Assembly (NCBI GenBank): GCA_013290125.1
Contig: JABCYQ010000003.1
Span: 62,001-126,000 of the forward strand
Source: Vulcanimicrobiota bacterium
Lineage (GTDB): Bacteria; Vulcanimicrobiota; Vulcanimicrobiia; Eremiobacterales; Eremiobacteraceae
Direction of reading: 5' to 3'
DNA length: 64,000 nucleotides
Made by a program: the position numbers and the translations under genes. Of this stretch, positions 1 through 64,000 are shown piece after piece (position 1 is the stretch's first letter; each line of letters begins with the position of its first letter). The notes under the pieces are model-generated. The model was given only the letters and a program-made list of their open reading frames with translations. It was not told the DNA's origin and did not search any database.

Positions 1-279
1 AACGCCAGCCTATCACTAACCGAACTTTCAGGCGTTCTGGGCATTAGCGCATCGCATCTCAAGACGCAATTCAAGCAGAGCATGGGACTGCCTGTGCATC
101 AGTACATCATCCGGCGCCGCGTCGACTTCGCAGTGGAACTCTTGTCCGGCGGCAAACGCCCGCTCAGCGACGTAGCGTTCCAGGCTGGATTCGCCGACCA
201 GAGCCACATGGCGCGCTGTATGCGCCGAGTCATCGGGATAACTCCCTCGGGCATCACTTCACATTTCGGAGGTCGTTGA
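1..279 (+). CDS. AraC-family regulator, C-terminal DNA-binding end (5' partial)
   Basis: The frame is open from base 1 and encodes the second half of an AraC/XylS DNA-binding domain: a first helix-turn-helix (LGISASHLKTQFKQ), the linker helix (YIIRRRVDFAVELLSGG) and the second helix-turn-helix with the family signature (DVAFQAGFADQSHMARCMRR) ending in GITP. The sensor domain lies upstream of the window, so the inducer cannot be told. Its stop codon TGA overlaps the ATG of the next gene, so the two are probably cotranscribed and translationally coupled. Confidence 0.9.
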   Translation, partial: NASLSLTELSGVLGISASHLKTQFKQSMGLPVHQYIIRRRVDFAVELLSGGKRPLSDVAFQAGFADQSHMARCMRRVIGITPSGITSHFGGR

Positions 280-857
280 TGGAATGGCGTATTCGCACGA
301 GCACGTTTGCGGGCTTGATAATGGCATTGTTGCTACCCGCGCTGGCGCTTTTATCGGTTGCCAGCGCCGCAACATCTGACGGTTCACAGGCTTCCGATCC
401 GACTCGGCAGCTCGGAATTTGGGAAGGCCGATGGACCTATACCGAACACGACTACGAAACGCCATACAGCCAAGCCCACACGAGCGATGGCACCGCCGAC
501 TGCGATTGGACGCCGAACCGGGGCTTTATGATGTGCGATTTTCTCAATCGCAACCCGGGTGCGGGAACTCCAGTCAACGACGTGGCGATATTTTGCTACA
601 GCCCCGCCGCAAGAACCTACATGCGTCTGCAAGTCTTCAGAGACGCTAAGCCGTTCTTGGCACAAATAACGGTAAAAGGGAACACGTGGGTTACGTCAGT
701 CGATTTTCCCGATAAGAGAGGAACGATCATATATCGAGACGTCTATGTGTTTTCGTCCGACGACAAACAAAGAATCACCACTGCCCAAATCTCCGCGGAT
801 AAGGGTCGGACGTGGGTCACGGTATCGCGGTTCACAGCCGTGAAGGTCAGTACGTAA
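279..857 (+). CDS. Small exported protein, DUF1579/lipocalin-like fold suspected
   Basis: A 192-residue protein with a hydrophobic signal sequence (about residues 8-31, ending in SAA). The mature part begins with LGIWEGRWTY and continues as alternating short strands, which resembles the DUF1579-like beta-barrel layout (LxGxW near the start). The function is not known. The start is the ATG preceded at 5 bases by GGAGGT (268-273); a TTG one codon earlier is less likely. It overlaps the end of the AraC gene and is probably in its operon. Confidence 0.7.
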   Translation: MEWRIRTSTFAGLIMALLLPALALLSVASAATSDGSQASDPTRQLGIWEGRWTYTEHDYETPYSQAHTSDGTADCDWTPNRGFMMCDFLNRNPGAGTPVNDVAIFCYSPAARTYMRLQVFRDAKPFLAQITVKGNTWVTSVDFPDKRGTIIYRDVYVFSSDDKQRITTAQISADKGRTWVTVSRFTAVKVST

Positions 858-961
858 TCGGTTAAGGACTCCGCGAGTGAAAAACGTCATGCAGTCAAAG
901 CCCGGAACCGTGCAGGGAAAGGCCTCGCCGCGCTTGGGTACGCGATGCGAGACTAGGAGTC

Positions 962-3184
962 ATGACGACATGTTTGCGCGCGTCGCTCGCCGCGTCGATG
1001 CTCATCGCTCTTTCGTGCGTCCCTCTTCTCTCGCTCGCTGACGCCGGCGGCGAATCCGGTGCCGCTCCAACGCTGACGGTGCCGCTGCTCCCGGCGGCGC
1101 CCCCGCTCGATGCGACGCTTGACGGTTCTTGGAGTGCGGCAGCGGTCGTGCACCTCACGTACGAGGCGACGTATCACAGGCCCGCGCCAGAGGACACCAC
1201 CATTCGCATCGGGAGGTATGGCAGCGCACTGTACGTCGCCTTCGAAGCCCAGCAGCGCGAGCCTATGGTCGCATCGCAAGTAACTGACGGCCCCGGCGTA
1301 CTCACCGGCGACGCTGTCATGGTTCATATCTGGCCCAACGGCTTGAACGGCTTTGCCTATTGGTACGCGACGAATCCCTTTGGTGCTCGCGATCAGTTTT
1401 CGAGCGAGAACTCCGGCTACGCGCCGCCGTGGCTGGCGTTCGGTCACCGCACGATCCACGGCTACGTCGCGATCCTGAAGATTCCGTTGAGCGCGATGCA
1501 CGTGCAAAAGAATGCCACGTGGCGCATGCAGTTCCATCGCATGGTCGTCGCTTCCAGCAGCAACTACGTATGGGAGCTCGCTTCCGAGCAGGCCAGCTTT
1601 GTCGACGCACGCTACGCCGGACACGTTGTCGGTCTCGATGAAACGCAAGCGACGGCACTGCATCCGCGACTGCAACTGTACGGCCTGGGCGAGGTCGCGT
1701 CGTCTGCGGTGGGCGGCTCCACGTCGCATGTCGGCGCTGATTTCTCGCTCCCCGTAACCGCAACGGCGTCGCTCTTCGGCACGCTGCATCCGGATTTCTC
1801 GAACGTCGAAATCGACCAGCAGTCGATCTCGCCGACCGAATTCGCGCGACGCTTCTCTGAGGTCCGCCCCTTCTTTGCGCAAGCCGCCTCGAATTTCGGA
1901 CAGCAAGCAAGCGTGAACGCGCCGATGAGCGTGCTCTATACGCCGACGATTCCTACGTTCAGCGACGGCTTCGGCGCCGAAGGACGCCAAGGCACCATAT
2001 CGTTCGGCATCTTCAACGCGCATGGCGACGGCCGCGACGACGACGCGCTCGCGCTCTTCGCGAGCGATCCGCACCAGGAATTGACCGTCGGCGCGCAGCG
2101 AGTCGGTGTCGACACGACCTCAACGGATGCGTCCGGCTTCCGCGATCTCGTCGACGAGGAGAGCATCGCTCTCTTCAACCCTCACGGCCATCTGACGTCG
2201 TTTGCGAATATCGCGTCGGAGAAGGGTACCTCGGTGACCGCGCCGGGCGATGCCGAGTATTCTGACGTCGGCGAGAATTTCCAGACGTCAACGGCGCAGG
2301 TGGCCGTAGCACTTCAGAAGATGGGACCGCAGTTCGCACCCGCAGACGGCTATTCCAATCAGCCGCCGGGCGAGCCGGGCATCGCCGGCTTCACGAGCTT
2401 TGCGAGCAAGCAGATCAACTTCTCGCAGACGGCGCGCGTGCTCGACGTTGCTTTCTCGGTCAACGCCGATCGCTACCACTCACCCGACGGCAACGTGAAT
2501 CAATCCGATTTTGCGGATAGTGCGCGCGTCGATTTCAAGGATTTGATCACGCTGATGGGGATGCAAGGCGTCTCGTCGCTGCAGACGTGCGTTCCTCTGT
2601 CGCCGTCTACTTGCTCTCAGGAATTCTTGCCCTACAACAACGGCGGCTACATGGCGCAATATGCGGCGAACACTTCACACCCGTCCACGATAATGTATTT
2701 GACGGGAGAATATTTTCACGGCCGCCTGGACTCGTGGACGAGGTCGTTCGCGCTTCCGCTCGCCCAGCGCGCGACACTGGTCTTGGAAGCGGACGACACA
2801 ACGTACGTGTCGGCGCTCGCCGGTGAACCGGACACAAAGCAGTGGCTCGACCGCGCGAGCCTCAACTTTCAGTTCAACCGATCGCTCTCCGTGGATCTCG
2901 GCGCGCGCCGAATCCTTGGGACCACGCAGCCCTATGCATTTGCACCGCTCGGGCTGACGAGCGCCTTCACGGCGTCGGTCTGCCGAGGAAACGTCAACGT
3001 CTTCTATCCGATCACCGCGGGATGTACTGCCAGCGATGATGCGACGAACCTCTCCGCAGCCTTCCATTTCTTTCGCGGCCAGAACGAGCTGTATGTGGTC
3101 TACGGAAACCCGAGCCGGTTATCGACGGTCCCCGCACTGTACGTCAAATTCATTCGATACATCGGTGCCGGAAAAGGCTCCTAG
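962..3184 (+). CDS. DUF5916-like outer-membrane protein with CBM9-like N-terminus (paralogue 1)
   Basis: A 740-residue exported protein with a signal peptide (residues 1-27). Residues about 36-230 look like a carbohydrate-binding family 9-like domain: PPLDATLDGSWSAA at the start, then IWPNGLNG and FSSENSGYAPPW. The rest is rich in alternating aromatic strands and contains the hallmark PDFSNVEIDQQSISPTEF followed by RFSEVRPFF, as in DUF5916 proteins whose C-terminus is predicted to be an outer-membrane beta-barrel. Two paralogues lie at 18035-20095 and 61364-63496 and share these motifs. The substrate is unknown. AGGAG lies just before the ATG. Its TAG stop shares the palindrome CTAG with the convergent downstream gene. 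Confidence 0.8.
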   Translation: MTTCLRASLAASMLIALSCVPLLSLADAGGESGAAPTLTVPLLPAAPPLDATLDGSWSAAAVVHLTYEATYHRPAPEDTTIRIGRYGSALYVAFEAQQREPMVASQVTDGPGVLTGDAVMVHIWPNGLNGFAYWYATNPFGARDQFSSENSGYAPPWLAFGHRTIHGYVAILKIPLSAMHVQKNATWRMQFHRMVVASSSNYVWELASEQASFVDARYAGHVVGLDETQATALHPRLQLYGLGEVASSAVGGSTSHVGADFSLPVTATASLFGTLHPDFSNVEIDQQSISPTEFARRFSEVRPFFAQAASNFGQQASVNAPMSVLYTPTIPTFSDGFGAEGRQGTISFGIFNAHGDGRDDDALALFASDPHQELTVGAQRVGVDTTSTDASGFRDLVDEESIALFNPHGHLTSFANIASEKGTSVTAPGDAEYSDVGENFQTSTAQVAVALQKMGPQFAPADGYSNQPPGEPGIAGFTSFASKQINFSQTARVLDVAFSVNADRYHSPDGNVNQSDFADSARVDFKDLITLMGMQGVSSLQTCVPLSPSTCSQEFLPYNNGGYMAQYAANTSHPSTIMYLTGEYFHGRLDSWTRSFALPLAQRATLVLEADDTTYVSALAGEPDTKQWLDRASLNFQFNRSLSVDLGARRILGTTQPYAFAPLGLTSAFTASVCRGNVNVFYPITAGCTASDDATNLSAAFHFFRGQNELYVVYGNPSRLSTVPALYVKFIRYIGAGKGS

Positions 3185-4059
3185 TGATCCAGGGTCAGCC
3201 AGCGGTGAAGATCGACCGTCCAAACGGCGCGGCGAGAGGAATAGTATAACTTCTCCGCGTCGGTTGAGAGACGGGCTTCCACCGCGTCGCCCGCAGGGTC
3301 GATCGCGGCTCCCATATCGCGCGGTACTGTCCACCCCGAGCCTTGGCGGAACGAAATGAACAGCGCGCTTTTATCCGAGGGCGCTGGCGGCCGCGTCGAT
3401 GTAAAAATCACGAATGAGCCGTCGGGAGCAATAGTCGGATCGAAGTCCGCGTACCGCATGTCGCTGAACGGTGCAAGCGAACTGCTTGCGTAGACGCCGT
3501 GCTCACGTCGTGCGGTGAAGAGGTGGAACCGCCCGCCGGGCCCGGATGCGCGCATGAAGTAGAGCGTTCCATGCGCGTCGATGGCTGGGCTGAATGTTGA
3601 GGTATTCGCGTTGACGCCGTCCGGCAAACGCACCGGAGCTCCCCATCCGCTTCGCGTTGGTTTCACGATCCAAAGGTTCCCGCCCCGCGCGTGACTGTAG
3701 CTGCCGTTGTAGTACGCGTCTAGCGGCTTTCCGCTTGCGTCTCCCGGGCGGTTAGAGGAAAAGATCATGGTGTCGCCATCCGGCGAGAGCACTTCTTCTA
3801 GATCGCGCCACCGGCCTGAGAACGGGACCGTGAGGGGTGGCGACCAAGACTCGCCGCTTCTCTGCGAGACGACGATCGCGTAGCTCGTTCGACCAGCGAC
3901 CCGCGTTAAGTACAGAGTGCCGCCGTCTTGGGTAAATGCAGCGTCCATCACGCGCGTGCCGTGCGGAAGTGCGAACGGAGCAAAGCGTTTCGGGGCCGCA
4001 GGCTGCGCCGCCGCGAGCAGCGCGATGCAAGACGCCGCAGCGAGCCATCGGAAAAGCAC
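3181..4059 (-). CDS. Exported WD40/PD40-type beta-propeller protein (TolB-like)
   Basis: The protein has a short signal sequence followed by repeated PD40-type blades (DGGTLYLTR, DGDTMIFSSNRPG, HGTLYFMRASGPGG, DGSFVIFTSTRPP, DAEKLYYSSRR), as in the propeller of TolB and similar periplasmic proteins. I chose the GTG at 4059, with AAGGGG 4 bases upstream, because the signal peptide (LFRWLAAASCIALLAAAQ) starts there. The longer frame from an ATG at 4140 would run into the neighbouring gene. It likely binds a protein or ligand; no catalytic residues are visible. Its stop overlaps that of the convergent DUF5916-like gene. Confidence 0.75.
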   Translation of the reverse strand: MLFRWLAAASCIALLAAAQPAAPKRFAPFALPHGTRVMDAAFTQDGGTLYLTRVAGRTSYAIVVSQRSGESWSPPLTVPFSGRWRDLEEVLSPDGDTMIFSSNRPGDASGKPLDAYYNGSYSHARGGNLWIVKPTRSGWGAPVRLPDGVNANTSTFSPAIDAHGTLYFMRASGPGGRFHLFTARREHGVYASSSLAPFSDMRYADFDPTIAPDGSFVIFTSTRPPAPSDKSALFISFRQGSGWTVPRDMGAAIDPAGDAVEARLSTDAEKLYYSSRRAVWTVDLHRWLTLDH

Positions 4060-4117
4060 GTTACCCCTTATCGTGTGGGCGAGCGGCCGAGACTTCTGGC
4101 CAATCGGTCGACTAAGT

Positions 4118-4846
4118 TCACATCGTTGCGGGCGACCCATCGGACCAGGTCCCGACGGGGACGAAAAAGAGCGCCCACGGTTGGGGCCAGATAAGGTGGC
4201 TGCTGTCGAAGACTACCGGAGAACCGACTCGATTGGCACCCCAGCTTTCACCTGAGTTGGCGCCGAGCGGTTCGGGAGTGTAGATCATGATGTGCGAGTG
4301 CCATGCTTTGACATGATCGTCGATGTACGAATCCTTCGCCATCATATATGCCATCGAGCCGTTCTCCGGCACTGACAGCTGCTTATTGGCGATGGCCGCC
4401 GTCAAGCTCGCGCGTATCTGAGCTTCGGTCGCGCCGGCCAGCGCCATCTTGGTCTCAAAGACGGTGTAGGGAAGAACGGTACGCGAAGCTTGCGGATTGA
4501 AACAAATCGGCGTACGGACTCTCGGGTTCCAGAAATTGTCGTCATCGAAGGCCTTTGTCCACGAGCGCTCCACCTCACACGTGAAACCGTTCGTGCCTTG
4601 TACGGCGGTTTCGTAGCCGTGCGCGGTAAGCACCCAGACGGTGGCCTTACCCGAGATCGCCTTAGGGGCGGCTGTGCGAGCGAAGTCGATTTCACCTTGA
4701 CGATCCGCCATGAGGTATTTGTTGACGGGGGCCATCGTCGGATAGAGTGTCGATTGTGCGGCTCGAGCTGGACTCGGGATTGCGGTGCTGAGAATTGCGA
4801 GCATCGCAAGCGCACCCAACATCGGAACTCCTGAGAGCGGTTTCAT
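4118..4846 (-). CDS. Exported protein of unknown function
   Basis: About 242 residues with a clear signal peptide (hydrophobic residues about 8-24, cleavage after ARA). The start is the ATG at 4846, preceded by GGAAAGG. The mature part holds VWVLTAHGYETAVQGTNGF, a Cys-containing ERSWTKAFDDDNFWNP and a His-rich VKAWHSHIMIY stretch, and ends with hydrophobic strands (PWALFFVPVGTWSDG). I do not recognise the family. The gene sits about 60 bases upstream of the propeller gene in the same direction and may share its transcript. No gene is seen in the 190 bases on its upstream side. Confidence 0.65.
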   Translation of the reverse strand: MKPLSGVPMLGALAMLAILSTAIPSPARAAQSTLYPTMAPVNKYLMADRQGEIDFARTAAPKAISGKATVWVLTAHGYETAVQGTNGFTCEVERSWTKAFDDDNFWNPRVRTPICFNPQASRTVLPYTVFETKMALAGATEAQIRASLTAAIANKQLSVPENGSMAYMMAKDSYIDDHVKAWHSHIMIYTPEPLGANSGESWGANRVGSPVVFDSSHLIWPQPWALFFVPVGTWSDGSPATM

Positions 4847-5035
4847 GATAGAGCCTTTCCACGGATGGCGTACGTTGCGGAACGGCGTCTTTGTAATCGA
4901 CGCTGATGGCGGCGGCGATGGACGCAAACGACGTGATGCGGCGTCGGTTTGAACTGTTTCCTTAGTTCACCTTTAGGTGACGACGCGCTGCCGAAATAGT
5001 TGGCCTTTTGTGTTATGGTCTGTCCGAAGATACAT

Positions 5036-7162
5036 TCAGATGAGTTCGGCGATGCGCGACGCGGCGCGCGCCGCGCCATCGGTCTCGACCGCAAGGTAGT
5101 CGATAGGCCTTCTGAGCTCGCTTGCGATCGCGTGTGCGATGGTCTCAGGCGTTGATGTCTCGTAGTCCATGCAGCGGCCGGCGCGGTAGCGCTCGAGACG
5201 GTGACGCACGTGGAAGTTCTGTTCGAAATGATGTCGTAGCGGAAAGTATAGGAATGGGCGGCGATTCGCTGTGAGCTCCATCGTGGTCGAAAGGCCGCCC
5301 TGCACGACCGCTATGTCGCACGCCGCCAGATGGCGATACAGTTCGTGCACGTACGCGCGAATCTCTAGGCCCTCGGCCGACGGGAGCGTCGCGGGATCGA
5401 TCCGCGGCCCGGCGACTGCGATCATGCGCAGACTCGGCACGAGGCCCTTGGCAGCGGCATACGACTCGATGACGCGCTTCAAAAGATGCGCGCCGACCCC
5501 CGAGCCGCCGACCGTGACGATGCAAACGGTTTCGTCTGGTTTGTAGCCGAGCTCTGCGCGCAGCGCGGCGCGGTCGGAAAACACGGCGGGATCGAAGCCC
5601 GTGATGTATCCGCTGAAATCGAAATGCTGCGTTGTCCAGTCTCTGACGAGCGGAAGTTCGGCGCCAAGACGGTCCGGCACGACGTCGTCGGGATTGCCGA
5701 CGAAGATCGAGCGGTCGCGAAGACGCGGATAGCGCGCGATATGTTCGACCATCTCGGCGTTGTAGTCTGCGGCGAGAAACGATTCGCGCTTCCCGCCGTC
5801 TGGCATCGGAAGCCAGCCGACGAAATCCGTCATCCATACGAACGGGGCGCGCTTCTCTTCCGGATTCTCGTGGAGAAAGTGGTCAAGCTCCCATGCTTCA
5901 TCGCCGATCCAGAGATCGTACGGGTCGTCACGCACGATGTCGTGGAAGACCATGAAGTTGTTGACGAGTATCTCGTCCATCGTCCGCATGGCTTGGAACG
6001 CGTGCAGATCGTGTTCCGCCGATTCGCCTTCGATATGCTTGCTTTCACTGGCGAGCAGCCGGCTTGCAGGGTGAATCCGCTCGCCGCTTCTCTCCAAGAC
6101 GGCCGTGACCGGGTTCTGGGCGAGCCAATCAATCTCAAGATCGGGATGCAGACGGCGCAGCTCGCGGGCAATCGCGATGTCGCGCTGCGTGTGGCCGAGA
6201 CCTATCGGCGATGAAACAAAGAGCGCGCGACGCCGGCGCGATCGGGCTGAGGACCAGCGGCGCGGTTCGGGCGCTATGCCGTTGCCGAAAACCCGATCCG
6301 CAAAATCTCGCAGCAGCAGATTGACCTTCACCGGTTGCCGGCCCCACAACAGGTGGCCGCTTCCCTCGAAGATCACGAGCTCAGCTCCTGTGGCTTTTGC
6401 CACGGCGACGCCGCGCGTGGGCGAGACCAAGCGGTCGTGCTCGCCGTGCATGACGAGTACGGGGCACTCGACCTTTCGATAGATCTCGGCCAACTCCGGA
6501 TCAGACGCGTTGAGCGTGCCGAGGTACTCCGGCGCGTCGACCGTGGCGATCAGCGTCTGCGGCGTGGTCTGTAGTCCCCACGCGACGCTGTCTTCCCACT
6601 GTTTGGTCGAATGCGGCTCGGGCAGAGCTTCATTGAAGAAAAACTCGAGATAGTCGCGGAAGTGCTCCGGCCAATAGTGGCGATTCTCTTTTTCCCAACC
6701 CTCGTACGTGGTGCACACGTCGTCGAACGAGCTCGTCTCACGATCAGGCATCGTCTCGCCGTACGGCGAGACCGGCGCGAAAAAGACGAGGCCGCGCGCG
6801 CGTAACGGATGTTCGCCCGCGAGCAACGTCGCGGTCCAAGCTTCGGTGCAGATGCCGACGATCACCGCGCTCTCCGTGCCGGTCGCGTCCATAACGGCGA
6901 TGGCATCTGCAACGCGCTTCCAGTCTGTGTATTGTGCCGGATCGGCCGATCGATCGGATTTGCCATTGCCGACGGGGTCGAACGTGACGACGCGAAAATG
7001 CCGCGCGAGATGCGGCACCTGAAGCTTCCACGCCCGCGAATGGCCGATGGCCCAGGGCGGCAGCAAGAGAACGGTGTTCGGTCCGTCACCGAACACTTCG
7101 AAAAAGATCTTCAGGCCATCGCGCTCGGCGAATCCGTCGCGATCCGGTACGCGGGCTCTCAT
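5036..7162 (-). CDS. Fusion of alpha/beta-hydrolase and GT-B glycosyltransferase
   Basis: A 708-residue two-domain protein. Residues about 10-295 are an alpha/beta hydrolase (VLLLPPWAIGHS, FDPVGNGKSDRS, acid in HGEHDRLVSP, base in EGSGHLLWG). The nucleophile elbow reads GICTEA, so Cys105 replaces the usual serine and the second Gly of GxSxG is Glu. Residues about 310-708 are a GT-B glycosyltransferase of the MurG/UGT type (LFVSSPIGLGHTQRDIAIAREL at the N-terminal half; VVQGGLSTTMELTANRRPFLYFPL as nucleotide-sugar loop). The ATG at 7162 overlaps the TetR stop (ATGA), which fixes the start. The sugar donor and acceptor are unknown; coupling to the TetR, DUF2182 and DUF1326 genes suggests one operon. 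Confidence 0.85.
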   Translation of the reverse strand: MRARVPDRDGFAERDGLKIFFEVFGDGPNTVLLLPPWAIGHSRAWKLQVPHLARHFRVVTFDPVGNGKSDRSADPAQYTDWKRVADAIAVMDATGTESAVIVGICTEAWTATLLAGEHPLRARGLVFFAPVSPYGETMPDRETSSFDDVCTTYEGWEKENRHYWPEHFRDYLEFFFNEALPEPHSTKQWEDSVAWGLQTTPQTLIATVDAPEYLGTLNASDPELAEIYRKVECPVLVMHGEHDRLVSPTRGVAVAKATGAELVIFEGSGHLLWGRQPVKVNLLLRDFADRVFGNGIAPEPRRWSSARSRRRRALFVSSPIGLGHTQRDIAIARELRRLHPDLEIDWLAQNPVTAVLERSGERIHPASRLLASESKHIEGESAEHDLHAFQAMRTMDEILVNNFMVFHDIVRDDPYDLWIGDEAWELDHFLHENPEEKRAPFVWMTDFVGWLPMPDGGKRESFLAADYNAEMVEHIARYPRLRDRSIFVGNPDDVVPDRLGAELPLVRDWTTQHFDFSGYITGFDPAVFSDRAALRAELGYKPDETVCIVTVGGSGVGAHLLKRVIESYAAAKGLVPSLRMIAVAGPRIDPATLPSAEGLEIRAYVHELYRHLAACDIAVVQGGLSTTMELTANRRPFLYFPLRHHFEQNFHVRHRLERYRAGRCMDYETSTPETIAHAIASELRRPIDYLAVETDGAARAASRIAELI

Positions 7163-7791
7163 GTTTTTCGCTTTCTCTTTTGTGCTTCGAGTTTTTGAAG
7201 CCATTCATCGATGGCCTTTAGTAAGGCAGAATGGCCCGTGCGAATGCCGGAAAGCATGCGCAAGTGCATGCCGAGGTTGAACGTGGCGACCAGCGCCACG
7301 ATCGCCTCCAACGGATACTTGCTGCGATCGAGTCCATACTCGTCGATCGCCTTGTCGAACGCTTCGGTCACGACTTGAAACCAAGCCGCGTCCACTTTGG
7401 CGACGCGCTTGCGCATTTCCGCATCGTTCCAAGCCATGGCCTGCAATTCGTACCAGACTTTTGCGTAGCCGTCGGCTGAATCTTCATCGAGGTAGCGCAT
7501 CGCGGCGCGCCACTTTTCGATGAACGGTCTCTCTTCGGCGTACATCTCGCGCTGCCGTTTGATCAGGCGATCGGTGTGACGCTCGAGCACTTGAAGCAAT
7601 AGCTCCGGCATCGATCCAAAATAGTAGTGCACGAGCCCATGATTGAGGCCGGCTTCTTCTGCGAGCTTACGGGTCGTTATATCCGCATAGCCGACGCTGA
7701 TGAGCAGGCGCTCCGCCGCATCGAGGAACGCTTGTTCGGCTTCTTCCCGTGCCGGCGTGATGCCGAGACGCGCGCGAGATCGAACTTTAAT
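7159..7791 (-). CDS. TetR-family regulator with probable ATT start codon
   Basis: Reading upstream of the first standard start (GTG at 7632) the frame stays open and gives a complete TetR DNA-binding region: ARLGITPAREEAEQAFLDAA, then RLLISVGYADITTRKLAEEA, then GLNHGLVHYYFGS. No ATG, GTG or TTG lies in frame upstream of this helix-turn-helix before a stop. An ATT at 7789-7791 is preceded 8 bases upstream by GGAGG (7800-7804 on the complementary strand), giving a 210-residue protein, the usual family length. The ligand-binding part is unassigned. It lies 38 bases downstream of DUF2182 and its stop overlaps the next ATG, so it probably regulates this operon through the palindrome at 9324-9352. 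Confidence 0.85.
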   Translation of the reverse strand: MKVRSRARLGITPAREEAEQAFLDAAERLLISVGYADITTRKLAEEAGLNHGLVHYYFGSMPELLLQVLERHTDRLIKRQREMYAEERPFIEKWRAAMRYLDEDSADGYAKVWYELQAMAWNDAEMRKRVAKVDAAWFQVVTEAFDKAIDEYGLDRSKYPLEAIVALVATFNLGMHLRMLSGIRTGHSALLKAIDEWLQKLEAQKRKRKT

Positions 7792-7829
7792 GCTATGAAC
7801 CTCCGTGCGAATATATCGCGATTCGGACC

Positions 7830-8615
7830 CTAAAGCCCCGGCACTGACCCAGGCGCTAACAGCGCGATGATGGCAAGAACGCCAAGGCCTGCGCCGATCG
7901 GCACTACGAAGCGCTCTCCTCGGGGCGCAGCCTTTTCAACGAGCATGATCAGCGCGAGCACACCCATCCACGCGAGGTGCGCGACTCCCGCGGCGAACAT
8001 CACGAGCATCAGCGCCCAACAGCAACCTAGACAGAAGAGCGCGTGACCAAGACCCAGACGCAGACCGTTCCGTGCGCCGCGTTGATAGTGCGACATCAAA
8101 TACAGGCCCGGGTGACGGCATGCCTTCAGACAGGCGTCTTTGAGCGGCGTGAGTTGGTAGACAGCGGCAAGTGCAAGCGTGGCCGCTGCGACGATCTGCG
8201 CATGCGCCGCGAGCCACGGCCATGCGTCCACGAGTCGGTGGACCTGCATATCGCCGGCGAACGCGGCGAGCGCGAAGGCTGTCCACACGCCGAAATACGC
8301 CGTGAGGAAGAGCGCGAGCGCGCGCGGGAATTCCGGCGCGTTGCTCGCAGCGATCTTGTACATCCTTATGAATGGCAAGGACGACGGCAGCATCATGGCC
8401 GCCGTCATCACTTGCCACGAGCAGAGCACGAGCAGGGCGGACAGCCAGAATGGCCGGCCGCTTTCGTACAAGGCGTGGTGGTGGAACTGGGCGGCGGCGC
8501 CGCTCAGCTCCGCCCACGCGCTCACGACCCAGGCAGCCGCGATGCACGCCGTTATGATGCCTATCGTTCCGACGAACGATGCCGGCCTTACTCGCCGCTC
8601 CGCGATCGCCGCCAC
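7830..8615 (-). CDS. DUF2182 multi-spanning membrane protein
   Basis: A 261-residue integral membrane protein with about six hydrophobic segments. It carries the DUF2182 hallmarks: WQVMTAAMMLPSS, AVYQLTPLKDACLKACRHP with paired Cys, and a Cys-containing LGCCWALM helix, which have led to the family being called a predicted metal-binding membrane protein. The start is a GTG at 8615, two bases after the DUF1326 stop. DUF2182 and DUF1326 genes are commonly adjacent in other bacteria, so they probably act together. The actual function is not established. Confidence 0.9.
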   Translation of the reverse strand: MAAIAERRVRPASFVGTIGIITACIAAAWVVSAWAELSGAAAQFHHHALYESGRPFWLSALLVLCSWQVMTAAMMLPSSLPFIRMYKIAASNAPEFPRALALFLTAYFGVWTAFALAAFAGDMQVHRLVDAWPWLAAHAQIVAAATLALAAVYQLTPLKDACLKACRHPGLYLMSHYQRGARNGLRLGLGHALFCLGCCWALMLVMFAAGVAHLAWMGVLALIMLVEKAAPRGERFVVPIGAGLGVLAIIALLAPGSVPGL

Positions 8616-8617
8616 GG

Positions 8618-9262
8618 TTATGCTTCCATCCTGAAGTCACCCTGAATCGCGTTGCGATCTTTGAACGTCCACACCATGCCGTGTTCGGGGATGTTGACGA
8701 CGTGTTCGCTCGCCTTCGACACGTACGCCGGCGCACCGGCTATCGTGCTGAAGATGCTGTCGCGCAGGGTCGTCGCTGTTCCGTACGCGCTTTTGTATGG
8801 CGCCATCGTCGCGCGCACTTTGTCGCCGACGGAGATCGTGCCCTCACCGCCGGTCAGCTTGTGCTGGATCGGCGCGTCGTACGTGGCAAGATCCTCGCCG
8901 ATGAGTCCGTTCAGATCCGCAAGTGGACCGCCGAGGCGGCCGTGCCATGCGTCGAGTATCGCCTTGCGCTGTTCGGGCGTGGCCTTGCCATCGACATACG
9001 TGACCCGCTTCCAACTCTTGGGCACGAGCACGTTGCCGGGGATCTTGACGACCTGCACGTACGTGAGTCCGCTGACATCGATGCCGTCGATTTCGCCTTT
9101 GTCGATGTGATACGCGTTGAACGCATCGCACGAACCGCCGTCCGGATCTTCGCCGATCCAGCAGCGGCATAATGTCTTGCACGAACACGCTTCGAGCAGC
9201 GTGCCGGTGAGGACGTAGGCCTTACCGGTCGCCTTGGCTCGACCTTGAGACTGAATTGCCAT
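8618..9262 (-). CDS. DUF1326 protein
   Basis: A 214-residue soluble protein without a signal peptide. The Cys-rich N-terminal motif EACSCKTLCRCWIGEDPDGG is characteristic of DUF1326, followed by AYHIDKGEIDGIDVSGL and a beta-rich middle. The Cys cluster (positions about 26-45) suggests metal or thiol chemistry, but no activity is known. It is the first gene of the leftward unit ending at 5036, and a promoter with a palindromic operator lies 60-120 bases upstream. No strong ribosome-binding site is evident before the ATG. Confidence 0.9.
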   Translation of the reverse strand: MAIQSQGRAKATGKAYVLTGTLLEACSCKTLCRCWIGEDPDGGSCDAFNAYHIDKGEIDGIDVSGLTYVQVVKIPGNVLVPKSWKRVTYVDGKATPEQRKAILDAWHGRLGGPLADLNGLIGEDLATYDAPIQHKLTGGEGTISVGDKVRATMAPYKSAYGTATTLRDSIFSTIAGAPAYVSKASEHVVNIPEHGMVWTFKDRNAIQGDFRMEA

Positions 9263-9323
9263 GAGAGTCCGTACTCCTTCGTCTTGGTTATGAGGGGACC
9301 GGAAGGCGTTGAGTCCGACCTAG

Positions 9324-9379
9324 TTAGTCATACGCCTTGGTCAAATGACTAAATATCACATTTACCGGCCGGTTGTCAA
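9324..9379 (-). promoter_or_regulatory. Promoter and palindromic operator of the DUF1326 operon
   Basis: On the minus strand there is a perfect -35 (TTGACA, 9379-9374), an 18-base gap and a weak -10 (TATTTA, 9355-9350). An exact 8-base inverted repeat, TTAGTCAT (9324-9331) and ATGACTAA (9345-9352) with 13 bases between, covers the -10 and the expected transcription start, a position suited to repression. The TetR gene of the same operon is the natural candidate to bind it; that link is inference. Confidence 0.6.
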
Positions 9380-9486
9380 GTGGTACTTCCAGGCGCAAAT
9401 CCGACTAAATCCTTAGGTCTGCAATGGGACGTCACGCCCCTGCCGACATCGTGCCATGCCGATGAGCGTCGCGCGCGCTGACGAAC

Positions 9487-10071
9487 GTGCTGCGACTCGA
9501 AAACGGCGGCGCAGCGATCCAAGCAGTCGACGGCTTTTCACCAGGTTACGATCTCCTCATGTCCTTGGACTGCTCGGGCAATCTGACCGTGAAGGGAACG
9601 ACCGTGTCGGGCGGCACCATGGTAGTCGCAGCGAAGTCTGCCGGCGGACCAGACGTCGCGGCATATCCGTCGCGCCAAACAGTTCCGACGATAGAAGATT
9701 TCGGCGAAGCGCGGCTCTTGAACGGCAGCGTGCACGTGGGCATCAATCCCGACTTTGCGCGCACGATCGAACCGTCCGCCGACTACCTCGTCTTCATCAC
9801 GCCTGAGGGCGACTGTCGCGGTCTGTTCGTCTAGAACCGCTCGCACGGCGGATTCGACGTGCGCGAAAGTCAAGGCGGGAGTTCCACGCTGGCATTTGCA
9901 TATCGGATCATCGCCCGTCCGCTCGGCTCGACCGATGGGCGGCTCCCGACGCTCGCCTCAGTGCGCAACCGCGAGGCAGCGACGCAGCGACGCGGGAATC
10001 CGAACGTCCCCGAACTGCTCCAACTGCTCGGCGTACACTCACCAGCCGCGCCGCAGACGACGCCGAAATAA
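9487..10071 (+). pseudogene. Remnant of a surface/tail-fibre-like protein C-terminus, split by TAG
   Basis: Codons from 9487 encode LRLENGGAAIQAVDGFSPGY, SGNLTVKGT, TIEDFGEARLLNGSVHVGIN and YLVFITPEGDCRGLFV, then a TAG (9832-9834), and the same frame continues with NRSHGGFDVRESQGGSSTLA and FAYRIIARPLG to a stop at 10071. I recognise this run as the C-terminal part of a repeat-rich family often found in soil bacteria, in which both halves are contiguous. The N-terminal repeat region is absent and no ribosome-binding site is seen. I read it as a decayed fragment interrupted by an amber codon. Confidence 0.7.
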
Positions 10072-10098
10072 GGTGCAAAATCGAATCCGGCGCGGCGG

Positions 10099-11892
10099 TC
10101 ATCGCGCCGGATTCGATCGGCCGCTTCGACTAGAGAGCTGGATATCGATATCCGACATCAGGCGGTCCCAATGGGCGAGCAATGACGCCCGAAACGGCGG
10201 GCGTGCCGCGGAAGGTAGCAGCCAGCCGACACTCTCGGCTGTCGCGCGCGAAACCGAATGGCCGAGGCGCATGACCTGATCGCGCGTGAGTTTCGAAGCG
10301 AGAAACGCCCGTGCGGCAGCGCGGACGACAGTTGGGTTACGCTTGGGCGCGGGAGATCGCCCGATCGCGCGGGCGAGCGCATCATGTGAGAGCGTGATGA
10401 CTGCGACACGCGCGTCACTCGAGAGTTGCGCGAACAGCGCGGAGAATCTATCCTCGTAGAAGCGCTGTAGCGCTCCCATGAAATCGTCGTCCAGCGCGAG
10501 AGGACCTATATCGCGCGCGAGTGCGCCGGGAACGACGAACAAATCGAAGAGGAGCGTGCGATCGTTCATCCGCGCGCCTTCAGCCCAAGCTCGCAACCAC
10601 TGCGGCTTGGCTCGGTCCGCGTCGCCCGATTTGTCCAGCGCGGCTGCTACGGTTGCGCGGGCGAACAACGTCGCAATCGTGGCATCGGTAGACTCGCCTC
10701 GTCTCAGCGCGGACTCGGCGAGCGTTAAAGCGCGCACCGGATCGCCTCCGAGCGCTTTTCGCGCGTCGATCGCATCGAGCTCGACGAGCGTCCACGACGC
10801 AGCATGTCGAGCCATCAGCGCGCGCGGCGGCAGCCAGTCTACACCGAGCAACAATGCACAGCGGGCACCGAACGCAGCCGCGCGCAGCGCGTAGGCCGCG
10901 TCAAACGCGGCGATCGTGGAGGACACCGCGGTGAAGAGCGCTCGCGCATCTTCCAAATCTCCTTTTACTGCCGACAACGATGCACTCGCAAACGCGGCGC
11001 GCGAGAGCACATCGAGATCGCGATTCTCGACGGCGTAGCGTTCCGCGTCGGCGATCGCGATCGCGGCTGCGTTCAACTCGCCGGCCGAACACGCGGCTTC
11101 AGCTGCTGCCAACTGCGAGAGCGCCAACAATCGGGAGTCCCCCGCCGCGAGGCCGCGCATGCTCTCGATCAATTCCGCTTCGCGGTCCATCAACCCGCGA
11201 CGCCGAAGCGCGCGGCGGTCGAGTTCGGCGATCTCGAAGGCGACGGCGTCGGACGGCCCGTCGCGTGCGGCGGGCAACGCTGCGCGGATCGAGTCCGCGA
11301 GAGCTTCCGACTCTGCGCGAGATCCCATAGACAGAAGCCGCCGGGCCATCGTCGCAAGCGCGAGCAAGCGCCATGCTCCGTCACACTTGTCGATGTACGC
11401 TTTTGCGTCCACGCCGGCCCAAATAGCGGCGCGCGCGATCTCAAACGCTATCTTCCCGGTCGGTGAGGGCGTGGCACGGACGTAGAGATCCAGGGCCGCT
11501 CGCGGGTCGAACTCGGCCACCATCGAAGCTAGAAGCAGCTGTTTGCGCGACGCATCGTCCGGCTGGCGCAAGTTGCGGCCGACCGCGTGAGCGACCGCCT
11601 CGACCGCGTCGTTTCGGTAGCGAAAGAACTGGCGGACCGACAGGCCGAGCGACGACGCGACGGCGGCCGTTTTGTCACCGCCGATATCGCAGCGTTGGAC
11701 GATATCCCGCAGCAAGCGCCCATTTGCAGTCTCTGCGTCGAACGCCGATGCTATCGTCTTCAACACGGCTTCGCGCGAGTTACCGGTGCGAAGCGATTCG
11801 CGAAGCATGATCGCAAGCGGCTCGCGATCGAGCGCGTTTGGGCGTCGTACGAGTCTGAGAAGCCGCCGGATCTCGTGGTGATTTGCTACCAT
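10099..11892 (-). CDS. Large alpha-helical regulator with N-terminal helix-turn-helix
   Basis: A 597-residue soluble protein. Residues about 70-100 contain a plausible helix-turn-helix (GGDKTAAVASSLGLSVRQFF) followed by YRNDAVEAVA. From about residue 110 to the end the protein is almost entirely Ala/Leu/Arg-rich helices, with paired-helix periodicity like TPR repeats (SQLAAAEAACSAGELNAAAI). This is the architecture of a DNA-binding protein with a TPR-like sensor, but I cannot name the family. The start ATG at 11892 lies 66 bases from the divergent DUF5069 gene. Confidence 0.7.
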   Translation of the reverse strand: MVANHHEIRRLLRLVRRPNALDREPLAIMLRESLRTGNSREAVLKTIASAFDAETANGRLLRDIVQRCDIGGDKTAAVASSLGLSVRQFFRYRNDAVEAVAHAVGRNLRQPDDASRKQLLLASMVAEFDPRAALDLYVRATPSPTGKIAFEIARAAIWAGVDAKAYIDKCDGAWRLLALATMARRLLSMGSRAESEALADSIRAALPAARDGPSDAVAFEIAELDRRALRRRGLMDREAELIESMRGLAAGDSRLLALSQLAAAEAACSAGELNAAAIAIADAERYAVENRDLDVLSRAAFASASLSAVKGDLEDARALFTAVSSTIAAFDAAYALRAAAFGARCALLLGVDWLPPRALMARHAASWTLVELDAIDARKALGGDPVRALTLAESALRRGESTDATIATLFARATVAAALDKSGDADRAKPQWLRAWAEGARMNDRTLLFDLFVVPGALARDIGPLALDDDFMGALQRFYEDRFSALFAQLSSDARVAVITLSHDALARAIGRSPAPKRNPTVVRAAARAFLASKLTRDQVMRLGHSVSRATAESVGWLLPSAARPPFRASLLAHWDRLMSDIDIQLSSRSGRSNPAR

Positions 11893-11958
11893 ACCCTGAT
11901 TCGGCGACTTCGGCTTGGCGCCGGCATGCGCCTCGGCTGTGGGATTAGCCTCATCTTA

Positions 11959-12429
11959 ATGGGAACTAGAATCGCCGTGTCGACCGACTTTCGAGATGGG
12001 AAGACGTTTCCACGCCGCGGCCGCGAGGCTCTCGGCGATTTCCTGTGGCTGGCTCGCGTCTTCGACAAGGCGCGCGCGAAAGCCAATAACACACAGGATG
12101 GATACATCTACCCGTGCCCAATGGACCGCGCGATGATGTGGCGCTGGGGCATTCGGCCGACCGATTTCACGAGCGCCGTCGCCGAGTGTTCGAGCGACGA
12201 CCGGATCCTCGCATGGGTTGCTGCGCGCGTGTCACCGGAGCAAATACAACTAGCCAACTCGTGGCTGCTGACCCAAGAAAATTCGCTGGATCGACACGAT
12301 GCAGAGGAAGGCGTGCCGGGCGCGGTCGCATCCGGGCCGCGGCGAGAGATCATTCTAGGTATTTTCGTCGCCGCGATCGCGATTCTCGTGGCCTTGATTT
12401 CTCGCTACTTGCACATCCCATCTGGCTAG
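11959..12429 (+). CDS. DUF5069 protein with C-terminal membrane anchor
   Basis: About 156 residues. The N-terminal two-thirds match DUF5069: FRDGKTFPRRGREALGDFLW, LARVFDKARAKANNTQDGYI, and YPCPMDRAMMWRWGI with the conserved CPMD. Unlike the usual short soluble family members it ends in a hydrophobic helix (IILGIFVAAIAILVALISRY), which would anchor it in the membrane. The start is uncertain: ATG at 11959 is preferred, with an upstream ATG at 11926 and a GTG at 11977 as alternatives, and none has a clear ribosome-binding site. The function of DUF5069 is unknown. Confidence 0.75.
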   Translation: MGTRIAVSTDFRDGKTFPRRGREALGDFLWLARVFDKARAKANNTQDGYIYPCPMDRAMMWRWGIRPTDFTSAVAECSSDDRILAWVAARVSPEQIQLANSWLLTQENSLDRHDAEEGVPGAVASGPRREIILGIFVAAIAILVALISRYLHIPSG

Positions 12430-12438
12430 CTTACTATC

Positions 12439-12528
12439 TGAAGGGGCCAATTTCTGAAGGGCCGATTCTATATCGGCCCAAATTTTAAAGGTCGCGAAAC
12501 CTGGGCCGACATAAAGTCGGCCCCTTCA
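12439..12528. repeat. Nested palindromic element (two hairpins inside terminal inverted repeats)
   Basis: The ends are an exact inverted repeat, TGAAGGGGCC (12439-12448) and GGCCCCTTCA (12519-12528). Inside are two related hairpins: GGGCCGAT/ATCGGCCC (12459-12466 with 12472-12479) and GGGCCGAC/GTCGGCCC (12503-12510 with 12516-12523), each with a 5-base loop. A further GCGCCCCTTCAAG follows at once. This looks like a REP/MITE-type intergenic palindrome; it could also stop transcription from the DUF5069 gene. Confidence 0.7.
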
Positions 12529-12567
12529 AGGCGCCCCTTCAAGTCGGTACTAAACATGGAGGATGTC

Positions 12568-12978
12568 ATGAGAAAGAGACTGCTCACGCTTGTCGCGGTG
12601 GCGAGCTTTTTACTTGCTCTGTCTGTGACGGTCGTCGCCGCAGCTGATGTCTTCGGCGACATCGGACCAAAGGCGGACGTCGCGGCGCTAAAAGCGACGC
12701 GACTCCACAAACCGACGCCCGCCACGGAGGTAGACGGCGTGCACGTCGCCGGCGACTTCGGATACGTCGCGTGGGGCGGCGGTGATGCGAGCGGCTACAC
12801 GGTGTACAAGCGCGTCGCAGGCGAGACGTGGAAGACGATCGACAGCGGAGGCGGCGTGGAATTGATCACCGCGATGGTGCATGCCGGAGTGCCGAGAGCG
12901 ACCGCGATTAAATTATGCTCCGGATGGCCGAAAGACGACACGCCCTGCCAGGACGAGAACGGACACCCGGTGCGCTAG
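12568..12978 (+). CDS. Small exported protein of unknown function
   Basis: 136 residues with a signal peptide (hydrophobic residues about 6-24, cleavage near VAA/AD). The ATG at 12568 is chosen because GGAGG (12558-12562) lies 5 bases upstream; the ATG four codons earlier overlaps that site. The mature part has Gly-rich short strands (HVAGDFGYVAWGGGDASGY) and a C-terminal Cys pair (LCSGWPKDDTPCQDE) that could form a disulphide in the periplasm. I do not recognise the family. Confidence 0.65.
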   Translation: MRKRLLTLVAVASFLLALSVTVVAAADVFGDIGPKADVAALKATRLHKPTPATEVDGVHVAGDFGYVAWGGGDASGYTVYKRVAGETWKTIDSGGGVELITAMVHAGVPRATAIKLCSGWPKDDTPCQDENGHPVR

Positions 12979-12999
12979 CGGTAAGGCGATAGCTCGGCC

Positions 13000-15249
13000 T
13001 CAGCAGCCTCCCTCGCCCTTTTCGATGGCCTCTATCAGCTCTTGTTCAGCGCGCAGCTGTTCGGCCAATTGGCTCGCCCCTTCAGCTTCACCAGTCATCC
13101 CGCCCGTGATCGCGGCGGCCATCACGGCGACCCGGACGATCCGGCCATTGCGGCAGAAGAATTTCGCGACGCGCGCGACAAAGGAAAGATTCTGCCCCTC
13201 TTCTGCTCCTTCCGGGTGCCGGCCGTCTTGCATCTCATCGCGGACCGAGCCGTCTTGCCCGATGTTCCACCAGCCGTACTGATCTGGCGCCGTTACGCCG
13301 ACCGATCCAGTAGGGGCAAGCGCTACGGATCCGCCCGCAAGCGCTGCGCTGAGCTGCGCCTTGGTATCAGCGGTTGTCGCAATCGTGTCGGCGTCGCCGG
13401 CCGAGCGGACGAGCTTCGTGCCGACGTTCTGCTTGCCTAAGACGCCGAACACGCCGATCGTGTCGCCGACGCGCATTTGGTCGACCGTGCCGCCGCTGGT
13501 CGCCGCCGTCAACATCGATTGGCCGAGAACCACGAAGCGCTCGGCGAGCAACGAGCTGACGCCCCACGCCACGCCGTCGTTCTGGCCACCCTGACTCGGT
13601 ACGGCGTGATCGCTTGCGATGTCCATGAGAAACGAAGCGCTCGTCGCTCCGGCCGCACCGTTTGCCCAGACGAATGCCATTACGCTGATGCCGGGTTTGA
13701 CAGTCGCGATCTGCGTCGGCGCCGACGCAGTCGATGCCGCGAACAGCGCGCGACGCACTGCATAGTAGTTATGTTGGAGGCGCCCGATTTGGCGGACGAG
13801 CGTCGTGGCGCTCGGTTTGGACGTGTCGATCGGATTCTGGTCGCCGACGCCGACCGCGGCGTTGCCGACGTTAGCACCGATGCTCCAAACCGAACCAAGC
13901 GGCAGGTAGACGCCGGAGTTGTTGTCGAGCGCGACGAGCGGGGCGGTCGCTGCGTTGCCGGCCGAACGATTTGCGAAGGCAACGCGGTCGAAGATCGTCT
14001 CATTGATGGTTTCCGGCTGCCCGCCGACGGTGCTGACAGCGACCTGCAGCCACACGCCCACGATGTCTGGTCCGGCGACTGTCGTCATCGGCGACGGAGT
14101 TCCGCCCGGCCCAAAGAGGCTCGTGACCTGCGATCCAACCTTGTTGACAGAGGACGAGATTCCGCCGCCGAGCGACGGCATGAAGATGGGCTGACCCGCG
14201 GTGACCGTGCCGTCGACATCGAAGACCGGAGTGTAGGCGTCTTCGCCCTTCGGTGCCGGCGCGGGCGACGTCGGCAGCGGCACGTCGGTCGGCTCGGCGA
14301 ACATGAAGGCAAGCGATCTCTGGGAGAGCGCGGCCGCGGGCCATGTCTGCTCGAGCAACGTACTGTCGTTGACCGCGCCGTTCGCGCGCGTCTCAACGCG
14401 GACGCGGGCTGTCACCGTGTCGTACTGCGAGTCGGGCAGCTGCGCCATCGTCTGTTGCGCGCCGCACAGCGTAGCACCGGGCTTGGCTTTGGGCAGCGTG
14501 GGATCGAGGTCGGTCCACGACGCACCTTGCTGCAGCTGCACCCATGTGTGGTTTGCGACAATCGGATGAAGGTCGCCGGGGTCGGGAGTCTTGAGCGGTG
14601 CATTTGCTGCTTGCATGGCGCCCGTCAGGGCTTTGGTCTCTGCCTGATCCTGCGCGACGAGGCCGCTCCAGATCCCGGCCAATAACTGTAAGCGAGTGCG
14701 GACTTTCGCGTCCGCGGCTTGTCCAGCGAGTTGCGCTGCGTTTTGTGCGAGCAGTTGCGGCGGCTTATATGCGTCGTGCGCAGCTGCGATGAGTTGATCT
14801 TCTTGCTGTGTCGAGAGCGTGCAGCTGGCGAATCTGACCTGGGCGCTTGGTATCGCTGCGAGTATGAGATCGTGAAGCAGCAGCGCTTTGTCGATGTCGT
14901 TGCCGGCGTTGTCGGCAAGCGTGCCCGCTGCGCCGCGGAACGCGCCCGGATAGATCTCATACGCGACGCCGTCGGATACGCGCGAAAGCAGCGCACCCGG
15001 ATCGTTGCCGACGCGCGCCGCTTCGGCAGAGACGTTCTGTTCGGCGGCTCCGCTAACCGCCGGGGCGCCCGAAGTCGAGTTCGCCGGGGCGTTGGCCGCC
15101 GAACCGCTCGCCCCTGGGGAACTCGCCGTGGCGGCGGGCGAGCCGGATGAGTCAGACGAGCCGGTGGAGTGCGAACACGCAAAGACCTGACCGACCACCG
15201 CACACATTGCGACCGTCGTCATAAGAACGCGAAGAGTGCGTGTGAACAT
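13000..15249 (-). CDS. Large lipoprotein with a transglutaminase-like segment
   Basis: About 749 residues. A lipobox (VFAC, Cys near residue 25) follows the signal sequence, then a Ser/Ala/Gly-rich linker (residues about 26-72). Residues about 150-270 contain HTWVQLQQGASWTDLDPTLP, reminiscent of the His-Asp end of transglutaminase-like domains, though the catalytic Cys is not obvious. The C-terminal 70 residues are basic, then hydrophobic (VAVMAAAITGGMTG), then Glu-rich, and end in GEGGC. ATG at 15249 is chosen: GAGGTGG lies 5 bases upstream. No close neighbour explains its role. Confidence 0.65.
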   Translation of the reverse strand: MFTRTLRVLMTTVAMCAVVGQVFACSHSTGSSDSSGSPAATASSPGASGSAANAPANSTSGAPAVSGAAEQNVSAEAARVGNDPGALLSRVSDGVAYEIYPGAFRGAAGTLADNAGNDIDKALLLHDLILAAIPSAQVRFASCTLSTQQEDQLIAAAHDAYKPPQLLAQNAAQLAGQAADAKVRTRLQLLAGIWSGLVAQDQAETKALTGAMQAANAPLKTPDPGDLHPIVANHTWVQLQQGASWTDLDPTLPKAKPGATLCGAQQTMAQLPDSQYDTVTARVRVETRANGAVNDSTLLEQTWPAAALSQRSLAFMFAEPTDVPLPTSPAPAPKGEDAYTPVFDVDGTVTAGQPIFMPSLGGGISSSVNKVGSQVTSLFGPGGTPSPMTTVAGPDIVGVWLQVAVSTVGGQPETINETIFDRVAFANRSAGNAATAPLVALDNNSGVYLPLGSVWSIGANVGNAAVGVGDQNPIDTSKPSATTLVRQIGRLQHNYYAVRRALFAASTASAPTQIATVKPGISVMAFVWANGAAGATSASFLMDIASDHAVPSQGGQNDGVAWGVSSLLAERFVVLGQSMLTAATSGGTVDQMRVGDTIGVFGVLGKQNVGTKLVRSAGDADTIATTADTKAQLSAALAGGSVALAPTGSVGVTAPDQYGWWNIGQDGSVRDEMQDGRHPEGAEEGQNLSFVARVAKFFCRNGRIVRVAVMAAAITGGMTGEAEGASQLAEQLRAEQELIEAIEKGEGGC

Positions 15250-15422
15250 TTTTGCCACCTCGCCAAAGCTAGCCGGTAGGCTCTATGCGCTAGTTATCGC
15301 GCCGGTGCCCTCGCCCTCTTATGCCCTCGACACCCGCCCACCCAATATTGTACCCGCGAACCGTCCTAGGGGCGTCCGGGCACGGACGACCATTTGAAGG
15401 GCGGTTTCCTGCGGGGTGTTGG

Positions 15423-15878
15423 TTATTTACGCTTGTCCAGACGCGGGAGCGCCGCGCCTCGGACGCTCAGCCGTCCGTAGACGAATTCCGCGAGACTGCC
15501 CGCGACTTCTTCCGAAAGCCCGTCGAAGCGCAGGCCGTACGTGCAGCGGTATTCCTTGCCGACATCGCCGGTATGGATAACTCGCGCGGGAAGGTCGAGC
15601 CGCGTCTCGGCGTTGGTCTGAAGCGTCAGCGTTATACGCTGGTTGGGCCGCAGCCGCAGGTGCGTCGCGATCCGCGCACCGCCGACCGAAATGTCTTTGA
15701 CCAAAATGTCGATCGGGATCTGACTCCCGGCTTCGCGCACGTACGCCGTCTCCGCGATGGTCACGCGCGACGCCGAGCGGGCCAGGGCGTCTTTGGCCTT
15801 TTGCACGAGCGTAGGCGGTGCGCTGTGCGCTGTGAAGGCCTGCCGTGGATCGAACTTCAAAATATGGTCTCCTGCCAT
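15423..15878 (-). CDS. PilZ-domain protein
   Basis: About 151 residues, cytoplasmic. The C-terminal 100 residues fit a PilZ beta-barrel: VKDISVGGARIATHLRLRP matches the (D/N)xSxxG part of the c-di-GMP-binding signature, and the end (CTYGLRFDGLSEEVAGSLAE) matches the barrel's last strand and helix. The N-terminal arginine motif (RxxxR) is not clear, so binding of c-di-GMP is uncertain. ATG at 15878 is chosen because upstream codons look non-coding. The 164 bases to the lipoprotein start hold no feature I can support. Confidence 0.75.
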   Translation of the reverse strand: MAGDHILKFDPRQAFTAHSAPPTLVQKAKDALARSASRVTIAETAYVREAGSQIPIDILVKDISVGGARIATHLRLRPNQRITLTLQTNAETRLDLPARVIHTGDVGKEYRCTYGLRFDGLSEEVAGSLAEFVYGRLSVRGAALPRLDKRK

Positions 15879-16111
15879 AGTGAGATGTCCCAACGCCCGG
15901 CCCGTTACCGGCATCACGGTTCTTGTGAGACCTATCACGATGGGGAGCGGTCTATACTCGGAACGCAAGACGGTGTATCATGCAGGTACGGCGCTCGGGG
16001 CGCATCCGGTCCGCGGAAAGGACAGAGTCCACCCAACCTACGCGCATTCGCTTACGATCTTCTCAGCCCGGAGATGCGGATATCGGGCGCTGCCAGAATG
16101 GGAAGTTCGTA

Positions 16112-17200
16112 ATGCCTATTAAGCGTTTACCGCCGCATCCGAACCTCGATCATCTCAAGCACCAGGCAAAGGACCTGTTGCGATCGCACGCGAGTCGCAC
16201 GCCAGAGGTGTGCCAGCGGATCCGGGAATTTCATCCGCGCTTTCGTAAAGCCACCGATGCCGACATCGGCATGGCGCAGTTCGTGCTGAGCGACGCGCAG
16301 TTAGCCATAGCCCGCGAGTATGGATTCGCGAGTTGGGCCAGACTTCGATCGCATCTCGGACACCCGAATGGCGATCTGCATCTCCCTAAGCATGAGCGGA
16401 TCAAGGACGCCGACTTTCGTCGCGCGGTGGACATGCTCGACGGGGGCGACGTCAACGGCCTGCGCAGTCATCTGCGCCTTCATCCCGACCTCGTCCACAG
16501 GCGTGTGCTCTTCGAGGGAGACAACTACTTCACGAACCCCACGCTCCTGGAGTTCGTCGCCGAGAATCCCACGCGGCGGGGAAGGCTGCCGTCAAATATC
16601 GTCGACGTTGCGCGTGTGATCCTCGACGCAGGCGGTGAAAAAGATGATTCGAGCAAGAATTCGACGCTGGCTCTAGTCAGCTCCAGCAGCATCGCGCGAG
16701 AATGCAAGTCACAGATCCCTCTTATCGAACTCCTTTGTGAGCGCGGCGCCGATCCGAACGTCGGCCGTTACGACGCTCTTTCCTACGGTGAATTCGCCGC
16801 GGCGGAAGCGTTGATCCGTCTCGGTGCAGATATCGATCTGCCGACTGCGGCTGCAACTGGACGAATCGATGTCGTTCGCGCGGCGCTACCCGTGAGCGAC
16901 GGTGAGGAACGTCAGCGCGCACTCGGATTCGCGGCGCAACATGGCCACGCCGATATCGTCCTGTTGCTCCTCGACGCCGGCGAGGATCCGAACCGATTTA
17001 GCCCGGTCGGCGGACACTCCCACGCCACGCCATTGCATCAAGCAGCGGGCGCCGGAAAATTGGACTGCGTGCGATTGCTCGTCGAGCGGGGAGCTAGGAC
17101 CGATATCGCCGACATACTGTTTGGTGCCACCCCTCTTGGCTGGGCAGAATTCGGCGGCCATAGCGAGATTGCAGAGTTTCTCCGCGCTCGCCCGGAGTAA
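16112..17200 (+). CDS. Ankyrin-repeat protein
   Basis: 362 residues. The N-terminus (LDHLKHQAKDLLRSHASRTP, then VLSDAQLAIAREYGFASWARL) is the helical leader seen in many bacterial ankyrin proteins. At least four ankyrin units follow, for example LIELLCERGADPNVGRYDAL, FAAAEALIRLGADIDLPTAA, ALGFAAQHGHADIVLLLLDA and ATPLHQAAGAGKLDCVRLLV. It probably binds a partner protein in the cytoplasm. ATG at 16112 has GGAAG 6 bases upstream. The 233 bases before it hold no feature I can support. Confidence 0.85.
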   Translation: MPIKRLPPHPNLDHLKHQAKDLLRSHASRTPEVCQRIREFHPRFRKATDADIGMAQFVLSDAQLAIAREYGFASWARLRSHLGHPNGDLHLPKHERIKDADFRRAVDMLDGGDVNGLRSHLRLHPDLVHRRVLFEGDNYFTNPTLLEFVAENPTRRGRLPSNIVDVARVILDAGGEKDDSSKNSTLALVSSSSIARECKSQIPLIELLCERGADPNVGRYDALSYGEFAAAEALIRLGADIDLPTAAATGRIDVVRAALPVSDGEERQRALGFAAQHGHADIVLLLLDAGEDPNRFSPVGGHSHATPLHQAAGAGKLDCVRLLVERGARTDIADILFGATPLGWAEFGGHSEIAEFLRARPE

Positions 17201-17228
17201 AAACTCGATCGGTCGCTGCCGCGCCCCT

Positions 17229-17957
17229 CTAGTTGTTGTGCGGCGTCGGCAGCGGGTTGGGCCCGCGCGTCGCGTCGACGAGGATGATCGCGCGCGTGTC
17301 TTCGCCTTTCCAATTCTTCGCGGCGTAGATGATCATGCCCATCGGCGTGTTGGTGTCCGTCAAGTCGGATGCGGAGAATCCGACGAGCTTCTTCGTGGAC
17401 TGCTCCATACCGCCGCGCAGCGGCGCCGGCAGTTTTTCATACATGTCCACAACGTCTAGCACGGCGGCGGCGCGACCCGCGACGAGCTTGGGATCGAGCA
17501 CGATGAGCATCACCACCCTGGAGCGATCCTTTGTCGACAACTCGACGGGCACGAGACCGAAAGTCGTCAGCGCGTCGACGAAGGGTTTGTCGACTTTTGT
17601 GTCATCCGCAGTCGGCTTGGCGGTTCCCGGAAAAAGGTCGCTCGGCGGAGACTGGATGAGCTGCGTGATCCATCCCTGAAGCGTCACCATAGATGCGCTC
17701 GTCTTCAAGAGTTCTTGCGTGCCGATATAAGGATAGGCCGCATCGGCGCCCTGGCCGAAAAACGACGACCCGAGTTGCGTGACATCCGAGCTGTCATCAT
17801 ACTTGCCGACCGTGTCCACGGTGCTCGGCGTGAAGACTGGGAACGCGCTGGTCGGTTGAGCTGCGGGAACGGCGCCGAATGGGCTCGATTTCGAGCACCC
17901 TGCGATGAGCAAAACAAGCGCGGCGGCGCAGATGGTAGTGCGGCGATTCAGGTTCAT
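17229..17957 (-). CDS. Lipoprotein of unknown function
   Basis: 242 residues starting with a textbook lipoprotein signal (hydrophobic helix ending LLIAGC, Cys about residue 21). GGAGGG lies 4 bases before the ATG at 17957. The mature domain is mixed alpha/beta (RVVMLIVLDPKLVAGRAAAV, PMGMIIYAAKNWKGEDTRAI) and ends in a Pro/Asn-rich tail. No catalytic motif is seen and I do not recognise the family. It lies convergent to the ankyrin gene and upstream of paralogue 2 of the DUF5916-like family, in the same direction as the latter's start region. Confidence 0.7.
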   Translation of the reverse strand: MNLNRRTTICAAALVLLIAGCSKSSPFGAVPAAQPTSAFPVFTPSTVDTVGKYDDSSDVTQLGSSFFGQGADAAYPYIGTQELLKTSASMVTLQGWITQLIQSPPSDLFPGTAKPTADDTKVDKPFVDALTTFGLVPVELSTKDRSRVVMLIVLDPKLVAGRAAAVLDVVDMYEKLPAPLRGGMEQSTKKLVGFSASDLTDTNTPMGMIIYAAKNWKGEDTRAIILVDATRGPNPLPTPHNN

Positions 17958-18034
17958 GGCACCCTCCTGCACAGTATTGTATCAAACGGCTGTCCGCGCA
18001 GCGTCGGGGACCGGTGATGCCGAAGCCCTCTGGT

Positions 18035-20095
18035 CTACGTCCCCTTCTGCCCGCCGACGTAGAAGATGACTTTAAGGATCGCCTGCGGCACGGTGACGAG
18101 CGTGTTCGGGTCGCCGTACGCGACGTAGAATTCTTGGTCGTGGAAACGGAGATGGTAGGCGATCGACACGTTTGAACATGCGCCGACGCAATTGCCGCCT
18201 CCATTTGGCTCGGGCGGAACCCCGGTCACGCGCCGCAGGCCGAAAGCGAACGACGAATTCGAACCGACCTGATACGAATACGATAGGCCGTCGAACCACT
18301 GGATATTGTCCGGCTGGTGCGTCAACCACTGCGCGGTGTTGTCGGCCGTCAGCGTGAGCGATCCGCGGGTGCCGACGCGCACGGTGGACGAACGGAACCA
18401 CGTATCGAGTCGGCCGGGGCCGTAGCGGCCGGTGTACCACGCTATCGATGTCGGCGTCGACGAAGCGCCGTGCGCCGGAAAGTTGTTGAGATTGTTCTGC
18501 ATGCCGCTGTGGTACATGATGCTGACGCCGCCATTCTGCGATATCGGCGTGAGCGCCGAGCCGAACCGCCAGTAGTCCGAGCCTGCTGAGAACTGGACGT
18601 CGATCGTGTTCTTGGTCAAGAGATCGAGCAGCACGCTATTGTCGCTCTGCGCCTGTCCGTAGGCGACGCCTTGGTAGCGATCGAGGAAGCCGGAGACACC
18701 CGCCGACGAGAGAAAGTCGTGCGGCGCAAAAGTCCAGACGCGCGCGGTATATAGGGCGTAGCCCGCAATGCCGGGGTGCGAATCAAACCCATCGACCGGA
18801 TTGAACTCGGTCCCGACCTTTCGCGCCGCGCCGTAGAGCGCGAAGTTCTGATTGCCCCAGCCGCCCCCCGCATCGATCCAATTACCTTGACTTGCATCGC
18901 TCACGCCAGTACCAGACTCTATCGCATAGTTAGCATAGGTGCTGAAGTATTTTCCGTTATACCAACTGACGCCGCCCTCGTTCGTGTCGTCCACGACTCC
19001 CGGGAGGTCGGTCGCGACGTGTTGCAGCGAGCCGTTCCAGTGCGTATCTTCCGAAGTATAGTTGAGCGCGCCCGCCGCGTCTGTTCGGCCGGCGCCGATT
19101 GCGTCAAATGCCGCGAGCCCGAAATTGCCCTGCTTGCCCTCGAACGCATAGCCGTCGAGCGGCGTGGGGATCGCCGGCGTGTAAAGCGTCGTTCGAAAGC
19201 CGTTGCAGACGTCGCAATTGAAGTTGCCGTAGTACGCGGCAGCCTGCGTGAAGAACGGCCGCACCTCGCTGAAGATGCGCTGGTAGACCGACGGCGAGAT
19301 CGACTGCTGATCGAGCTCGACGTTTGAGTAGTCGGGGTGGATCGTTCCGAATATCGCGGCGGTCTGGGTCACGGGCACTGAGTAGTCGGCGCCGAATCGC
19401 GAACCCGAGCCGCTGACCGATTTTGCGGCAAGGCCGCCCAGTCCGTAGAGCGCGGCATGCGGCCTTGGCAGCGGCTGACGCGAGACAAGAGGCAACGTGG
19501 CATCGCCTGCACGCGCGGCATCGTCCGGATTGGTCTGGGCTTTGTCGAACGACCAGACTTCCAACGCGCCGGTGGATCGTACGTAGCGGACGAATTGCAT
19601 GCGCCAGGTTCCCGCGTGCGCTCCATGCACAACGCGCAGCGGAATGGCCATGGTCACGGTGTAGCCGTCGGCGTTTGCCTGACCGTGCGATTCCCATTGC
19701 GGCGCGAAGTCGGTGTTCTCGCTCGATGCTTCATTGTGCGAGCCGTTGGGGTTGGCTTCGAATTGATATTGAAATCCGCCAGGGCCGGTCGGCCAGAGAT
19801 CGACCCAGACCGCGTCGTCGCTCCACGCGATGCCGCCGTTGATATTGCTCCCGCCAGTGACGACGTCGTCGCTGTGCTGCGTGGCGATGACCGGCTCGTG
19901 CTGCACGGCCTCGAAGCGCACGAAGATGTACGATCCATTCGTCGCGACGCGCACGGTTGTTGGGTCTGTGGCCGGTTGCGCATGCGCGACATTCCACTGA
20001 AGCGTGACCGCGGTCGCCGCCGGCCATGCACTCGCTATCAGGCTCGGATCGAGCGGTGGCGCAGTTTGAACCACGGGTACAAGCAGTGGCAGCAC
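18035..20095 (-). CDS. DUF5916-like outer-membrane protein (paralogue 2)
   Basis: About 686 residues with the same layout as the gene at 962: APPLDPSLIASAWPAATAV, then LWPTGPGGFQYQFE, FSEVRPFFTQ and PDYSNVELDQQSISPSVY, then predicted barrel strands ending near the C-terminus. Two Cys pairs (NFNCDVCNGF, NCVGACSN) could be disulphides. The start is open: a GTG at 20095 has GAGAGGG 7 bases upstream but leaves no ordinary signal peptide; a TTG at 20155 would add a basic, signal-like leader but lacks a ribosome-binding site and coincides with a -35 box. The substrate is unknown. Confidence 0.75.
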   Translation of the reverse strand: MLPLLVPVVQTAPPLDPSLIASAWPAATAVTLQWNVAHAQPATDPTTVRVATNGSYIFVRFEAVQHEPVIATQHSDDVVTGGSNINGGIAWSDDAVWVDLWPTGPGGFQYQFEANPNGSHNEASSENTDFAPQWESHGQANADGYTVTMAIPLRVVHGAHAGTWRMQFVRYVRSTGALEVWSFDKAQTNPDDAARAGDATLPLVSRQPLPRPHAALYGLGGLAAKSVSGSGSRFGADYSVPVTQTAAIFGTIHPDYSNVELDQQSISPSVYQRIFSEVRPFFTQAAAYYGNFNCDVCNGFRTTLYTPAIPTPLDGYAFEGKQGNFGLAAFDAIGAGRTDAAGALNYTSEDTHWNGSLQHVATDLPGVVDDTNEGGVSWYNGKYFSTYANYAIESGTGVSDASQGNWIDAGGGWGNQNFALYGAARKVGTEFNPVDGFDSHPGIAGYALYTARVWTFAPHDFLSSAGVSGFLDRYQGVAYGQAQSDNSVLLDLLTKNTIDVQFSAGSDYWRFGSALTPISQNGGVSIMYHSGMQNNLNNFPAHGASSTPTSIAWYTGRYGPGRLDTWFRSSTVRVGTRGSLTLTADNTAQWLTHQPDNIQWFDGLSYSYQVGSNSSFAFGLRRVTGVPPEPNGGGNCVGACSNVSIAYHLRFHDQEFYVAYGDPNTLVTVPQAILKVIFYVGGQKGT

Positions 20096-20126
20096 TGTCA
20101 AACCCTCTCTGAGATTCTTAAAAACA

Positions 20127-20171
20127 ACCTTAGCAAATCGTCGCGGCGCTGTCAACTATGAATTTAGTTGA
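20127..20171 (-). promoter_or_regulatory. Promoter and inverted-repeat operator of paralogue 2
   Basis: On the minus strand, TTGACA (20155-20150) is followed after exactly 17 bases by TAAGGT (20132-20127), a weak -10. A perfect 7-base inverted repeat, TCAACTA (20152-20158) and TAGTTGA (20165-20171), covers the upstream side of the -35. The expected transcript begins about 25 bases before the GTG start. The regulator is unknown. Confidence 0.5.
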
Positions 20172-20314
20172 TAAGGGAATCCGACCGGACGACGCTATCG
20201 GATATATCCGTTTTGACGGCGATTAGTTTCGCGACGAGCGGTCGCCGCTAGAGAAGTGACATGTGAGTGCCACTTCGGAGGACGCGCGATTGGAGCCGCG
20301 CAAAACGCGATCCT

Positions 20315-21316
20315 ATGCACGCATATATGCGGATCAACATCCTCGGCGCGGCGGCGTCGCTTGCTTTGCTCGTCGGCTGTTCCGGAGTCGGCACAATGCC
20401 GAATTCGCCGACAGCGGCCCCCGCTGGCCGTGTGTCTAGCGGTATGGCGCGCGTCATGACGCTTCGTCATTTCGCGAGCTTCTACTCATGCCCAGCGACC
20501 GGACGTCTCGTCTATATCTCCGACTACAACAACAATCTTATCAATGTGTATGCCGGAAAACTAGAGCGTCAAGCGCCATGCGGACGGCTGACTGCTAAGG
20601 TGCAGAGTCCGTGGGGACTTTTCGTCAAGCCGAGCACGCACGATCTCTACGTCGCAAACGACGGCGCGCAAGACATCCTCGTCTTTCACCGCGGTCAGAC
20701 GCAGTCGTATAACACCTACACCGATCCGACGCAGCAAGATCCGGTCGGCGTCACCGTGGCACCTGACGGAACCGTGATCGCAAGCAATCTGATCCAAATC
20801 AACTTCAACGAGAACGGATCGATTTCGACGTGGATCGGCGGCCCGAACGGCGGAACTTTTGTCGGCAATTTCGCGACGGCAAACGGCGGATACGCGCAAT
20901 ATGTCACCGCGCTGCGAAACGGCGTTATCTACTTTGACGACCTGCTCGGACAGACGAATATCACGCTGTTCTTCAGGCTGTCGTGCCCGGCCGGTGCTTG
21001 CGGCGCGCAGACGCAAATCGCCGGAGCCTCACTGAACGGGCCCGGCGGTTTGGCAGCCGATGACGCGGGAGATGTGCTCGCGAGCAACCCGATCGGCTTT
21101 GCCGAAACCTTTGAAATGCCGAACCCGACTCCAAGCACGTTCCCCATCGCCGGCTCTCCCCTAGCGATGGCGATCGACGAGTTCAGCAACCATTGGTACG
21201 TCACAAACGCGGTCAACAATGACGCAGAAGAATACTATTATCCGAGCGGCAAACTCGTGGGCACCGTACCCGGCACCGCAGGCGACGCGCTGGAAGGTAT
21301 CGCCGTCGATCCATAA
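20315..21316 (+). CDS. Lipoprotein with NHL/SMP-30-like beta-propeller
   Basis: About 333 residues. The start region encodes a lipoprotein signal peptide ending LALLVGC. The mature part repeats propeller-like units (YISDYNNNLINVY, LYVANDGAQDILVF, VTVAPDGTVIASN, LAADDAGDVLASN, AMAIDEFSNHWYVTN). This is the kind of exported propeller often predicted to bind ligands. Either the ATG at 20315 or the one at 20327 could be used; neither has a clear ribosome-binding site. Convergent with the VOC gene, 6 bases apart. Confidence 0.75.
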   Translation: MHAYMRINILGAAASLALLVGCSGVGTMPNSPTAAPAGRVSSGMARVMTLRHFASFYSCPATGRLVYISDYNNNLINVYAGKLERQAPCGRLTAKVQSPWGLFVKPSTHDLYVANDGAQDILVFHRGQTQSYNTYTDPTQQDPVGVTVAPDGTVIASNLIQINFNENGSISTWIGGPNGGTFVGNFATANGGYAQYVTALRNGVIYFDDLLGQTNITLFFRLSCPAGACGAQTQIAGASLNGPGGLAADDAGDVLASNPIGFAETFEMPNPTPSTFPIAGSPLAMAIDEFSNHWYVTNAVNNDAEEYYYPSGKLVGTVPGTAGDALEGIAVDP

Positions 21317-21322
21317 CTGCGG

Positions 21323-21691
21323 CTAGATCCCTTGGTGCTCGTAGATTCCCAAGACGTTGCCGGCGGGGTCGCGGAAATGCGCGAACACTTCCTCTGAATC
21401 TGGATCGATCGGCTGCACGATTTCACCGCCCGCCGCTTTGACGAGTTCACACGCCGCCGTGGCGTCACCGACCATGATATGAACGAGCAGCCCCGGATCT
21501 GCTGTCGGCTTTCGGCCAAGCACCCAAGAACCGCTGACCTCGTTGACGCCGTCGTCAAATCCGGCAGAACCATCGCCGCGTGTGTGAACATTCCAGCCGA
21601 ATACCTTGCGGTAGAATTCAGCCGACCGCGCTATATCAGTCGCCGGTATCTCGATGTAGCAGATCTTGCCGGATCGAAAGGTCGGGGCCAT
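21323..21691 (-). CDS. VOC (glyoxalase/bleomycin-resistance) family protein
   Basis: 122 residues forming one VOC module: YIEIPATDIARSAEFYRKVF, GWNV, then GLLVHIMVGDATAACELVKA and AHFRDPAGNVLGIYEHQG. The metal-ligand positions include a Glu in the last strand (IYEHQG). Such proteins act as isomerases, dioxygenases or binding proteins; the substrate cannot be told from sequence. It lies in the same direction as, and 30 bases downstream of, the serine protease gene. Confidence 0.85.
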   Translation of the reverse strand: MAPTFRSGKICYIEIPATDIARSAEFYRKVFGWNVHTRGDGSAGFDDGVNEVSGSWVLGRKPTADPGLLVHIMVGDATAACELVKAAGGEIVQPIDPDSEEVFAHFRDPAGNVLGIYEHQGI

Positions 21692-21721
21692 GGCGATGCC
21701 TTTCCGCGCGAACGGCGATTG

Positions 21722-23074
21722 CTAGTGTTGAGCGGCGGTCAATTGAACCAAGTCGGCGTAGCGTCGCGGGCGGAGCAGGATCGTTTTCTGCAACTTGGAG
21801 CGCGATATAACAAGCTGGACCTTTGCTTTGTCGAGAGCGGCGGCGATTGAATCTGACGTCATCTTCGCGGTGTCGCGATTGTCGATCCGGATAATCATGT
21901 CGCCGGCGTGCAGGCCTGCGATCGCCGCGGGGCCGCGCGGCATGACCGCTTCGATCGTCGCTGCGTCAGCGTTATCCGCGCCGCGCCGCATGAGCGAATA
22001 GTAGTGGCGGTCGTCCGGCGCGATCGCAAAACCGTATTGCAACAGGCTGAGCCAAGCGGCACGCTGCGTGTCGGCTATGCCGTCGAATTCTCGCTCGAGC
22101 TGACTGGTCAAGAAAAGGGCGACGCGATGGATGCTGGCTTGTGTAGCATCGTCTGCCGAAAGCGTCTGCGAATCGGAGAAGAACTCGTCTCCTATGCAGT
22201 CGGTGACCGTCAGTTGGAGCGTGAACAACTCTCCCGTTGACGATGCGCGAACGCGCGCGATGCCGCTTGCCGGAGACGACGCGCACGCAGCATCAGGATT
22301 CTTGACGTTCGAACCGTCCACTGCGATGAAATCCAATTGCTGGGAGAAATCGTCGACAACCGTGGACTGGACGAATGCGGTTAGCGCCGCGCTCTCGGCA
22401 TCTTGCGGATCACGCACGATGGAGATGACATACTGCGGCATGTGCGCGCTGCCGACCGGCATCGCTGGATGCACGATCGTCGCGAGCCCTGGCGCGCTCA
22501 ATCCCCAATCCATGCCGTTGAACATGAACAGTGTGCCTTGCGTGCGGACCGTGCCCGTCGTCATGCCGATGACCTTGCCCGTGCTCGTATCGACCACTGG
22601 GCCGCCGCTGTCGCCGTGATCAATATTTGCCTTGAACACGATCGACTCGCCGGTCTGGAAGAGGCCGCGTAACGATCCTTCGGCGACCGTCGGCACCGCC
22701 TCGCTCAAAATATCGACGTCTGATCGGAGCAACGCGATCTGACGCGGGCCCGGAAAACCGATCACCGTTATCGCACCGCCAGGAACGGCCTGCGGAGGAT
22801 CTTCCAGAGCGAGGGTCCCAAAGCCGCCGGTGTCTATCGATAGAAGCGCGGCATCGCGCACGCGATCGCGGACGATGACGGTCGCATTGTGCCCCTCGCC
22901 GTCGGGTCCGAACACGACGATGCGCGTCGCACCGTCGATCACATGATAGGCGGTGAGCAAGCGCGTCGAGTTTTTGTCGGACGTAACGGCGAACGAAGTC
23001 CCGATATGGGTCCCCTGCGGCGTTAGCGCCACGACGAGCGCCACGGCTGATGCGGCGAGCGCTGACGATGCCAT
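21722..23074 (-). CDS. HtrA-like trypsin-fold serine protease with PDZ-like C-terminus
   Basis: 450 residues, exported by an N-terminal hydrophobic segment. The catalytic triad is visible: His44 (TAYHVIDG), Asp74 (RDAALLSID) and Ser156 (DHGDSGGPV). Residues about 370-440 resemble a PDZ domain ([28 protein letters not shown]). The 180 residues between are unusual for HtrA and contain a possible disulphide pair (Cys about 265 and 294), so this is a variant layout rather than a standard DegP. It probably acts in envelope protein quality control, by analogy with the family. Confidence 0.85.
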
Positions 23075-23165
23075 GTCCTCGGCCTACGTCGAAGTCGGCG
23101 TACGCCCCTGCGTTTGCAGCGCAGGGCGGGACCGGCGAGACGCCGTAAATATCTGACGGTCGGAC

Positions 23166-23240
23166 GGGCGCGTAGCTCAGGGGTAGAGCACTACATTGAC
23201 ACTGTAGGGGTCAGAGGTTCGAGACCTCTCGTGCCCACCA
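23166..23240 (+). tRNA. tRNA-Val (anticodon GAC)
   Basis: A complete cloverleaf of 75 bases with encoded CCA. The acceptor stem GGGCGCG pairs with CGTGCCC (one G-U pair); the anticodon arm is CTACA-TTGACAC-TGTAG, giving anticodon GAC; the T arm is AGAGG-TTCGAGA-CCTCT. Its 3' half is repeated at 26590 and 28424, which marks it as the integration site of mobile elements. No terminator follows it directly; a good one lies beyond the last repeat at 28480. Confidence 0.97.
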
Positions 23241-23249
23241 TTTGAAACC
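23195..23249 (+). repeat. att-type direct repeat, copy 1 (inside tRNA-Val)
   Basis: The segment from the anticodon loop to nine bases past the CCA. It is identical over 55 bases to 26590-26644 and over 50 bases (23196-23245) to 28424-28473. Exact repeats of a tRNA 3' half are the usual footprint of tyrosine-recombinase integration. Confidence 0.9.
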
Positions 23250-23391
23250 ACGCCTCGCATGCGATCGACGGAATTGCTATGACGTGGCTACGATTAGTTT
23301 TGGGCTTCTTGAGACGCTAACGTCGAAGCACTGACCTGACGCGCCCACGGACAACGGGAACTCGGCCGATCCTTCAGGGTCAATCAGGGAA

Positions 23392-24273
23392 TCAACCGGA
23401 AGATGAGCTTTCCGGCCAGTAGACACGGGAACTTGCAAGCTCTGCAGACTGGCCGAATGCCGTTGGATGCCCATACGTGCCCAATTCACAGGACGGTTTG
23501 TCCTGCTCCACCTGCAGCGGATGCGCCTTAGCATACGCATCGTGACGCCTGCCGGCCACCTGCCACGAAACCTTCATGCCCTCCGCGCCGCCCGCAACCG
23601 CAAAATAGTTTTCTCTGATTTCTCGCTTGATGTGGAGGTTGGGCGCCGGTGCGCCAACGGGAGTGAGTTGATAGCGAAAATCTTCATTGAGTGCCTCAAA
23701 CCAGTGAGGGAGATTGATTTCCGCTTCACCGCGTGAGTCGAGTGCGACGACGCCACTATACACATTGAGCATTTCGTTCGACTCGACGCAGGAGTGTATG
23801 AGGTACTTTGTCGTGGGGTGAAATGGGTGATCGATTCTGAACGCTTTGGCTCCGTTGACAGCGAAAGTCCCGACAATAGAGGTGTCGCCCTGAATGCCCA
23901 CAGCGCCGTTGAGCAGCGCGGCCACCTTACCCTTACCAACAAAGGCCGCGACACCGCCCGCCGTGCCATGCGTTGCAGCAGCGACTCCTGTTGCTTGCGA
24001 TTCAGCCAGGATCGCCGACTTGGTCCCACCTTGGCCGTTAATGGCATGGGGGCCATCGCTGTTGCCCAAGATGCCAAATCCATTCGCTGAGGTTCCATAG
24101 ACGCCGGGACCCGTTTTAGAGCTGCCTGAAACGCCGTTGCCGCTACTGCTGGTTCCCGAAACGCCGTCGCCGCTATCACTGCTACCTACCAAAGCCTGGT
24201 CGGAGGCCGCCGCCACGGAACGAAAGAGCGGCAACACCAAAAGAGATCCAAAGAAACCGACTCGCTTCATCAT
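23392..24273 (-). CDS. Exported repeat-rich surface protein (beta-helix-like N-terminus)
   Basis: About 293 residues with a signal peptide (ending SVAAA). Residues about 20-90 are imperfect repeats of the type GSSxxGxGVxG (for example SGNGVSGSSKTGPGVYGTSA), which likely form a beta-helix. The C-terminal half (FAVNGAKAFRIDHPFHPTTK, LPHWFEALNEDFRYQLTPVG, MKVSWQVAGRRHDAYAKAHP) is a conserved domain I recognise from many soil-bacterial surface proteins of unknown function. GGAGGAG lies 6 bases before the ATG at 24273. It is carried on island 1. Confidence 0.8.
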   Translation of the reverse strand: MMKRVGFFGSLLVLPLFRSVAAASDQALVGSSDSGDGVSGTSSSGNGVSGSSKTGPGVYGTSANGFGILGNSDGPHAINGQGGTKSAILAESQATGVAAATHGTAGGVAAFVGKGKVAALLNGAVGIQGDTSIVGTFAVNGAKAFRIDHPFHPTTKYLIHSCVESNEMLNVYSGVVALDSRGEAEINLPHWFEALNEDFRYQLTPVGAPAPNLHIKREIRENYFAVAGGAEGMKVSWQVAGRRHDAYAKAHPLQVEQDKPSCELGTYGHPTAFGQSAELASSRVYWPESSSSG

Positions 24274-24495
24274 CGCATTCTCCTCCCGGTTCAATGCTTC
24301 GCTCGCACGTGGCGAATCGCTGTCGGTTCGCCTCTAGGGTGGCAGGCTCTTTTGGCCTTTTTAGCGCCAAGAGCAAGATGCTTTCTACCATAAGCCGAAC
24401 GATACTATTTGACACTCGCTCTGATACGCAACGCTGACCAGGTGCTGACCAAGTACACGCTCAACAAAAGAAACGAGTTGCCCCGCACTCCCGGG

Positions 24496-26172
24496 TCAGA
24501 TGCTCCAGTCCCAGGTGTTCCAGAGCGTCGTCACGGCGTGTGCCGGCAGATAGCCCTTGAGGTCTGGATTCGTCGCGTCGACGCGCTTGGCGAACCAGAG
24601 GAAGACCATCGGGCAGTCTTCGGCCAGATAGCGCTGGATGTCCACGTACGCGCGGCTTCGCACAGACCGGTCGTTTGAAGCGAGTGCCCGTTCCTCGGCT
24701 GCATCCACACGCGGATCGCAAAGCCGGACGTAGTTGTCCCCGTTCGGAGGCCGCTCTTGACACGTCAGAAGCGCTGAGTCGTCGGGGTCGACGCCGTTGA
24801 ACCAGCCGTTGATCATCACATCGAATGCTCCGGTCGCGTAGACTCCGTGATACGATGCGGGGGCATAGAGCACCGAGTCGGCGGCGTTCTTGATGATGAC
24901 GCTCACGCCGATCGTTCGCCACTCCTCTTGGAGGATTTGCTCGACGCTTCTGTCAGCGGGGTCGCCGACGGTCCCCGACATGACCAGTTCGAGCTTGACG
25001 CCGTTTCTGTATCGATAACCGTCGGCGGCAAGGCGCCAACCGGCTGAATCGAGGAGTCGAGACGCGGCTGCTGGATCGTAGACCGGCTGAGGGAGACCGG
25101 CGGCATGCGCCCACAAGAACGGCGGCTGATCAGAATCGGCTTCTAGCGCGAAACCGTGCGCGACGTCGCGGATGATCCGTATCCGATCGGTCGCAAGCGT
25201 CAGCGCGCGGCGCACGCGCACGTCGCGCAGCGTCACCGTCTCCATGTTGAACCCGAGATATTTGAAATACGTGAACGGTATGCCGTGCACGGTCACTCCG
25301 TCGATCCCTAAGAGGTCTGGGACGCGCGAGAGCGCGACGTTGGTCACCAGATCCACTTCGTGCGTGCGCAATTGCGTCAGGATCGTGTTCTGATCGCTGA
25401 CGTAGGTGATGTCGACGTCTTTCAACTTCGGCGGCCCGCGCCAGTAGAGCGGGTTAGCCTCGAGCTTGAGGTCCTGCCCGTGGCGGTAGCCGACGACACG
25501 GAACGGGCCCGTGCCGATGGGCAGCAAGTTGTATTGCGCGCGGTTGATGTCGGGCAAACCGGCGAGCAGATGCTTGGGCAGGACTGCGTATGCGAACGCG
25601 CCCATGGTGAAGAACGTGGCCGTGAAGGGTGCGAACGGCCGCGTCAGGTGGACGACGATCGTGTGATCGTCGATCTTGTCGATGCTGCGGATCAACTCAT
25701 AGCCGATTCGCCCCTCGACGTTGTTGCGCGGATTCATCACCGCGTGCCACGAGAAGATGACATCGTCGGCACCGAACTGCGCGCCGTCCTGCCAGCGAAC
25801 GCCGGGCCGCAGATGATACGTGATGGTCATGCCGTCGCGGCTGATGCCGCCGTTTGCGACCGTCGGCATCTGCGTGGCGAGTTCGGGCACGAATTCGTTG
25901 CGGTCGTCGTATTCGAAGAGATAGCCGGCCCACAGCATCGACTCTTCTACGCTGACCTGCAGCGAGCTCAGCATCGGATTCAGCGTGTCGGGTTCGGTGA
26001 ATTCGCCCCAGCGCAGAACGCCCGGCACCGTCCAGGGATGTTCCCCGACCACATTCGACTGAGACGTCACGCGCGAGCACGCAGTTGCCGATAGGACAGC
26101 GCAAGCGACGGCGCATGCGGCCGCAAGACGAAGCGCCACGACGAATGAATCAATCGGCGGAAAGCGCTGCAT
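24496..26172 (-). CDS. Oligopeptide/dipeptide ABC transporter substrate-binding lipoprotein (SBP_bac_5)
   Basis: 558 residues with a lipoprotein signal (LSATAC). It has the family 5 solute-binding layout: LRWGEFTEPDTLNPMLSS, ISRDGMTITYHLRPGVRWQD, FGADDVIFSWHAVMNP, LLPIGTGPFRVVGYRHGQDL and, near the end, FDVMINGWFNGVDPDDSALL. Such proteins deliver peptides or other ligands to an ABC importer, but no permease or ATPase gene is nearby, so it is an orphan binding protein. A similar one lies at 59712-61343. The start at 26172 has no clear ribosome-binding site; the longer open frame upstream looks non-coding. Confidence 0.85.
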   Translation of the reverse strand: MQRFPPIDSFVVALRLAAACAVACAVLSATACSRVTSQSNVVGEHPWTVPGVLRWGEFTEPDTLNPMLSSLQVSVEESMLWAGYLFEYDDRNEFVPELATQMPTVANGGISRDGMTITYHLRPGVRWQDGAQFGADDVIFSWHAVMNPRNNVEGRIGYELIRSIDKIDDHTIVVHLTRPFAPFTATFFTMGAFAYAVLPKHLLAGLPDINRAQYNLLPIGTGPFRVVGYRHGQDLKLEANPLYWRGPPKLKDVDITYVSDQNTILTQLRTHEVDLVTNVALSRVPDLLGIDGVTVHGIPFTYFKYLGFNMETVTLRDVRVRRALTLATDRIRIIRDVAHGFALEADSDQPPFLWAHAAGLPQPVYDPAAASRLLDSAGWRLAADGYRYRNGVKLELVMSGTVGDPADRSVEQILQEEWRTIGVSVIIKNAADSVLYAPASYHGVYATGAFDVMINGWFNGVDPDDSALLTCQERPPNGDNYVRLCDPRVDAAEERALASNDRSVRSRAYVDIQRYLAEDCPMVFLWFAKRVDATNPDLKGYLPAHAVTTLWNTWDWSI

Positions 26173-26589
26173 GAAGGAACGGTTCTTCTCGGCGCGATGA
26201 CGGCACCTTGTCGCGCGCGAGCCAGACAAAGGAGAAGCTTTGGATCCAAGCATCTCGCCTTGGCGAATGGGAACGGCACATTTGGAGACGTGAGCGAGAA
26301 CGATCCCGCGATCGTCTCGCTGTGCGCTTGGCATCGTCCGCTCGACCTGCACGGCATCGACTCGAAACTTGAGGGTGAGATCGCGTATCCGATGGTGTCC
26401 CGGTACGACACCTGACCGAACCTCGAGCGTGCCGGAGTTCGAAAGAAACCTTGAGGACTTGTTCTGGCGTTTCGTCACTTGATCTTGGTGACAAGAATGG
26501 TGCCCGAATATTTCGAACTGCATCGTCCTGGCCGTCACTCGTTCGTCTTCAATCGTCCGAAATGACGCTTGATCGAGCTGCCTACGGAA
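26173..26589. other. Intergenic stretch without recognisable gene
   Basis: About 417 bases between the substrate-binding protein start and att copy 2. Short frames exist on both strands but none shows a family, a ribosome-binding site or credible composition. It may hold the promoter of the leftward gene and the decayed end of island 1. Confidence 0.5.
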
Positions 26590-26644
26590 ATTGACACTGT
26601 AGGGGTCAGAGGTTCGAGACCTCTCGTGCCCACCATTTGAAACC
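26590..26644 (+). repeat. att-type direct repeat, copy 2 (tRNA-Val 3' half)
   Basis: Identical to 23195-23249 over 55 bases. The 5' half of the tRNA is missing, so this is not a functional tRNA gene but an attachment-site duplicate separating islands 1 and 2. Confidence 0.9.
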
Positions 26645-26694
26645 CTTACGCCGCAAGAACAATTCTCGACAGTGCGGACCCTCGAATCGCTGCT

Positions 26695-27066
26695 TCATTG
26701 GCCGACGTAACGTTGCAATATCGCGAATGGACTAAGCTGAATGCGGTACTCCACATCGATTGCGTCCTTCGTGGAACCCAAACTGAGATTCGACGTGGGG
26801 ATGAACGAAAGTTGAATAGTTTTGGCCGACAATTGTACCAGGCGGATGCTATATTTACTTGGGTCACGTTGCGATTGCGGCACGACAGCATAGTGGTTGT
26901 AGTCGTTATATACTATCACCAACGCCCGCAGCGTAGCGCCCGAGAAATTTTGCATCGGAATCGACCTGACGAGAGCGCCAGCTGCGCCCGCCGGTACAGC
27001 CCGCTGCATTAGCATTAGCCCAAGAACTATCCCACACAACAACCGAACGCGATTCAGCCGTCGCAT
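26695..27066 (-). CDS. Small exported protein, possible partner of the DUF4329-like gene
   Basis: 123 residues with a signal peptide (hydrophobic LLCGIVLGLMLMQ, cleavage near AGA). ATG at 27066 has GAGG about 9 bases upstream. The mature part is beta-rich (LVRSIPMQNFSGATLRALVI, IDVEYRIQLSPFAILQ) and I do not recognise it. It starts 17 bases after the DUF4329-like gene in the same direction, so the two are probably cotranscribed. A toxin-partner or immunity role is possible but unproven. Confidence 0.6.
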   Translation of the reverse strand: MRRLNRVRLLCGIVLGLMLMQRAVPAGAAGALVRSIPMQNFSGATLRALVIVYNDYNHYAVVPQSQRDPSKYSIRLVQLSAKTIQLSFIPTSNLSLGSTKDAIDVEYRIQLSPFAILQRYVGQ

Positions 27067-27083
27067 CTCTAACCTACCTCTTC

Positions 27084-27431
27084 TCAAAAACCGGCATAGC
27101 AGTTTGGTTCGTTTCCATCGAGGAAGCATTTATATCTAAGTGTTGCTGAACCTGGCGCAGAAGGTTCGTATTCGACTATCGCCCCTGAGTGCTCACCGAG
27201 GTAGTCAGGCAATCCGAGCATGTCGCTGCGCTGTTCGTCCTCGCCTGAGAAAAATTCTCCGCCGTGTGGATCATTTGGGTGCGAATGAAACTCAGCGACA
27301 ATAGGAGCCCCGGAAGGCACCGCAGTATCACTGGGATCAACGCCGTGCCTGTCATCTATCACGAGCTCCGTAATGCTATAGGTTTTTCCATCCGTACACC
27401 GGTGTCCCCACAGTGAGATTGAATCTGTCAA
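27084..27431 (-). CDS. DUF4329/JAB-like domain protein, possibly a toxin-domain fragment
   Basis: 115 residues. The core VAEFHSHPNDPHGGEFFSGE followed by DEQRSDMLGLPDYLG has the HxH...SxxD layout of DUF4329 and other JAB/MPN-type domains, which often sit at the C-terminus of RHS-like toxins. The only in-frame start is TTG at 27431, which directly abuts the ATG of the divergent gene, and no ATG lies upstream before a stop. It could therefore be the detached tail of a larger protein or a standalone effector. Confidence 0.6.
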   Translation of the reverse strand: MTDSISLWGHRCTDGKTYSITELVIDDRHGVDPSDTAVPSGAPIVAEFHSHPNDPHGGEFFSGEDEQRSDMLGLPDYLGEHSGAIVEYEPSAPGSATLRYKCFLDGNEPNCYAGF

Positions 27432-28016
27432 ATGAATAGGGAAATAGCGAAGCGCCTAAGGTTGGGTTTCAATGACGTAGTCGCGCAATATTTGACGCCT
27501 TTACTTGCTAACCACGGCTTAAAATGCATGGATTCCGGTCCTTATTTCGTCGCGTATGAATCACCGAGCGTGGCAATTGTTGTGCGGCACGAGATTGATT
27601 CGTATGAAATCGATATCCGGTTCTCGTTGGTTGGCAGTCCAAACTCGGAGATATCGCTGTTTGATTTACTGAGAGCTAAAGTCGGAGATGCTGTGGCGCG
27701 ACGAGCAATGCTTCAGGCGAGCACGCGTCTTGCAGTTGAACACAGCATACAGAAAATGGCCAGTCTGGTTTCAAAGTACGGCCAAGAGATCATTAGCGGT
27801 AACCGACGCGAATTTGTGGACGTAGGGAATATCGCGCACGGAATGGATCGGAAGTACACAAGAAAGGTTGTTCAGCGGCCGATCCGAGCGGCGGCCCTCC
27901 GAGCATGGAACATCAAAGACTTCGAGATCGTCGTTAAGCTGTATGAGTCAATCGAACAAGACCTTAGTCTCGTCGAATTGCAAAAGCTTAGATTCGCTCG
28001 CAAGCGATATAGATAG
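27432..28016 (+). CDS. Hypothetical protein of island 2
   Basis: 194 residues, soluble, without signal peptide. The first 80 residues alternate strands and charged turns (YFVAYESPSVAIVVRHEID, SYEIDIRFSLVG, then EISLFDLLRAK); the rest is helical with a basic tail (LQKLRFARKRYR). The overall shape resembles small immunity-type proteins, but I cannot name a family. Its start abuts the start of the divergent DUF4329-like gene with no bases between, so promoters must lie inside the coding regions. Confidence 0.65.
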   Translation: MNREIAKRLRLGFNDVVAQYLTPLLANHGLKCMDSGPYFVAYESPSVAIVVRHEIDSYEIDIRFSLVGSPNSEISLFDLLRAKVGDAVARRAMLQASTRLAVEHSIQKMASLVSKYGQEIISGNRREFVDVGNIAHGMDRKYTRKVVQRPIRAAALRAWNIKDFEIVVKLYESIEQDLSLVELQKLRFARKRYR

Positions 28017-28423
28017 GTCGACCGCCCGCCGAAACGATCTTTTGAATCATTGAAGCGCATGGCGCGTCCAGGCACGAGACTAAAATCGCTCTGGGCCCGA
28101 GAACGCAGTCCTCACATCGAATAGCAGATCGTATGCAAAACTTCCCAAGGTTTGACAGTTCGTGCAGCGTCTGGAATCCAGGAGCCGATCCATTTGAACG
28201 ACGCGCATCGCGTAAGGGTCTTTCGTGTGCGCGTGCATGAGCGCTTTACCTGCCGGACGTTGCCCTCGCCCGACCGTATCGCGAGATGTAGCCCACCGGC
28301 CTCCGTGTTGTCGCCCGAATGCTGACCACAATGCTGACCAACCATGGCAAGCTGCACGCTCTGGACGCTGCCATATCAGACTCGGTGACACTTGAATGAA
28401 CCAGAACCTACGATTTTCTTTCC
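28017..28423. other. Intergenic stretch at the right end of island 2
   Basis: No credible gene on either strand. A short motif, gctgaccacaatgctgacca (from 28322), resembles gctgaccaggtgctgacca at 24433 in island 1, which hints at shared element-end sequence. No integrase remnant could be recognised in any frame. Confidence 0.45.
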
Positions 28424-28473
28424 TTGACACTGTAGGGGTCAGAGGTTCGAGACCTCTCGTGCCCACCATTTGA
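28424..28473 (+). repeat. att-type direct repeat, copy 3 (tRNA-Val 3' half)
   Basis: Identical to 23196-23245 over 50 bases (from TTGACAC in the anticodon loop to TTTGA past the CCA). It marks the right border of the tandem islands. Confidence 0.9.
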
Positions 28474-28479
28474 GAGCCA

Positions 28480-28516
28480 AGCGGCGCAAGGGTTTGCGCC
28501 GCTTTCTCTTTTTCTG
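28480..28516 (+). terminator. Intrinsic terminator, probably the original one of tRNA-Val
   Basis: A perfect 10-base stem, AGCGGCGCAA (28480-28489) with TTGCGCCGCT (28494-28503), a 4-base loop and then a T-rich run. It begins 7 bases after att copy 3. No gene ends there on the plus strand, so it makes sense only as the terminator of the tRNA before the islands inserted. Confidence 0.75.
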
Positions 28517-28609
28517 GCTTGGTCGATTTGGACGAAAATGGGTACGGATTGGTAGTCGATGCGATCGCGACCGCCGGCGCTGGCTTCATGACGGGCCGAC
28601 CCCAATCTG

Positions 28610-29881
28610 TCAAACTTTTGGCAACCGCCTGTGCGATCCTCTGGCTTTTGAAATTCCAACAGTAACGCCAATGATTGTACCGATAAGGGCGCCCAACCAG
28701 GATAAGAAACCGGCGATCTGATCCCAACTCACAATCGACCCGCGCATGTCCACTCCAAAATCAGACCACATCAATTCAACCGGATCCTCTAGAAAGGAGT
28801 TGGTCGCAGAAAGACGTTGTACTTGATACACACTTATTCGAACGTTGTGGCTGCCCTTGTCATTCGACCGAAGCCTCCAGGCCCATTCTACGCCAAAGGT
28901 TGCGACTTGGCTCAGACTGCTCGGCGAATCGTTCAGTGAAGTCACCTCAAACGTTGGCGCAGCAATTCTCGGAACAAGGTAGCCCCCTGGCCGAAGCTTA
29001 GCGGCGCCAAAATGAAAAGTGGATTCATGTGAACGCGATTGACGACACGCGATTGGTGAAAATGCCCACACGACGACGTCGACGGCGCCATCCCCCTGGC
29101 CTTCGCCCGGAACCTGAGTTGCGATTGCAACCGCATTCTTATCGTAAGTTTTTCCGAAATGCAGAATGGGGTCAAACACGATTCGATTTCCGTAATCTTG
29201 AAACAAGTCTATTCGTGGGGACAGTGCGGTTGCGATTAAGTAGCAAACAGCTGGACCGACAAAAAGGAGAGCGAGGCGAGCGGAGCCCGTCGTACCATTT
29301 TCAACTGGCCGATCAACTATGTGGGTTGCAGCGAGGAGACTCGCCGATACCGCGAATAAAATGAAACTTGATCGTGCAGCATGATTTATTCCTACCTCCC
29401 ATCCGCTGGCGGCGGCCGCGGTAAAGGCGTCATGCAACGACAACTCTCCTATGATTGAGGCCAATAGGACGGCGCCAGCACCGACAGTGGTCTGTTTCGA
29501 GATCTCCGGCACGTTCGGAAGCAATCGCGTGAACAGAATCCGAAGAGTTCGATAAAAAGCGTAGCCGAACAAACCGAGACAGCTGAACAGTATCGCCACG
29601 AGCCAACTATGATCGAGTAGTACATCATTCGCGGGTTTGGAAAGTAACCCGCCATATGACATGATTTGTTGAGAGAGCACCGTGTCAATGTTCGGGCACA
29701 AGGCTTCGATATTGTCCGGGAGAATAGGAAAAGAGCTATGGGCGACGGTGACAAAGACGTTAGCGGCTTCAGATGCGACGTGCAGCCCGCCGCCGACGCA
29801 CGTTACAAGTAGTGTCGCGAACAAGAACGCAGAAAGCGTTAATTGAAAGGCTCGGCTACTTGGCCCGCTTGAAGCCGTCAT
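28610..29881 (-). CDS. Multi-spanning membrane protein of unknown function
   Basis: 423 residues. Hydrophobic segments lie near residues 14-35, 90-112, 130-150, 165-190, 205-222 and 395-415, so the protein spans the membrane several times. The stretch between about 225 and 390 is soluble and beta-rich (VDVVVWAFSPIACRQSRSHE, FGVEWAWRLRSND). No family was recognised. It is the last gene of the leftward group that starts with the phosphoesterase, and lies just outside att copy 3. Confidence 0.7.
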   Translation of the reverse strand: MTASSGPSSRAFQLTLSAFLFATLLVTCVGGGLHVASEAANVFVTVAHSSFPILPDNIEALCPNIDTVLSQQIMSYGGLLSKPANDVLLDHSWLVAILFSCLGLFGYAFYRTLRILFTRLLPNVPEISKQTTVGAGAVLLASIIGELSLHDAFTAAAASGWEVGINHAARSSFILFAVSASLLAATHIVDRPVENGTTGSARLALLFVGPAVCYLIATALSPRIDLFQDYGNRIVFDPILHFGKTYDKNAVAIATQVPGEGQGDGAVDVVVWAFSPIACRQSRSHESTFHFGAAKLRPGGYLVPRIAAPTFEVTSLNDSPSSLSQVATFGVEWAWRLRSNDKGSHNVRISVYQVQRLSATNSFLEDPVELMWSDFGVDMRGSIVSWDQIAGFLSWLGALIGTIIGVTVGISKARGSHRRLPKV

Positions 29882-29965
29882 TGACTCACCTCTCTATACG
29901 ACCAACGAATTTCTTCCCAGCAGGCGTATGTGCATCAGCCCACCGAGGAATCCGCCCCTGGTTGC

Positions 29966-30160
29966 TCACATACGCCTTTGAGCCATGGCGATATACCCCG
30001 GGAAACGGACAACTGAGACTCGCTTTGGCATACGGCTCGAGGGCGGCAATCCGACCACGGCGATATCGACTTTCGCGTTCTTATATCGTTTGGAGGCCAG
30101 CACGAAAGCAACGGCTTTGCCATCGCGTGTCTGTACGAACATCAATTGCCGGCAACTCAT
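29966..30160 (-). CDS. Small ORF coupled to the membrane hydrolase gene
   Basis: 64 residues (starts MSCRQLMFVQTRDGKAVAF, then VLASKRYKNAKVDIAVVGLP). Its ATG overlaps the TGA of the upstream hydrolase gene (ATGA), which suggests translational coupling. The sequence is beta-strand-like and basic. No family was recognised; the overlap is the only support, so it may be a chance frame. Confidence 0.45.
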   Translation of the reverse strand: MSCRQLMFVQTRDGKAVAFVLASKRYKNAKVDIAVVGLPPSSRMPKRVSVVRFPGYIAMAQRRM

Positions 30161-31203
30161 TGTTCGTGTTCAAACAATATCTTCAGGACGGATAAATTCT
30201 GGAAATAGAGCGTATGCGCTCGACCGGAGATTCGTAAAGGCAACGGAACACCGTTGTTTACGGGAACACTTTGAATCTTTGGGCTCCCCGCCTTGTTAGG
30301 GACGGGACCAGCGAACCAATCATCGGTAGAGTAGATGTCAATCCATTTGCCAACGCTTGGGGAATTTGTTGCGGCGGCGATCTCGTTGCATAAACTTGGC
30401 TCGTCCGCGACGAGAAACGCAAGAAAGCCGCCGACGGTCACAAAGTCAACTTTTGTCGGCAGCCCATTGGCGATGGCGTCAAGCGAAGCAAGCACCCCGA
30501 AGCTCTGACCGACGAGCCTAACGGAGTCGTAGTTCGCCGGATCGTAGAGCGACGACACGCCGTCGCGTATCAGCTTTCGGAACCTCGCGCGAACCGGGAT
30601 GCCGGCACTGTCCGGGGAGTTCTTCAGAAAAGTTCGAAAAAGGTCGCCGACATCGGCTATCGTGTCAGGGCGAAAACCGAGAGCGGCCAACACGATGGAC
30701 AGCCAGGCCCAGACCCAGAACTCCTGCATGCTTACGCCGAGCAGACTTGCTTTCGCCATCCACGGGGCTAGCGCGGCCCCGACGGGCGCTGGCAACGCGA
30801 CGTTTCCAGCGGCCACGAGCAAGACCGCGACAGTTCCGTAAAACCAGATAGCGAGGAGCGTAGAGCCCAACAAGAACGCCAAAAGCCACGCGAAACTTCG
30901 GCTGATCGCCAAAATTGTTCTTGGATTGATCCACGACAACGCTATCAGCAGGCCGCTGAAAAGCCGAACGTACCACTTCTTGCCACAGAGCGGCTCGGTT
31001 ACGTCTTGCCAGAACAGCTCAAAGATATCGACGCGTGAGGCGCCTGACTGAAAGCGATAGCCAGCGTACCCGTTGTAAAGTATTGAGGCTGACGAGATCC
31101 CGAGCTGAATCTCCGCCTGGTCCTTTAGGTCGCCGAGGATCCGATTTCGCTTTGGCGTCTCGGCGTATCCAGGCACCAAAAGCAAAAGGACACGTTCCGG
31201 CAT
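30157..31203 (-). CDS. Membrane-anchored alpha/beta hydrolase
   Basis: 348 residues. The first 80 residues begin an alpha/beta-hydrolase fold (ERVLLLLVPGYAETPKRNRI). Two or three membrane helices follow (about 81-95, 103-133, 160-176), then the nucleophile elbow GQSFG (Ser234) in VRLVGQSFGVLASLDAIAN. The C-terminal half continues the fold (FVTVGGFLAFLVADEPSL, DIYSTDDWFAGPVP). A membrane insertion inside the hydrolase fold is unusual. AGGAG lies 7 bases before the ATG at 31203, and the gene starts 10 bases after the phosphoesterase stop. The substrate is unknown; esterase or lipase is likely. Confidence 0.75.
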   Translation of the reverse strand: MPERVLLLLVPGYAETPKRNRILGDLKDQAEIQLGISSASILYNGYAGYRFQSGASRVDIFELFWQDVTEPLCGKKWYVRLFSGLLIALSWINPRTILAISRSFAWLLAFLLGSTLLAIWFYGTVAVLLVAAGNVALPAPVGAALAPWMAKASLLGVSMQEFWVWAWLSIVLAALGFRPDTIADVGDLFRTFLKNSPDSAGIPVRARFRKLIRDGVSSLYDPANYDSVRLVGQSFGVLASLDAIANGLPTKVDFVTVGGFLAFLVADEPSLCNEIAAATNSPSVGKWIDIYSTDDWFAGPVPNKAGSPKIQSVPVNNGVPLPLRISGRAHTLYFQNLSVLKILFEHEQ

Positions 31204-31213
31204 CGCGATGCTC

Positions 31214-32629
31214 CTAGCTTGGTCGCTCGACCTGCACTGTCGACCCCGGTACGTGCGGAGTCGCATCAATGGTCGCGCGCTTCAGCGTTATCACGTTCTG
31301 CTCGAGCTGCGAGAGATTGTCAAAGACGACTGATCGACGATCGAGCGCCTTCAGTTCCGGTAGGATGAAGATCCGCTCCATGTATCGCTCGAAGTCAGTC
31401 GCAGGTGCCGTTAACCTTCCCTGGATGTCCTTGGCCCAATTCATCGCAAAAATCTCGCGGGGATCGCCCGTATAGCAATCCTTTTGTCGGGCGGTCGCCG
31501 AGAAGTCGAGGCAACCCCAGATTCCGTTGGAGTCTTTCCAGCGTTGCCCAAAGCGCCCGTCAAACTGAACGCCCCATCGCTCGCTGATGCTCTTGATGAT
31601 CGATGTATGCGTGAACGGCGTATGCGAAACAGCCTTCATCGAGTACGGACTTATGATCAGAGCAGGCACGCGGAAGCCCAGACGGTCGTCCTCCGGATGC
31701 TCAGGCGTTGTGATCTGTGGCGGCGGCACGTGATCGTAGAATCCACCGCTTTCGTCGTACGTGATGATGAGCGCGCTGTCGCGCCAGCTATCGCTATGGG
31801 TAAGGGCATCGACGATAAGACCTACGAACTTCTGGCCAAGCCGCGGATCCGACGGCGGATGGTCGTCGGCGATCTGGAAGGGCGGATCAATGATGCTGAT
31901 TGTAGGGAGGTTGTCTTCTCTGCAGTCGGTGACGAACTGATGGATGTGAGGAAAGTTGGAGATGTGACTCAGAGCAAAGGGATACCAGAACGCGAGAAAC
32001 GGAAGGTCCGAGACGTAGCAGCGCCACGTGAGACGACGGCCGTGTTCATCGAAGGCATCTTCGATCTCGTCGAAGATGGGCGTCGTTCGAAAACCGGGAA
32101 ACGGCGGGACCGTCTGCGTTTCTCGGTCATCGTCTCGGACGCCGGAGTTCATATATTTTCGATTCGGCCACGTGGACCCGAGCACGGCGCCGAACCAACG
32201 ATCGCAAAGCGTGAATTCCCGCGCTAGCGCATCATAGACCGGTATCGTTTGCTTCGTGTAGTATCCCATCGGTACAGAGAAGTTTGGGCTTGTGCCGTAG
32301 ATTTGTTGATACGCCCGGACGAATCCGTCGTTGTTCCCGCCATCGAAGGATTCCAGCATCTGCTCCCACTCGTGCGGTGGGCCTTCGAAACCGTAGTCAG
32401 CACCATCCATGCAATGTGCCATAATTGGCTCAGCGTGCAGTCCCGAAAGCGTTGGCAACGGGTCCGGCAGGCCATCAACACGCGGCATTCCGTCCTTTGT
32501 CAGGTAACCGAGAAAATGATCAAACGATCGATTCTCCATCGTCAATTCGATGAGGTGGTTGATCTTGTTTACGGAGCCGCGGAATGCCGATTCGGGACCG
32601 TTGAACATTCTTCGAATCCAGTCGCGCAA
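31214..32629 (-). CDS. Phospholipase C-type phosphoesterase (PF04185 family)
   Basis: 471 residues. The catalytic N-terminal motif TMENRSFDHFLGYL is typical of bacterial phosphatidylcholine-type phospholipases C and AcpA-like acid phosphatases, as are DDHPPSDPRLGQKFV, TYDESGGFYDHVPPP and FRVPALIISPYS. These enzymes cleave phosphoester bonds of phospholipids or other phosphoesters. Family members are usually exported by Tat; here no signal peptide is seen in either of the possible starts (TTG at 32629, ATG at 32608). It heads a leftward group with the membrane hydrolase and two further genes. Confidence 0.88.
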   Translation of the reverse strand: MRDWIRRMFNGPESAFRGSVNKINHLIELTMENRSFDHFLGYLTKDGMPRVDGLPDPLPTLSGLHAEPIMAHCMDGADYGFEGPPHEWEQMLESFDGGNNDGFVRAYQQIYGTSPNFSVPMGYYTKQTIPVYDALAREFTLCDRWFGAVLGSTWPNRKYMNSGVRDDDRETQTVPPFPGFRTTPIFDEIEDAFDEHGRRLTWRCYVSDLPFLAFWYPFALSHISNFPHIHQFVTDCREDNLPTISIIDPPFQIADDHPPSDPRLGQKFVGLIVDALTHSDSWRDSALIITYDESGGFYDHVPPPQITTPEHPEDDRLGFRVPALIISPYSMKAVSHTPFTHTSIIKSISERWGVQFDGRFGQRWKDSNGIWGCLDFSATARQKDCYTGDPREIFAMNWAKDIQGRLTAPATDFERYMERIFILPELKALDRRSVVFDNLSQLEQNVITLKRATIDATPHVPGSTVQVERPS

Positions 32630-32943
32630 GAAATGAACCTGCTTTTAGGCTGAGCTCTGGGCAAACGCAATTAAACCTAAGCGATTCCCAGAGCTAAGGC
32701 TTGAAGTCGAAGCGGTCTTCGATAACAAGACAGGTCCGAACTGTAGCGCGTTCCGGCTCGTACCGTACCTGTTGAAGTCCTCAGTCGTTACGCGGACGCG
32801 GGAGAAGGCCGCGGCTACCCGGCCGTCCCTGTCTTTGTCAATTTAAGCGGTCGTAAATACTAGTAAAGTCCACAGTATCGCTCGGAGCCTGTTTTAGGCA
32901 TAGTTGTGAAACCAAGCGCTGTGTTGAACGCGGGGGTTCCAAC
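32630..32943. repeat. Divergent intergenic region with a 9-base inverted repeat
   Basis: 314 bases between the phosphoesterase start and the rightward gene at 32944. Near the phosphoesterase start is an exact inverted repeat, AGCTCTGGG (32653-32661) and CCCAGAGCT (32687-32695), separated by 25 bases. It could be an operator or a leader hairpin of the leftward transcript. I see no clear consensus promoter and no gene. Confidence 0.5.
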
Positions 32944-33681
32944 ATGCGAAGAACTGCCGTTCCTATAACGACTGTTGCGATCTGGTTTGCCGTGATATGC
33001 GTAGCTGCTGGGCCGGCAAGCCAATACCCGGCGATAGCGGATGCGTCGGCGACTCCCACGGCGTCGCCAAATCCGACGCCGTCGTCGACTGCCACCGCAA
33101 CTCCTGAGCCACCGCGCGTTCTCACTCTATCCGCCGGCGTCGGACTGTCGCCCGCCGGCGGAACGACATCGTTCGCGCTCGTGCCGATTCCGGGTTCCTC
33201 GCCGCCGATGCAAAGGATCGGCTATGGTGACAGCAACACCAATCCCGCACTTTCTCTCATCTTGCTCGCGAACTATCCGTTCTTTACGGCTCCAAGCCAG
33301 GGCTGGTTACGTGCTCTCGGCACACCGAACGGGACCATCGGCATCGGCACGAACAAGACCGATCTGATCGCCGGCCTGTCGTGGGGCTCCGGACAATCCG
33401 ACCAGGTCAAGAATTTTCTCACGCTCGGCGTCCGACAGATATCCGTTCCAGCGTTTCAAAATGGCTTCGGCATAGGCACGGTCGTGCCCAACAGCTTCAA
33501 TCTCACGAGTGCGACGTACACACGCCACGTCACGCGGTTCTTTATCGGCTATACGGTTGATGCATCGGCGCTTGTGTGCCTACTTCCGCACATTGCCATC
33601 CCCGTGTCGGGCTGCGCTAACGACAAGGGGTCCTCTGCAACACCCGCCCCGACAACTTCGCCATCTCCATCGCATACGTAG
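32944..33681 (+). CDS. Exported protein with Pro/Thr/Ser-rich linkers
   Basis: 245 residues. An N-terminal hydrophobic segment (about 8-23) is followed by a Thr/Pro/Ser-rich stretch (about 35-58). The central domain is Gly-rich and beta-like (LTLSAGVGLSPAGGTTSF, FLTLGVRQISVPAFQNGFGI), and the tail is again rich in Pro, Thr and Ser. Such linkers are common in surface-exposed proteins. No family was recognised. It precedes the rightward hydrolase operon by 59 bases. Confidence 0.65.
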   Translation: MRRTAVPITTVAIWFAVICVAAGPASQYPAIADASATPTASPNPTPSSTATATPEPPRVLTLSAGVGLSPAGGTTSFALVPIPGSSPPMQRIGYGDSNTNPALSLILLANYPFFTAPSQGWLRALGTPNGTIGIGTNKTDLIAGLSWGSGQSDQVKNFLTLGVRQISVPAFQNGFGIGTVVPNSFNLTSATYTRHVTRFFIGYTVDASALVCLLPHIAIPVSGCANDKGSSATPAPTTSPSPSHT

Positions 33682-33740
33682 AGGAATCCATACAACTAGA
33701 GCAAGGCGGCTCACCACCGTTTAGAAATCGAGGATAAGCC

Positions 33741-34352
33741 ATGTTGAGCGGCATCGATGTCAGTGGAAACCAAGGCGGCGTCGACTTTGCGGCCCTAGCC
33801 GCGAGCGGTGGAGCGAACTACGTCTACGCGAAGGCGACCGAAGGCGTCACGTTCGTCGACGATCACTTCGCGCTCTACCATGACGCCTGCAAGAAAAACA
33901 ATATCCCCGTCGGAGCCTATCACTTCTTGCGATTCAACACCATTGACAATCCGATCGCCCAAGCGAAGCACTTCTTGCAGACGATCGCCGGCCGCGAGGG
34001 CGAGCTGCTACCCATGGTCGACGTGGAGGTGACAGATGGGCAACCGATCGCGACGCTCACGCAAACTTTGGACGCGTTCATGTCCGAAGTGGAGCAAACG
34101 CTCGGCGGCAAGCGGATGCTGCTCTATACTTTTTACTCTTACTGGAATAGCGCGATGCAGGGGAGCAACAGTTTCTCCGGGCACCCGCTTTGGATCGCCG
34201 AGTACAATTCATCCGCGGCCCCCTCGCTGCCCGGCGGTTTCAACGACTGGGTTGTCTGGCAATGGAGCAGCAGCGGAACTGTTCCTGGCATCGGCACCTC
34301 AGTTGATATGGATCGGCTCAAAACAGACCAGCTTTCTCTTATTTCGCGCTAG
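33741..34352 (+). CDS. GH25 lysozyme (muramidase)
   Basis: 203 residues covering one glycoside hydrolase family 25 domain. Catalytic acidic residues are in place: Asp6 (GIDVSGNQG) and the Asp94-x-Glu96 pair (PMVDVEVTDG). YVYAKATEGVTFVD, GAYHFLRF and LWIAEYN are further family marks. GH25 enzymes cut the MurNAc-GlcNAc bond of peptidoglycan. There is no signal peptide and no wall-binding domain, as in some phage endolysins and secreted effectors. GAGG lies 7 bases before the ATG. It begins a tight rightward group of five genes. Confidence 0.92.
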   Translation: MLSGIDVSGNQGGVDFAALAASGGANYVYAKATEGVTFVDDHFALYHDACKKNNIPVGAYHFLRFNTIDNPIAQAKHFLQTIAGREGELLPMVDVEVTDGQPIATLTQTLDAFMSEVEQTLGGKRMLLYTFYSYWNSAMQGSNSFSGHPLWIAEYNSSAAPSLPGGFNDWVVWQWSSSGTVPGIGTSVDMDRLKTDQLSLISR

Positions 34353-34364
34353 AGAACATTCGAA

Positions 34365-35042
34365 ATGGACTGGACGCGCGCGTTCGACAAAGCAGATATT
34401 CTCAGCGCGACGGTGCCGGGAGCCGCGCTTATGCTTGGTATGCTTTGGATCTTCGACGGTTCATCCTTCGTAGCTAAGCTCATTGGTTTGCATCTCGGTG
34501 GGCTAGGGGCGCTTATCTTAGCGTCTCTTGCGGCCGGAATCTGCATTCGAATGGTAGCGATGACGATATTTGCCGCGATCGGCTATACTCCACGCATCCG
34601 ATTTGACTATCTACTTCGTCTACTTCCCGGCGAGGGATGCGAGCGGGTCGCTCAAGAGCTTGATTCGGCATTTGGTGTCAGATTTCGCCTGCCTGGAAAG
34701 ACCACGCTTTTTCAATCTAGATACTGGCAAGCCAGCTTGCTGCTGAGCGCGGCGGGCCAAGCAGACATGATCGCTCGCGCAGATGAACAATTTGGAATGG
34801 CTGCGGGCCTCGCGGTATCGGTCCTGACGGTATCGGTGGTTTCAGCATTTTTCTCCGTGCAGAATCTGCATGCGGCCACCGGACTGGCTTTACTTTTGGC
34901 ACTAGTTCTCGGTTGGCAGGCCAGCCGCTGGGCGAATGCCGTCTCCAGCACGCTCATCGGCTGGTTCTCGTCGGTAATCGCGGATCCTGACTGGAAGATG
35001 CGACTCCGCCTCAACGTCGGCAACAGGATCGGCGCCCCGTAG
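34365..35042 (+). CDS. Membrane protein of unknown function
   Basis: 225 residues. Hydrophobic segments near residues 17-30, 38-73 and 145-180 suggest four or five membrane spans, with a soluble part between (YLLRLLPGEGCERVAQELDS). The gene starts 12 bases after the muramidase gene and ends 4 bases before the next, so it is in the same operon. It could serve as a holin-like or anchoring partner for the hydrolases, but no family is recognised. Confidence 0.65.
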   Translation: MDWTRAFDKADILSATVPGAALMLGMLWIFDGSSFVAKLIGLHLGGLGALILASLAAGICIRMVAMTIFAAIGYTPRIRFDYLLRLLPGEGCERVAQELDSAFGVRFRLPGKTTLFQSRYWQASLLLSAAGQADMIARADEQFGMAAGLAVSVLTVSVVSAFFSVQNLHAATGLALLLALVLGWQASRWANAVSSTLIGWFSSVIADPDWKMRLRLNVGNRIGAP

Positions 35043-35046
35043 TACT

Positions 35047-35997
35047 ATGATCAATCCTGTATATCTTTATGCAAGCGACGACCCGGAGACAGTCCGATCT
35101 CCCGGCAGGTTGCTTACGGCGAGCATAAGTTCCACCGAACCGTGTCGGCTCTACTTCGATCACGTGAACGGATCGCCGACTCGCCTGCGGATCGTGCTTG
35201 TCCTGCGAAATGCAACCGCAGGAGATGCGAGCGTCACCTTCGTCGATGGCCTCGGCGGGCCGGCGTACGACTTCATGGCGGTCGGCCACGCCGCTACCAA
35301 AAGATTCCTCATCAACCGCGATCAGGATGCCACGTCGCAGCGCGCCGTCGCAGGCGGTGGGGCCGTCGTGCTTTCTGACCTCATACTCGCGCCGCTCGAG
35401 TGCGTCTGCGGCGTATGGGAGCTGTCAACCGACTCCGATGCTCCGCTGGACCTCGTCGTGCTCGCTCTCAACATCGGCGACGACCCGGTCGCCTTGTGCA
35501 CGACTATCGCGGCGTGCGCGCCCGATCGGTCCAACCGCAAGGGCAAGTACGACATTTCGCAAGTCGCCGATCTAGCGCTCACCTACACGGTTGGCTCCGC
35601 GCAGGCGGATTTTGCGATCGGCGACGCGACCTATCCCAATGTCATTGTCGACCCGCTCGTACCCGACCCACAACCGCTCAAGGGCGAATACGCCATCGTT
35701 CGGCATGCGAACGTCGCCATCGTCAATCCAACCAGCTCGCTGGCACGAGTGGCGCTTGCCGTAAGCCCGCGCGGCGGTTCAGCGACTGGAACATACAAGA
35801 TCAACGGCCACTGGCTCGAGACGCCGTCTGCTCCTGCCGGTGCGTATTATCGCCTGATGACGTTTCCTCTCGCGGCCGGCGCAAGGGGAGAAATCGAATT
35901 GATCACTGCGGCGGAGTTGAACTCTTCGTACCCGGTCGTGTTCCGTGTGGCGCTCGATCGATCGAATCTCGCTAGCATTCCCGTCTCCCAATGTTGA
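35047..35997 (+). CDS. Beta-rich hypothetical protein in the hydrolase operon
   Basis: 316 residues, no signal peptide and no membrane helices. It looks like a string of beta-sandwich-type strands (LRIVLVLRNATAGDASVTFV, YAIVRHANVAIVNPTSSLAR, VALAVSPRGGSATGTYKING) and could be a structural or adhesive protein. No family was recognised. It lies 4 bases after the membrane protein gene and 18 before the lipase-like gene. Confidence 0.65.
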   Translation: MINPVYLYASDDPETVRSPGRLLTASISSTEPCRLYFDHVNGSPTRLRIVLVLRNATAGDASVTFVDGLGGPAYDFMAVGHAATKRFLINRDQDATSQRAVAGGGAVVLSDLILAPLECVCGVWELSTDSDAPLDLVVLALNIGDDPVALCTTIAACAPDRSNRKGKYDISQVADLALTYTVGSAQADFAIGDATYPNVIVDPLVPDPQPLKGEYAIVRHANVAIVNPTSSLARVALAVSPRGGSATGTYKINGHWLETPSAPAGAYYRLMTFPLAAGARGEIELITAAELNSSYPVVFRVALDRSNLASIPVSQC

Positions 35998-36015
35998 TAC
36001 GGAGGGCGCCCAGTC

Positions 36016-37356
36016 ATGTCGGTTGACCATGTGGTCCTCGTTCACGGATACAGTGTGCGCACTCTCGACGCTTATGCGCAGTTCCCCGCGCTCCTCGCAG
36101 CGGAAGGCTATGCGAACGCGGCAATCGTCCTTTCCGCTTTCAACTCGCTCGACGACGCGATCACCTGCGACGACCTCGCCGTCGCGCTTGAGAATCACGT
36201 TTCCCAGCTCGAGACGCGGTCGAGTGACCCAGTTGATATATCGGCAAGCGCGTTCGTCTGCCATTCGACCGGCGCGATCGTCACGCGGAGGTGGATTCTT
36301 AATCGCTTAGCGGCGGGTAAATCCATTCCATCGCACCTTATCACGATGGCGGGCGCCAACCATGGCTCGACGCTCGCACAGTTGGGCGAGACGATTGCCG
36401 CACATGTGTTTCGCAAAATCAACGGCAACACATCGGTGGGCAGCGGAGTACTCACCGACCTGGACTACGGAAGCACGTTTCTCTTGCGACTCAACCGCGA
36501 ATGGCTCGTTCAGGCCAACGCCGGCTCGCTGGCGCCGCTATATGTGTTCAGCATGGGAGGCGACTCGGTCGGAGACTGGCTCAAGGAAATAATCTGGCAG
36601 ACCAAAGAACCGGGTTCCGACTCGACCGTGCGGATCAGTGGCGCGAATTTGAACTACCGGATCCTCGACGCCGACGCAGGCACAGGATCGCTCGTACCTC
36701 TCGTGCCGAGACAAGAGGTTCCACACCTTGTCCTTCACGGGTACTCCCACACCGGCGCTCTCGGGATCATCGACGCAGTAACGAAGTCGACCGATCCGCC
36801 GTTTGCGGCGCTCCTACAGGCGCTTCTCGTCGAGTCTCCGGCCGAGTACTCCGGAGTCCTGGAAGATTGGCGCAGCCGTACGCAGGCATGGACCACGTCG
36901 TATGCCGATCAGTGCGATTCCACGTTGGTTTTCAGCCTGCGTGACCGTGCCGAGAGGCCGATCAATGATTCGCTGATCGTCCTTGGAGACTCGAGCGGCG
37001 ACGCAGGTGCGATGAGCGCGAGCTTCGTCAACCGGCCGATCCAAAATGAAGCCGTGCATTCTTCTGTTTCATTCTATTTGAATCAGCCGCATTTCGCCGC
37101 GGCTGGATCGCACACGGTCCACATTGAAGCTCGGAGCGGCAGCGACGAAATCGACTACCGAAACGTGGATTACGTTTCGTCGCCTGACATCTGCGCGCTC
37201 GTTATGCCAGTACAGACCACATACGTTAACGTGACCATCGATCGAAATACCGACAAGACTTACGCGCTCTACACGTATGGACCGGATCTCGACACGCGCT
37301 CCGCCTGGCCGCCGTTCCCACCGACGGACCAGATACCGTTTCTACCGAGCGGCTAG
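36016..37356 (+). CDS. Lipase/PGAP1-like alpha/beta hydrolase with C-terminal beta domain
   Basis: 446 residues. The N-terminal 280 residues are an alpha/beta hydrolase of the lipase kind: VVLVHGYSVRTLDAY with oxyanion loop, nucleophile elbow CHSTG (Ser84, with Cys82 in the place of the usual first Gly), MAGANHGSTLAQLG, and a likely base in VPHLVLHGYSHTG. Residues about 300-446 form a beta-rich extension (STLVFSLRDRAERPINDSLI). There is no signal peptide. It likely acts on lipid or ester bonds; the substrate is unknown. GGAGGG lies about 10 bases before the ATG. Confidence 0.8.
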   Translation: MSVDHVVLVHGYSVRTLDAYAQFPALLAAEGYANAAIVLSAFNSLDDAITCDDLAVALENHVSQLETRSSDPVDISASAFVCHSTGAIVTRRWILNRLAAGKSIPSHLITMAGANHGSTLAQLGETIAAHVFRKINGNTSVGSGVLTDLDYGSTFLLRLNREWLVQANAGSLAPLYVFSMGGDSVGDWLKEIIWQTKEPGSDSTVRISGANLNYRILDADAGTGSLVPLVPRQEVPHLVLHGYSHTGALGIIDAVTKSTDPPFAALLQALLVESPAEYSGVLEDWRSRTQAWTTSYADQCDSTLVFSLRDRAERPINDSLIVLGDSSGDAGAMSASFVNRPIQNEAVHSSVSFYLNQPHFAAAGSHTVHIEARSGSDEIDYRNVDYVSSPDICALVMPVQTTYVNVTIDRNTDKTYALYTYGPDLDTRSAWPPFPPTDQIPFLPSG

Positions 37357-37361
37357 AAACC

Positions 37362-37994
37362 GTGTTCCGCGAACAATACTTCCGAACGAGGCTCCTCAAT
37401 TGCTCAGGGTCCGCGAAAGGAGAACCATTGGCCTCGACTTCTGGACTGCTCGCCCTCTTCAAGGAGCTTATCGATTTGCTTCCCGTCGCGCTGATATCAA
37501 AAAATAGCGAAGTACGGACCGAGGTCATCGACGTCGTTTCTGATCTGGCTGACGAGCTGACGAGGGGTCTCGAACTCGCGACGATCCGCCTGCAGGGGGC
37601 AAAACCACTGGATTCCGGACGCGAACTCGTAGAGTACCTGAGGGGCTCTCGGCAAAACCTATTCAGTCTTCACAGCGAGTTTAATATATGCAAGGGCTTG
37701 AGAAATCTACGAGCTAAACAAAAAACACTCTTTGACAAGCCAACGTACGCCGTCGAATTCTCGAATAGAATCCACATCGAGCATCTCCTTTTTGAAATGG
37801 AAAAAGACGAACGGTTGATCTACGACGAACTTGGAAACCTGCTTGAAGGCGCCGAAACACGCGCCCTACTTCTCGAAAAAGGACAACTCGCGGTTTCTGA
37901 TGTGAAGAAATGGATAGCCGGGCAGATCGTAGACCTGAGAACAAAGCAAACTTCGGTGAGGGACCTTGCTCGAGAGTTCATCGCAAGAGTTTAG
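37362..37994 (+). CDS. Helical hypothetical protein, last gene of the hydrolase operon
   Basis: 210 residues from a GTG start 5 bases after the lipase-like gene. It is alpha-helical throughout with charged, coiled-coil-like stretches (LLFEMEKDERLIYDELGNLL, VSDVKKWIAGQIVDLRTKQT). A hydrophobic stretch near residue 35 is too short to be a certain membrane helix. The codon use is more A/T-rich than the genes before it. No family was recognised. Confidence 0.65.
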   Translation: MFREQYFRTRLLNCSGSAKGEPLASTSGLLALFKELIDLLPVALISKNSEVRTEVIDVVSDLADELTRGLELATIRLQGAKPLDSGRELVEYLRGSRQNLFSLHSEFNICKGLRNLRAKQKTLFDKPTYAVEFSNRIHIEHLLFEMEKDERLIYDELGNLLEGAETRALLLEKGQLAVSDVKKWIAGQIVDLRTKQTSVRDLAREFIARV

Positions 37995-38046
37995 CACAGT
38001 TACGGCAACCGAAGGTTTTTACCAATAGCAGCGTCTTTCGAACCTC

Positions 38047-38712
38047 CTAGTTGGTATGCCGCGACTGGTATCGGCGGACTTTCACGCGATTGCCGCACGG
38101 TTGCATCGCGCACCATCTTCTGCTTTGATTCTTGCTCTTGTCGAGGAACAAAAAACCGCAACCGTCTCCGCGGCAGACCTTAATCCGCGAGCCTCCGTCG
38201 GACACTAAGAGTTCGCCGGACTCGAGCACAATCGGCCACACGACTCTCTCGAGATCCTTAGCTGAGCCACCCCACCTCCAGGTAAACGCTCGACCGCTGG
38301 CGACCAATCGGTTGTGCAACGCACTGCCGAGTGCTCTATTCAAAGCCTCCATGTCGGCCGCGGCCGGTCGCCGCCCCCGTGCGACCGCAAGGAAGAGCGA
38401 GTAAAGGCGTTCGCGCAGCTTTATTATCTTACGGAAAGCGCGTCGAGCACTTTCCGGGTTACGTCGCGCATCCAGTTTCAGTTGCGACGCATCCGAGTCA
38501 GAGACCAGCCTCGCACTCCGGCAAAATCGGAGGATGTCCGAGTAATCGTGCAGGTTTTCTCGCGGCGCGCTAGTCCTCCACAGTACCGTATTGACGAAAT
38601 CCAACGCCGCGGTGCCCCCTGCAAAATCGAACACGGGTTGAGGGTTAGCGCTCAAGGAGTATCTTGTAACACCATCGTAAGTGATTTCACCGGTGTTGGC
38701 TTCGCCAGACAA
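38047..38712 (-). CDS. CGNR zinc-finger regulator (ABATE domain)
   Basis: 221 residues. The N-terminal part has the ABATE layout (FDFAGGTAALDFVNTVLWR), and the C-terminus is the CGNR zinc finger: Cys in KVCRGDGCGFLFLDKSKNQS and RRWCAMQPCGNRVKVRRY, giving four Cys ligands and the CGNR motif. Such proteins act as transcription regulators. It starts at a TTG only 37 bases from the divergent DUF1579-like gene and probably controls that pair. Confidence 0.9.
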   Translation of the reverse strand: MSGEANTGEITYDGVTRYSLSANPQPVFDFAGGTAALDFVNTVLWRTSAPRENLHDYSDILRFCRSARLVSDSDASQLKLDARRNPESARRAFRKIIKLRERLYSLFLAVARGRRPAAADMEALNRALGSALHNRLVASGRAFTWRWGGSAKDLERVVWPIVLESGELLVSDGGSRIKVCRGDGCGFLFLDKSKNQSRRWCAMQPCGNRVKVRRYQSRHTN

Positions 38713-38749
38713 AGCGAACGACCTCCGCCGATTCGAATAGAGCGGCTAA

Positions 38750-39289
38750 GTGAGACGATTGCGATCTACGGATTTTGCGGAGGCGCTTATCTCCGATGCG
38801 CCCTCAGCGGAGCTTGGCGATCGCGCAACCGACTTCGATTGGGTGATCGGCGGATGGTCCGCCGTCGTCCGAGATTTCGGGTGCGACGGCTCCGTTTCTG
38901 AGTCGACCGGCGAGTGGTGGTTCTCTTGGATTCTTGAAGGTCGCGCAATTCAAGACATTTGGATCGTGCCACCACGGGTCGATCGTGCCAAGTCTACAAG
39001 AGAATACAACCGTTATGGCACGACGATCCGGTTCTTCGATCCTGGGGAGAAGATGTGGAGAATCCTTTGGGTCAACCCCGTGAGCGGCGTCAAGAGCGAA
39101 CTAGCTGGACGCCGTGAGGGTAACCGGATCGTCCTCGAGGGAACGAGCGGGACCGAGCGCATCCGCTGGTCCTTCAACGACATTAGCGATCAGGCGTTTG
39201 TGTGGCGCGGCGAACACCAGGGCACCGACAAACAATGGGTCGTCGGCGCTGAGTTCGACTTGAAAAGAAAGGCAGATAACAAACCATGA
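38750..39289 (+). CDS. DUF1579-like protein
   Basis: 179 residues from a GTG start. The pattern FDWVIGGWSAVVRDFGCDGS, then EWWFSWILEGRAIQDIWIVP and GTTIRFFDPGEKMWRILWVN is that of a lipocalin-like family related to DUF1579, found as small cytoplasmic proteins. The function is unknown. Its TGA overlaps the ATG of the next gene, so the two are coupled. Confidence 0.75.
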   Translation: MRRLRSTDFAEALISDAPSAELGDRATDFDWVIGGWSAVVRDFGCDGSVSESTGEWWFSWILEGRAIQDIWIVPPRVDRAKSTREYNRYGTTIRFFDPGEKMWRILWVNPVSGVKSELAGRREGNRIVLEGTSGTERIRWSFNDISDQAFVWRGEHQGTDKQWVVGAEFDLKRKADNKP

Positions 39290-39984
39290 ATCATGGTTAC
39301 TTAGGGCCCTTTTGCGATCATCTCGACATGCGCGTGAGAAACCTCGCACAGGCGCGAACTTTCTATGACCCGTTCTGTGCGGCGCTTGGCCTCACGACTA
39401 TCGACGTCGGAGAGGAGTGGATCTGCTATGGGGCGCCGGATTCGACTCTGCCTTTTCTCGCTATCGATGCTGACCCGCAATTCGTCGCAGGTCATAGCCG
39501 CATAGCGCTGCGAGCTTCTTCAAACGCCGATGTCGATCGCATCTCCGAGGTCGCCCGCGTCGCCGGCGCTGGAGTATACGAACCTCCGCAAGCCTGTCCA
39601 GAGTACACGGTCGGCTACTATGCGTCGTTCTTTGAAGATCCCGATGGCAACCGCTATGAGATCTGCTATCGACCTCTTGGACAGACTATAGCCCGTCTCT
39701 GGCGAAGCCGTGTCAAGCCCGGCAGAATGACGGAATATCTCGCCTACGTGGGAGAGACCGGCCTTCATGACTACCTTCGTACGGCCGGCAATCGTGGCGC
39801 GTACATGCTCTCGTCTGCCGACCCCGGCGCAGAAAGCATCATCACACTATCGTTTTGGGACTCGTTTGGGTCTGTAGCGCGCTTCGCGGGCGATGACGTT
39901 AAGCGGGCACGCTATTATCCCGAGGACGAAGATTTTCTCATCGATCCGCCCGACGTGGTTGAGCATTTTGACACGACGTTTTGA
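39286..39984 (+). CDS. VOC domain fused to ABM-type domain
   Basis: 232 residues. Residues 1-130 are a VOC domain (FCDHLDMRVRNLAQARTFYD, SFFEDPDGNRYEICYRP). Residues about 135-232 resemble an antibiotic-biosynthesis-monooxygenase (ABM) ferredoxin-like fold (LWRSRVKPGRMTEYLAYVGE, ESIITLSFWDSFGSVARFAG, RYYPEDEDFLIDPPDVVEHF). The fusion suggests small-molecule oxidation or detoxification; the substrate is unknown. Coupled to the DUF1579-like gene and divergent from the CGNR regulator. Confidence 0.8.
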   Translation: MNHGYLGPFCDHLDMRVRNLAQARTFYDPFCAALGLTTIDVGEEWICYGAPDSTLPFLAIDADPQFVAGHSRIALRASSNADVDRISEVARVAGAGVYEPPQACPEYTVGYYASFFEDPDGNRYEICYRPLGQTIARLWRSRVKPGRMTEYLAYVGETGLHDYLRTAGNRGAYMLSSADPGAESIITLSFWDSFGSVARFAGDDVKRARYYPEDEDFLIDPPDVVEHFDTTF

Positions 39985-39994
39985 CGCTCTTCTG

Positions 39995-41668
39995 TCAGCG
40001 TGACAGCGGAAGCGGCGAACGAGCGACCTGTGCAAGATGCTGATGCACAAATGCGATCGCCATGCTGCCTTCGCCAACGCTGGCTGCCACGCGCTTTGTT
40101 GACCCGGCTCGAACGTCACCCACTGCGAAGATTCCCGGAACGCTGGTCTCTAACAGATATGGGTCGCGTTCGGCGGAACCTTGCTCGCTTCTAATTAGGT
40201 CGCGTCCAGTCAAAACGTAGCCCTGCGCATCTCTTTGGATCTCCGGCGGCAGCCATCCGGTTTCGGCGTCCGCTCCTATCAAAACGAAGAGGGCGTCGGC
40301 ATTCCGCCGAGTCGTCTCCGCGGTCGCGCTATTGGCAACCGAGAGCGCTTCGAGGTGGTCGCCGCCGAAAGCGTCGATAACTTGGGCGCAGGTCTCTACG
40401 TGAACATTCGCTTTCGTCTTCAGCTGCTCAATGAGATAGTACGACATGCTTTTTGACAGCGTGTCGCCCCGCACTAAGAGCGTCACGCAATCGGCAAAAT
40501 TAGAAAAGTTCAGAGCCGCTTGGCCGGCCGAGTTTCCACCGCCCACAAGATAGACGTTCTTGCCTTGCACCGAACTCGCTTCGCCCGGAGCGGCGCCGAA
40601 GTATACGCCCCGACCTCGCAAGCGATCGAGCGACGGAATATCCAGCCGGCGCCACGATACGCCGATCGCCACGATGATCGTCTTTGCGTGCAGGGCATCG
40701 CCTCCGTCGAGGAACAGAGTGCGCGACGGAACATCAAGGCGTTCGACCGTCCGGGTCACCGCTATCTCCGCACCCAGTCGCCTCGCTTGTTGGAGCGCGC
40801 GTGTGGCGAGCTCCGCGCCGGAAATTCCGAACGGAAAACCCAAATAGTTTTCAATCCGCGAAGAAGTGCCGGCCTGCCCACCAGGTGCTTCGCACTCTAG
40901 CAGTACCGTGGTCAGACCTTCTGAGGCACCATACACCGCTGCGGCAAGCCCCGCGGGCCCGCCTCCGACAATCGCGACGTCAAAGGTGGTGCCTTTTGGC
41001 GAAACGCACAATCCTATTGCCTTTGCGATATCCCGAGCGGTCGGGTCCGCGAGCAATGTACCATCCCGCAGTTGCACGATGGGATACTTCTGACCGTTGA
41101 TCGCCTCGCGCGATGATGTCGGGATTTCCGGATCTTCGGGTGTGAACCAATTGAATTCGACAGAACTGCGCGCCAAGAATTCGCGCACTTCATGGCCGGC
41201 ATTGTCATATTGGGGTGCGATGAGCGTGACTGGAGGTTGGGCCGACTCGGCAGCGATCTCCTGAAGGCCTTCCACACGATCCAACGCGGCGGACACAACA
41301 GCTCTAAAGAATTTCGGCGAGGCCGTGGCCACAACGTGAAACTCTTTCGAGTCGATGCGCATCACGCGAGACTGTTGCGTGGCGCGAAAGCTCACGAGGA
41401 ACGGCGAGTCGAGAACGACTGGGACCTCGCCAAACAACTGGCCGGCTTCGCGAGTGGCGATAACGCGTTCCGCGCCATCGACGAACTTCGTTACTTCAAG
41501 CTGGCCTTCCACCAAGACGAAAACCGAGCGCCGCGATTCACCCTCGTAGACGACGTATTCGCCGGGAAGGACGTGAATATCAGCGCTGGTTCTTGCCAGG
41601 TAATCGAGCTCTTTGTCGGCGAGCTCTGAGAAGAGCCCGATCTCGCGTAGACCGTTGCGGCTGAACAT
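39995..41668 (-). CDS. cNMP-binding domain fused to thioredoxin-reductase-like flavoprotein
   Basis: 557 residues in three parts. Residues about 5-125 are a cyclic-nucleotide-binding-type domain (VLPGEYVVYEGESRRSVFVL, AGQLFGEVPVVLDSP). Residues about 145-215 look like a glutaredoxin/thioredoxin-like fold. Residues about 228-540 are a thioredoxin-reductase-type FAD/NAD protein (FDVAIVGGGPAGLAAAVYGA, GGQAGTSSRIENYLGFP, YLVGGGNSAGQAALNFS, SVPGIFAVGDVRAGSTKRVA). No CxxC is present in the reductase part, so it cannot act as a standard thioredoxin reductase. A ligand-controlled NAD(P)H oxidoreductase is plausible. Confidence 0.88.
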   Translation of the reverse strand: MFSRNGLREIGLFSELADKELDYLARTSADIHVLPGEYVVYEGESRRSVFVLVEGQLEVTKFVDGAERVIATREAGQLFGEVPVVLDSPFLVSFRATQQSRVMRIDSKEFHVVATASPKFFRAVVSAALDRVEGLQEIAAESAQPPVTLIAPQYDNAGHEVREFLARSSVEFNWFTPEDPEIPTSSREAINGQKYPIVQLRDGTLLADPTARDIAKAIGLCVSPKGTTFDVAIVGGGPAGLAAAVYGASEGLTTVLLECEAPGGQAGTSSRIENYLGFPFGISGAELATRALQQARRLGAEIAVTRTVERLDVPSRTLFLDGGDALHAKTIIVAIGVSWRRLDIPSLDRLRGRGVYFGAAPGEASSVQGKNVYLVGGGNSAGQAALNFSNFADCVTLLVRGDTLSKSMSYYLIEQLKTKANVHVETCAQVIDAFGGDHLEALSVANSATAETTRRNADALFVLIGADAETGWLPPEIQRDAQGYVLTGRDLIRSEQGSAERDPYLLETSVPGIFAVGDVRAGSTKRVAASVGEGSMAIAFVHQHLAQVARSPLPLSR

Positions 41669-41683
41669 AAATCTAGACGGTTG

Positions 41684-41890
41684 TTATTCTTTTTTCTTTT
41701 CCGGCTCGCCCTTGAGGCCGGCTTTCAGCTTATCCGCAAAGGACTTCAGCCCGGGTCCAAAAGTTTTCTTCGCTTCCTCGAACGCTTTACTCGCCTCTTC
41801 GCCGGCCTTTTGTGCAATGTCGTTGACTTGCTCCCCTACCTTTTCCGCCTTTTTTTCAAAGTCGGACTTATTCTCTTCCATGTCTTCCAA
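41684..41890 (-). CDS. Small charged amphipathic protein, LEA-like
   Basis: 68 residues, nearly all Lys, Glu, Ala and Gly (for example KKAEKVGEQVNDIAQKAGEE), predicted to be a long amphipathic helix as in LEA-type stress proteins. It lies 15 bases upstream of the flavoprotein gene in the same direction, so the two are probably cotranscribed. GGAAGAC occurs just before each of the two possible ATGs (codons 1 and 4), so the start is ambiguous. Confidence 0.65.
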   Translation of the reverse strand: MEDMEENKSDFEKKAEKVGEQVNDIAQKAGEEASKAFEEAKKTFGPGLKSFADKLKAGLKGEPEKKKE

Positions 41891-42012
41891 GCCTCACAAT
41901 CAAGAGGTTACTGGCGGTCGGTGACCGCAGCGCACCACTGCACTATTGTAACATCTAATGACAAGAGCGCGAGCCGAACGAATGTTTGGCGCATGTCCTT
42001 TTTTTCGCGGGT

Positions 42013-42990
42013 TCAGATGCCCGTGGGCTCCATGACGCGGATCGTCGGCACACCGCCGACGTTCTGCAGCGCGAAGTAGACGCGGTGGGACTTCGGGTCG
42101 ACCGCGACCGTATGAGCTTCGTCTGCCAAGAACGCTTTACCGAGAGTCTTGAGCGATTGTCCGTCCTCCTCGAAGACTGCCACGACGCCGCTCTCGGCCG
42201 CGACGTAAAGGCGCCGTAAGCCAGGATCATACGCCAGAACGTCCGGGTCGCTGCCGACGTCGTGCGTCGACAGGATATTCCACGTCTTCAAGTCGACGAC
42301 CAGCAATTTCGCATTACCGTCGCACGCGACGAACGCGAGCCGATGCGGCGTGTCGAGCAGCAGCCCATGATCGTGATCGCAACCGGGCAGCGCGTGCCGC
42401 GCGACGACCTTGCCGGTCTTGGGATCGATCGCCGCGATGTCGTCGCGGGTCTGGACGTCGGAGTAGATGAGACCGTTCACCGGATCGAATTGCGTGTTTC
42501 CGACTTCGCCGCCGAGGTCGATCGTGTCCACGGTCCGGTTCGTGTCGACGTCTACGACCGTGTCTGTACCGCCGTGCTCGTCCGCGACGAATATCCTGTG
42601 CTCCGCCGGGACGTAAGCGATCCCGTCGGGGTAGTCACCGCCTGCCGTGCGCGCGACTATTTGCCGTGTGCCCTCATCGATTGCCGCGACTTGGTTTGAG
42701 CCCGTCGCGGAAACGTAGAGCCGATCCAGATTGAACGCGATGACTTCGTCCGCCCCGAGATATGCGATGTACAACATCCGTCTGACGGGGTCGATCGATT
42801 CGTAGTCCATGCGCGGAGTCTGGCCCGCGAAAACTTTTCCCGCTGGCCGAGTTGGCACGTCCGCGAGCAATCGAAGCGGTAGCGGCAGATCGGCGGCTTG
42901 CGTCGGCGGTCGCAATGCCAAAGCTGTCAACACACCAAAGGCGATAAATGCTCCAACGGCGAGGAATGACAACTGGCTGGCGTGCCGCAT
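42013..42990 (-). CDS. Exported YncE-like beta-propeller protein
   Basis: 325 residues with a signal peptide (hydrophobic about 9-27, cleavage near QAA). It repeats YncE-type seven-bladed propeller motifs: LYVSATGSNQVAAIDEGTRQ, FVADEHGGTDTVVDVDTNRT, LLVVDLKTWNILSTHDVGSD and LYVAAESGVVAVFEEDGQ. Such proteins are periplasmic and of uncertain role. It is transcribed divergently from chrA, 100 bases away. Confidence 0.85.
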   Translation of the reverse strand: MRHASQLSFLAVGAFIAFGVLTALALRPPTQAADLPLPLRLLADVPTRPAGKVFAGQTPRMDYESIDPVRRMLYIAYLGADEVIAFNLDRLYVSATGSNQVAAIDEGTRQIVARTAGGDYPDGIAYVPAEHRIFVADEHGGTDTVVDVDTNRTVDTIDLGGEVGNTQFDPVNGLIYSDVQTRDDIAAIDPKTGKVVARHALPGCDHDHGLLLDTPHRLAFVACDGNAKLLVVDLKTWNILSTHDVGSDPDVLAYDPGLRRLYVAAESGVVAVFEEDGQSLKTLGKAFLADEAHTVAVDPKSHRVYFALQNVGGVPTIRVMEPTGI

Positions 42991-43007
42991 CTGTGTCGTT
43001 CCGATGC

Positions 43008-43037
43008 TTGACTAAATATGCGCGCGATACATATAAT
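43008..43037 (+). promoter_or_regulatory. Sigma-70-type promoter of the chrA-like gene
   Basis: TTGACT (43008-43013), an 18-base gap and a perfect TATAAT (43032-43037), 53 bases before the ATG at 43091. It faces the chromate transporter gene. Confidence 0.7.
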
Positions 43038-43090
43038 GACGTGCGACGCGGCCCGACCGCATTCATTCACGCCAGATCGGAAGCGCGCCT

Positions 43091-44320
43091 ATGGAAGCGG
43101 ATGTAGTACCAGCGGCACCGGCTGACGATCAGCCGAAGCCCGGCGTCATCGACATCGGACTGTATTTCCTGCGACTCGGTGCGATGGGGTTCGGCGGACC
43201 CGTGGCGCTGGCGAACTACATGCGCGTCGATTTAACCGAGAATCGTCGCTGGCTCACGCGCCAAGAGTACGACGAAGGCCTTGCGATAGCGACGGCGTGT
43301 CCAGGTCCGCTTGCGTATCAGCTCGGCATTTACTGCGGGTACATATTGCAAGGGCTCTTGGGCGCGCTCACCGCTGCCGTGACGTTCGGCGTCGCACCGT
43401 TCATCATCGTCGTGACGGCCGGTTATTTCTACGTCAAATACGCGAACGCATGGGAAGTCCGCGCGCTCTTCTACGGCATCGGACCCGTCGTGGTCGTGCT
43501 CATCGTCAAGGCGTGCTGGAACCTCGCGCAAAAGACGATTCGCGCCGACAAGCTCGCATGGGCGATCGCCGCGATCGCATGTGCGACGACGCTGATCGTG
43601 CAGAAGGAATTGACGGTCATCTTTCTCGCGGCCGGCCTGCTCGGCATAATAGTTTTCGCAAAGGGGCCGGCGAAAGCTGACGGAGCTCAGCCCGTTTTGA
43701 GTGAGAAGTCCACATCGACGCCTGCGGTCGCTCCGTTTTTCGGCCTTGTCGTCGCGGCAGGCGCGAACTCGGCGATGACGCTGAAGCTATTCCTCTTCTT
43801 CTTCAGAACGGGGCTCCTCGTATTCGGCAGTGGCCTCGTGATCGTGCCGTTCCTCAAGACATACATCGTCGACCAATATCACTGGTTGAACCAGCAGCAG
43901 TTTCTGGACTCGGTCGCTATCGGCATGATGACTCCTGGGCCCGTCGTGATCACGGCGACCTTCGTGGGCTACCTGCTGAGCGGATTCGGCGGCGCCTTAG
44001 CAGCGACCGTGGGGATATTCTCGCCTTCGTTCTTGTTCACGGTCATCGGAACGCCGCTACTACGACGCTATCGATCCAACGCGCGCTTACAAGGCTTCGT
44101 GCGCGGCGTGTCGGTCGCGGTCGTGGGCGTTCTCGTCGGCACGTCCTACCTCGTGGGAAGGACGGCGATCGGCGACGCGCTCACGATCTCGGTCGCGGTG
44201 GCGGCATCAGTAACGGCCCTCTACGCGAAGAAGGTCCCAGATCCGGTTTTGGTCGCGAGCGGCGCGGTCATCGGGCTGGTCGCCTATCCGCTTTTAAGGC
44301 CGGGCTGGTTGCTGCACTAG
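43091..44320 (+). CDS. chrA: Chromate transporter, ChrA (CHR) family
   Basis: 409 residues with two homologous halves of about six spans each, as in full-length ChrA. Both halves show the family motifs: FLRLGAMGFGGPVALANYMR and GLAIATACPGPLAYQLGIYC in the first, FFRTGLLVFGSGLVIVPFLK and DSVAIGMMTPGPVVITATFV in the second. Members export chromate from the cytoplasm in characterised bacteria; specificity here is assumed from the family. A good promoter lies 53 bases upstream. Its stop shares CTAG with the convergent downstream gene. Confidence 0.92.
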   Translation: MEADVVPAAPADDQPKPGVIDIGLYFLRLGAMGFGGPVALANYMRVDLTENRRWLTRQEYDEGLAIATACPGPLAYQLGIYCGYILQGLLGALTAAVTFGVAPFIIVVTAGYFYVKYANAWEVRALFYGIGPVVVVLIVKACWNLAQKTIRADKLAWAIAAIACATTLIVQKELTVIFLAAGLLGIIVFAKGPAKADGAQPVLSEKSTSTPAVAPFFGLVVAAGANSAMTLKLFLFFFRTGLLVFGSGLVIVPFLKTYIVDQYHWLNQQQFLDSVAIGMMTPGPVVITATFVGYLLSGFGGALAATVGIFSPSFLFTVIGTPLLRRYRSNARLQGFVRGVSVAVVGVLVGTSYLVGRTAIGDALTISVAVAASVTALYAKKVPDPVLVASGAVIGLVAYPLLRPGWLLH

Positions 44321-45453
44321 TGGCCCGTTAGCGTGAACGCCTGTCGATGGAGGTAATGGTGCGCCGTGCCATCGCCCAAGAACTTCGCGTAGTACAAGTA
44401 TCCGGTCCGGCGCGTGATCTCATCGGAAGGTTCACTCGGACTCACAAGCGTCGGATCCCAGTTTCTTGGGTTCGCATTGGTTGCCTTAGCGTCTGGATAC
44501 GGCGCGGGCAATGCGACGACACCCTTGGACCAATTGAGAAGATCGGGCGAGGTGAGGACATAGATCCCGCCGTTCCCGACCATCGCCATCAGATATTGAT
44601 GCAGATACGTATTGTATGAGAGGTCCGGTTGCCGTTCGTCGCGGGGCACGCTGGGGTCAAGAACAATATTCAGCGGCGTGAATGCGCCGCCAATCCCGGC
44701 GGAACTGAACGATCCCTGATCGTACTTCTGCCAGCTTCCGGGATCGCCGTCGCTCCCAATCGCCGCGCGCGCTATGCCATAACCGCTGACGCCGCTCTGC
44801 AGATCGATCTCGCGAAAGATGACGTAGATAAAGCCGTGCATTTCAACAGCCGTCGGCGTTAAGGCCCCCGCCCCGGTCGGCGTTTGCGTCGGCTGCTGCG
44901 GGTCATGACCCGAGATGATTTCGCCTTCGCGTTGCCACGTGAGGCCGCCGTCCTGAGAGCGAGCCAACCCGACACCGGCATAAAACGGCAGGCCCTGATA
45001 ATCGATGCCGCTGAAAAGATGGTTCTCGGCGTGGTAGATCATCAGAAGATCTTTGCCGTTCGCCGCGGGAAAGATGCTGCCCGGACCGGCATAGTCTGCA
45101 TCGAATGCGGTCGTGCCAGCGCCGGACGGCGTGAAAACCGTCGTCGGCGCCCCGAGCGCGAAAAGATCCGGCGTCCGGAACAAATACGTCCCGTACGCAC
45201 CGCCGGCTGAAACCCACAGTTTGAACAATCCGTCGGGCTGCCGCATAAATGGCATGTGTAAGTCGGGTGTATATTGCATGCCGGGCGATCCAGGCGGGAT
45301 CACGTTGCGTTCACCGCCGCTGATCGTGATCGCTGTCAGCGTCAGCGCCGACGGCGCTTTTGCACTCGGCGTCGCGGAGCCGGCGCACCCCGGGGAAGCC
45401 GCGAACGCGAGAATGCCCGCCAATAGCGGGGCTGTCATGTGACGGGCGCTCAT
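44317..45453 (-). CDS. Exported sialidase/GH43-like five-bladed propeller protein
   Basis: About 378 residues with a signal peptide and a possible lipobox (SPGCAG). Aromatic blade motifs such as ARSQDGGLTWQREGEIIS and VLTSPDLLNWSKGVVALPAP, and Asp-rich loops (FDADYAGPGSIFPAANGKDL) suggest a BNR or GH43-type propeller. Catalytic residues cannot be assigned, so it may bind rather than cleave carbohydrate. ATG at 45453 is preferred over the longer frame because the signal peptide starts there. Confidence 0.7.
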   Translation of the reverse strand: MSARHMTAPLLAGILAFAASPGCAGSATPSAKAPSALTLTAITISGGERNVIPPGSPGMQYTPDLHMPFMRQPDGLFKLWVSAGGAYGTYLFRTPDLFALGAPTTVFTPSGAGTTAFDADYAGPGSIFPAANGKDLLMIYHAENHLFSGIDYQGLPFYAGVGLARSQDGGLTWQREGEIISGHDPQQPTQTPTGAGALTPTAVEMHGFIYVIFREIDLQSGVSGYGIARAAIGSDGDPGSWQKYDQGSFSSAGIGGAFTPLNIVLDPSVPRDERQPDLSYNTYLHQYLMAMVGNGGIYVLTSPDLLNWSKGVVALPAPYPDAKATNANPRNWDPTLVSPSEPSDEITRRTGYLYYAKFLGDGTAHHYLHRQAFTLTGH

Positions 45454-45554
45454 CGCACGTTTCTCATGCCGGATAGAACGTAAACGGCGACGGTAGACGT
45501 TCCAGCCGCATACACCGGATTTGAACCAGGCTAACAAGAACAACGCGGCGACAC

Positions 45555-48329
45555 ATGACGGAGACCCCGCTTGCCCGGCAATCCAATCTCCCGCCCGCCG
45601 CAATACCGACGGGCTTGGTCGCGTTTCTCTTCACCGACATCGAAGGCTCGACCAAGCGCTGGGAGCAAAAGCCGGAAGCGATGCAGGCGGCCGTTGCCCG
45701 GCACGAATTCTTGATCCGCAAAGCGATTCAACACTACGATGGCTATGTCTTCAAAACCGTCGGCGATGCGTTCTGCGCCGCATTCCACAGTTCGCAGCAG
45801 GCGGTTGACGCAGCCCTTGCGGCGCAGCGTGCCTTATATAAGGAAGATTTCACAGCGGTCGACGGGTTACAGGTCCGGATCGGCATCCACGTCGGGAACG
45901 CAGAGGAGCGCGAGGGCGACTATTTTGGCCCCACCGTAAACCGGGTCGCGCGGCTGATGTCGATCGGGCACGGCGGCCAGGTGCTTATCTCAGATGCGGT
46001 TCGCGAACAGATACGAGCGCTGATTCCAAAGGACGCAGAACTCACCGACCTCGGACTGCGCCGGCTTAAAGACCTGATGCGGCCCGAACATGTCTGGCAA
46101 GTGACGATCGCCGGTCTGCCGGCGGATTTTGCGCCGCTCACGTCGCTTGACGCCCGGCCCAACAATCTTCCGATCCAATCCACGCCGTTGCTTGGTCGCG
46201 ACGGCGAAGTCGTCGTCGTCAAACAGATACTCGCTTCACGTCAGTGCGTGACGATTTCTGGTGCGGGCGGGGTCGGCAAGACGCGACTGGCCGTCCAGGT
46301 CGGCGCCGACTTGATCGACCATTTCGAGCAAGGCGCATGGTTTGTCGACTTGGCGCCGATCTCCGACGCTGGACTCGTGCCTAGCGTCGTCGCACAAGCC
46401 CTGGAGGTGAAACAGTCGGGCGATTCCGTCGAATCGTCCGTATTGCAAGCGCTCAAGCGCAAACAACTGCTCCTGATCCTCGACAACTGCGAGCATCTGC
46501 TCGATTCGACTGCTCCGTTTGCCGACGCGATCCTCAAGAACTGTCCGCAAGTCCAGGTCCTGGCCACGTCGCGCCAACCGCTCGGCATCGCAGGCGAACA
46601 CGTGCACCGCTTGCCGTCGCTCGAAGTACCGGACGCATCGGCAAAGATCGGCGTCGACGATATACAGCGGTTTGGCGCAACGGCACTTTTCGCGGATCGT
46701 GCCGCGGCTGCTGATAGTCGATTCGCCCTGACCGACGACACGGCGGTCATCGTCGCCGATATCTGCCGTCGTCTCGACGGCATCCCGCTCGCGATCGAGC
46801 TCGCTGCCGCACGCGTCAAAGTGTTATCCTTGCGCAATCTCGCGGTGCGCGTGGACGAGCGATTCATGGTGCTCACGGGCGGAAATCGCACGGCTCTGCC
46901 GCGACAAAAGACGCTCCGTGCGATGATCGACTGGAGCTACGGCTTGCTCGATGCGCGAGAGCAGACGCTTTTCAATCGGCTGGGCATCTTCGCGGGCGGA
47001 TTTGGCTTGGACGCCGTTGTTGCTGTCTGCAACGGCGAGGACATCGACGAAGCAGACGTGCTAGATCTGCTTTCGTCTTTGATCGACAAGTCGCTCATCT
47101 CTGCGGACACGAGCGGCGACCACGAGCGATACCGCTTGTTGGAATCCACTCGCGCCTATGCTCTCGAAAAGCTCGGAGCCTTGGGCCAGCAAGACGCGCT
47201 CGCTTTGCGGCACGCGACGTACTTCCGCCTTTTCGCCCACGCGGCGTATGCGACCAGCAGAGCGCTGCCGAGCGAAAGGTGGCTGCCCGACCAGGAACCG
47301 GAGATCGACAATCTCCGCGCGGCGCTCGGTTGGTCGCTGCAGCAAGGTCATGACGCGGAAACGGGGGCGGAGATCGCTGGCGCGTGTGTCCAGCTATGGT
47401 CGGCGGCCGGTCTTACCGCGGAGGCGCGCAATTGGGTGAGTTCGGCGCTTGAGCGCGTTGACGCTGACGCGCGTCCCCTCGTCGCCGCGCCGTTGTGGCT
47501 CGCGCTCGCGACTCTCGGAACCAGCGAGCAATCCTACGAGCTGGCCGTCCGCGCCCAGAACGTGTTCGAGCAGGGCCACGACGAGGCCGGAACCGCCGAC
47601 GCTCTCTACTCGGTCGCTTGGCAAAGCGCGGAGGCAGGTCGGCTGGACGAAGCGGAAGCCGCGGTCACGCGGGCGCTCGAGATCTACCGCAGATCGGGCC
47701 CTGAGTTGCTGCTCGCGAGGTGCCTCTCCATGCAGGCGATCGTCGCCCAGCATCGCGGTGACTACGACACCTCGCGTGCGCTTCTGCGGGATGCACTTGC
47801 GAGATTTCGAGCATACGGCGACGAGCGGCGCGTTGGCGGCGTGCTCACGAACCTCGGAGGGACAGAATTCCTAGCCGGCGATCTCGTGGCTGCGCAACGC
47901 TGCTTTGTCGAGTCGTTGGAGATCCTGTCGCGCCGAAAAAACGCGCTGGATCTGACGATTGTCCAGGGCAACATGGCCATGACTCTTATAGCGATGGACG
48001 ATATCGCGGGCGCACGCGAAGCGGCTCGAGCCGCGATGGGCCATGCGATAGCGACGCGCGACGAGACGCACACCGCGGACATCACGATTTACCTGGCGTG
48101 CGTCGCAGCCCGCACCGATCGGATGGTCGAGGCCGCTCGCCTGTTCGGATTCTGTCGCCACCAATATGGATCGGTGGGCCTTATAAGAAAAATGGATGCA
48201 TTTACACCGGCGATCTGGTTAGCGAAGTGGCTCGGGGATCGATTGGACGCGACTGAGATCGAGCGATTGGCGACTGAGGGAGCCGCGTGGCCCGAAAAAC
48301 GCGCGATCGAAGAAGCTCTAAAGATCTAG
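45555..48329 (+). CDS. Class III nucleotide cyclase-like, STAND ATPase and TPR regulator
   Basis: 924 residues. Residues about 20-190 are a class III adenylyl/guanylyl cyclase domain with the metal-binding Asp28 (LFTDIEGST) and Asp71 (KTVGDAFCAAF) in place. Residues about 205-500 are an NB-ARC-type STAND ATPase with Walker A (SGAGGVGKTR, 235-244), Walker B (LLLILDNCEHLL) and GIPLAIELAAARV. From about 560 to the end are TPR-like helices. Cytoplasmic signalling protein; the signal is unknown. The next gene starts directly after its stop, so the pair is one operon. Confidence 0.92.
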   Translation: MTETPLARQSNLPPAAIPTGLVAFLFTDIEGSTKRWEQKPEAMQAAVARHEFLIRKAIQHYDGYVFKTVGDAFCAAFHSSQQAVDAALAAQRALYKEDFTAVDGLQVRIGIHVGNAEEREGDYFGPTVNRVARLMSIGHGGQVLISDAVREQIRALIPKDAELTDLGLRRLKDLMRPEHVWQVTIAGLPADFAPLTSLDARPNNLPIQSTPLLGRDGEVVVVKQILASRQCVTISGAGGVGKTRLAVQVGADLIDHFEQGAWFVDLAPISDAGLVPSVVAQALEVKQSGDSVESSVLQALKRKQLLLILDNCEHLLDSTAPFADAILKNCPQVQVLATSRQPLGIAGEHVHRLPSLEVPDASAKIGVDDIQRFGATALFADRAAAADSRFALTDDTAVIVADICRRLDGIPLAIELAAARVKVLSLRNLAVRVDERFMVLTGGNRTALPRQKTLRAMIDWSYGLLDAREQTLFNRLGIFAGGFGLDAVVAVCNGEDIDEADVLDLLSSLIDKSLISADTSGDHERYRLLESTRAYALEKLGALGQQDALALRHATYFRLFAHAAYATSRALPSERWLPDQEPEIDNLRAALGWSLQQGHDAETGAEIAGACVQLWSAAGLTAEARNWVSSALERVDADARPLVAAPLWLALATLGTSEQSYELAVRAQNVFEQGHDEAGTADALYSVAWQSAEAGRLDEAEAAVTRALEIYRRSGPELLLARCLSMQAIVAQHRGDYDTSRALLRDALARFRAYGDERRVGGVLTNLGGTEFLAGDLVAAQRCFVESLEILSRRKNALDLTIVQGNMAMTLIAMDDIAGAREAARAAMGHAIATRDETHTADITIYLACVAARTDRMVEAARLFGFCRHQYGSVGLIRKMDAFTPAIWLAKWLGDRLDATEIERLATEGAAWPEKRAIEEALKI

Positions 48330-49397
48330 GTGTTCAACAGACGGGTCATCTTTCTCATCCACCAATATTTGGGTTTCACTCTCGGCATCTATTTCGTCGT
48401 GATCTGCGCAACGGGCGCCGCGTTGATCCTCTTCGAGAATCGCATCGACGGTTTTCGCGATTTCCCGGTCCGTCACGTGACGCCCACGGGGGCGACGCAG
48501 ACGCTCGCAACGATGCTAGCGACCGTTGAGAGAACGTATCCGGGTGAAAAGCCCACACACATCCTCAAGTCGTGCGATCGCGGCTGCACGTACGACTTCA
48601 GCTTCGCTCGCGATGCCGGAGATCGACTCGACGTTCTCGTCAATCCTTATTCCGGCAACATCGAACAGAGCGCGCTCTGGAGCCGATCCATCGTCGGTTT
48701 TCTCTACGATTTCCATGCCAATCTGCTTTCCGGCGACACGGGATCGACGGTCAATTCCACGATCGGACTCGTCGCTCTACTCATGTTCCTCACCGGACTC
48801 TCTCTGTGGCCTGGTTGGGCTAAAATCTCTCGGGGGTTTTCGATTCAGTACCGACTCGGTCCGTGGCGGACAAGTTTCGACCTGCATAAGGTCACGGGCA
48901 TCGTGTGCGTGACCTTCTTTATCTTTATCGTTTTGACTGGCGTCGCGACCGTTTTTCTTGCCGAGCCTCCCGCTGTTGTGGTACCGGCAATTTCATCGAG
49001 TAAAAGAACGCCAATGACCCTTGACGCTCTCGTCGCCGCCGCGGATCGAGCACTTCCCGGCGAGATCACGATGATCTATCCGCCGGCTGACGCCAGCGCT
49101 TCGCTGCGCATCCGAAAAGTGGTGCCGGGAGATCCCGATCCGTACGGATGGAGCTACGTCTCCGTCGATCAGTACAATGGAAAGATCACGGCGGTTGACG
49201 ACGCGAGCAAATGGCCCCTCGCTTGGCGCATCTATTCCTACTTCTATCCATTGCATATCGGATCGGTCGGCGGCCTCGCCATTCGGTATGTATACGTCAC
49301 ACTGGCCTGCGCCCCGATATTGCTCTATCTCACCGCCTTTCTGATGTGGTTGAATAGATTAAAACGCGATGAGGAGGCTGCTGCCGCTCATCTGTAA
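48330..49397 (+). CDS. PepSY-associated TM protein
   Basis: 355 residues with four membrane spans in the PepSY-TM layout: IHQYLGFTLGIYFVVICATG at the N-terminus, FLYDFHANLLSGDTGSTVNS, WRTSFDLHKVTGIVCVTFFI, and a last helix near the C-terminus. PepSY extracytoplasmic segments lie between (VDQYNGKITAVDDASKWPLA). Family members are linked to iron/siderophore uptake and reductase functions. The GTG start follows immediately after the stop of the cyclase-STAND gene. Confidence 0.88.
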   Translation: MFNRRVIFLIHQYLGFTLGIYFVVICATGAALILFENRIDGFRDFPVRHVTPTGATQTLATMLATVERTYPGEKPTHILKSCDRGCTYDFSFARDAGDRLDVLVNPYSGNIEQSALWSRSIVGFLYDFHANLLSGDTGSTVNSTIGLVALLMFLTGLSLWPGWAKISRGFSIQYRLGPWRTSFDLHKVTGIVCVTFFIFIVLTGVATVFLAEPPAVVVPAISSSKRTPMTLDALVAAADRALPGEITMIYPPADASASLRIRKVVPGDPDPYGWSYVSVDQYNGKITAVDDASKWPLAWRIYSYFYPLHIGSVGGLAIRYVYVTLACAPILLYLTAFLMWLNRLKRDEEAAAAHL

Positions 49398-49474
49398 TAC
49401 AAGGGTGCGCTCGGGCGGCGGTAAAACGTGGGATTGACGCAAGCGACATCGGGAGAATCGGAAAGGCGGTCACT

Positions 49475-50143
49475 GTGATAACGCAAGGGAAAACTAGAGC
49501 AGTATTTCTCACCGGCATTCTTTTGGCTGCCGTGTGCGGCCTAAGCGCGGCAGCTCGAGCCGACGAGGGGCCAACGTACGACGGCCCGATCTCCCCGCCC
49601 GAAGCACAATTCATCGCGTCGATTCAGAGCGACCTATACAACCGTTTCAAACACGCGAGCGATGCGGAGAAAGCGGGCTACGTCCGCTACACCAGCGCGG
49701 ACGAAACGGGTGCGATCAGCTACGCGAACCGGCAATGGGTCTCTGATCCCACGCATCCAAGTCAGCTCTGGTACGACAACGGCGGCAACATTCTCGGTGC
49801 CGATTTTTCCGTGCCGCGGCCGAATGGCGAAGCGCGCCCGCACCTGTGGGGCATAGATCCCGGGCGCTGGGTCGAGTTTGAGGGGCATGTCCACTACGTA
49901 CTGAAAGATCCCTCGACAGGAGCCCTAAGCTACGACCACTGGATTTGGAATCACGACTTCGTTGCGGGCGGCGGCAGCCTTGACAACCCGTCCGCCGACA
50001 CCGTCGTAAGTCTCGGAAAGGCCAAGAGCGCCGTGGACGTCGTCACCGTCTTTGAATTTCCCACGATCTGGGATCTCATCGTCTGGGTGAAACCGAATCC
50101 TGACGGCGCTTTCGCATACAAGAATCCCACGGTGACGCCGTAG
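49475..50143 (+). CDS. Exported protein of unknown function
   Basis: 222 residues from a GTG start, with a signal peptide (VFLTGILLAAVCGLSAAARA). The mature part contains RFKHASDAEKAGYVRYTSAD, WYDNGGNILGADF and VEFEGHVHYVLKDPSTGALS, giving an aromatic- and His-rich periplasmic domain. I do not recognise the family. It lies 77 bases after the PepSY gene and may be read through from it. Confidence 0.7.
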   Translation: MITQGKTRAVFLTGILLAAVCGLSAAARADEGPTYDGPISPPEAQFIASIQSDLYNRFKHASDAEKAGYVRYTSADETGAISYANRQWVSDPTHPSQLWYDNGGNILGADFSVPRPNGEARPHLWGIDPGRWVEFEGHVHYVLKDPSTGALSYDHWIWNHDFVAGGGSLDNPSADTVVSLGKAKSAVDVVTVFEFPTIWDLIVWVKPNPDGAFAYKNPTVTP

Positions 50144-50175
50144 GATCGCACGTGATTTCAGTAGCTCGAAAGTGC

Positions 50176-50655
50176 TTATGGAGCCGCGTTGATCTCGATG
50201 AGCCACGTTCCGTTTTTTTGTCGGCGCCACACGGTGAGATAGTCGCCGCCGCTTGCGATTTTTCGGCCGTGTATTTCGATCATGCTGCTGCAGTGCCCGG
50301 CTTCGTAGGCTTGATCGCCGTCCTGCGCGAGATGGTCCGTTCGGCAGTTTCCACTGAGGAAATGCACTTTGGTCAGGATATTCGCGATGTGAGCCTGGAT
50401 TTGGGCGCGGCCGGTTAAGATATGCGGGCCCGGACCGATGAAGATGGCCGATAGTTCGTACGGAGCGGCGGCTGCGCGAGCATCGCCTCGAGCCAGCGCA
50501 ACTTCGTAGGCCGAGTTGTCGGCTGCGATAGTGGCAAGTAGTACGCTATCGATTTTTTGCGCAGGCTCGGCTGGCGTGGATGCAGCGTGGCTGGCCGTCG
50601 AAAAAAGCGACGACGCAACACCAAACCCGAGCGCGGCCAAGGCGATCCGTCTCAT
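50176..50655 (-). CDS. Exported SnoaL/DUF4440-like protein
   Basis: About 159 residues with a signal peptide (ALAALGFGVASSLFSTASHA). The mature domain fits the cone-shaped SnoaL/NTF2 fold: NSAYEVALARGDARAAAAPY, LSAIFIGPGPHILTGRAQIQ and GGDYLTVWRRQKNGTWLIEI. Members bind or convert small molecules; the role here is unknown. ATG at 50655 is chosen over a TTG three codons earlier. It diverges from the DsrE-family gene, with only 20 bases between starts. Confidence 0.8.
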   Translation of the reverse strand: MRRIALAALGFGVASSLFSTASHAASTPAEPAQKIDSVLLATIAADNSAYEVALARGDARAAAAPYELSAIFIGPGPHILTGRAQIQAHIANILTKVHFLSGNCRTDHLAQDGDQAYEAGHCSSMIEIHGRKIASGGDYLTVWRRQKNGTWLIEINAAP

Positions 50656-50675
50656 GTAGGCCAAGTTCCATTTTG

Positions 50676-51038
50676 ATGTACAAAGTCTTGTTCAAAAGTG
50701 CTTGGGGTTCGGATGATCCGACCAAGGCCGCTTTTGCTTTTCTCCACGCAAACGCATTTGCCGAGGCCGGACACGAGTGTCAGATCTTCTTGCTCGATGA
50801 GGCGGTTTCGTTGATGCGCAGCCCCGTAGCCGAATCGGTCGTGCCAGTCGGATGGCCCCCGCTCGGTGAAGCGCTTGCGAGAGCGATCTCGCTTGGCATA
50901 CGGATCCACGTCTGAACAGCTTGCTCCAGGGCCCGTGGGGTCCTTGATGCAGACCTAGTAGCAAAAAACGCAGCGTTTGCGGCACCGGCTACGCTCATAA
51001 ACCTCGTGGAGTGGGCCGACAAGATCATGAGCGAGTAG
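50676..51038 (+). CDS. DsrE-family protein, candidate selenoprotein (in-frame TGA at codon 80)
   Basis: The first 79 codons encode a DsrE/DsrF-like thiol protein (MYKVLFKSAWGSDDPTKAAF, FAEAGHECQIFLLDEAVSLM, SVVPVGWPPLGEALARAI). A TGA follows at 50913-50915, where homologues usually have a Cys (motif CxxC in CGACSRARG). The same frame continues without error as TACSRARGVLDADLVAKNAA, then FAAPATLINLVEWADKIMSE, and ends at TAG 51036-51038. So the reading is V-U-T-A-C, a Sec-x-x-Cys pair. A stem-loop fitting a bacterial SECIS follows at 50921-50952. Sec insertion needs SelA/B/C/D elsewhere in the genome. The alternative is a Cys-to-stop mutation or a sequencing error. Convergent with the MerR gene, 2 bases apart. 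Confidence 0.75.
50921..50952 (+). promoter_or_regulatory. Candidate SECIS stem-loop
   Basis: In the RNA, AGGGCCC (50928-50934) pairs with GGGUCCU (50938-50944) over 7 base pairs, one of them G-U, with a GUG loop (50935-50937). A lower stem UUGC/GCAG (50921-50924 with 50949-50952) closes an internal loop. The apical loop begins with G and lies 19 bases after the TGA, inside the range accepted for bacterial SECIS elements. Confidence 0.6.
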
Positions 51039-51040
51039 GT

Positions 51041-51412
51041 TTAGCGAATTATCGAACAGGTCGTTGTGTCGCCTTCGCATGGACAACCGATCGACTCTTC
51101 GAGACGCCGCTTCATCTCTTGCGCCTCGATCATCAAGGCGTCCAGCTCCGCGATGCGCCGATGAAGGACGCCAAGCACCACTTCACGTCCGACCGTTGAT
51201 CCGCGTGGCTGCGACGTTATGGTCGCTAGGCCCCGAATAGTGATACCCGCCCGCCGAAAAAAGCGCAGGATCTTCAGCTGATCGACGGCATTGTCGTCGT
51301 ATTCGCGCACGCCGCGCCTGCGAGGCGGCCGGGGCAGGAGACCTGCGGCCTCATAATATCGGATCGCAGATTGTGCGACTCCAGCCTTTTTTGCGACTTG
51401 TCCGATCGTCAT
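51041..51412 (-). CDS. MerR-family regulator with C-terminal Cys cluster
   Basis: 123 residues. The N-terminal helix-turn-helix and wing are typical (MTIGQVAKKAGVAQSAIRYY, EAAGLLPRPPRRRGVREYDD), followed by the dimerisation helix and a C-terminal Cys motif (GCPCEGDTTTCSII). Cys in this position binds a metal or an iron-sulphur/redox centre in MerR, SoxR and relatives. It diverges from a small membrane protein gene across a MerR-type promoter with a 19-base spacer, so it probably controls that gene. Confidence 0.9.
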   Translation of the reverse strand: MTIGQVAKKAGVAQSAIRYYEAAGLLPRPPRRRGVREYDDNAVDQLKILRFFRRAGITIRGLATITSQPRGSTVGREVVLGVLHRRIAELDALMIEAQEMKRRLEESIGCPCEGDTTTCSIIR

Positions 51413-51425
51413 TGGAAGCTGCCCC

Positions 51426-51456
51426 TTGACTTAAAGCGCACTTCAAGTGCTATGTT
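51426..51456 (+). promoter_or_regulatory. MerR-type promoter and operator
   Basis: TTGACT (51426-51431), a 19-base spacer and TATGTT (51451-51456). The overlong spacer is the mark of promoters that MerR-family proteins activate by twisting DNA. The spacer is covered by a 20-base near-palindrome (51429-51448) in which 8 of 10 base pairs match. The start of transcription would lie only a few bases before the ATG at 51467. Confidence 0.8.
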
Positions 51457-51466
51457 CTTTTCTGCT

Positions 51467-51700
51467 ATGCAGAAGATTCAATTTTCAGCTCTCCCAACCC
51501 CCGTGAAAATCGCGGTCTGGTTCGCCTTCGTTCTCGCATGGATGGCACTCGAACGTGAAGTGATCGAGCCCCTTGGCATTTACCATTTCATGCCGTTCTA
51601 CCGAGTTCAAGGTTTTTGCGTGTGGGACTTTCTCGTCATCGCCGCGATCACAATCGTGCTCGTTCGAATGAACGCCGCCGTGCCGCGCGGGTCAGGCTAA
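51467..51700 (+). CDS. Small two-span membrane protein controlled by MerR-type promoter
   Basis: 77 residues with two hydrophobic segments (VKIAVWFAFVLAWMALE, and VWDFLVIAAITIVLVRM). No ribosome-binding site is seen before the ATG, and the promoter places the start of transcription about 4 bases upstream, so the mRNA is nearly leaderless. The function is unknown; the MerR context suggests a role in metal or redox stress. Confidence 0.7.
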   Translation: MQKIQFSALPTPVKIAVWFAFVLAWMALEREVIEPLGIYHFMPFYRVQGFCVWDFLVIAAITIVLVRMNAAVPRGSG

Positions 51701-51764
51701 TCGGTCGAGGCCACGAGGGTATCGTCTCTAGGGCTTTCCCCGTTCGGCTTCGAACGCCGGTTTT

Positions 51765-52223
51765 ATGAGTATATGGATCGTCTTGCATGTCGTGGCGATG
51801 TTCGTGGCGTTTGCGTTCACGACCGGCGTCGGCATCCACATGACCGCAATCGCCGACACGCTCGATGTTCGAGCCATCCGAACGGCCGTGCGGATCGCCC
51901 GACCGATGCAGACGATCGGCATCACAATCATGCTGGTCGGCGTCGTCTTTGGATTTGTGTCAGCCGCCAGCGCCGGGTTCAGCCTTACGTCGAAGTGGCT
52001 CGTCGAGGCCTACGTACTTCTCGCGCTGCTCGTCGTCATCGGCGTCGCCGTCCACAGGACGTGGTTCGCTAGGCTGGCAAAAGCGGCCGCAGCAAGCGGT
52101 GACGATCATGCGTCACCGGAATTATCCGCGGTTGTCGCTGATCGTTTCGTCCGCATCGCGGGCCCCGTGAGCGGCCTGCTCTGGATCGCTTTGATCACGG
52201 TGATGGTGGTCAAGCCATCCTAG
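51765..52223 (+). CDS. DUF2269-like membrane protein
   Basis: 152 residues with four predicted spans (WIVLHVVAMFVAFAFTTGVG, TIGITIMLVGVVFGFVSA, VEAYVLLALLVVIGVAV, GLLWIALITVMVV). The layout and an early HVV motif resemble DUF2269-type proteins. No function is known. It lies 64 bases after the MerR-controlled gene, and the next gene starts 13 bases after it, so it may be part of either transcript. Confidence 0.65.
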   Translation: MSIWIVLHVVAMFVAFAFTTGVGIHMTAIADTLDVRAIRTAVRIARPMQTIGITIMLVGVVFGFVSAASAGFSLTSKWLVEAYVLLALLVVIGVAVHRTWFARLAKAAAASGDDHASPELSAVVADRFVRIAGPVSGLLWIALITVMVVKPS

Positions 52224-52236
52224 GAGATCGCGCCCG

Positions 52237-54063
52237 ATGAGGATGCTGACTATTCGAGGCGCGCTTTATTGCGCTGGCGTACTCATTTTGGGGGCATCGT
52301 CGTCGGGCGCGGTGCCGGCTCCGTCGCAGCCGCCCGCATCGGATTGCAATTCCTCGCCGCTGGCGCCGGCGTGCGGCGCCGTTCGGGGAGTTCGCGCGGA
52401 AGGGTGGCTCGCACAGAGCCGCTCGCCCGTGCTGGCTCGCAACGGAATGATCGTCACGAGCCAGCCGCTTGCGGCGCAAGCCGGACTTCGCATCCTCATG
52501 GCCGGCGGAAACGCGGTCGACGCCGCAGTCGCAACCGCTGCGACCCTCAACGTGACCGAACCGATGAACGTCGGGCTGGGCGGCGATCTCTTCGCGATCG
52601 TCTATATCGCAAAAGAACACAAAGTATATGTGCTCAACGCGAGCGGCACTGCGCCCACGGGCGCGACGATCGCGCATCTCAACGCTCTCGGCTACAAGTA
52701 CGATCCGCACGACTGGGGTCCGGGCTCGGGGATGCCGCCCGGCGGTATTCTAGACGTCACCGTTCCCGGCGCCGCTTGGGGCTGGGACGAATTGCTTCGG
52801 CGCTACGGCACGATGGGTCTTGACCGCGTGCTTGCGCCAGCTGTCGACTATGCCGAAAACGGTTTTCCGATCTCCGAGCGCATCGCCCACGATTGGCAGC
52901 TGCCGGACGCGTTGCCGCTGCGTGGCTGCTGCACGCTACTCGATCCCGATTCGGTCAAGACATGGTATGTCAACGGCGCGCAGCCGGTGACCGGACAGAT
53001 CTTCCGCAACCAGCGACTTGCGTACACGTTGCGGCTGTTGCAGAAATACGGGCGCGATGTGTTCTATAAAGGACAGATCGCACGCGCCATCGTCGCCAAA
53101 TCGAGCGCTCTCGGCGGCACGATGACGTTGGCCGACCTTGCGCGCTACCACGGTGAGTGGGTGCAGCCGCTTAGCACGAATTATCACGGCTACGACGTGA
53201 TGGAACTGCCGCCGCCCTCACAGGGGTTTGCGACCCTAGAAGCGCTCAACATTCTCGCGCAATGCGTTCCGAAACTTCTTCCCGGGCAGTCGCTTGCGTC
53301 GCTGGGACTGGCAAGTCCGCTCTATTGGAACATGCTCGTCGAAGCGAAGAAACTCGCGTACGCTGACCTCTATGCCTACAACGCCGACCCCGACCATTCC
53401 GCGATCCCGATGGACAGATTGCTGTCGCAAGGATACGCGCAGTCGCTTTGTTCGAAGATCGACCCAGCGCACGCTTCGAGCACCGGTCCGCCCGGAGAAT
53501 CGAGCGATAAAGGCGACACGATCGTGCTGTCGACCGCCGACCGCTTCGGCAACATGGTTTCGCTCGTCAACAGCAACTACGACGGTTTCGGTTCCGGCAT
53601 CACGGTGCCAGGCTATGGTTTCATCTTGCACGATCGCGGTGGACTCTTCACCCTCGACCCGAAGAGCCCCAACGCGATCGCGCCGCAGAAGCGACCGTTC
53701 AACACGCTGATGGCGGGATTTGTGACGCGAGACGGACGGCCGTTCATGACGCTCGGACTGATGGGCGGAGACATGCAGGCGCAAGGGCACGAGCAAGTTC
53801 TCGTCGACATCATCGATCTCGGCGCGAACGTGCAGCAGGCGGGCGACATGGCGCGCTTCCGCCACTTTGAGGTGACCAATCGACTGTTCTTAGAATCGCC
53901 GCTCTACGATCTCCTCGGCGAGCGACTAAAGGCGATGGGCCACGACGTTCATTCTGCGAACCGCGCGCCGATGGGCGGATATCAGGCGATCATGGTTCTG
54001 CCAAGCGGTGCTTATGCAGCGGGTTCGGATTTCGGCAAAGACGGCGAAGCCGTCGGCTGGTGA
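52237..54063 (+). CDS. ggt: Gamma-glutamyltransferase (exported)
   Basis: 608 residues with an N-terminal signal segment. The family pattern is complete: NGMIVTSQPLAAQAGLRILM, GGNAVDAAVATAATLNVTEP, GLGGDLFAIVYI and, near the autocleavage point, GDTIVLSTADRFGNMVSLVN. Thr428 of KGDT is the expected nucleophile that becomes the N-terminus of the small subunit. Gamma-glutamyltransferases cleave glutathione and other gamma-glutamyl compounds in the periplasm. It could work with the thiol-related genes upstream; that link is only inferred from distance. Confidence 0.92.
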   Translation: MRMLTIRGALYCAGVLILGASSSGAVPAPSQPPASDCNSSPLAPACGAVRGVRAEGWLAQSRSPVLARNGMIVTSQPLAAQAGLRILMAGGNAVDAAVATAATLNVTEPMNVGLGGDLFAIVYIAKEHKVYVLNASGTAPTGATIAHLNALGYKYDPHDWGPGSGMPPGGILDVTVPGAAWGWDELLRRYGTMGLDRVLAPAVDYAENGFPISERIAHDWQLPDALPLRGCCTLLDPDSVKTWYVNGAQPVTGQIFRNQRLAYTLRLLQKYGRDVFYKGQIARAIVAKSSALGGTMTLADLARYHGEWVQPLSTNYHGYDVMELPPPSQGFATLEALNILAQCVPKLLPGQSLASLGLASPLYWNMLVEAKKLAYADLYAYNADPDHSAIPMDRLLSQGYAQSLCSKIDPAHASSTGPPGESSDKGDTIVLSTADRFGNMVSLVNSNYDGFGSGITVPGYGFILHDRGGLFTLDPKSPNAIAPQKRPFNTLMAGFVTRDGRPFMTLGLMGGDMQAQGHEQVLVDIIDLGANVQQAGDMARFRHFEVTNRLFLESPLYDLLGERLKAMGHDVHSANRAPMGGYQAIMVLPSGAYAAGSDFGKDGEAVGW

Positions 54064-54205
54064 TACGGCGCGGTCTCGAAACAATGGCGAACGTTAACAC
54101 TTTGCTTCGAATCGCATAGCCCCTACAGATAGGCGCACGCAGCGCGTGGAAGCGGTGTTGGGCTCGCCGGCACTGAAGCGCGTCCTTCACCGAAAGGTCC
54201 GGACG

Positions 54206-55864
54206 ATGCGTATATTCAGACTCATCTTGGTTGCGGCGTTTCTTACTCTGCCGTTGGCAATGCCGCGCGCTGCTGCGGCCGTCGATCTGCCCCATGTCTC
54301 GGCGTCTTCGTGGCAACTCGATCTCGACTACATGGTGCGAAGCATCGAAAAATATCACGTCGATCCTTTTCACGACGTCAGTCGCTCGCTTTTCGACCAA
54401 CGCGTGGCAGAACTGCGCGCCCGACTGCCGCATTTGAATCGGGCGCAGGCAATCGTTGGGTTGGCCAGCATCATAGCGCTCGTACGCGACGCGCACACGG
54501 GCTTTGGAATCGGCACGAGTCCGCCAATCTCGTTTCATGCGTTCCCGATCAAGGTCTATCAATACTCGGATGGCGTTTTTATCCAGGCTGCCGCACCACA
54601 ATACAAACAACTGGTGGGGCAGAAAATCGTGGCTGTCGGAGGCGTGCCGATTTCAACAGTGCTCCAGCGTTTGCAGACAGTCGTCATGTCAACGAATGAT
54701 TGGACATTCCGCTCGCAGTTGCAATTCCAGTTCAAAGGCGAGATCCTCCATGCGCTCGGGCTTTCGCAAAGCGACGATGCTGCGACGCTTGAATTGCGCG
54801 GACCATCGGGGCTAAACTCAGTCACGTTGCAAACTTTGCCGCACCCCTTCGCAATGGGCTATCGACCTGGCCCGCCAGAGCGTTCCGATTGGATCGACGC
54901 GCGCACGGTCAGTTTGCCGCCGCTGTATCTCAGGCACCTTGACGAATACTACTGGTACGAGTGGCTGCCCGATGCCGGAACTCTATACGTGCAGTGCAAC
55001 TTCGTGTTGAATTCCGACAAGGAATCCTTTGCCGATTTCTTTTCCAGAGTATTCGGGGTCGCCGACAAGGAGCCGGTCAAAAAGTTCGTGCTCGATCTTC
55101 GCTTCAACGGCGGTGGCGACAATCTGCTCCTGCCCGTCGTCGTGCAGAACTTGGTGAAGCGCGACAGCATCAACGCTCCGGGAAAACTTTTTGTGATCAT
55201 CGGCCGCGGCACGCAGTCCGCCGCGGAAAACCTCGTCAATCGTCTCCAGCGAGACACACACGCTACATTCGTGGGTGAGCCAACGGGGGAGCGACCGAAT
55301 GAGTTCGGCGACCCGTGGCCCTTCGTGTTGCCCAACAGTCACATCGAAGTGCACATTGCCAGCATCAAGTGGGAAGACATCGACCCGCGCGATGATCGAC
55401 AGTGGACTGGACCCGATCTTGCAGCGGAGCTGACATCTTCCGACTACGTTGACGGAGTGGACCCCGCGATGGATGTCATCCAGAAAGGCTCGTTCATCCC
55501 CATCGAGACCGCGTTGCATCCATATCTCGGTAAGCAAACTGAGGCACTGCATCAGGCACTTCTAGGTTACGTCGGCGATCCCGAACATAAGTTCACACAG
55601 GTTCAATATCCGATGGAGGCCCTTGCAACTGAGCTGATCGCCGATAAGGACTTCGCCGACGCTCATAGTCTCCTTCGATGGAGTGCCGCCATCTCGCCGA
55701 ACTCCGCCCGAGCGTTGGACGCGCTTTGCGATTCGTATCTTTCTACCGAGACTCCGCAGGCGGCCAAACCATGCTATGCGTCGATTCTGGCGAGATTTCC
55801 GCGCGACGCGATCGCCGCCTCTAGAATTTCTGTTCTCGCATCCGGGCAGCTCCCCGATCTATAA
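54206..55864 (+). CDS. Exported S41-like peptidase with TPR-like tail
   Basis: About 552 residues with a signal peptide (ending RAAAA). Residues about 25-130 are a helical and beta N-terminal part, a PDZ-like stretch follows (VGQKIVAVGGVPISTVLQ), and the S41 catalytic region is at about 290-420: VLDLRFNGGGDNLLLPVV and GRGTQSAAENLVNRL with the probable nucleophile Ser. The last 100 residues are helical (ALATELIADKDFADAHSLL). It is expected to cut peptides in the periplasm. The ATG at 54206 is chosen because the signal peptide starts there. Confidence 0.82.
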   Translation: MRIFRLILVAAFLTLPLAMPRAAAAVDLPHVSASSWQLDLDYMVRSIEKYHVDPFHDVSRSLFDQRVAELRARLPHLNRAQAIVGLASIIALVRDAHTGFGIGTSPPISFHAFPIKVYQYSDGVFIQAAAPQYKQLVGQKIVAVGGVPISTVLQRLQTVVMSTNDWTFRSQLQFQFKGEILHALGLSQSDDAATLELRGPSGLNSVTLQTLPHPFAMGYRPGPPERSDWIDARTVSLPPLYLRHLDEYYWYEWLPDAGTLYVQCNFVLNSDKESFADFFSRVFGVADKEPVKKFVLDLRFNGGGDNLLLPVVVQNLVKRDSINAPGKLFVIIGRGTQSAAENLVNRLQRDTHATFVGEPTGERPNEFGDPWPFVLPNSHIEVHIASIKWEDIDPRDDRQWTGPDLAAELTSSDYVDGVDPAMDVIQKGSFIPIETALHPYLGKQTEALHQALLGYVGDPEHKFTQVQYPMEALATELIADKDFADAHSLLRWSAAISPNSARALDALCDSYLSTETPQAAKPCYASILARFPRDAIAASRISVLASGQLPDL

Positions 55865-55943
55865 AGCTGCCGAAAGCGCGTAGCGCAGCAATGAAGAGCG
55901 AACTGTGGCGGCGAATACGCAACGGCCGTTACAGGAGTTCTGA

Positions 55944-56906
55944 ATGCAATCTCATTCATTCCCTTACGTCCGCATTTCCGCGCTTGCTCGCGCGCTAGGA
56001 CTTGCGCTGCTCTCCTTAGTGTTCGCCGTCGGACTTGTCGCCTCTGCCGCTGCCCAACCACCGCGCCTCCTGTGGCGCCCTGCTATTCCCATCGAAAGTG
56101 TTTTTATTGAGCATTTCGGATCCGGTCTCGCGCCGGAGGTCGACCTTCGCCCGAAGATACGCCAGTTCGGATTGCCGATTCGCAACCAGGGCAACCGTGG
56201 CACGTGTACGGTATTCGCGACCACATTTCTGATCGAGTATCAGAAGGCGAGTATGGCGGGCTCCACTGGCGCGCGTGTCCTCTCGGAAGAGTACCTTAAC
56301 TGGGCCGGCAACAAAGTCGCCCACGAAACCTCTGACGGCGGCTTCTTCACCAAATTCATTCCTGGTTATGAAACGTGGGGCATCTCCGGTGCGAGGCAAA
56401 TGACCTATCGGCCGACGTACAATCCAAGCCACCCCGCGGCGCCAAGCAAGGCGGCCATCAAATCTGCTCAGGCGATGTTCCCCGTAAAATATCCTTTTGT
56501 GATCCTCAAGGTGTGGGATAATACGAAGGGGATGACCCGCGCAGAACTGCAAAGGGCGCTCGCGGCTCTGCGATCCGGACGTCCCGTCGCCACAGGAATT
56601 TGGTGGCTTTCGACATTTGCAACCGTAAACGTCCACGGCGTTCCGCTCCTCAAAGATTATCCGCGCAGCGCGAATTCCAACCCCGACCCTTCTAAGAATC
56701 CGATGTTCGACGGTCACTCAATCGATCTCGTCGGCTTCAAAGAGTCGCCCGCATTTCCCGGCGGCGGCTATTTCATATTCCGCAACAGCTTCGGACGGAG
56801 CTTCGGCAACGCCGGCTACGGATTTGTGTCGTTCCAATACCTGCGCGCGTACTCCAACGATGCCATCGCCATAGCGCCGCCGCCCTGGCATCCGGGGCGG
56901 CCATAA
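55944..56906 (+). CDS. Exported papain-like (C1) cysteine peptidase
   Basis: 320 residues with a signal peptide (ending SAAAQ). The C1 signature is clear: Gln82 and Cys88 in IRNQGNRGTCTVFATTF, His258 in FDGHSIDLVGF and Asn281 in FRNSFGRSFGN. The usual long inhibitory pro-region is not seen. AGGAG lies 6 bases before the ATG. It may act on external or envelope protein. Two peptidase genes side by side (with the S41-like gene) suggest a proteolysis module, though each appears to have its own start. Confidence 0.9.
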   Translation: MQSHSFPYVRISALARALGLALLSLVFAVGLVASAAAQPPRLLWRPAIPIESVFIEHFGSGLAPEVDLRPKIRQFGLPIRNQGNRGTCTVFATTFLIEYQKASMAGSTGARVLSEEYLNWAGNKVAHETSDGGFFTKFIPGYETWGISGARQMTYRPTYNPSHPAAPSKAAIKSAQAMFPVKYPFVILKVWDNTKGMTRAELQRALAALRSGRPVATGIWWLSTFATVNVHGVPLLKDYPRSANSNPDPSKNPMFDGHSIDLVGFKESPAFPGGGYFIFRNSFGRSFGNAGYGFVSFQYLRAYSNDAIAIAPPPWHPGRP

Positions 56907-56961
56907 CCAGACCTTAACCCGGAGCTAGTCAGACTCGAGGCGGATCAAAGAGCCTTTGGTA

Positions 56962-56991
56962 TTGACTGAGCGTTCATTCAGTTGCTATACT
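56962..56991 (+). promoter_or_regulatory. Promoter with TetR-type operator
   Basis: TTGACT (56962-56967), an 18-base gap and TATACT (56986-56991). An imperfect 18-base palindrome with 6 of 9 pairs matching (56965-56982) fills the gap between the boxes. The expected transcription start (about 56998) is adjacent to the TetR ATG at 56999, so the mRNA is probably leaderless and the gene autoregulated. Confidence 0.75.
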
Positions 56992-56998
56992 ATGCACC

Positions 56999-57613
56999 AT
57001 GACGAAACCCCCGCCCAGGCGACGCGATGTCGCACGCTCGCGCCAGGCGATCCTCGACGCCGCCGCCGAGCTGTTCGCTCAGCATGGATTCGATGGGACC
57101 TCATTCGGGCAGATCTGCCCCGCCGCGGGCGTCTCGCGCGGTCTGCCGGCATACCTATTCGGCAACAAGCGAAAGCTCTATCGAGCTGTGGTGGATCGGG
57201 GCGCGGGCGAACTTCGCGCGCAGATGACGGCTGCGCTCCGCTCGATCCCATCTGATGCCGGCGCGGAAGTCATCTTGGAACGCTTCGTCAACGCGTATCT
57301 CGACTATCTCGCGGCGAATCGCACGATCGTCCGCCTACTTCAGTTCGAGATGCTTGGTTCTTCCGACCAATCGGCCATCGGCATCGGCGGGGCGCTCTTC
57401 GAAGAAGGTCTGGAACTGTTGCGGGGTGCGTTCAAGCGCGCGAAGCTCCGCGATGTCGAAGCGCGACACACGCTCTTGAGCATCGTCGCACTGTGTTTCT
57501 ATCCGTTCATGGTCAAGAACGTCGGCTTTAGTGTCGATCCTTTTTCGCGCGCTTTCGTGTCCGCGCGCAAGCGACATATCGTCGGTCTGCTGCTGCGTGA
57601 AATCGGCCGATGA
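56999..57613 (+). CDS. TetR-family regulator
   Basis: 204 residues. The N-terminal helix-turn-helix is canonical (ILDAAAELFAQHGFDGTSFG, QICPAAGVSRGLPAYLFGNK). The C-terminal domain (residues about 75-200) resembles a TetR_C ligand-binding part with a YLDYLAANRTIVRLLQFEML segment. It heads an operon with two membrane proteins, coupled by ATGA overlaps, and is likely autoregulated by the palindrome in its own promoter. The inducer is unknown. Confidence 0.92.
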   Translation: MTKPPPRRRDVARSRQAILDAAAELFAQHGFDGTSFGQICPAAGVSRGLPAYLFGNKRKLYRAVVDRGAGELRAQMTAALRSIPSDAGAEVILERFVNAYLDYLAANRTIVRLLQFEMLGSSDQSAIGIGGALFEEGLELLRGAFKRAKLRDVEARHTLLSIVALCFYPFMVKNVGFSVDPFSRAFVSARKRHIVGLLLREIGR

Positions 57614-57990
57614 CCGCGCTTCGCCCTGGTCTGGTTCGCGCTGCAATCCTGCTGCCGGCTGCCTACTATTGCGCCGCCGGTGCGCTGCTCTTCGCGGTGC
57701 CACGCTTCTTCTACACACACATCGCGACGATCGGCGACTTTAACGCGCACTACGCGCGCGATATCGGAAGTTTCTTGCTGCCGCTAGGCGGCTTTCTCGT
57801 CGTCGCCGCATGGCGGCCCAGTCGCTCTCGACCGCTGCTTACTTTTGCGGCTGTCGCGAGCGGACTACATGCCGTCAGCCATCTCATTGAAGGTGTTGGG
57901 TCATGGAAAGCTCTCGTCGCGCTGGCGTTCTTCGTGTTGGTGACGGTCCTTCTCAGTTGGTCGGCGCTCACAGCGTCGGAGGGTCAATGA
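57610..57990 (+). CDS. Four-span membrane protein in the TetR operon
   Basis: 126 residues with about four hydrophobic segments (AILLPAAYYCAAGALLFAV, SFLLPLGGFLVVAA, LLTFAAVASGLHAVSHLI, ALVALAFFVLVTVLLSW). The size and HxxxH-like AVSHLIEG motif recall small DUF4345/DoxX-like membrane proteins, but the family is not certain. Its ATG overlaps the TetR stop and its stop overlaps the next ATG, so the three genes form a coupled operon. Confidence 0.7.
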   Translation: MTALRPGLVRAAILLPAAYYCAAGALLFAVPRFFYTHIATIGDFNAHYARDIGSFLLPLGGFLVVAAWRPSRSRPLLTFAAVASGLHAVSHLIEGVGSWKALVALAFFVLVTVLLSWSALTASEGQ

Positions 57991-58613
57991 TGGAAAGGCG
58001 GTTCGCCTTCATCGCGCTTGCGATTGCCGTGATCGTCCAATCGGTCTGGCTCGTCTGGATGACGGTGGGCGTGCATCAGCATGTGATCGTCTCGACCGCG
58101 CTCTTTGACGTGCTCTTTGTCACTCTGCTTTTCACCGGCGGGCGCTTTCGCTGGCTCGCCGGCGTCTTGCGGATCGCTATCGGCGTGAATTTTGGGCTGG
58201 CGGTTGCCGATCGCTTCGGTCTGCTCGGAGCGTACGGATCGCCGGGGGTATCGTGGGGTGATTGGACGCATTTCGTCGTCTACACGCATCAGGTCAACGC
58301 GTTCCTACCAGCGAGCCTCGCCCCGACTCTCGCTGTAGCCGCGACGATCTACGAAGTCGTTCTCGCTGTGGCGCTCCTCATCGGTGTCCGCCCACGATTC
58401 TTCTTGATCGCGTCGAGCATCCTACTTCTCTTGTACGGACTCGCGATGACGGCGACATTCGGATTTGCTTCTCAACTGGCATATGCCGTGATCGTGTTGT
58501 GCGCGGGCGCCTGGGCGCTCGCGACCGGCGATGCGACGTTTTGGAGCGTCGAGGGTGTGTTGACGCGCAGATGGGGCGCGCGATCTAGGGAAGATACAGC
58601 GATACGAAGATAA
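57987..58613 (+). CDS. DoxX-like multi-span membrane protein
   Basis: 208 residues with about six hydrophobic segments (FIALAIAVIVQSVWLVWMTV, STALFDVLFVTLLFTGG, TLAVAATIYEVVLAVALLIG, LIASSILLLLYGLAMTA, LAYAVIVLCAGAWALATG). The pattern resembles DoxX-type proteins but no motif is decisive. It is the last gene of the TetR operon. Its final 29 bases overlap the end of the convergent exported-protein gene. Confidence 0.7.
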   Translation: MMERRFAFIALAIAVIVQSVWLVWMTVGVHQHVIVSTALFDVLFVTLLFTGGRFRWLAGVLRIAIGVNFGLAVADRFGLLGAYGSPGVSWGDWTHFVVYTHQVNAFLPASLAPTLAVAATIYEVVLAVALLIGVRPRFFLIASSILLLLYGLAMTATFGFASQLAYAVIVLCAGAWALATGDATFWSVEGVLTRRWGARSREDTAIRR

Positions 58614-58944
58614 AGTCTGCGTCTGCGTCCATCACCGCGATCTGACTCACCGGCGGCCCGCCGCGGTAGTTATAGTAGGGGGCGTCGATGCACGTCGTGA
58701 CGTGGTCACCGACCCGCATGGAGCGCTTGGCCATATACTGCATATCCGACATGATGCTGTCGTCGAGGCGGGCGCTGCGGCCGTCCGAAAAATGCATGTC
58801 GCCGGCTTGAGACTCCGCCGAACCGGTCGGGGAATGTATCGCCGATATCTTGGCTTGCTGACATTTCACCTGCGCCGCGGAAACGGTCGGAAGCGACGAC
58901 GTCAGGAGCCCCAACAGGGCTATGACGATTTTCGTGCGGTTCAT
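58585..58944 (-). CDS. Small exported protein
   Basis: 119 residues with a clear signal peptide (IALLGLLTSSLPTVSAA). The mature part contains two Cys (one near the start in VKCQQAKISA, one in TTCIDAPYYN), likely a periplasmic disulphide, and a C-terminal VMDADADFIFVSLYLP. No family was recognised. It overlaps the convergent membrane-protein gene by 29 bases. Confidence 0.6.
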   Translation of the reverse strand: MNRTKIVIALLGLLTSSLPTVSAAQVKCQQAKISAIHSPTGSAESQAGDMHFSDGRSARLDDSIMSDMQYMAKRSMRVGDHVTTCIDAPYYNYRGGPPVSQIAVMDADADFIFVSLYLP

Positions 58945-58982
58945 AACTATCTTATACAGCCTCTTCCGCGATAGCGCAAGCC

Positions 58983-59534
58983 TTACGGCTCTCTATCGGA
59001 TGAGTCGACGGGCCCCATGCGCGGCGTGTTCTTCGGGTAGTTCCCATGCGGATGAGTCGCGAGCCAGCGCTCTGCGCGCGCCGCGAGGTATTCGAAATCT
59101 TCCAAGAGCCAGACGTCGCGCGTGCGACGAATGCGCTGTACGGTCGGCGCGAGAAGCGTCCAGTACTGGATGATGATCGGTGACGCGTATTCGAGGTACG
59201 CCGCCTCGTCGATCAGACCGTTCTTCATCCACGCTCCGATGTGCTCGAACCACGCGATGATGTGGCGTTCGGGGTGCAGCGTGCGATCGATCGGCCGCTC
59301 ACCGAGCGATGCCTGAAAATCCGGGTCCCTCATCTTCGCTGCAAGCTGGGTCCGGACGAAGTGAAAACGGTCCTCAAGCGCGGAGGACTGCTCGAGCTCG
59401 AGCAACTTCAACATCGCGCTAAGCTGATTGCTTGCGCGCAGATGGTGGAGTTGGATAAATGCCGCGATGGCGGTGATCGTGATGACGACAAAGGTGCCGA
59501 CGGCGGCGACCGTTGTCCACGCTTCCAGTGACAT
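58983..59534 (-). CDS. DUF4760-like membrane-anchored protein
   Basis: 183 residues. One N-terminal membrane helix (TVAAVGTFVVITITAIAAFI) is followed by a cytoplasmic helical domain (LRASNQLSAMLKLLELEQSS, WFEHIGAWMKNGLIDEAAYL, YWTLLAPTVQRIRRTRD), the layout of DUF4760 proteins. The function is unknown. The ATG is followed by MSLEAW. No operon partner is apparent; 177 bases separate it from the divergent substrate-binding protein. Confidence 0.75.
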   Translation of the reverse strand: MSLEAWTTVAAVGTFVVITITAIAAFIQLHHLRASNQLSAMLKLLELEQSSALEDRFHFVRTQLAAKMRDPDFQASLGERPIDRTLHPERHIIAWFEHIGAWMKNGLIDEAAYLEYASPIIIQYWTLLAPTVQRIRRTRDVWLLEDFEYLAARAERWLATHPHGNYPKNTPRMGPVDSSDREP

Positions 59535-59711
59535 GTCGATTCCCGCGACCGGTTGGACGAACCGTGCGCTGACGCCTTTCGGCGACTATACCTTGACAAT
59601 GAGCGGACACTCGTGCATTATACGTGTGTAGGTTTCTAGTCAAGCAGACATTTCGCGAGCCGGTGCGCCGAGGGTGCAACCGGCTCTTGCTATTTTGTGA
59701 GGTGGCCGTCG

Positions 59712-61343
59712 ATGATCCGCAACAGAGGTTTGGCGCCGGCGCTTGGCGCTGCTCTGCTAATTTCGTTGTGCACGAGAGCTGGCGGCGCGCTAGATTCCTC
59801 GGCGCGCGTCGACGCGGCGTCGCAGCCGCACGTCCTGACGATCTCGGACGGCGGCGACGTCAATACGCTCAATCCGCACTTCGGACAACTTGCAGCCGTG
59901 GCCAATCTCTCGGAGATGACGATGGCGTGGCTGGTCAGATGGGACGAGCACAACCAGCCCTATCCCGAGCTCGCGACGCAAGTGCCCACGCAGGCGAACG
60001 GCGGCGTCAGCCGGGACGGCCGTACGATCACCTATCACATACGCAAGGGAGTCGTATGGTCGGACGGCATGCCCTTCAATGCCGACGACGTCGTGTTCAG
60101 CACGGCTGTCGTGAACAATCCCGCCAACAATGAGTTCGGCCGCTTCGATCAGATCGCACGAGTAGACGAGCCCGACAAATACACGGTGATCTACCACCTC
60201 AAGAAACCGTTCTCGCCCGCCATCGCGACGTTTTTCTCGAGCTGTTGCGCGAACGCGTGCCTCCTACCTAAGCACCTCTTGTCGCGCTATCGGAACATCA
60301 ACAACGTGCCATACAACTCGTTGCCGGTTGGGATCGGACCGTTCAAGTTCGCGCGGTGGGACCGCTCGAAGCAGGTCGTGTTGGTCGCGAATCCGCTCTA
60401 TTGGCGCGGGCGGCCGAGACTCGATGAGATCATCTATAAGATCGTGCCGGATCACGATGCGCTTCTCGCGCAACTGAAAGCGCACAATGTCGACATGTGG
60501 TATCAGTTCAGCGGTGCGTATCTGACCCGCATCCAAGCATTAAGTGGGTACACCATATATCGTCAGGCAAGTTACGCATACAACCACTACGATTTCAATA
60601 TCATGCATCCCGACGTGTCCGATCCGGTCGTTCGGCAAGCACTTCGTTTCGCGCTCAACCGTCAGGCGCTCGTCGACAAGGTCGAGCACGGTATCGGCTT
60701 CGTGCAGGACTCCGTGACCCCCGCGACCGCTCCCTATTTCGTCGACATGGGGACGACGCCGTACGATCCCGCGAAGGCAAACGCGCTGCTCGACCAAGCC
60801 GGATGGGAGCGCGGCACCGACGGCATCCGCGCGAAGAACGGGGTCAAACTCGATCTACACGTCGCGGCCCAAGACGGGAGGCCCGACACCGACGCGCAAC
60901 TCGCGCTCATCCGCGACGACTGGAAGGGGATCGGCGTCGGAATGCAGGTGCGCCACTACCCGGCTTCTCTGATGTTCGCACCGCCGCAGCAAGGCGGCGT
61001 CGTCTATGGCAACGCTTGGGACGTCATCACTTTTGCGTGGGCTGCCGACCCGATCGGCGACTACTCGGGCATCTATGGATGCAACGCGTTTCCGCCTGCC
61101 GGCCAAAACAATCTGCGCTGGTGCGACAAAACGGCCCAGGATGCGATGAATGCGCTCTTCGGTCACTACGATCCGGCGCAACGAAAAGCAGACCTGAGGA
61201 CTATGATGCAAGCGTTCATCAGCGACGCGCCTTCGATCGTATCGTACCTCCGAGTCGATCTGTTCGCGTATAACAAGAGCCTCAAGAATTATCACCCCAA
61301 CAACTTGACGCCGTTCGACAACATGATGAACGTCGATATCTAG
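59712..61343 (+). CDS. Oligopeptide ABC transporter substrate-binding protein (SBP_bac_5)
   Basis: 543 residues with a signal peptide (LGAALLISLCTRAGG). It follows the family 5 layout: ISDGGDVNTLNPHFGQ, VSRDGRTITYHIRKGVVWSD, FNADDVVFSTAVVNNP, LPVGIGPFKFARW and WDVITFAWAADPIGDYSGI. It matches the protein at 24496 segment by segment, so the two are paralogues. GAGGTGG lies 6 bases before the ATG at 59712, which decides the start over a GTG five codons upstream. No permease or ATPase gene is nearby. Convergent with the DUF5916-like gene, 20 bases apart. Confidence 0.88.
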   Translation: MIRNRGLAPALGAALLISLCTRAGGALDSSARVDAASQPHVLTISDGGDVNTLNPHFGQLAAVANLSEMTMAWLVRWDEHNQPYPELATQVPTQANGGVSRDGRTITYHIRKGVVWSDGMPFNADDVVFSTAVVNNPANNEFGRFDQIARVDEPDKYTVIYHLKKPFSPAIATFFSSCCANACLLPKHLLSRYRNINNVPYNSLPVGIGPFKFARWDRSKQVVLVANPLYWRGRPRLDEIIYKIVPDHDALLAQLKAHNVDMWYQFSGAYLTRIQALSGYTIYRQASYAYNHYDFNIMHPDVSDPVVRQALRFALNRQALVDKVEHGIGFVQDSVTPATAPYFVDMGTTPYDPAKANALLDQAGWERGTDGIRAKNGVKLDLHVAAQDGRPDTDAQLALIRDDWKGIGVGMQVRHYPASLMFAPPQQGGVVYGNAWDVITFAWAADPIGDYSGIYGCNAFPPAGQNNLRWCDKTAQDAMNALFGHYDPAQRKADLRTMMQAFISDAPSIVSYLRVDLFAYNKSLKNYHPNNLTPFDNMMNVDI

Positions 61344-61363
61344 CAGGCGCGGGCGGAGCCGCG

Positions 61364-63496
61364 TCACGTGCCTTTTTCAGCGCCGATATAGCGGATGAAC
61401 TTCAGGATGAACTGGGGCGCCGTGGAGAGCAAAGACGCGTCGCCGTACGCTAAATATACCTCGCCGCCCACGAATTTTTGGTGAAACGCGGCGGATATAT
61501 TCCACGCGTTTTCGGCAGCAGGTGCGGTTGTGAATTCGGGCGGGGTGCCGATGATGCGTCGCACGCCGAGGGCAAGCGCCTGATTCGGTCCGGATTGATA
61601 CGAGTAGCTCGCGCGTTCCAGCCACTGTGTCAGTTGCTGGCCCTTATCTGGGATAAACATCCTGTCGTCCACGAACTGATCGGTGTCGTCGGCTTCCAGC
61701 GATATCGCGCCGCGCGTTCCCAGACGAACGGTGGCGCTGCGCGCCCACGTGTTGAGTCGGCCCGGACCGAAATGACCGGTATTGAATGCGACGAATGCCG
61801 GCAACGCGCCATTCAAGTTGTATCCAACTTGCGCGCCCTGCTGTGTGACCGGCACAAAGGGACCCTCCATGAGCGGCTGACCCTTCACCGGCAGGTTCTG
61901 GAAGCGCACGTATGATGATCCAGTCGAGAGCTGCAGGTTGAAGAGCGTGCGGGTGGTGAGCGAACCCAACACGGCGCTGACGGACTGATCCAACGCGCCC
62001 GTGTGATCGTGATATCGGTCGAGGTTGCCGTTCACGTCAAATTCTATGTACCGGTCCGTCGGCGCGAACTTGAACGGTTTGAAAAAATTGACATTGTACC
62101 CGGCGATGTCAGGATGCTGCACGAGTCCGTCCGTAGGGTCGAAGTACAGCCCGACTTTGCGCAGCACGGCGGATATCGCTGATCCGTTCGGACTAAAGAG
62201 ATTGACGCCGCCTTCGTATCGTTGTGCTTGCGACCCGTCGAACACTTGCGAGCCAGAATTGTTCCCGAATCTCGCGAACTCTTGAAGATTCGTCAGGTTG
62301 CTGTGCGTGAAGGTGATGCCGTCGGCGTCATTGTGAAGATCCGGCGTATCGACCATGCTCCCTTGGAAGTTGAAGGCCGTCTTTTGATTCGGCGTCACGT
62401 AGTTCACGGCTTCGGCCGTGTCGTCGCGTTGGACACCCGTCGTATGCAGCATGCCGTAACTGAAGAGGCCGCGTTGCCCTTCGACCGCGTAACCCTCACG
62501 CGGCGTCGGAATGGCCGGCGTATAGAACTCGATGATGCCCGGGCATCCCGAGCAGACTCCGTTGGGATAGCTGTAGAAGTTCGCGCCTTGTGTGAAAAAC
62601 GGCCGCACTTCCTGATAGATGCGTGGAAAGGCGGTCGGCGCGATCGTCTGCTGATCGGTCTCGACGTTGGAGTAATCGGGATAGAGCGTGCCGACAAATG
62701 AGGTCCCGGGGATGAGCGGGATCGAGAGGTCCGCGCCTTCACGTATCGCCGATCCGCCCGCGGTGACGGACGCCGCCTTTCCCAACGCATAGATTCCGAA
62801 TCGGGGTTTCTCGCGCAGCGCGGCGAGCTTCGGCAATCCGGCGAGCGAACCGGAATAGTTGACGTCGTTGAAGTCGGTCTGAGCCGGACCGAAGCTCCAG
62901 ACGAATGGATGGTTAGTGACCGGCATATAGCGGATGAACTGGATGCGCCAATCGCCCGAGCCCGTGCCGTGCATGACCGCCAGCGGGATCTTCATCGTGA
63001 TGGTGTAACCGCCGGCGACGACCCGGCCCGCGCTCCACCACTCCGGTTCGAACGAGTTGTTCTCGGTCGAGAACTGGTAGTGCGTGCCGATCGCGGTGGA
63101 CGTGAACTTGTATCGAAACCCACGGGTTCCGTTGGGCCAAAGATCGACTTGCACTTCGTCGTCGGTGTCCAACCCCACGCCGTTCGTGTGCTCGGTCGTG
63201 CGCACCGGAATGCTCTGCTTGGCATCGATGCCAACGTAAAGAAAGGCGCCGTCGGTCAGCGTGTACACCGCTGTGTCCTCTTTGGCCGCCGCGTGATCGC
63301 GCAAATCGTACGAGAGATGGGTGACCGCGGCGTCTTTCCATGCCGGACTGTCTAGCGTGCCGTCGATCACCGGAGCCGCCGACGTGTGCGGAACGACGAG
63401 CGAGCCTATGTGAATCGTCTCACTGTTCGCGGCGACCGCCGATGGCGAGCAGAGAAATAGGATAAAAAGACATCGCAACGCCGCGCGCCGCACCAT
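61364..63496 (-). CDS. DUF5916-like outer-membrane protein (paralogue 3)
   Basis: 710 residues with a signal peptide (LRCLFILFLCSPSAVAA). It has the shared layout: VIDGTLDSPAWKDAAVTHLS, VDLWPNGTRGFRYKFTS, PDYSNVETDQQTIAPTAF, YQEVRPFFTQ, and predicted barrel strands to the end, which reads LKFIRYIGAEKGT. Paralogue 1 ends LKFIRYIGAGKGS-like, supporting a common origin. GGAGGT lies 4 bases before the ATG at 63496, so the much longer open frame upstream is not used. A consensus promoter with an inverted repeat lies 40 bases upstream. Confidence 0.82.
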   Translation of the reverse strand: MVRRAALRCLFILFLCSPSAVAANSETIHIGSLVVPHTSAAPVIDGTLDSPAWKDAAVTHLSYDLRDHAAAKEDTAVYTLTDGAFLYVGIDAKQSIPVRTTEHTNGVGLDTDDEVQVDLWPNGTRGFRYKFTSTAIGTHYQFSTENNSFEPEWWSAGRVVAGGYTITMKIPLAVMHGTGSGDWRIQFIRYMPVTNHPFVWSFGPAQTDFNDVNYSGSLAGLPKLAALREKPRFGIYALGKAASVTAGGSAIREGADLSIPLIPGTSFVGTLYPDYSNVETDQQTIAPTAFPRIYQEVRPFFTQGANFYSYPNGVCSGCPGIIEFYTPAIPTPREGYAVEGQRGLFSYGMLHTTGVQRDDTAEAVNYVTPNQKTAFNFQGSMVDTPDLHNDADGITFTHSNLTNLQEFARFGNNSGSQVFDGSQAQRYEGGVNLFSPNGSAISAVLRKVGLYFDPTDGLVQHPDIAGYNVNFFKPFKFAPTDRYIEFDVNGNLDRYHDHTGALDQSVSAVLGSLTTRTLFNLQLSTGSSYVRFQNLPVKGQPLMEGPFVPVTQQGAQVGYNLNGALPAFVAFNTGHFGPGRLNTWARSATVRLGTRGAISLEADDTDQFVDDRMFIPDKGQQLTQWLERASYSYQSGPNQALALGVRRIIGTPPEFTTAPAAENAWNISAAFHQKFVGGEVYLAYGDASLLSTAPQFILKFIRYIGAEKGT

Positions 63497-63515
63497 GGCT
63501 ACCTCCGGCCCGACT

Positions 63516-63559
63516 ACTAAATGCTTAGTTATTGTAGCGGGCGGTCGCGCGAGTGTCAA
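63516..63559 (-). promoter_or_regulatory. Strong promoter and inverted repeat of paralogue 3
   Basis: On the minus strand: TTGACA (63559-63554), a 17-base gap and TACAAT (63536-63531), nearly consensus. Immediately after the -10, ACTAA (63516-63520) and TTAGT (63525-63529) form a short inverted repeat over the expected transcription start, suited to repression. Confidence 0.8.
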
Positions 63560-63608
63560 CACTTGGATGCGAAGGTCGCAGTCGCCAGACCGCGGTACCT
63601 GACATAGA

Positions 63609-64000
63609 TGTTCTCGCCTGGCGAGCGCGCCACGTTGCGCGACGAATTGATCGCATCGGCTCGCGCTGACGGCCGGATCGTAGGCGCCGCGCTGACCGGC
63701 TCCGCCGCTGCCGGACGCGAAGATCGCTGGTCGGACATCGACCTCGCGTTCGGCGTCGCAGCCGAGGCGGACTTCAAGAAGACGATCGCCGACTGGACCG
63801 AACGGATGTATCGCAGCCACGAGGCCGTCCACCATCTCGATGTCTTTCGCGGCGCAACGCTGTATCGGGTCTTCTTGCTCGCCAACACGCTGCAGGTCGA
63901 TCTCGCTTTTTCTCCGGCACCTGAATTCGGGGCCATCGCGCCCAGCTTTCGCCTTCTCTTCGGAACCGCGAGCGAACAGCCCGCGACGAAAACTCAAGGT
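63609..64000 (+). CDS. Nucleotidyltransferase-domain protein (3' partial)
   Basis: The frame is open from the ATG at 63609 to the end of the window (130 residues seen). It carries the nucleotidyltransferase signature: LTGSAAAGREDRWSDIDLAF, that is GS followed by DxD, then a later Asp in LQVDLAF. These domains transfer nucleotides to antibiotics, proteins or RNA; aminoglycoside adenylyltransferase-like and toxin-type (MNT) proteins both have it. The partner cannot be told without the rest. Divergent from paralogue 3, with the promoter region between them. Confidence 0.8.

What the first reader, a model, noticed from the sequence alone, without database searches (positions are those of the whole stretch)
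50676..51038. Candidate DsrE-family selenoprotein read through an in-frame TGA
The frame is conserved on both sides of TGA 50913-50915. The codons after it encode TACSRARGV and then 30 residues that continue the family's usual C-terminus, with no frameshift or second stop until TAG 51036. The TGA sits where homologues have the first Cys of CxxC, so Sec80 and Cys83 would form a redox pair. A 7-base-pair stem with a GUG loop lies 12 bases after the TGA. DsrE-like selenoproteins have, as I recall, been reported in environmental sequence surveys; ordinary gene finders would stop at residue 79.
Basis: partly seen in the sequence, partly recalled or inferred. Interest (0 to 1): 0.88.

Follow-up and report, generated by a model that had tools for sequence, protein, structure and literature searches.

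The report
DsrE-family selenoprotein with UxxC motif
A small sulfur/redox protein gene in this bacterium reads a UGA "stop" codon as the rare amino acid selenocysteine; the case is strong, but it is a new member of a selenoprotein family already on the books.

Summary
Window 50676-51038 (+) encodes a 120-residue DsrE protein interrupted only by TGA at codon 80, and homology continues to the TAG. The genome has the whole Sec machinery: adjacent selA-selB, tRNA-Sec (72 bits, anticodon UCA), and selD. Its selD and formate dehydrogenase also carry TGA at their usual Sec sites. In two other phyla, 68%-identical orthologues keep TGA at the same codon; seven 57-59% orthologues have Cys there. Purifying selection is the same before and after the TGA (dN/dS about 0.14 and 0.13). 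A hairpin after the TGA meets the published bacterial SECIS constraints. The three closest Sec genes share its codons (AGG GCC CGT GGG), whereas Cys orthologues encode the same RARG with drifting codons. AlphaFold gives a complete DsrE fold (pLDDT 98) with residue 80 at the DsrE/TusD catalytic-Cys position. DsrE-like UxxC selenoproteins have been published since 2005, so this is a new member of a known kind. New here: the gene sits in a 1.6 kb block absent from a congeneric genome and is found in 1 of 149 genomes of the phylum, consistent with horizontal acquisition by a lineage already using Sec. Biochemical function remains inferred.

The parts
50676..51038 (+). dsrE-like selenoprotein gene, 120 aa, Sec80 encoded by TGA, TAG stop
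50913..50915 (+). TGA = Sec80 codon, first position of UxxC
   Evidence: TGA in L009 and L101, Cys in L102-L108 at the same codon
50922..50924 (+). TGC = Cys83, second position of UxxC
   Evidence: invariant with position 80 in the 29-row alignment
50928..50944 (+). predicted bSECIS upper stem-loop, 7 bp, loop GUG at 50935-50937
   Evidence: constraints from PMC13188914
50176..50664 (-). SnoaL/DUF4440-like protein with a hydrophobic N-terminus, divergent neighbour, part of the extra block
51041..51412 (-). MerR-family regulator, convergent neighbour, part of the extra block; C-terminal Cys residues
51468..51700 (+). small predicted membrane protein divergent from merR, part of the extra block (start codon approximate)
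50144..51764 (.). 1.6 kb block absent from congeneric genome G018, where the flanking genes are separated only by a short intergenic gap

Best explanation
The locus is a genuine bacterial selenoprotein gene. UGA at codon 80 is decoded as selenocysteine by SelB and tRNA-Sec, directed by the stem-loop at 50928-50944. The 120-residue product is a DsrE/YchN-like protein with Sec80-x-x-Cys83 at the end of strand 4, the position of the persulfide-carrying Cys of DsrE/TusD. Shown here: conserved frame, TGA/Cys interchange, presence of the Sec machinery, hairpin and predicted fold. Inferred: actual Sec insertion, and that Sec80 and Cys83 form a selenenylsulfide redox pair or that Sec80 accepts sulfane sulfur, so that the protein works as a thiol/persulfide oxidoreductase or sulfur carrier. 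The gene was probably acquired horizontally by a lineage that already decoded Sec.
For: Own genome: tRNA-Sec 72 bits, ARAGORN SeC(tca); SelB over cut-off; SelA 535 bits adjacent to SelB; SelD with TGA at its usual Sec site; FdhA with CNRTUHAPS. Orthologues: TGA at the same codon in L009 and L101 (68% identical, two other phyla); Cys in seven 57-59% orthologues. dN/dS about 0.14 before and 0.13 after the TGA. Hairpin meets published bSECIS constraints (loop 3 nt, G first, 7 bp, 19 nt from the UGA, below -7.5 kcal/mol); 8 of 300 synonymous recodings fold as well. All four RARG codons identical among the three Sec orthologues (chance about 0.009), unlike Cys orthologues. AlphaFold pLDDT 97.8; best PDB matches YchN, DsrE/F, DsrEFH, TusBCD.
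Against: No protein-level or selenium-labelling data. The L009 hairpin is marginal (-7.3 kcal/mol, unremarkable against recodings). The functions of DsrE-like selenoproteins are described as largely uncharacterised (PMC13188914), so redox pair versus sulfur carrier is inference. The gene is a singleton in its own phylum sample, so no congeneric orthologue could be compared.
Confidence: 0.94

Rival explanations
1. Pseudogene: an ordinary Cys-type dsrE gene with a TGC/TGT-to-TGA nonsense mutation.
For: One in-frame stop at a Cys position; gene absent from congeneric genomes.
Against: Equal purifying selection on both sides of the TGA; the same TGA in 68%-identical orthologues of two other phyla; synonymous conservation of the hairpin.
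Confidence: 0.02
2. Sequencing or assembly error turning TGY into TGA.
For: The genome is a multi-contig assembly; single-base errors occur.
Against: Independent genomes L009 and L101 have the same TGA, and the hairpin matches.
Confidence: 0.02
3. TGA is a real stop and a functional 79-residue product is made, with the rest a leftover.
For: Formally open without protein data.
Against: The model puts the C-terminal part (helix 81-87, strands 99-102 and 116-119) inside one compact fold; it is under purifying selection.
Confidence: 0.02
4. It is a Sec protein but works in metal or selenium handling linked to the neighbouring MerR regulator, not as a sulfur/thiol oxidoreductase.
For: A MerR-family gene with C-terminal Cys residues lies 2 bp downstream, convergent; both lie in the same extra block.
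Against: The neighbours do not recur near L009, L101, L045 or L046; convergent genes need not be functionally linked.
Confidence: 0.15

Closest known systems
DsrE-like selenoproteins (Pfam PF02635, UxxC): Sargasso Sea, GOS, Desulfovibrio vulgaris (PMC1088965, PMC1794560, PMC2398784, PMC13188914)
   Same: Pfam DsrE domain, single Sec in UxxC, Cys homologues, bSECIS after the UGA
   Different: Host lineage and genomic setting; published sequences could not be aligned here, so sub-family placement relative to 'DsrE 1' and 'DsrE 2' is untested
YchN (PDB 1jx7) and Sulfolobus DsrE/F-like protein (3mc3)
   Same: Fold (TM 0.78 and 0.84) and full-length profile match; YchN has Cys-x-x-Cys aligned to the UxxC
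   Different: Cys instead of Sec; 16-20% identity in the structural alignment; functions not established
DsrE/TusD sulfur carriers (2hy5, 2d1p)
   Same: Fold; the TusD catalytic-position Cys aligns with Sec80
   Different: Weak sequence match (NCBIfam TusD 19 bits against a cut-off of 89); no dsrF/dsrH or tusBC partners among the neighbours examined
Cys orthologues L102-L108 (genomes in the phylum of a Terriglobia MAG)
   Same: 57-59% identity, CG(A/T)CSRARG motif
   Different: Cys in place of Sec; N-terminal signal-like extension that the window protein lacks

Membership tests
DsrE-like selenoprotein (UxxC) | DsrE domain (PF02635) | tested here: met
   49.8 bits against cut-off 22.7, spanning the TGA
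DsrE-like selenoprotein (UxxC) | In-frame TGA aligned with the redox Cys of homologues, conserved in at least two sequences | tested here: met
   TGA in window, L009, L101, L045, L046; Cys in L102-L108 and others
DsrE-like selenoprotein (UxxC) | UxxC motif | tested here: met
   U80-T-A-C83
[quoted passage not shown]
   GUG loop, 7 bp, 19 nt, -13.5 kcal/mol; the identical 7-bp core of L101 alone gives -10.1
DsrE-like selenoprotein (UxxC) | Sec decoding machinery in the genome | tested here: met
   selA, selB, selC, selD
DsrE-like selenoprotein (UxxC) | Selenium present in the protein | not testable with these tools
   needs mass spectrometry or 75Se labelling
TusD/DsrE sulfur-relay subunit | Equivalog score for TusD/DsrE | tested here: not met
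   TIGR03012 19.2 bits against 89.25
TusD/DsrE sulfur-relay subunit | Adjacent TusB/TusC or DsrF/DsrH partners | tested here: not met
   no such genes among the neighbours; only one DsrE-family match in the genome

The most novel reading that the evidence does not exclude
The DsrE fold is a frequent site of Sec gain and loss across phyla: UxxC here, with CxxU and UxxU layouts in relatives. Sec genes of this clade travel between phyla in small blocks into hosts already able to decode them, with Sec80 serving as a sulfane-sulfur (perselenide) carrier instead of a simple redox thiol.
Probability: 0.25. Interest if true: 0.55.

Novelty: new member of a known kind. Interest (0 to 1): 0.38.

Why it matters
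Standard gene callers cut this protein at residue 79 and lose its active site. The Sec and Cys orthologues at 57-68% identity, with a hairpin kept only on the Sec side, are a clean natural comparison for testing what Sec gains over Cys in a DsrE protein. It also looks like a selenoprotein gene entering a lineage that already had the decoding machinery.

Tried and rejected
Rfam scan of 50600-51100 found no match, which says little about a bacterial SECIS. MFE of the 43-nt window alone against shuffles was weak (z -1.5; L009 +0.7); the synonymous-recoding test and the published constraints were used instead. Viral contigs: no relative. Plasmids: only relatives with Ser at position 80 (Microvirga, Deinococcus). 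L010 (Terriglobia) has the TGA and the family C-terminus but frameshifts, so it was left out of the tree. SelA presence could not serve as a contrast between Sec and Cys carriers because all 29 genomes tested have it.

Full report
Observation. Pfam DsrE spans the TGA with 49.8 bits. It is the only DsrE-family match in the genome, and the search reports one TGA inside it.

Decoding capacity. The window lies in a 2.9 Mb, 55-contig, 95% complete assembly. It contains tRNA-Sec (72 bits against a cut-off of 47; ARAGORN SeC, anticodon tca), SelB over its cut-off, SelA directly upstream of SelB, and SelD. The selD frame reads CAG-TGA-AAK at its usual Sec site and formate dehydrogenase reads CNRT-TGA-HAPS, so this genome has at least three TGA selenoprotein genes. 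All eleven relatives tested in the family and class also have SelA, so the trait is older than this gene.

Comparative evidence. Among 149 genomes of the same phylum only this one has the orthologue; the other hits are distant DsrE proteins, and those that could be read across the site have Cys. In the phylum of L009 and in that of L010 there are 68%-identical orthologues with TGA at the same codon (L009 and L101), and seven loci at 57-59% with TGT or TGC there (L102-L108). More distant TGA forms are L045, L046, L056, L075, L078 and L080, all UxxC. In the tree the window protein and L009 form a fully supported pair (100/100), and TGA forms are scattered over the family, needing several changes (the tree was built before L101-L115 were found). 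Selection is the same on both sides of the TGA: dN 0.18 / dS 1.26 before, dN 0.26 / dS 2.0 after (the dS values are near saturation).

SECIS. The hairpin at 50928-50944 has a 7-bp stem and a GUG loop whose first base is the 20th after the UGA. It meets each constraint quoted in PMC13188914. Eight of 300 recodings that keep the protein fold as well. L101 and L045 have a stem at the same offset; L009 and L046 have a four-base loop, and L046 uses a different stem sequence. The window, L009 and L101 share the codons AGG GCC CGT GGG for RARG. The Cys orthologues encode the same residues with varied codons and lack a comparable hairpin. With 20 of 62 shared residues codon-identical in the trio, four specified ones all identical has a chance of about 0.009. 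L009 is the weakest, at -7.3 kcal/mol, just short of the published threshold.

Structure and mechanism. The model, with Cys for Sec, has pLDDT 97.8 throughout. Residue 80 ends strand 76-80 and precedes helix 81-87. The best solved matches are YchN, a Sulfolobus DsrE/F protein, DsrEFH and TusBCD. The TusD Cys aligns to residue 80. A role as thiol/persulfide oxidoreductase or sulfur carrier with Sec80 as attacking residue is inferred from family knowledge; nothing here measures it.

Setting. In the congeneric genome G018 the flanking genes (hyp222, 87% identical; DUF2269, 76%) are neighbours with about 70 bp between them. In the window 1.6 kb lies between them, with a SnoaL-like gene, the selenoprotein, a MerR regulator and a small membrane protein. 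Gain by this genome or loss by the congener would both fit. The near-absence from the phylum and the close orthologues in other phyla favour gain. L010 also has a SnoaL-like gene next to its dsrE (33% identity), but the other orthologues do not.

Comparison with the literature. DsrE-like selenoproteins with UxxC were described in the Sargasso Sea set (PMC1088965), in Desulfovibrio vulgaris (PMC1794560), as DsrE 1 and DsrE 2 in GOS (PMC2398784), and are catalogued in 2022 and 2026 reviews (PMC9312934, PMC13188914). The finding is a well-supported new member, not a new kind.

Noticed in passing
L115 (G639), dsrE frame: A distant DsrE relative has two TGA codons, giving UGAU (UxxU); a hairpin meeting the SECIS rule follows the second. 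Single sequence; the reviews read here list only UxxC for DsrE.
   Followed up: partly
L079 (G386), dsrE frame 2042-2395: TGA at the second motif position (CKAU, CxxU) where homologues L059 and L073 have Cys; strong hairpin after it (-11.7 kcal/mol; 5 of 300 recodings as good).
   Followed up: partly
L074 (G361), dsrE frame 2009-2365 (-): TGA at a different site (about residue 51) where homologues L052 and L055 have Cys; no hairpin meeting the rule was found. Could be an error.
   Followed up: partly
window 51425-51450: TTGACTTAAAGCGCACTTCAAGT: an inverted repeat between merR and the small membrane gene, looking like a MerR-type operator.
   Followed up: no
L010 / L110 dsrE (Terriglobia): TGA and SRARG motif present, but the frame is broken upstream and downstream of the TGA, and the gene has a signal-like N-terminus; pseudogene or assembly errors.
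   Followed up: partly
G019:C13 end (L096 1944-2384): Fragments resembling the window's SnoaL-like gene in a congener, apparently degraded.
   Followed up: no
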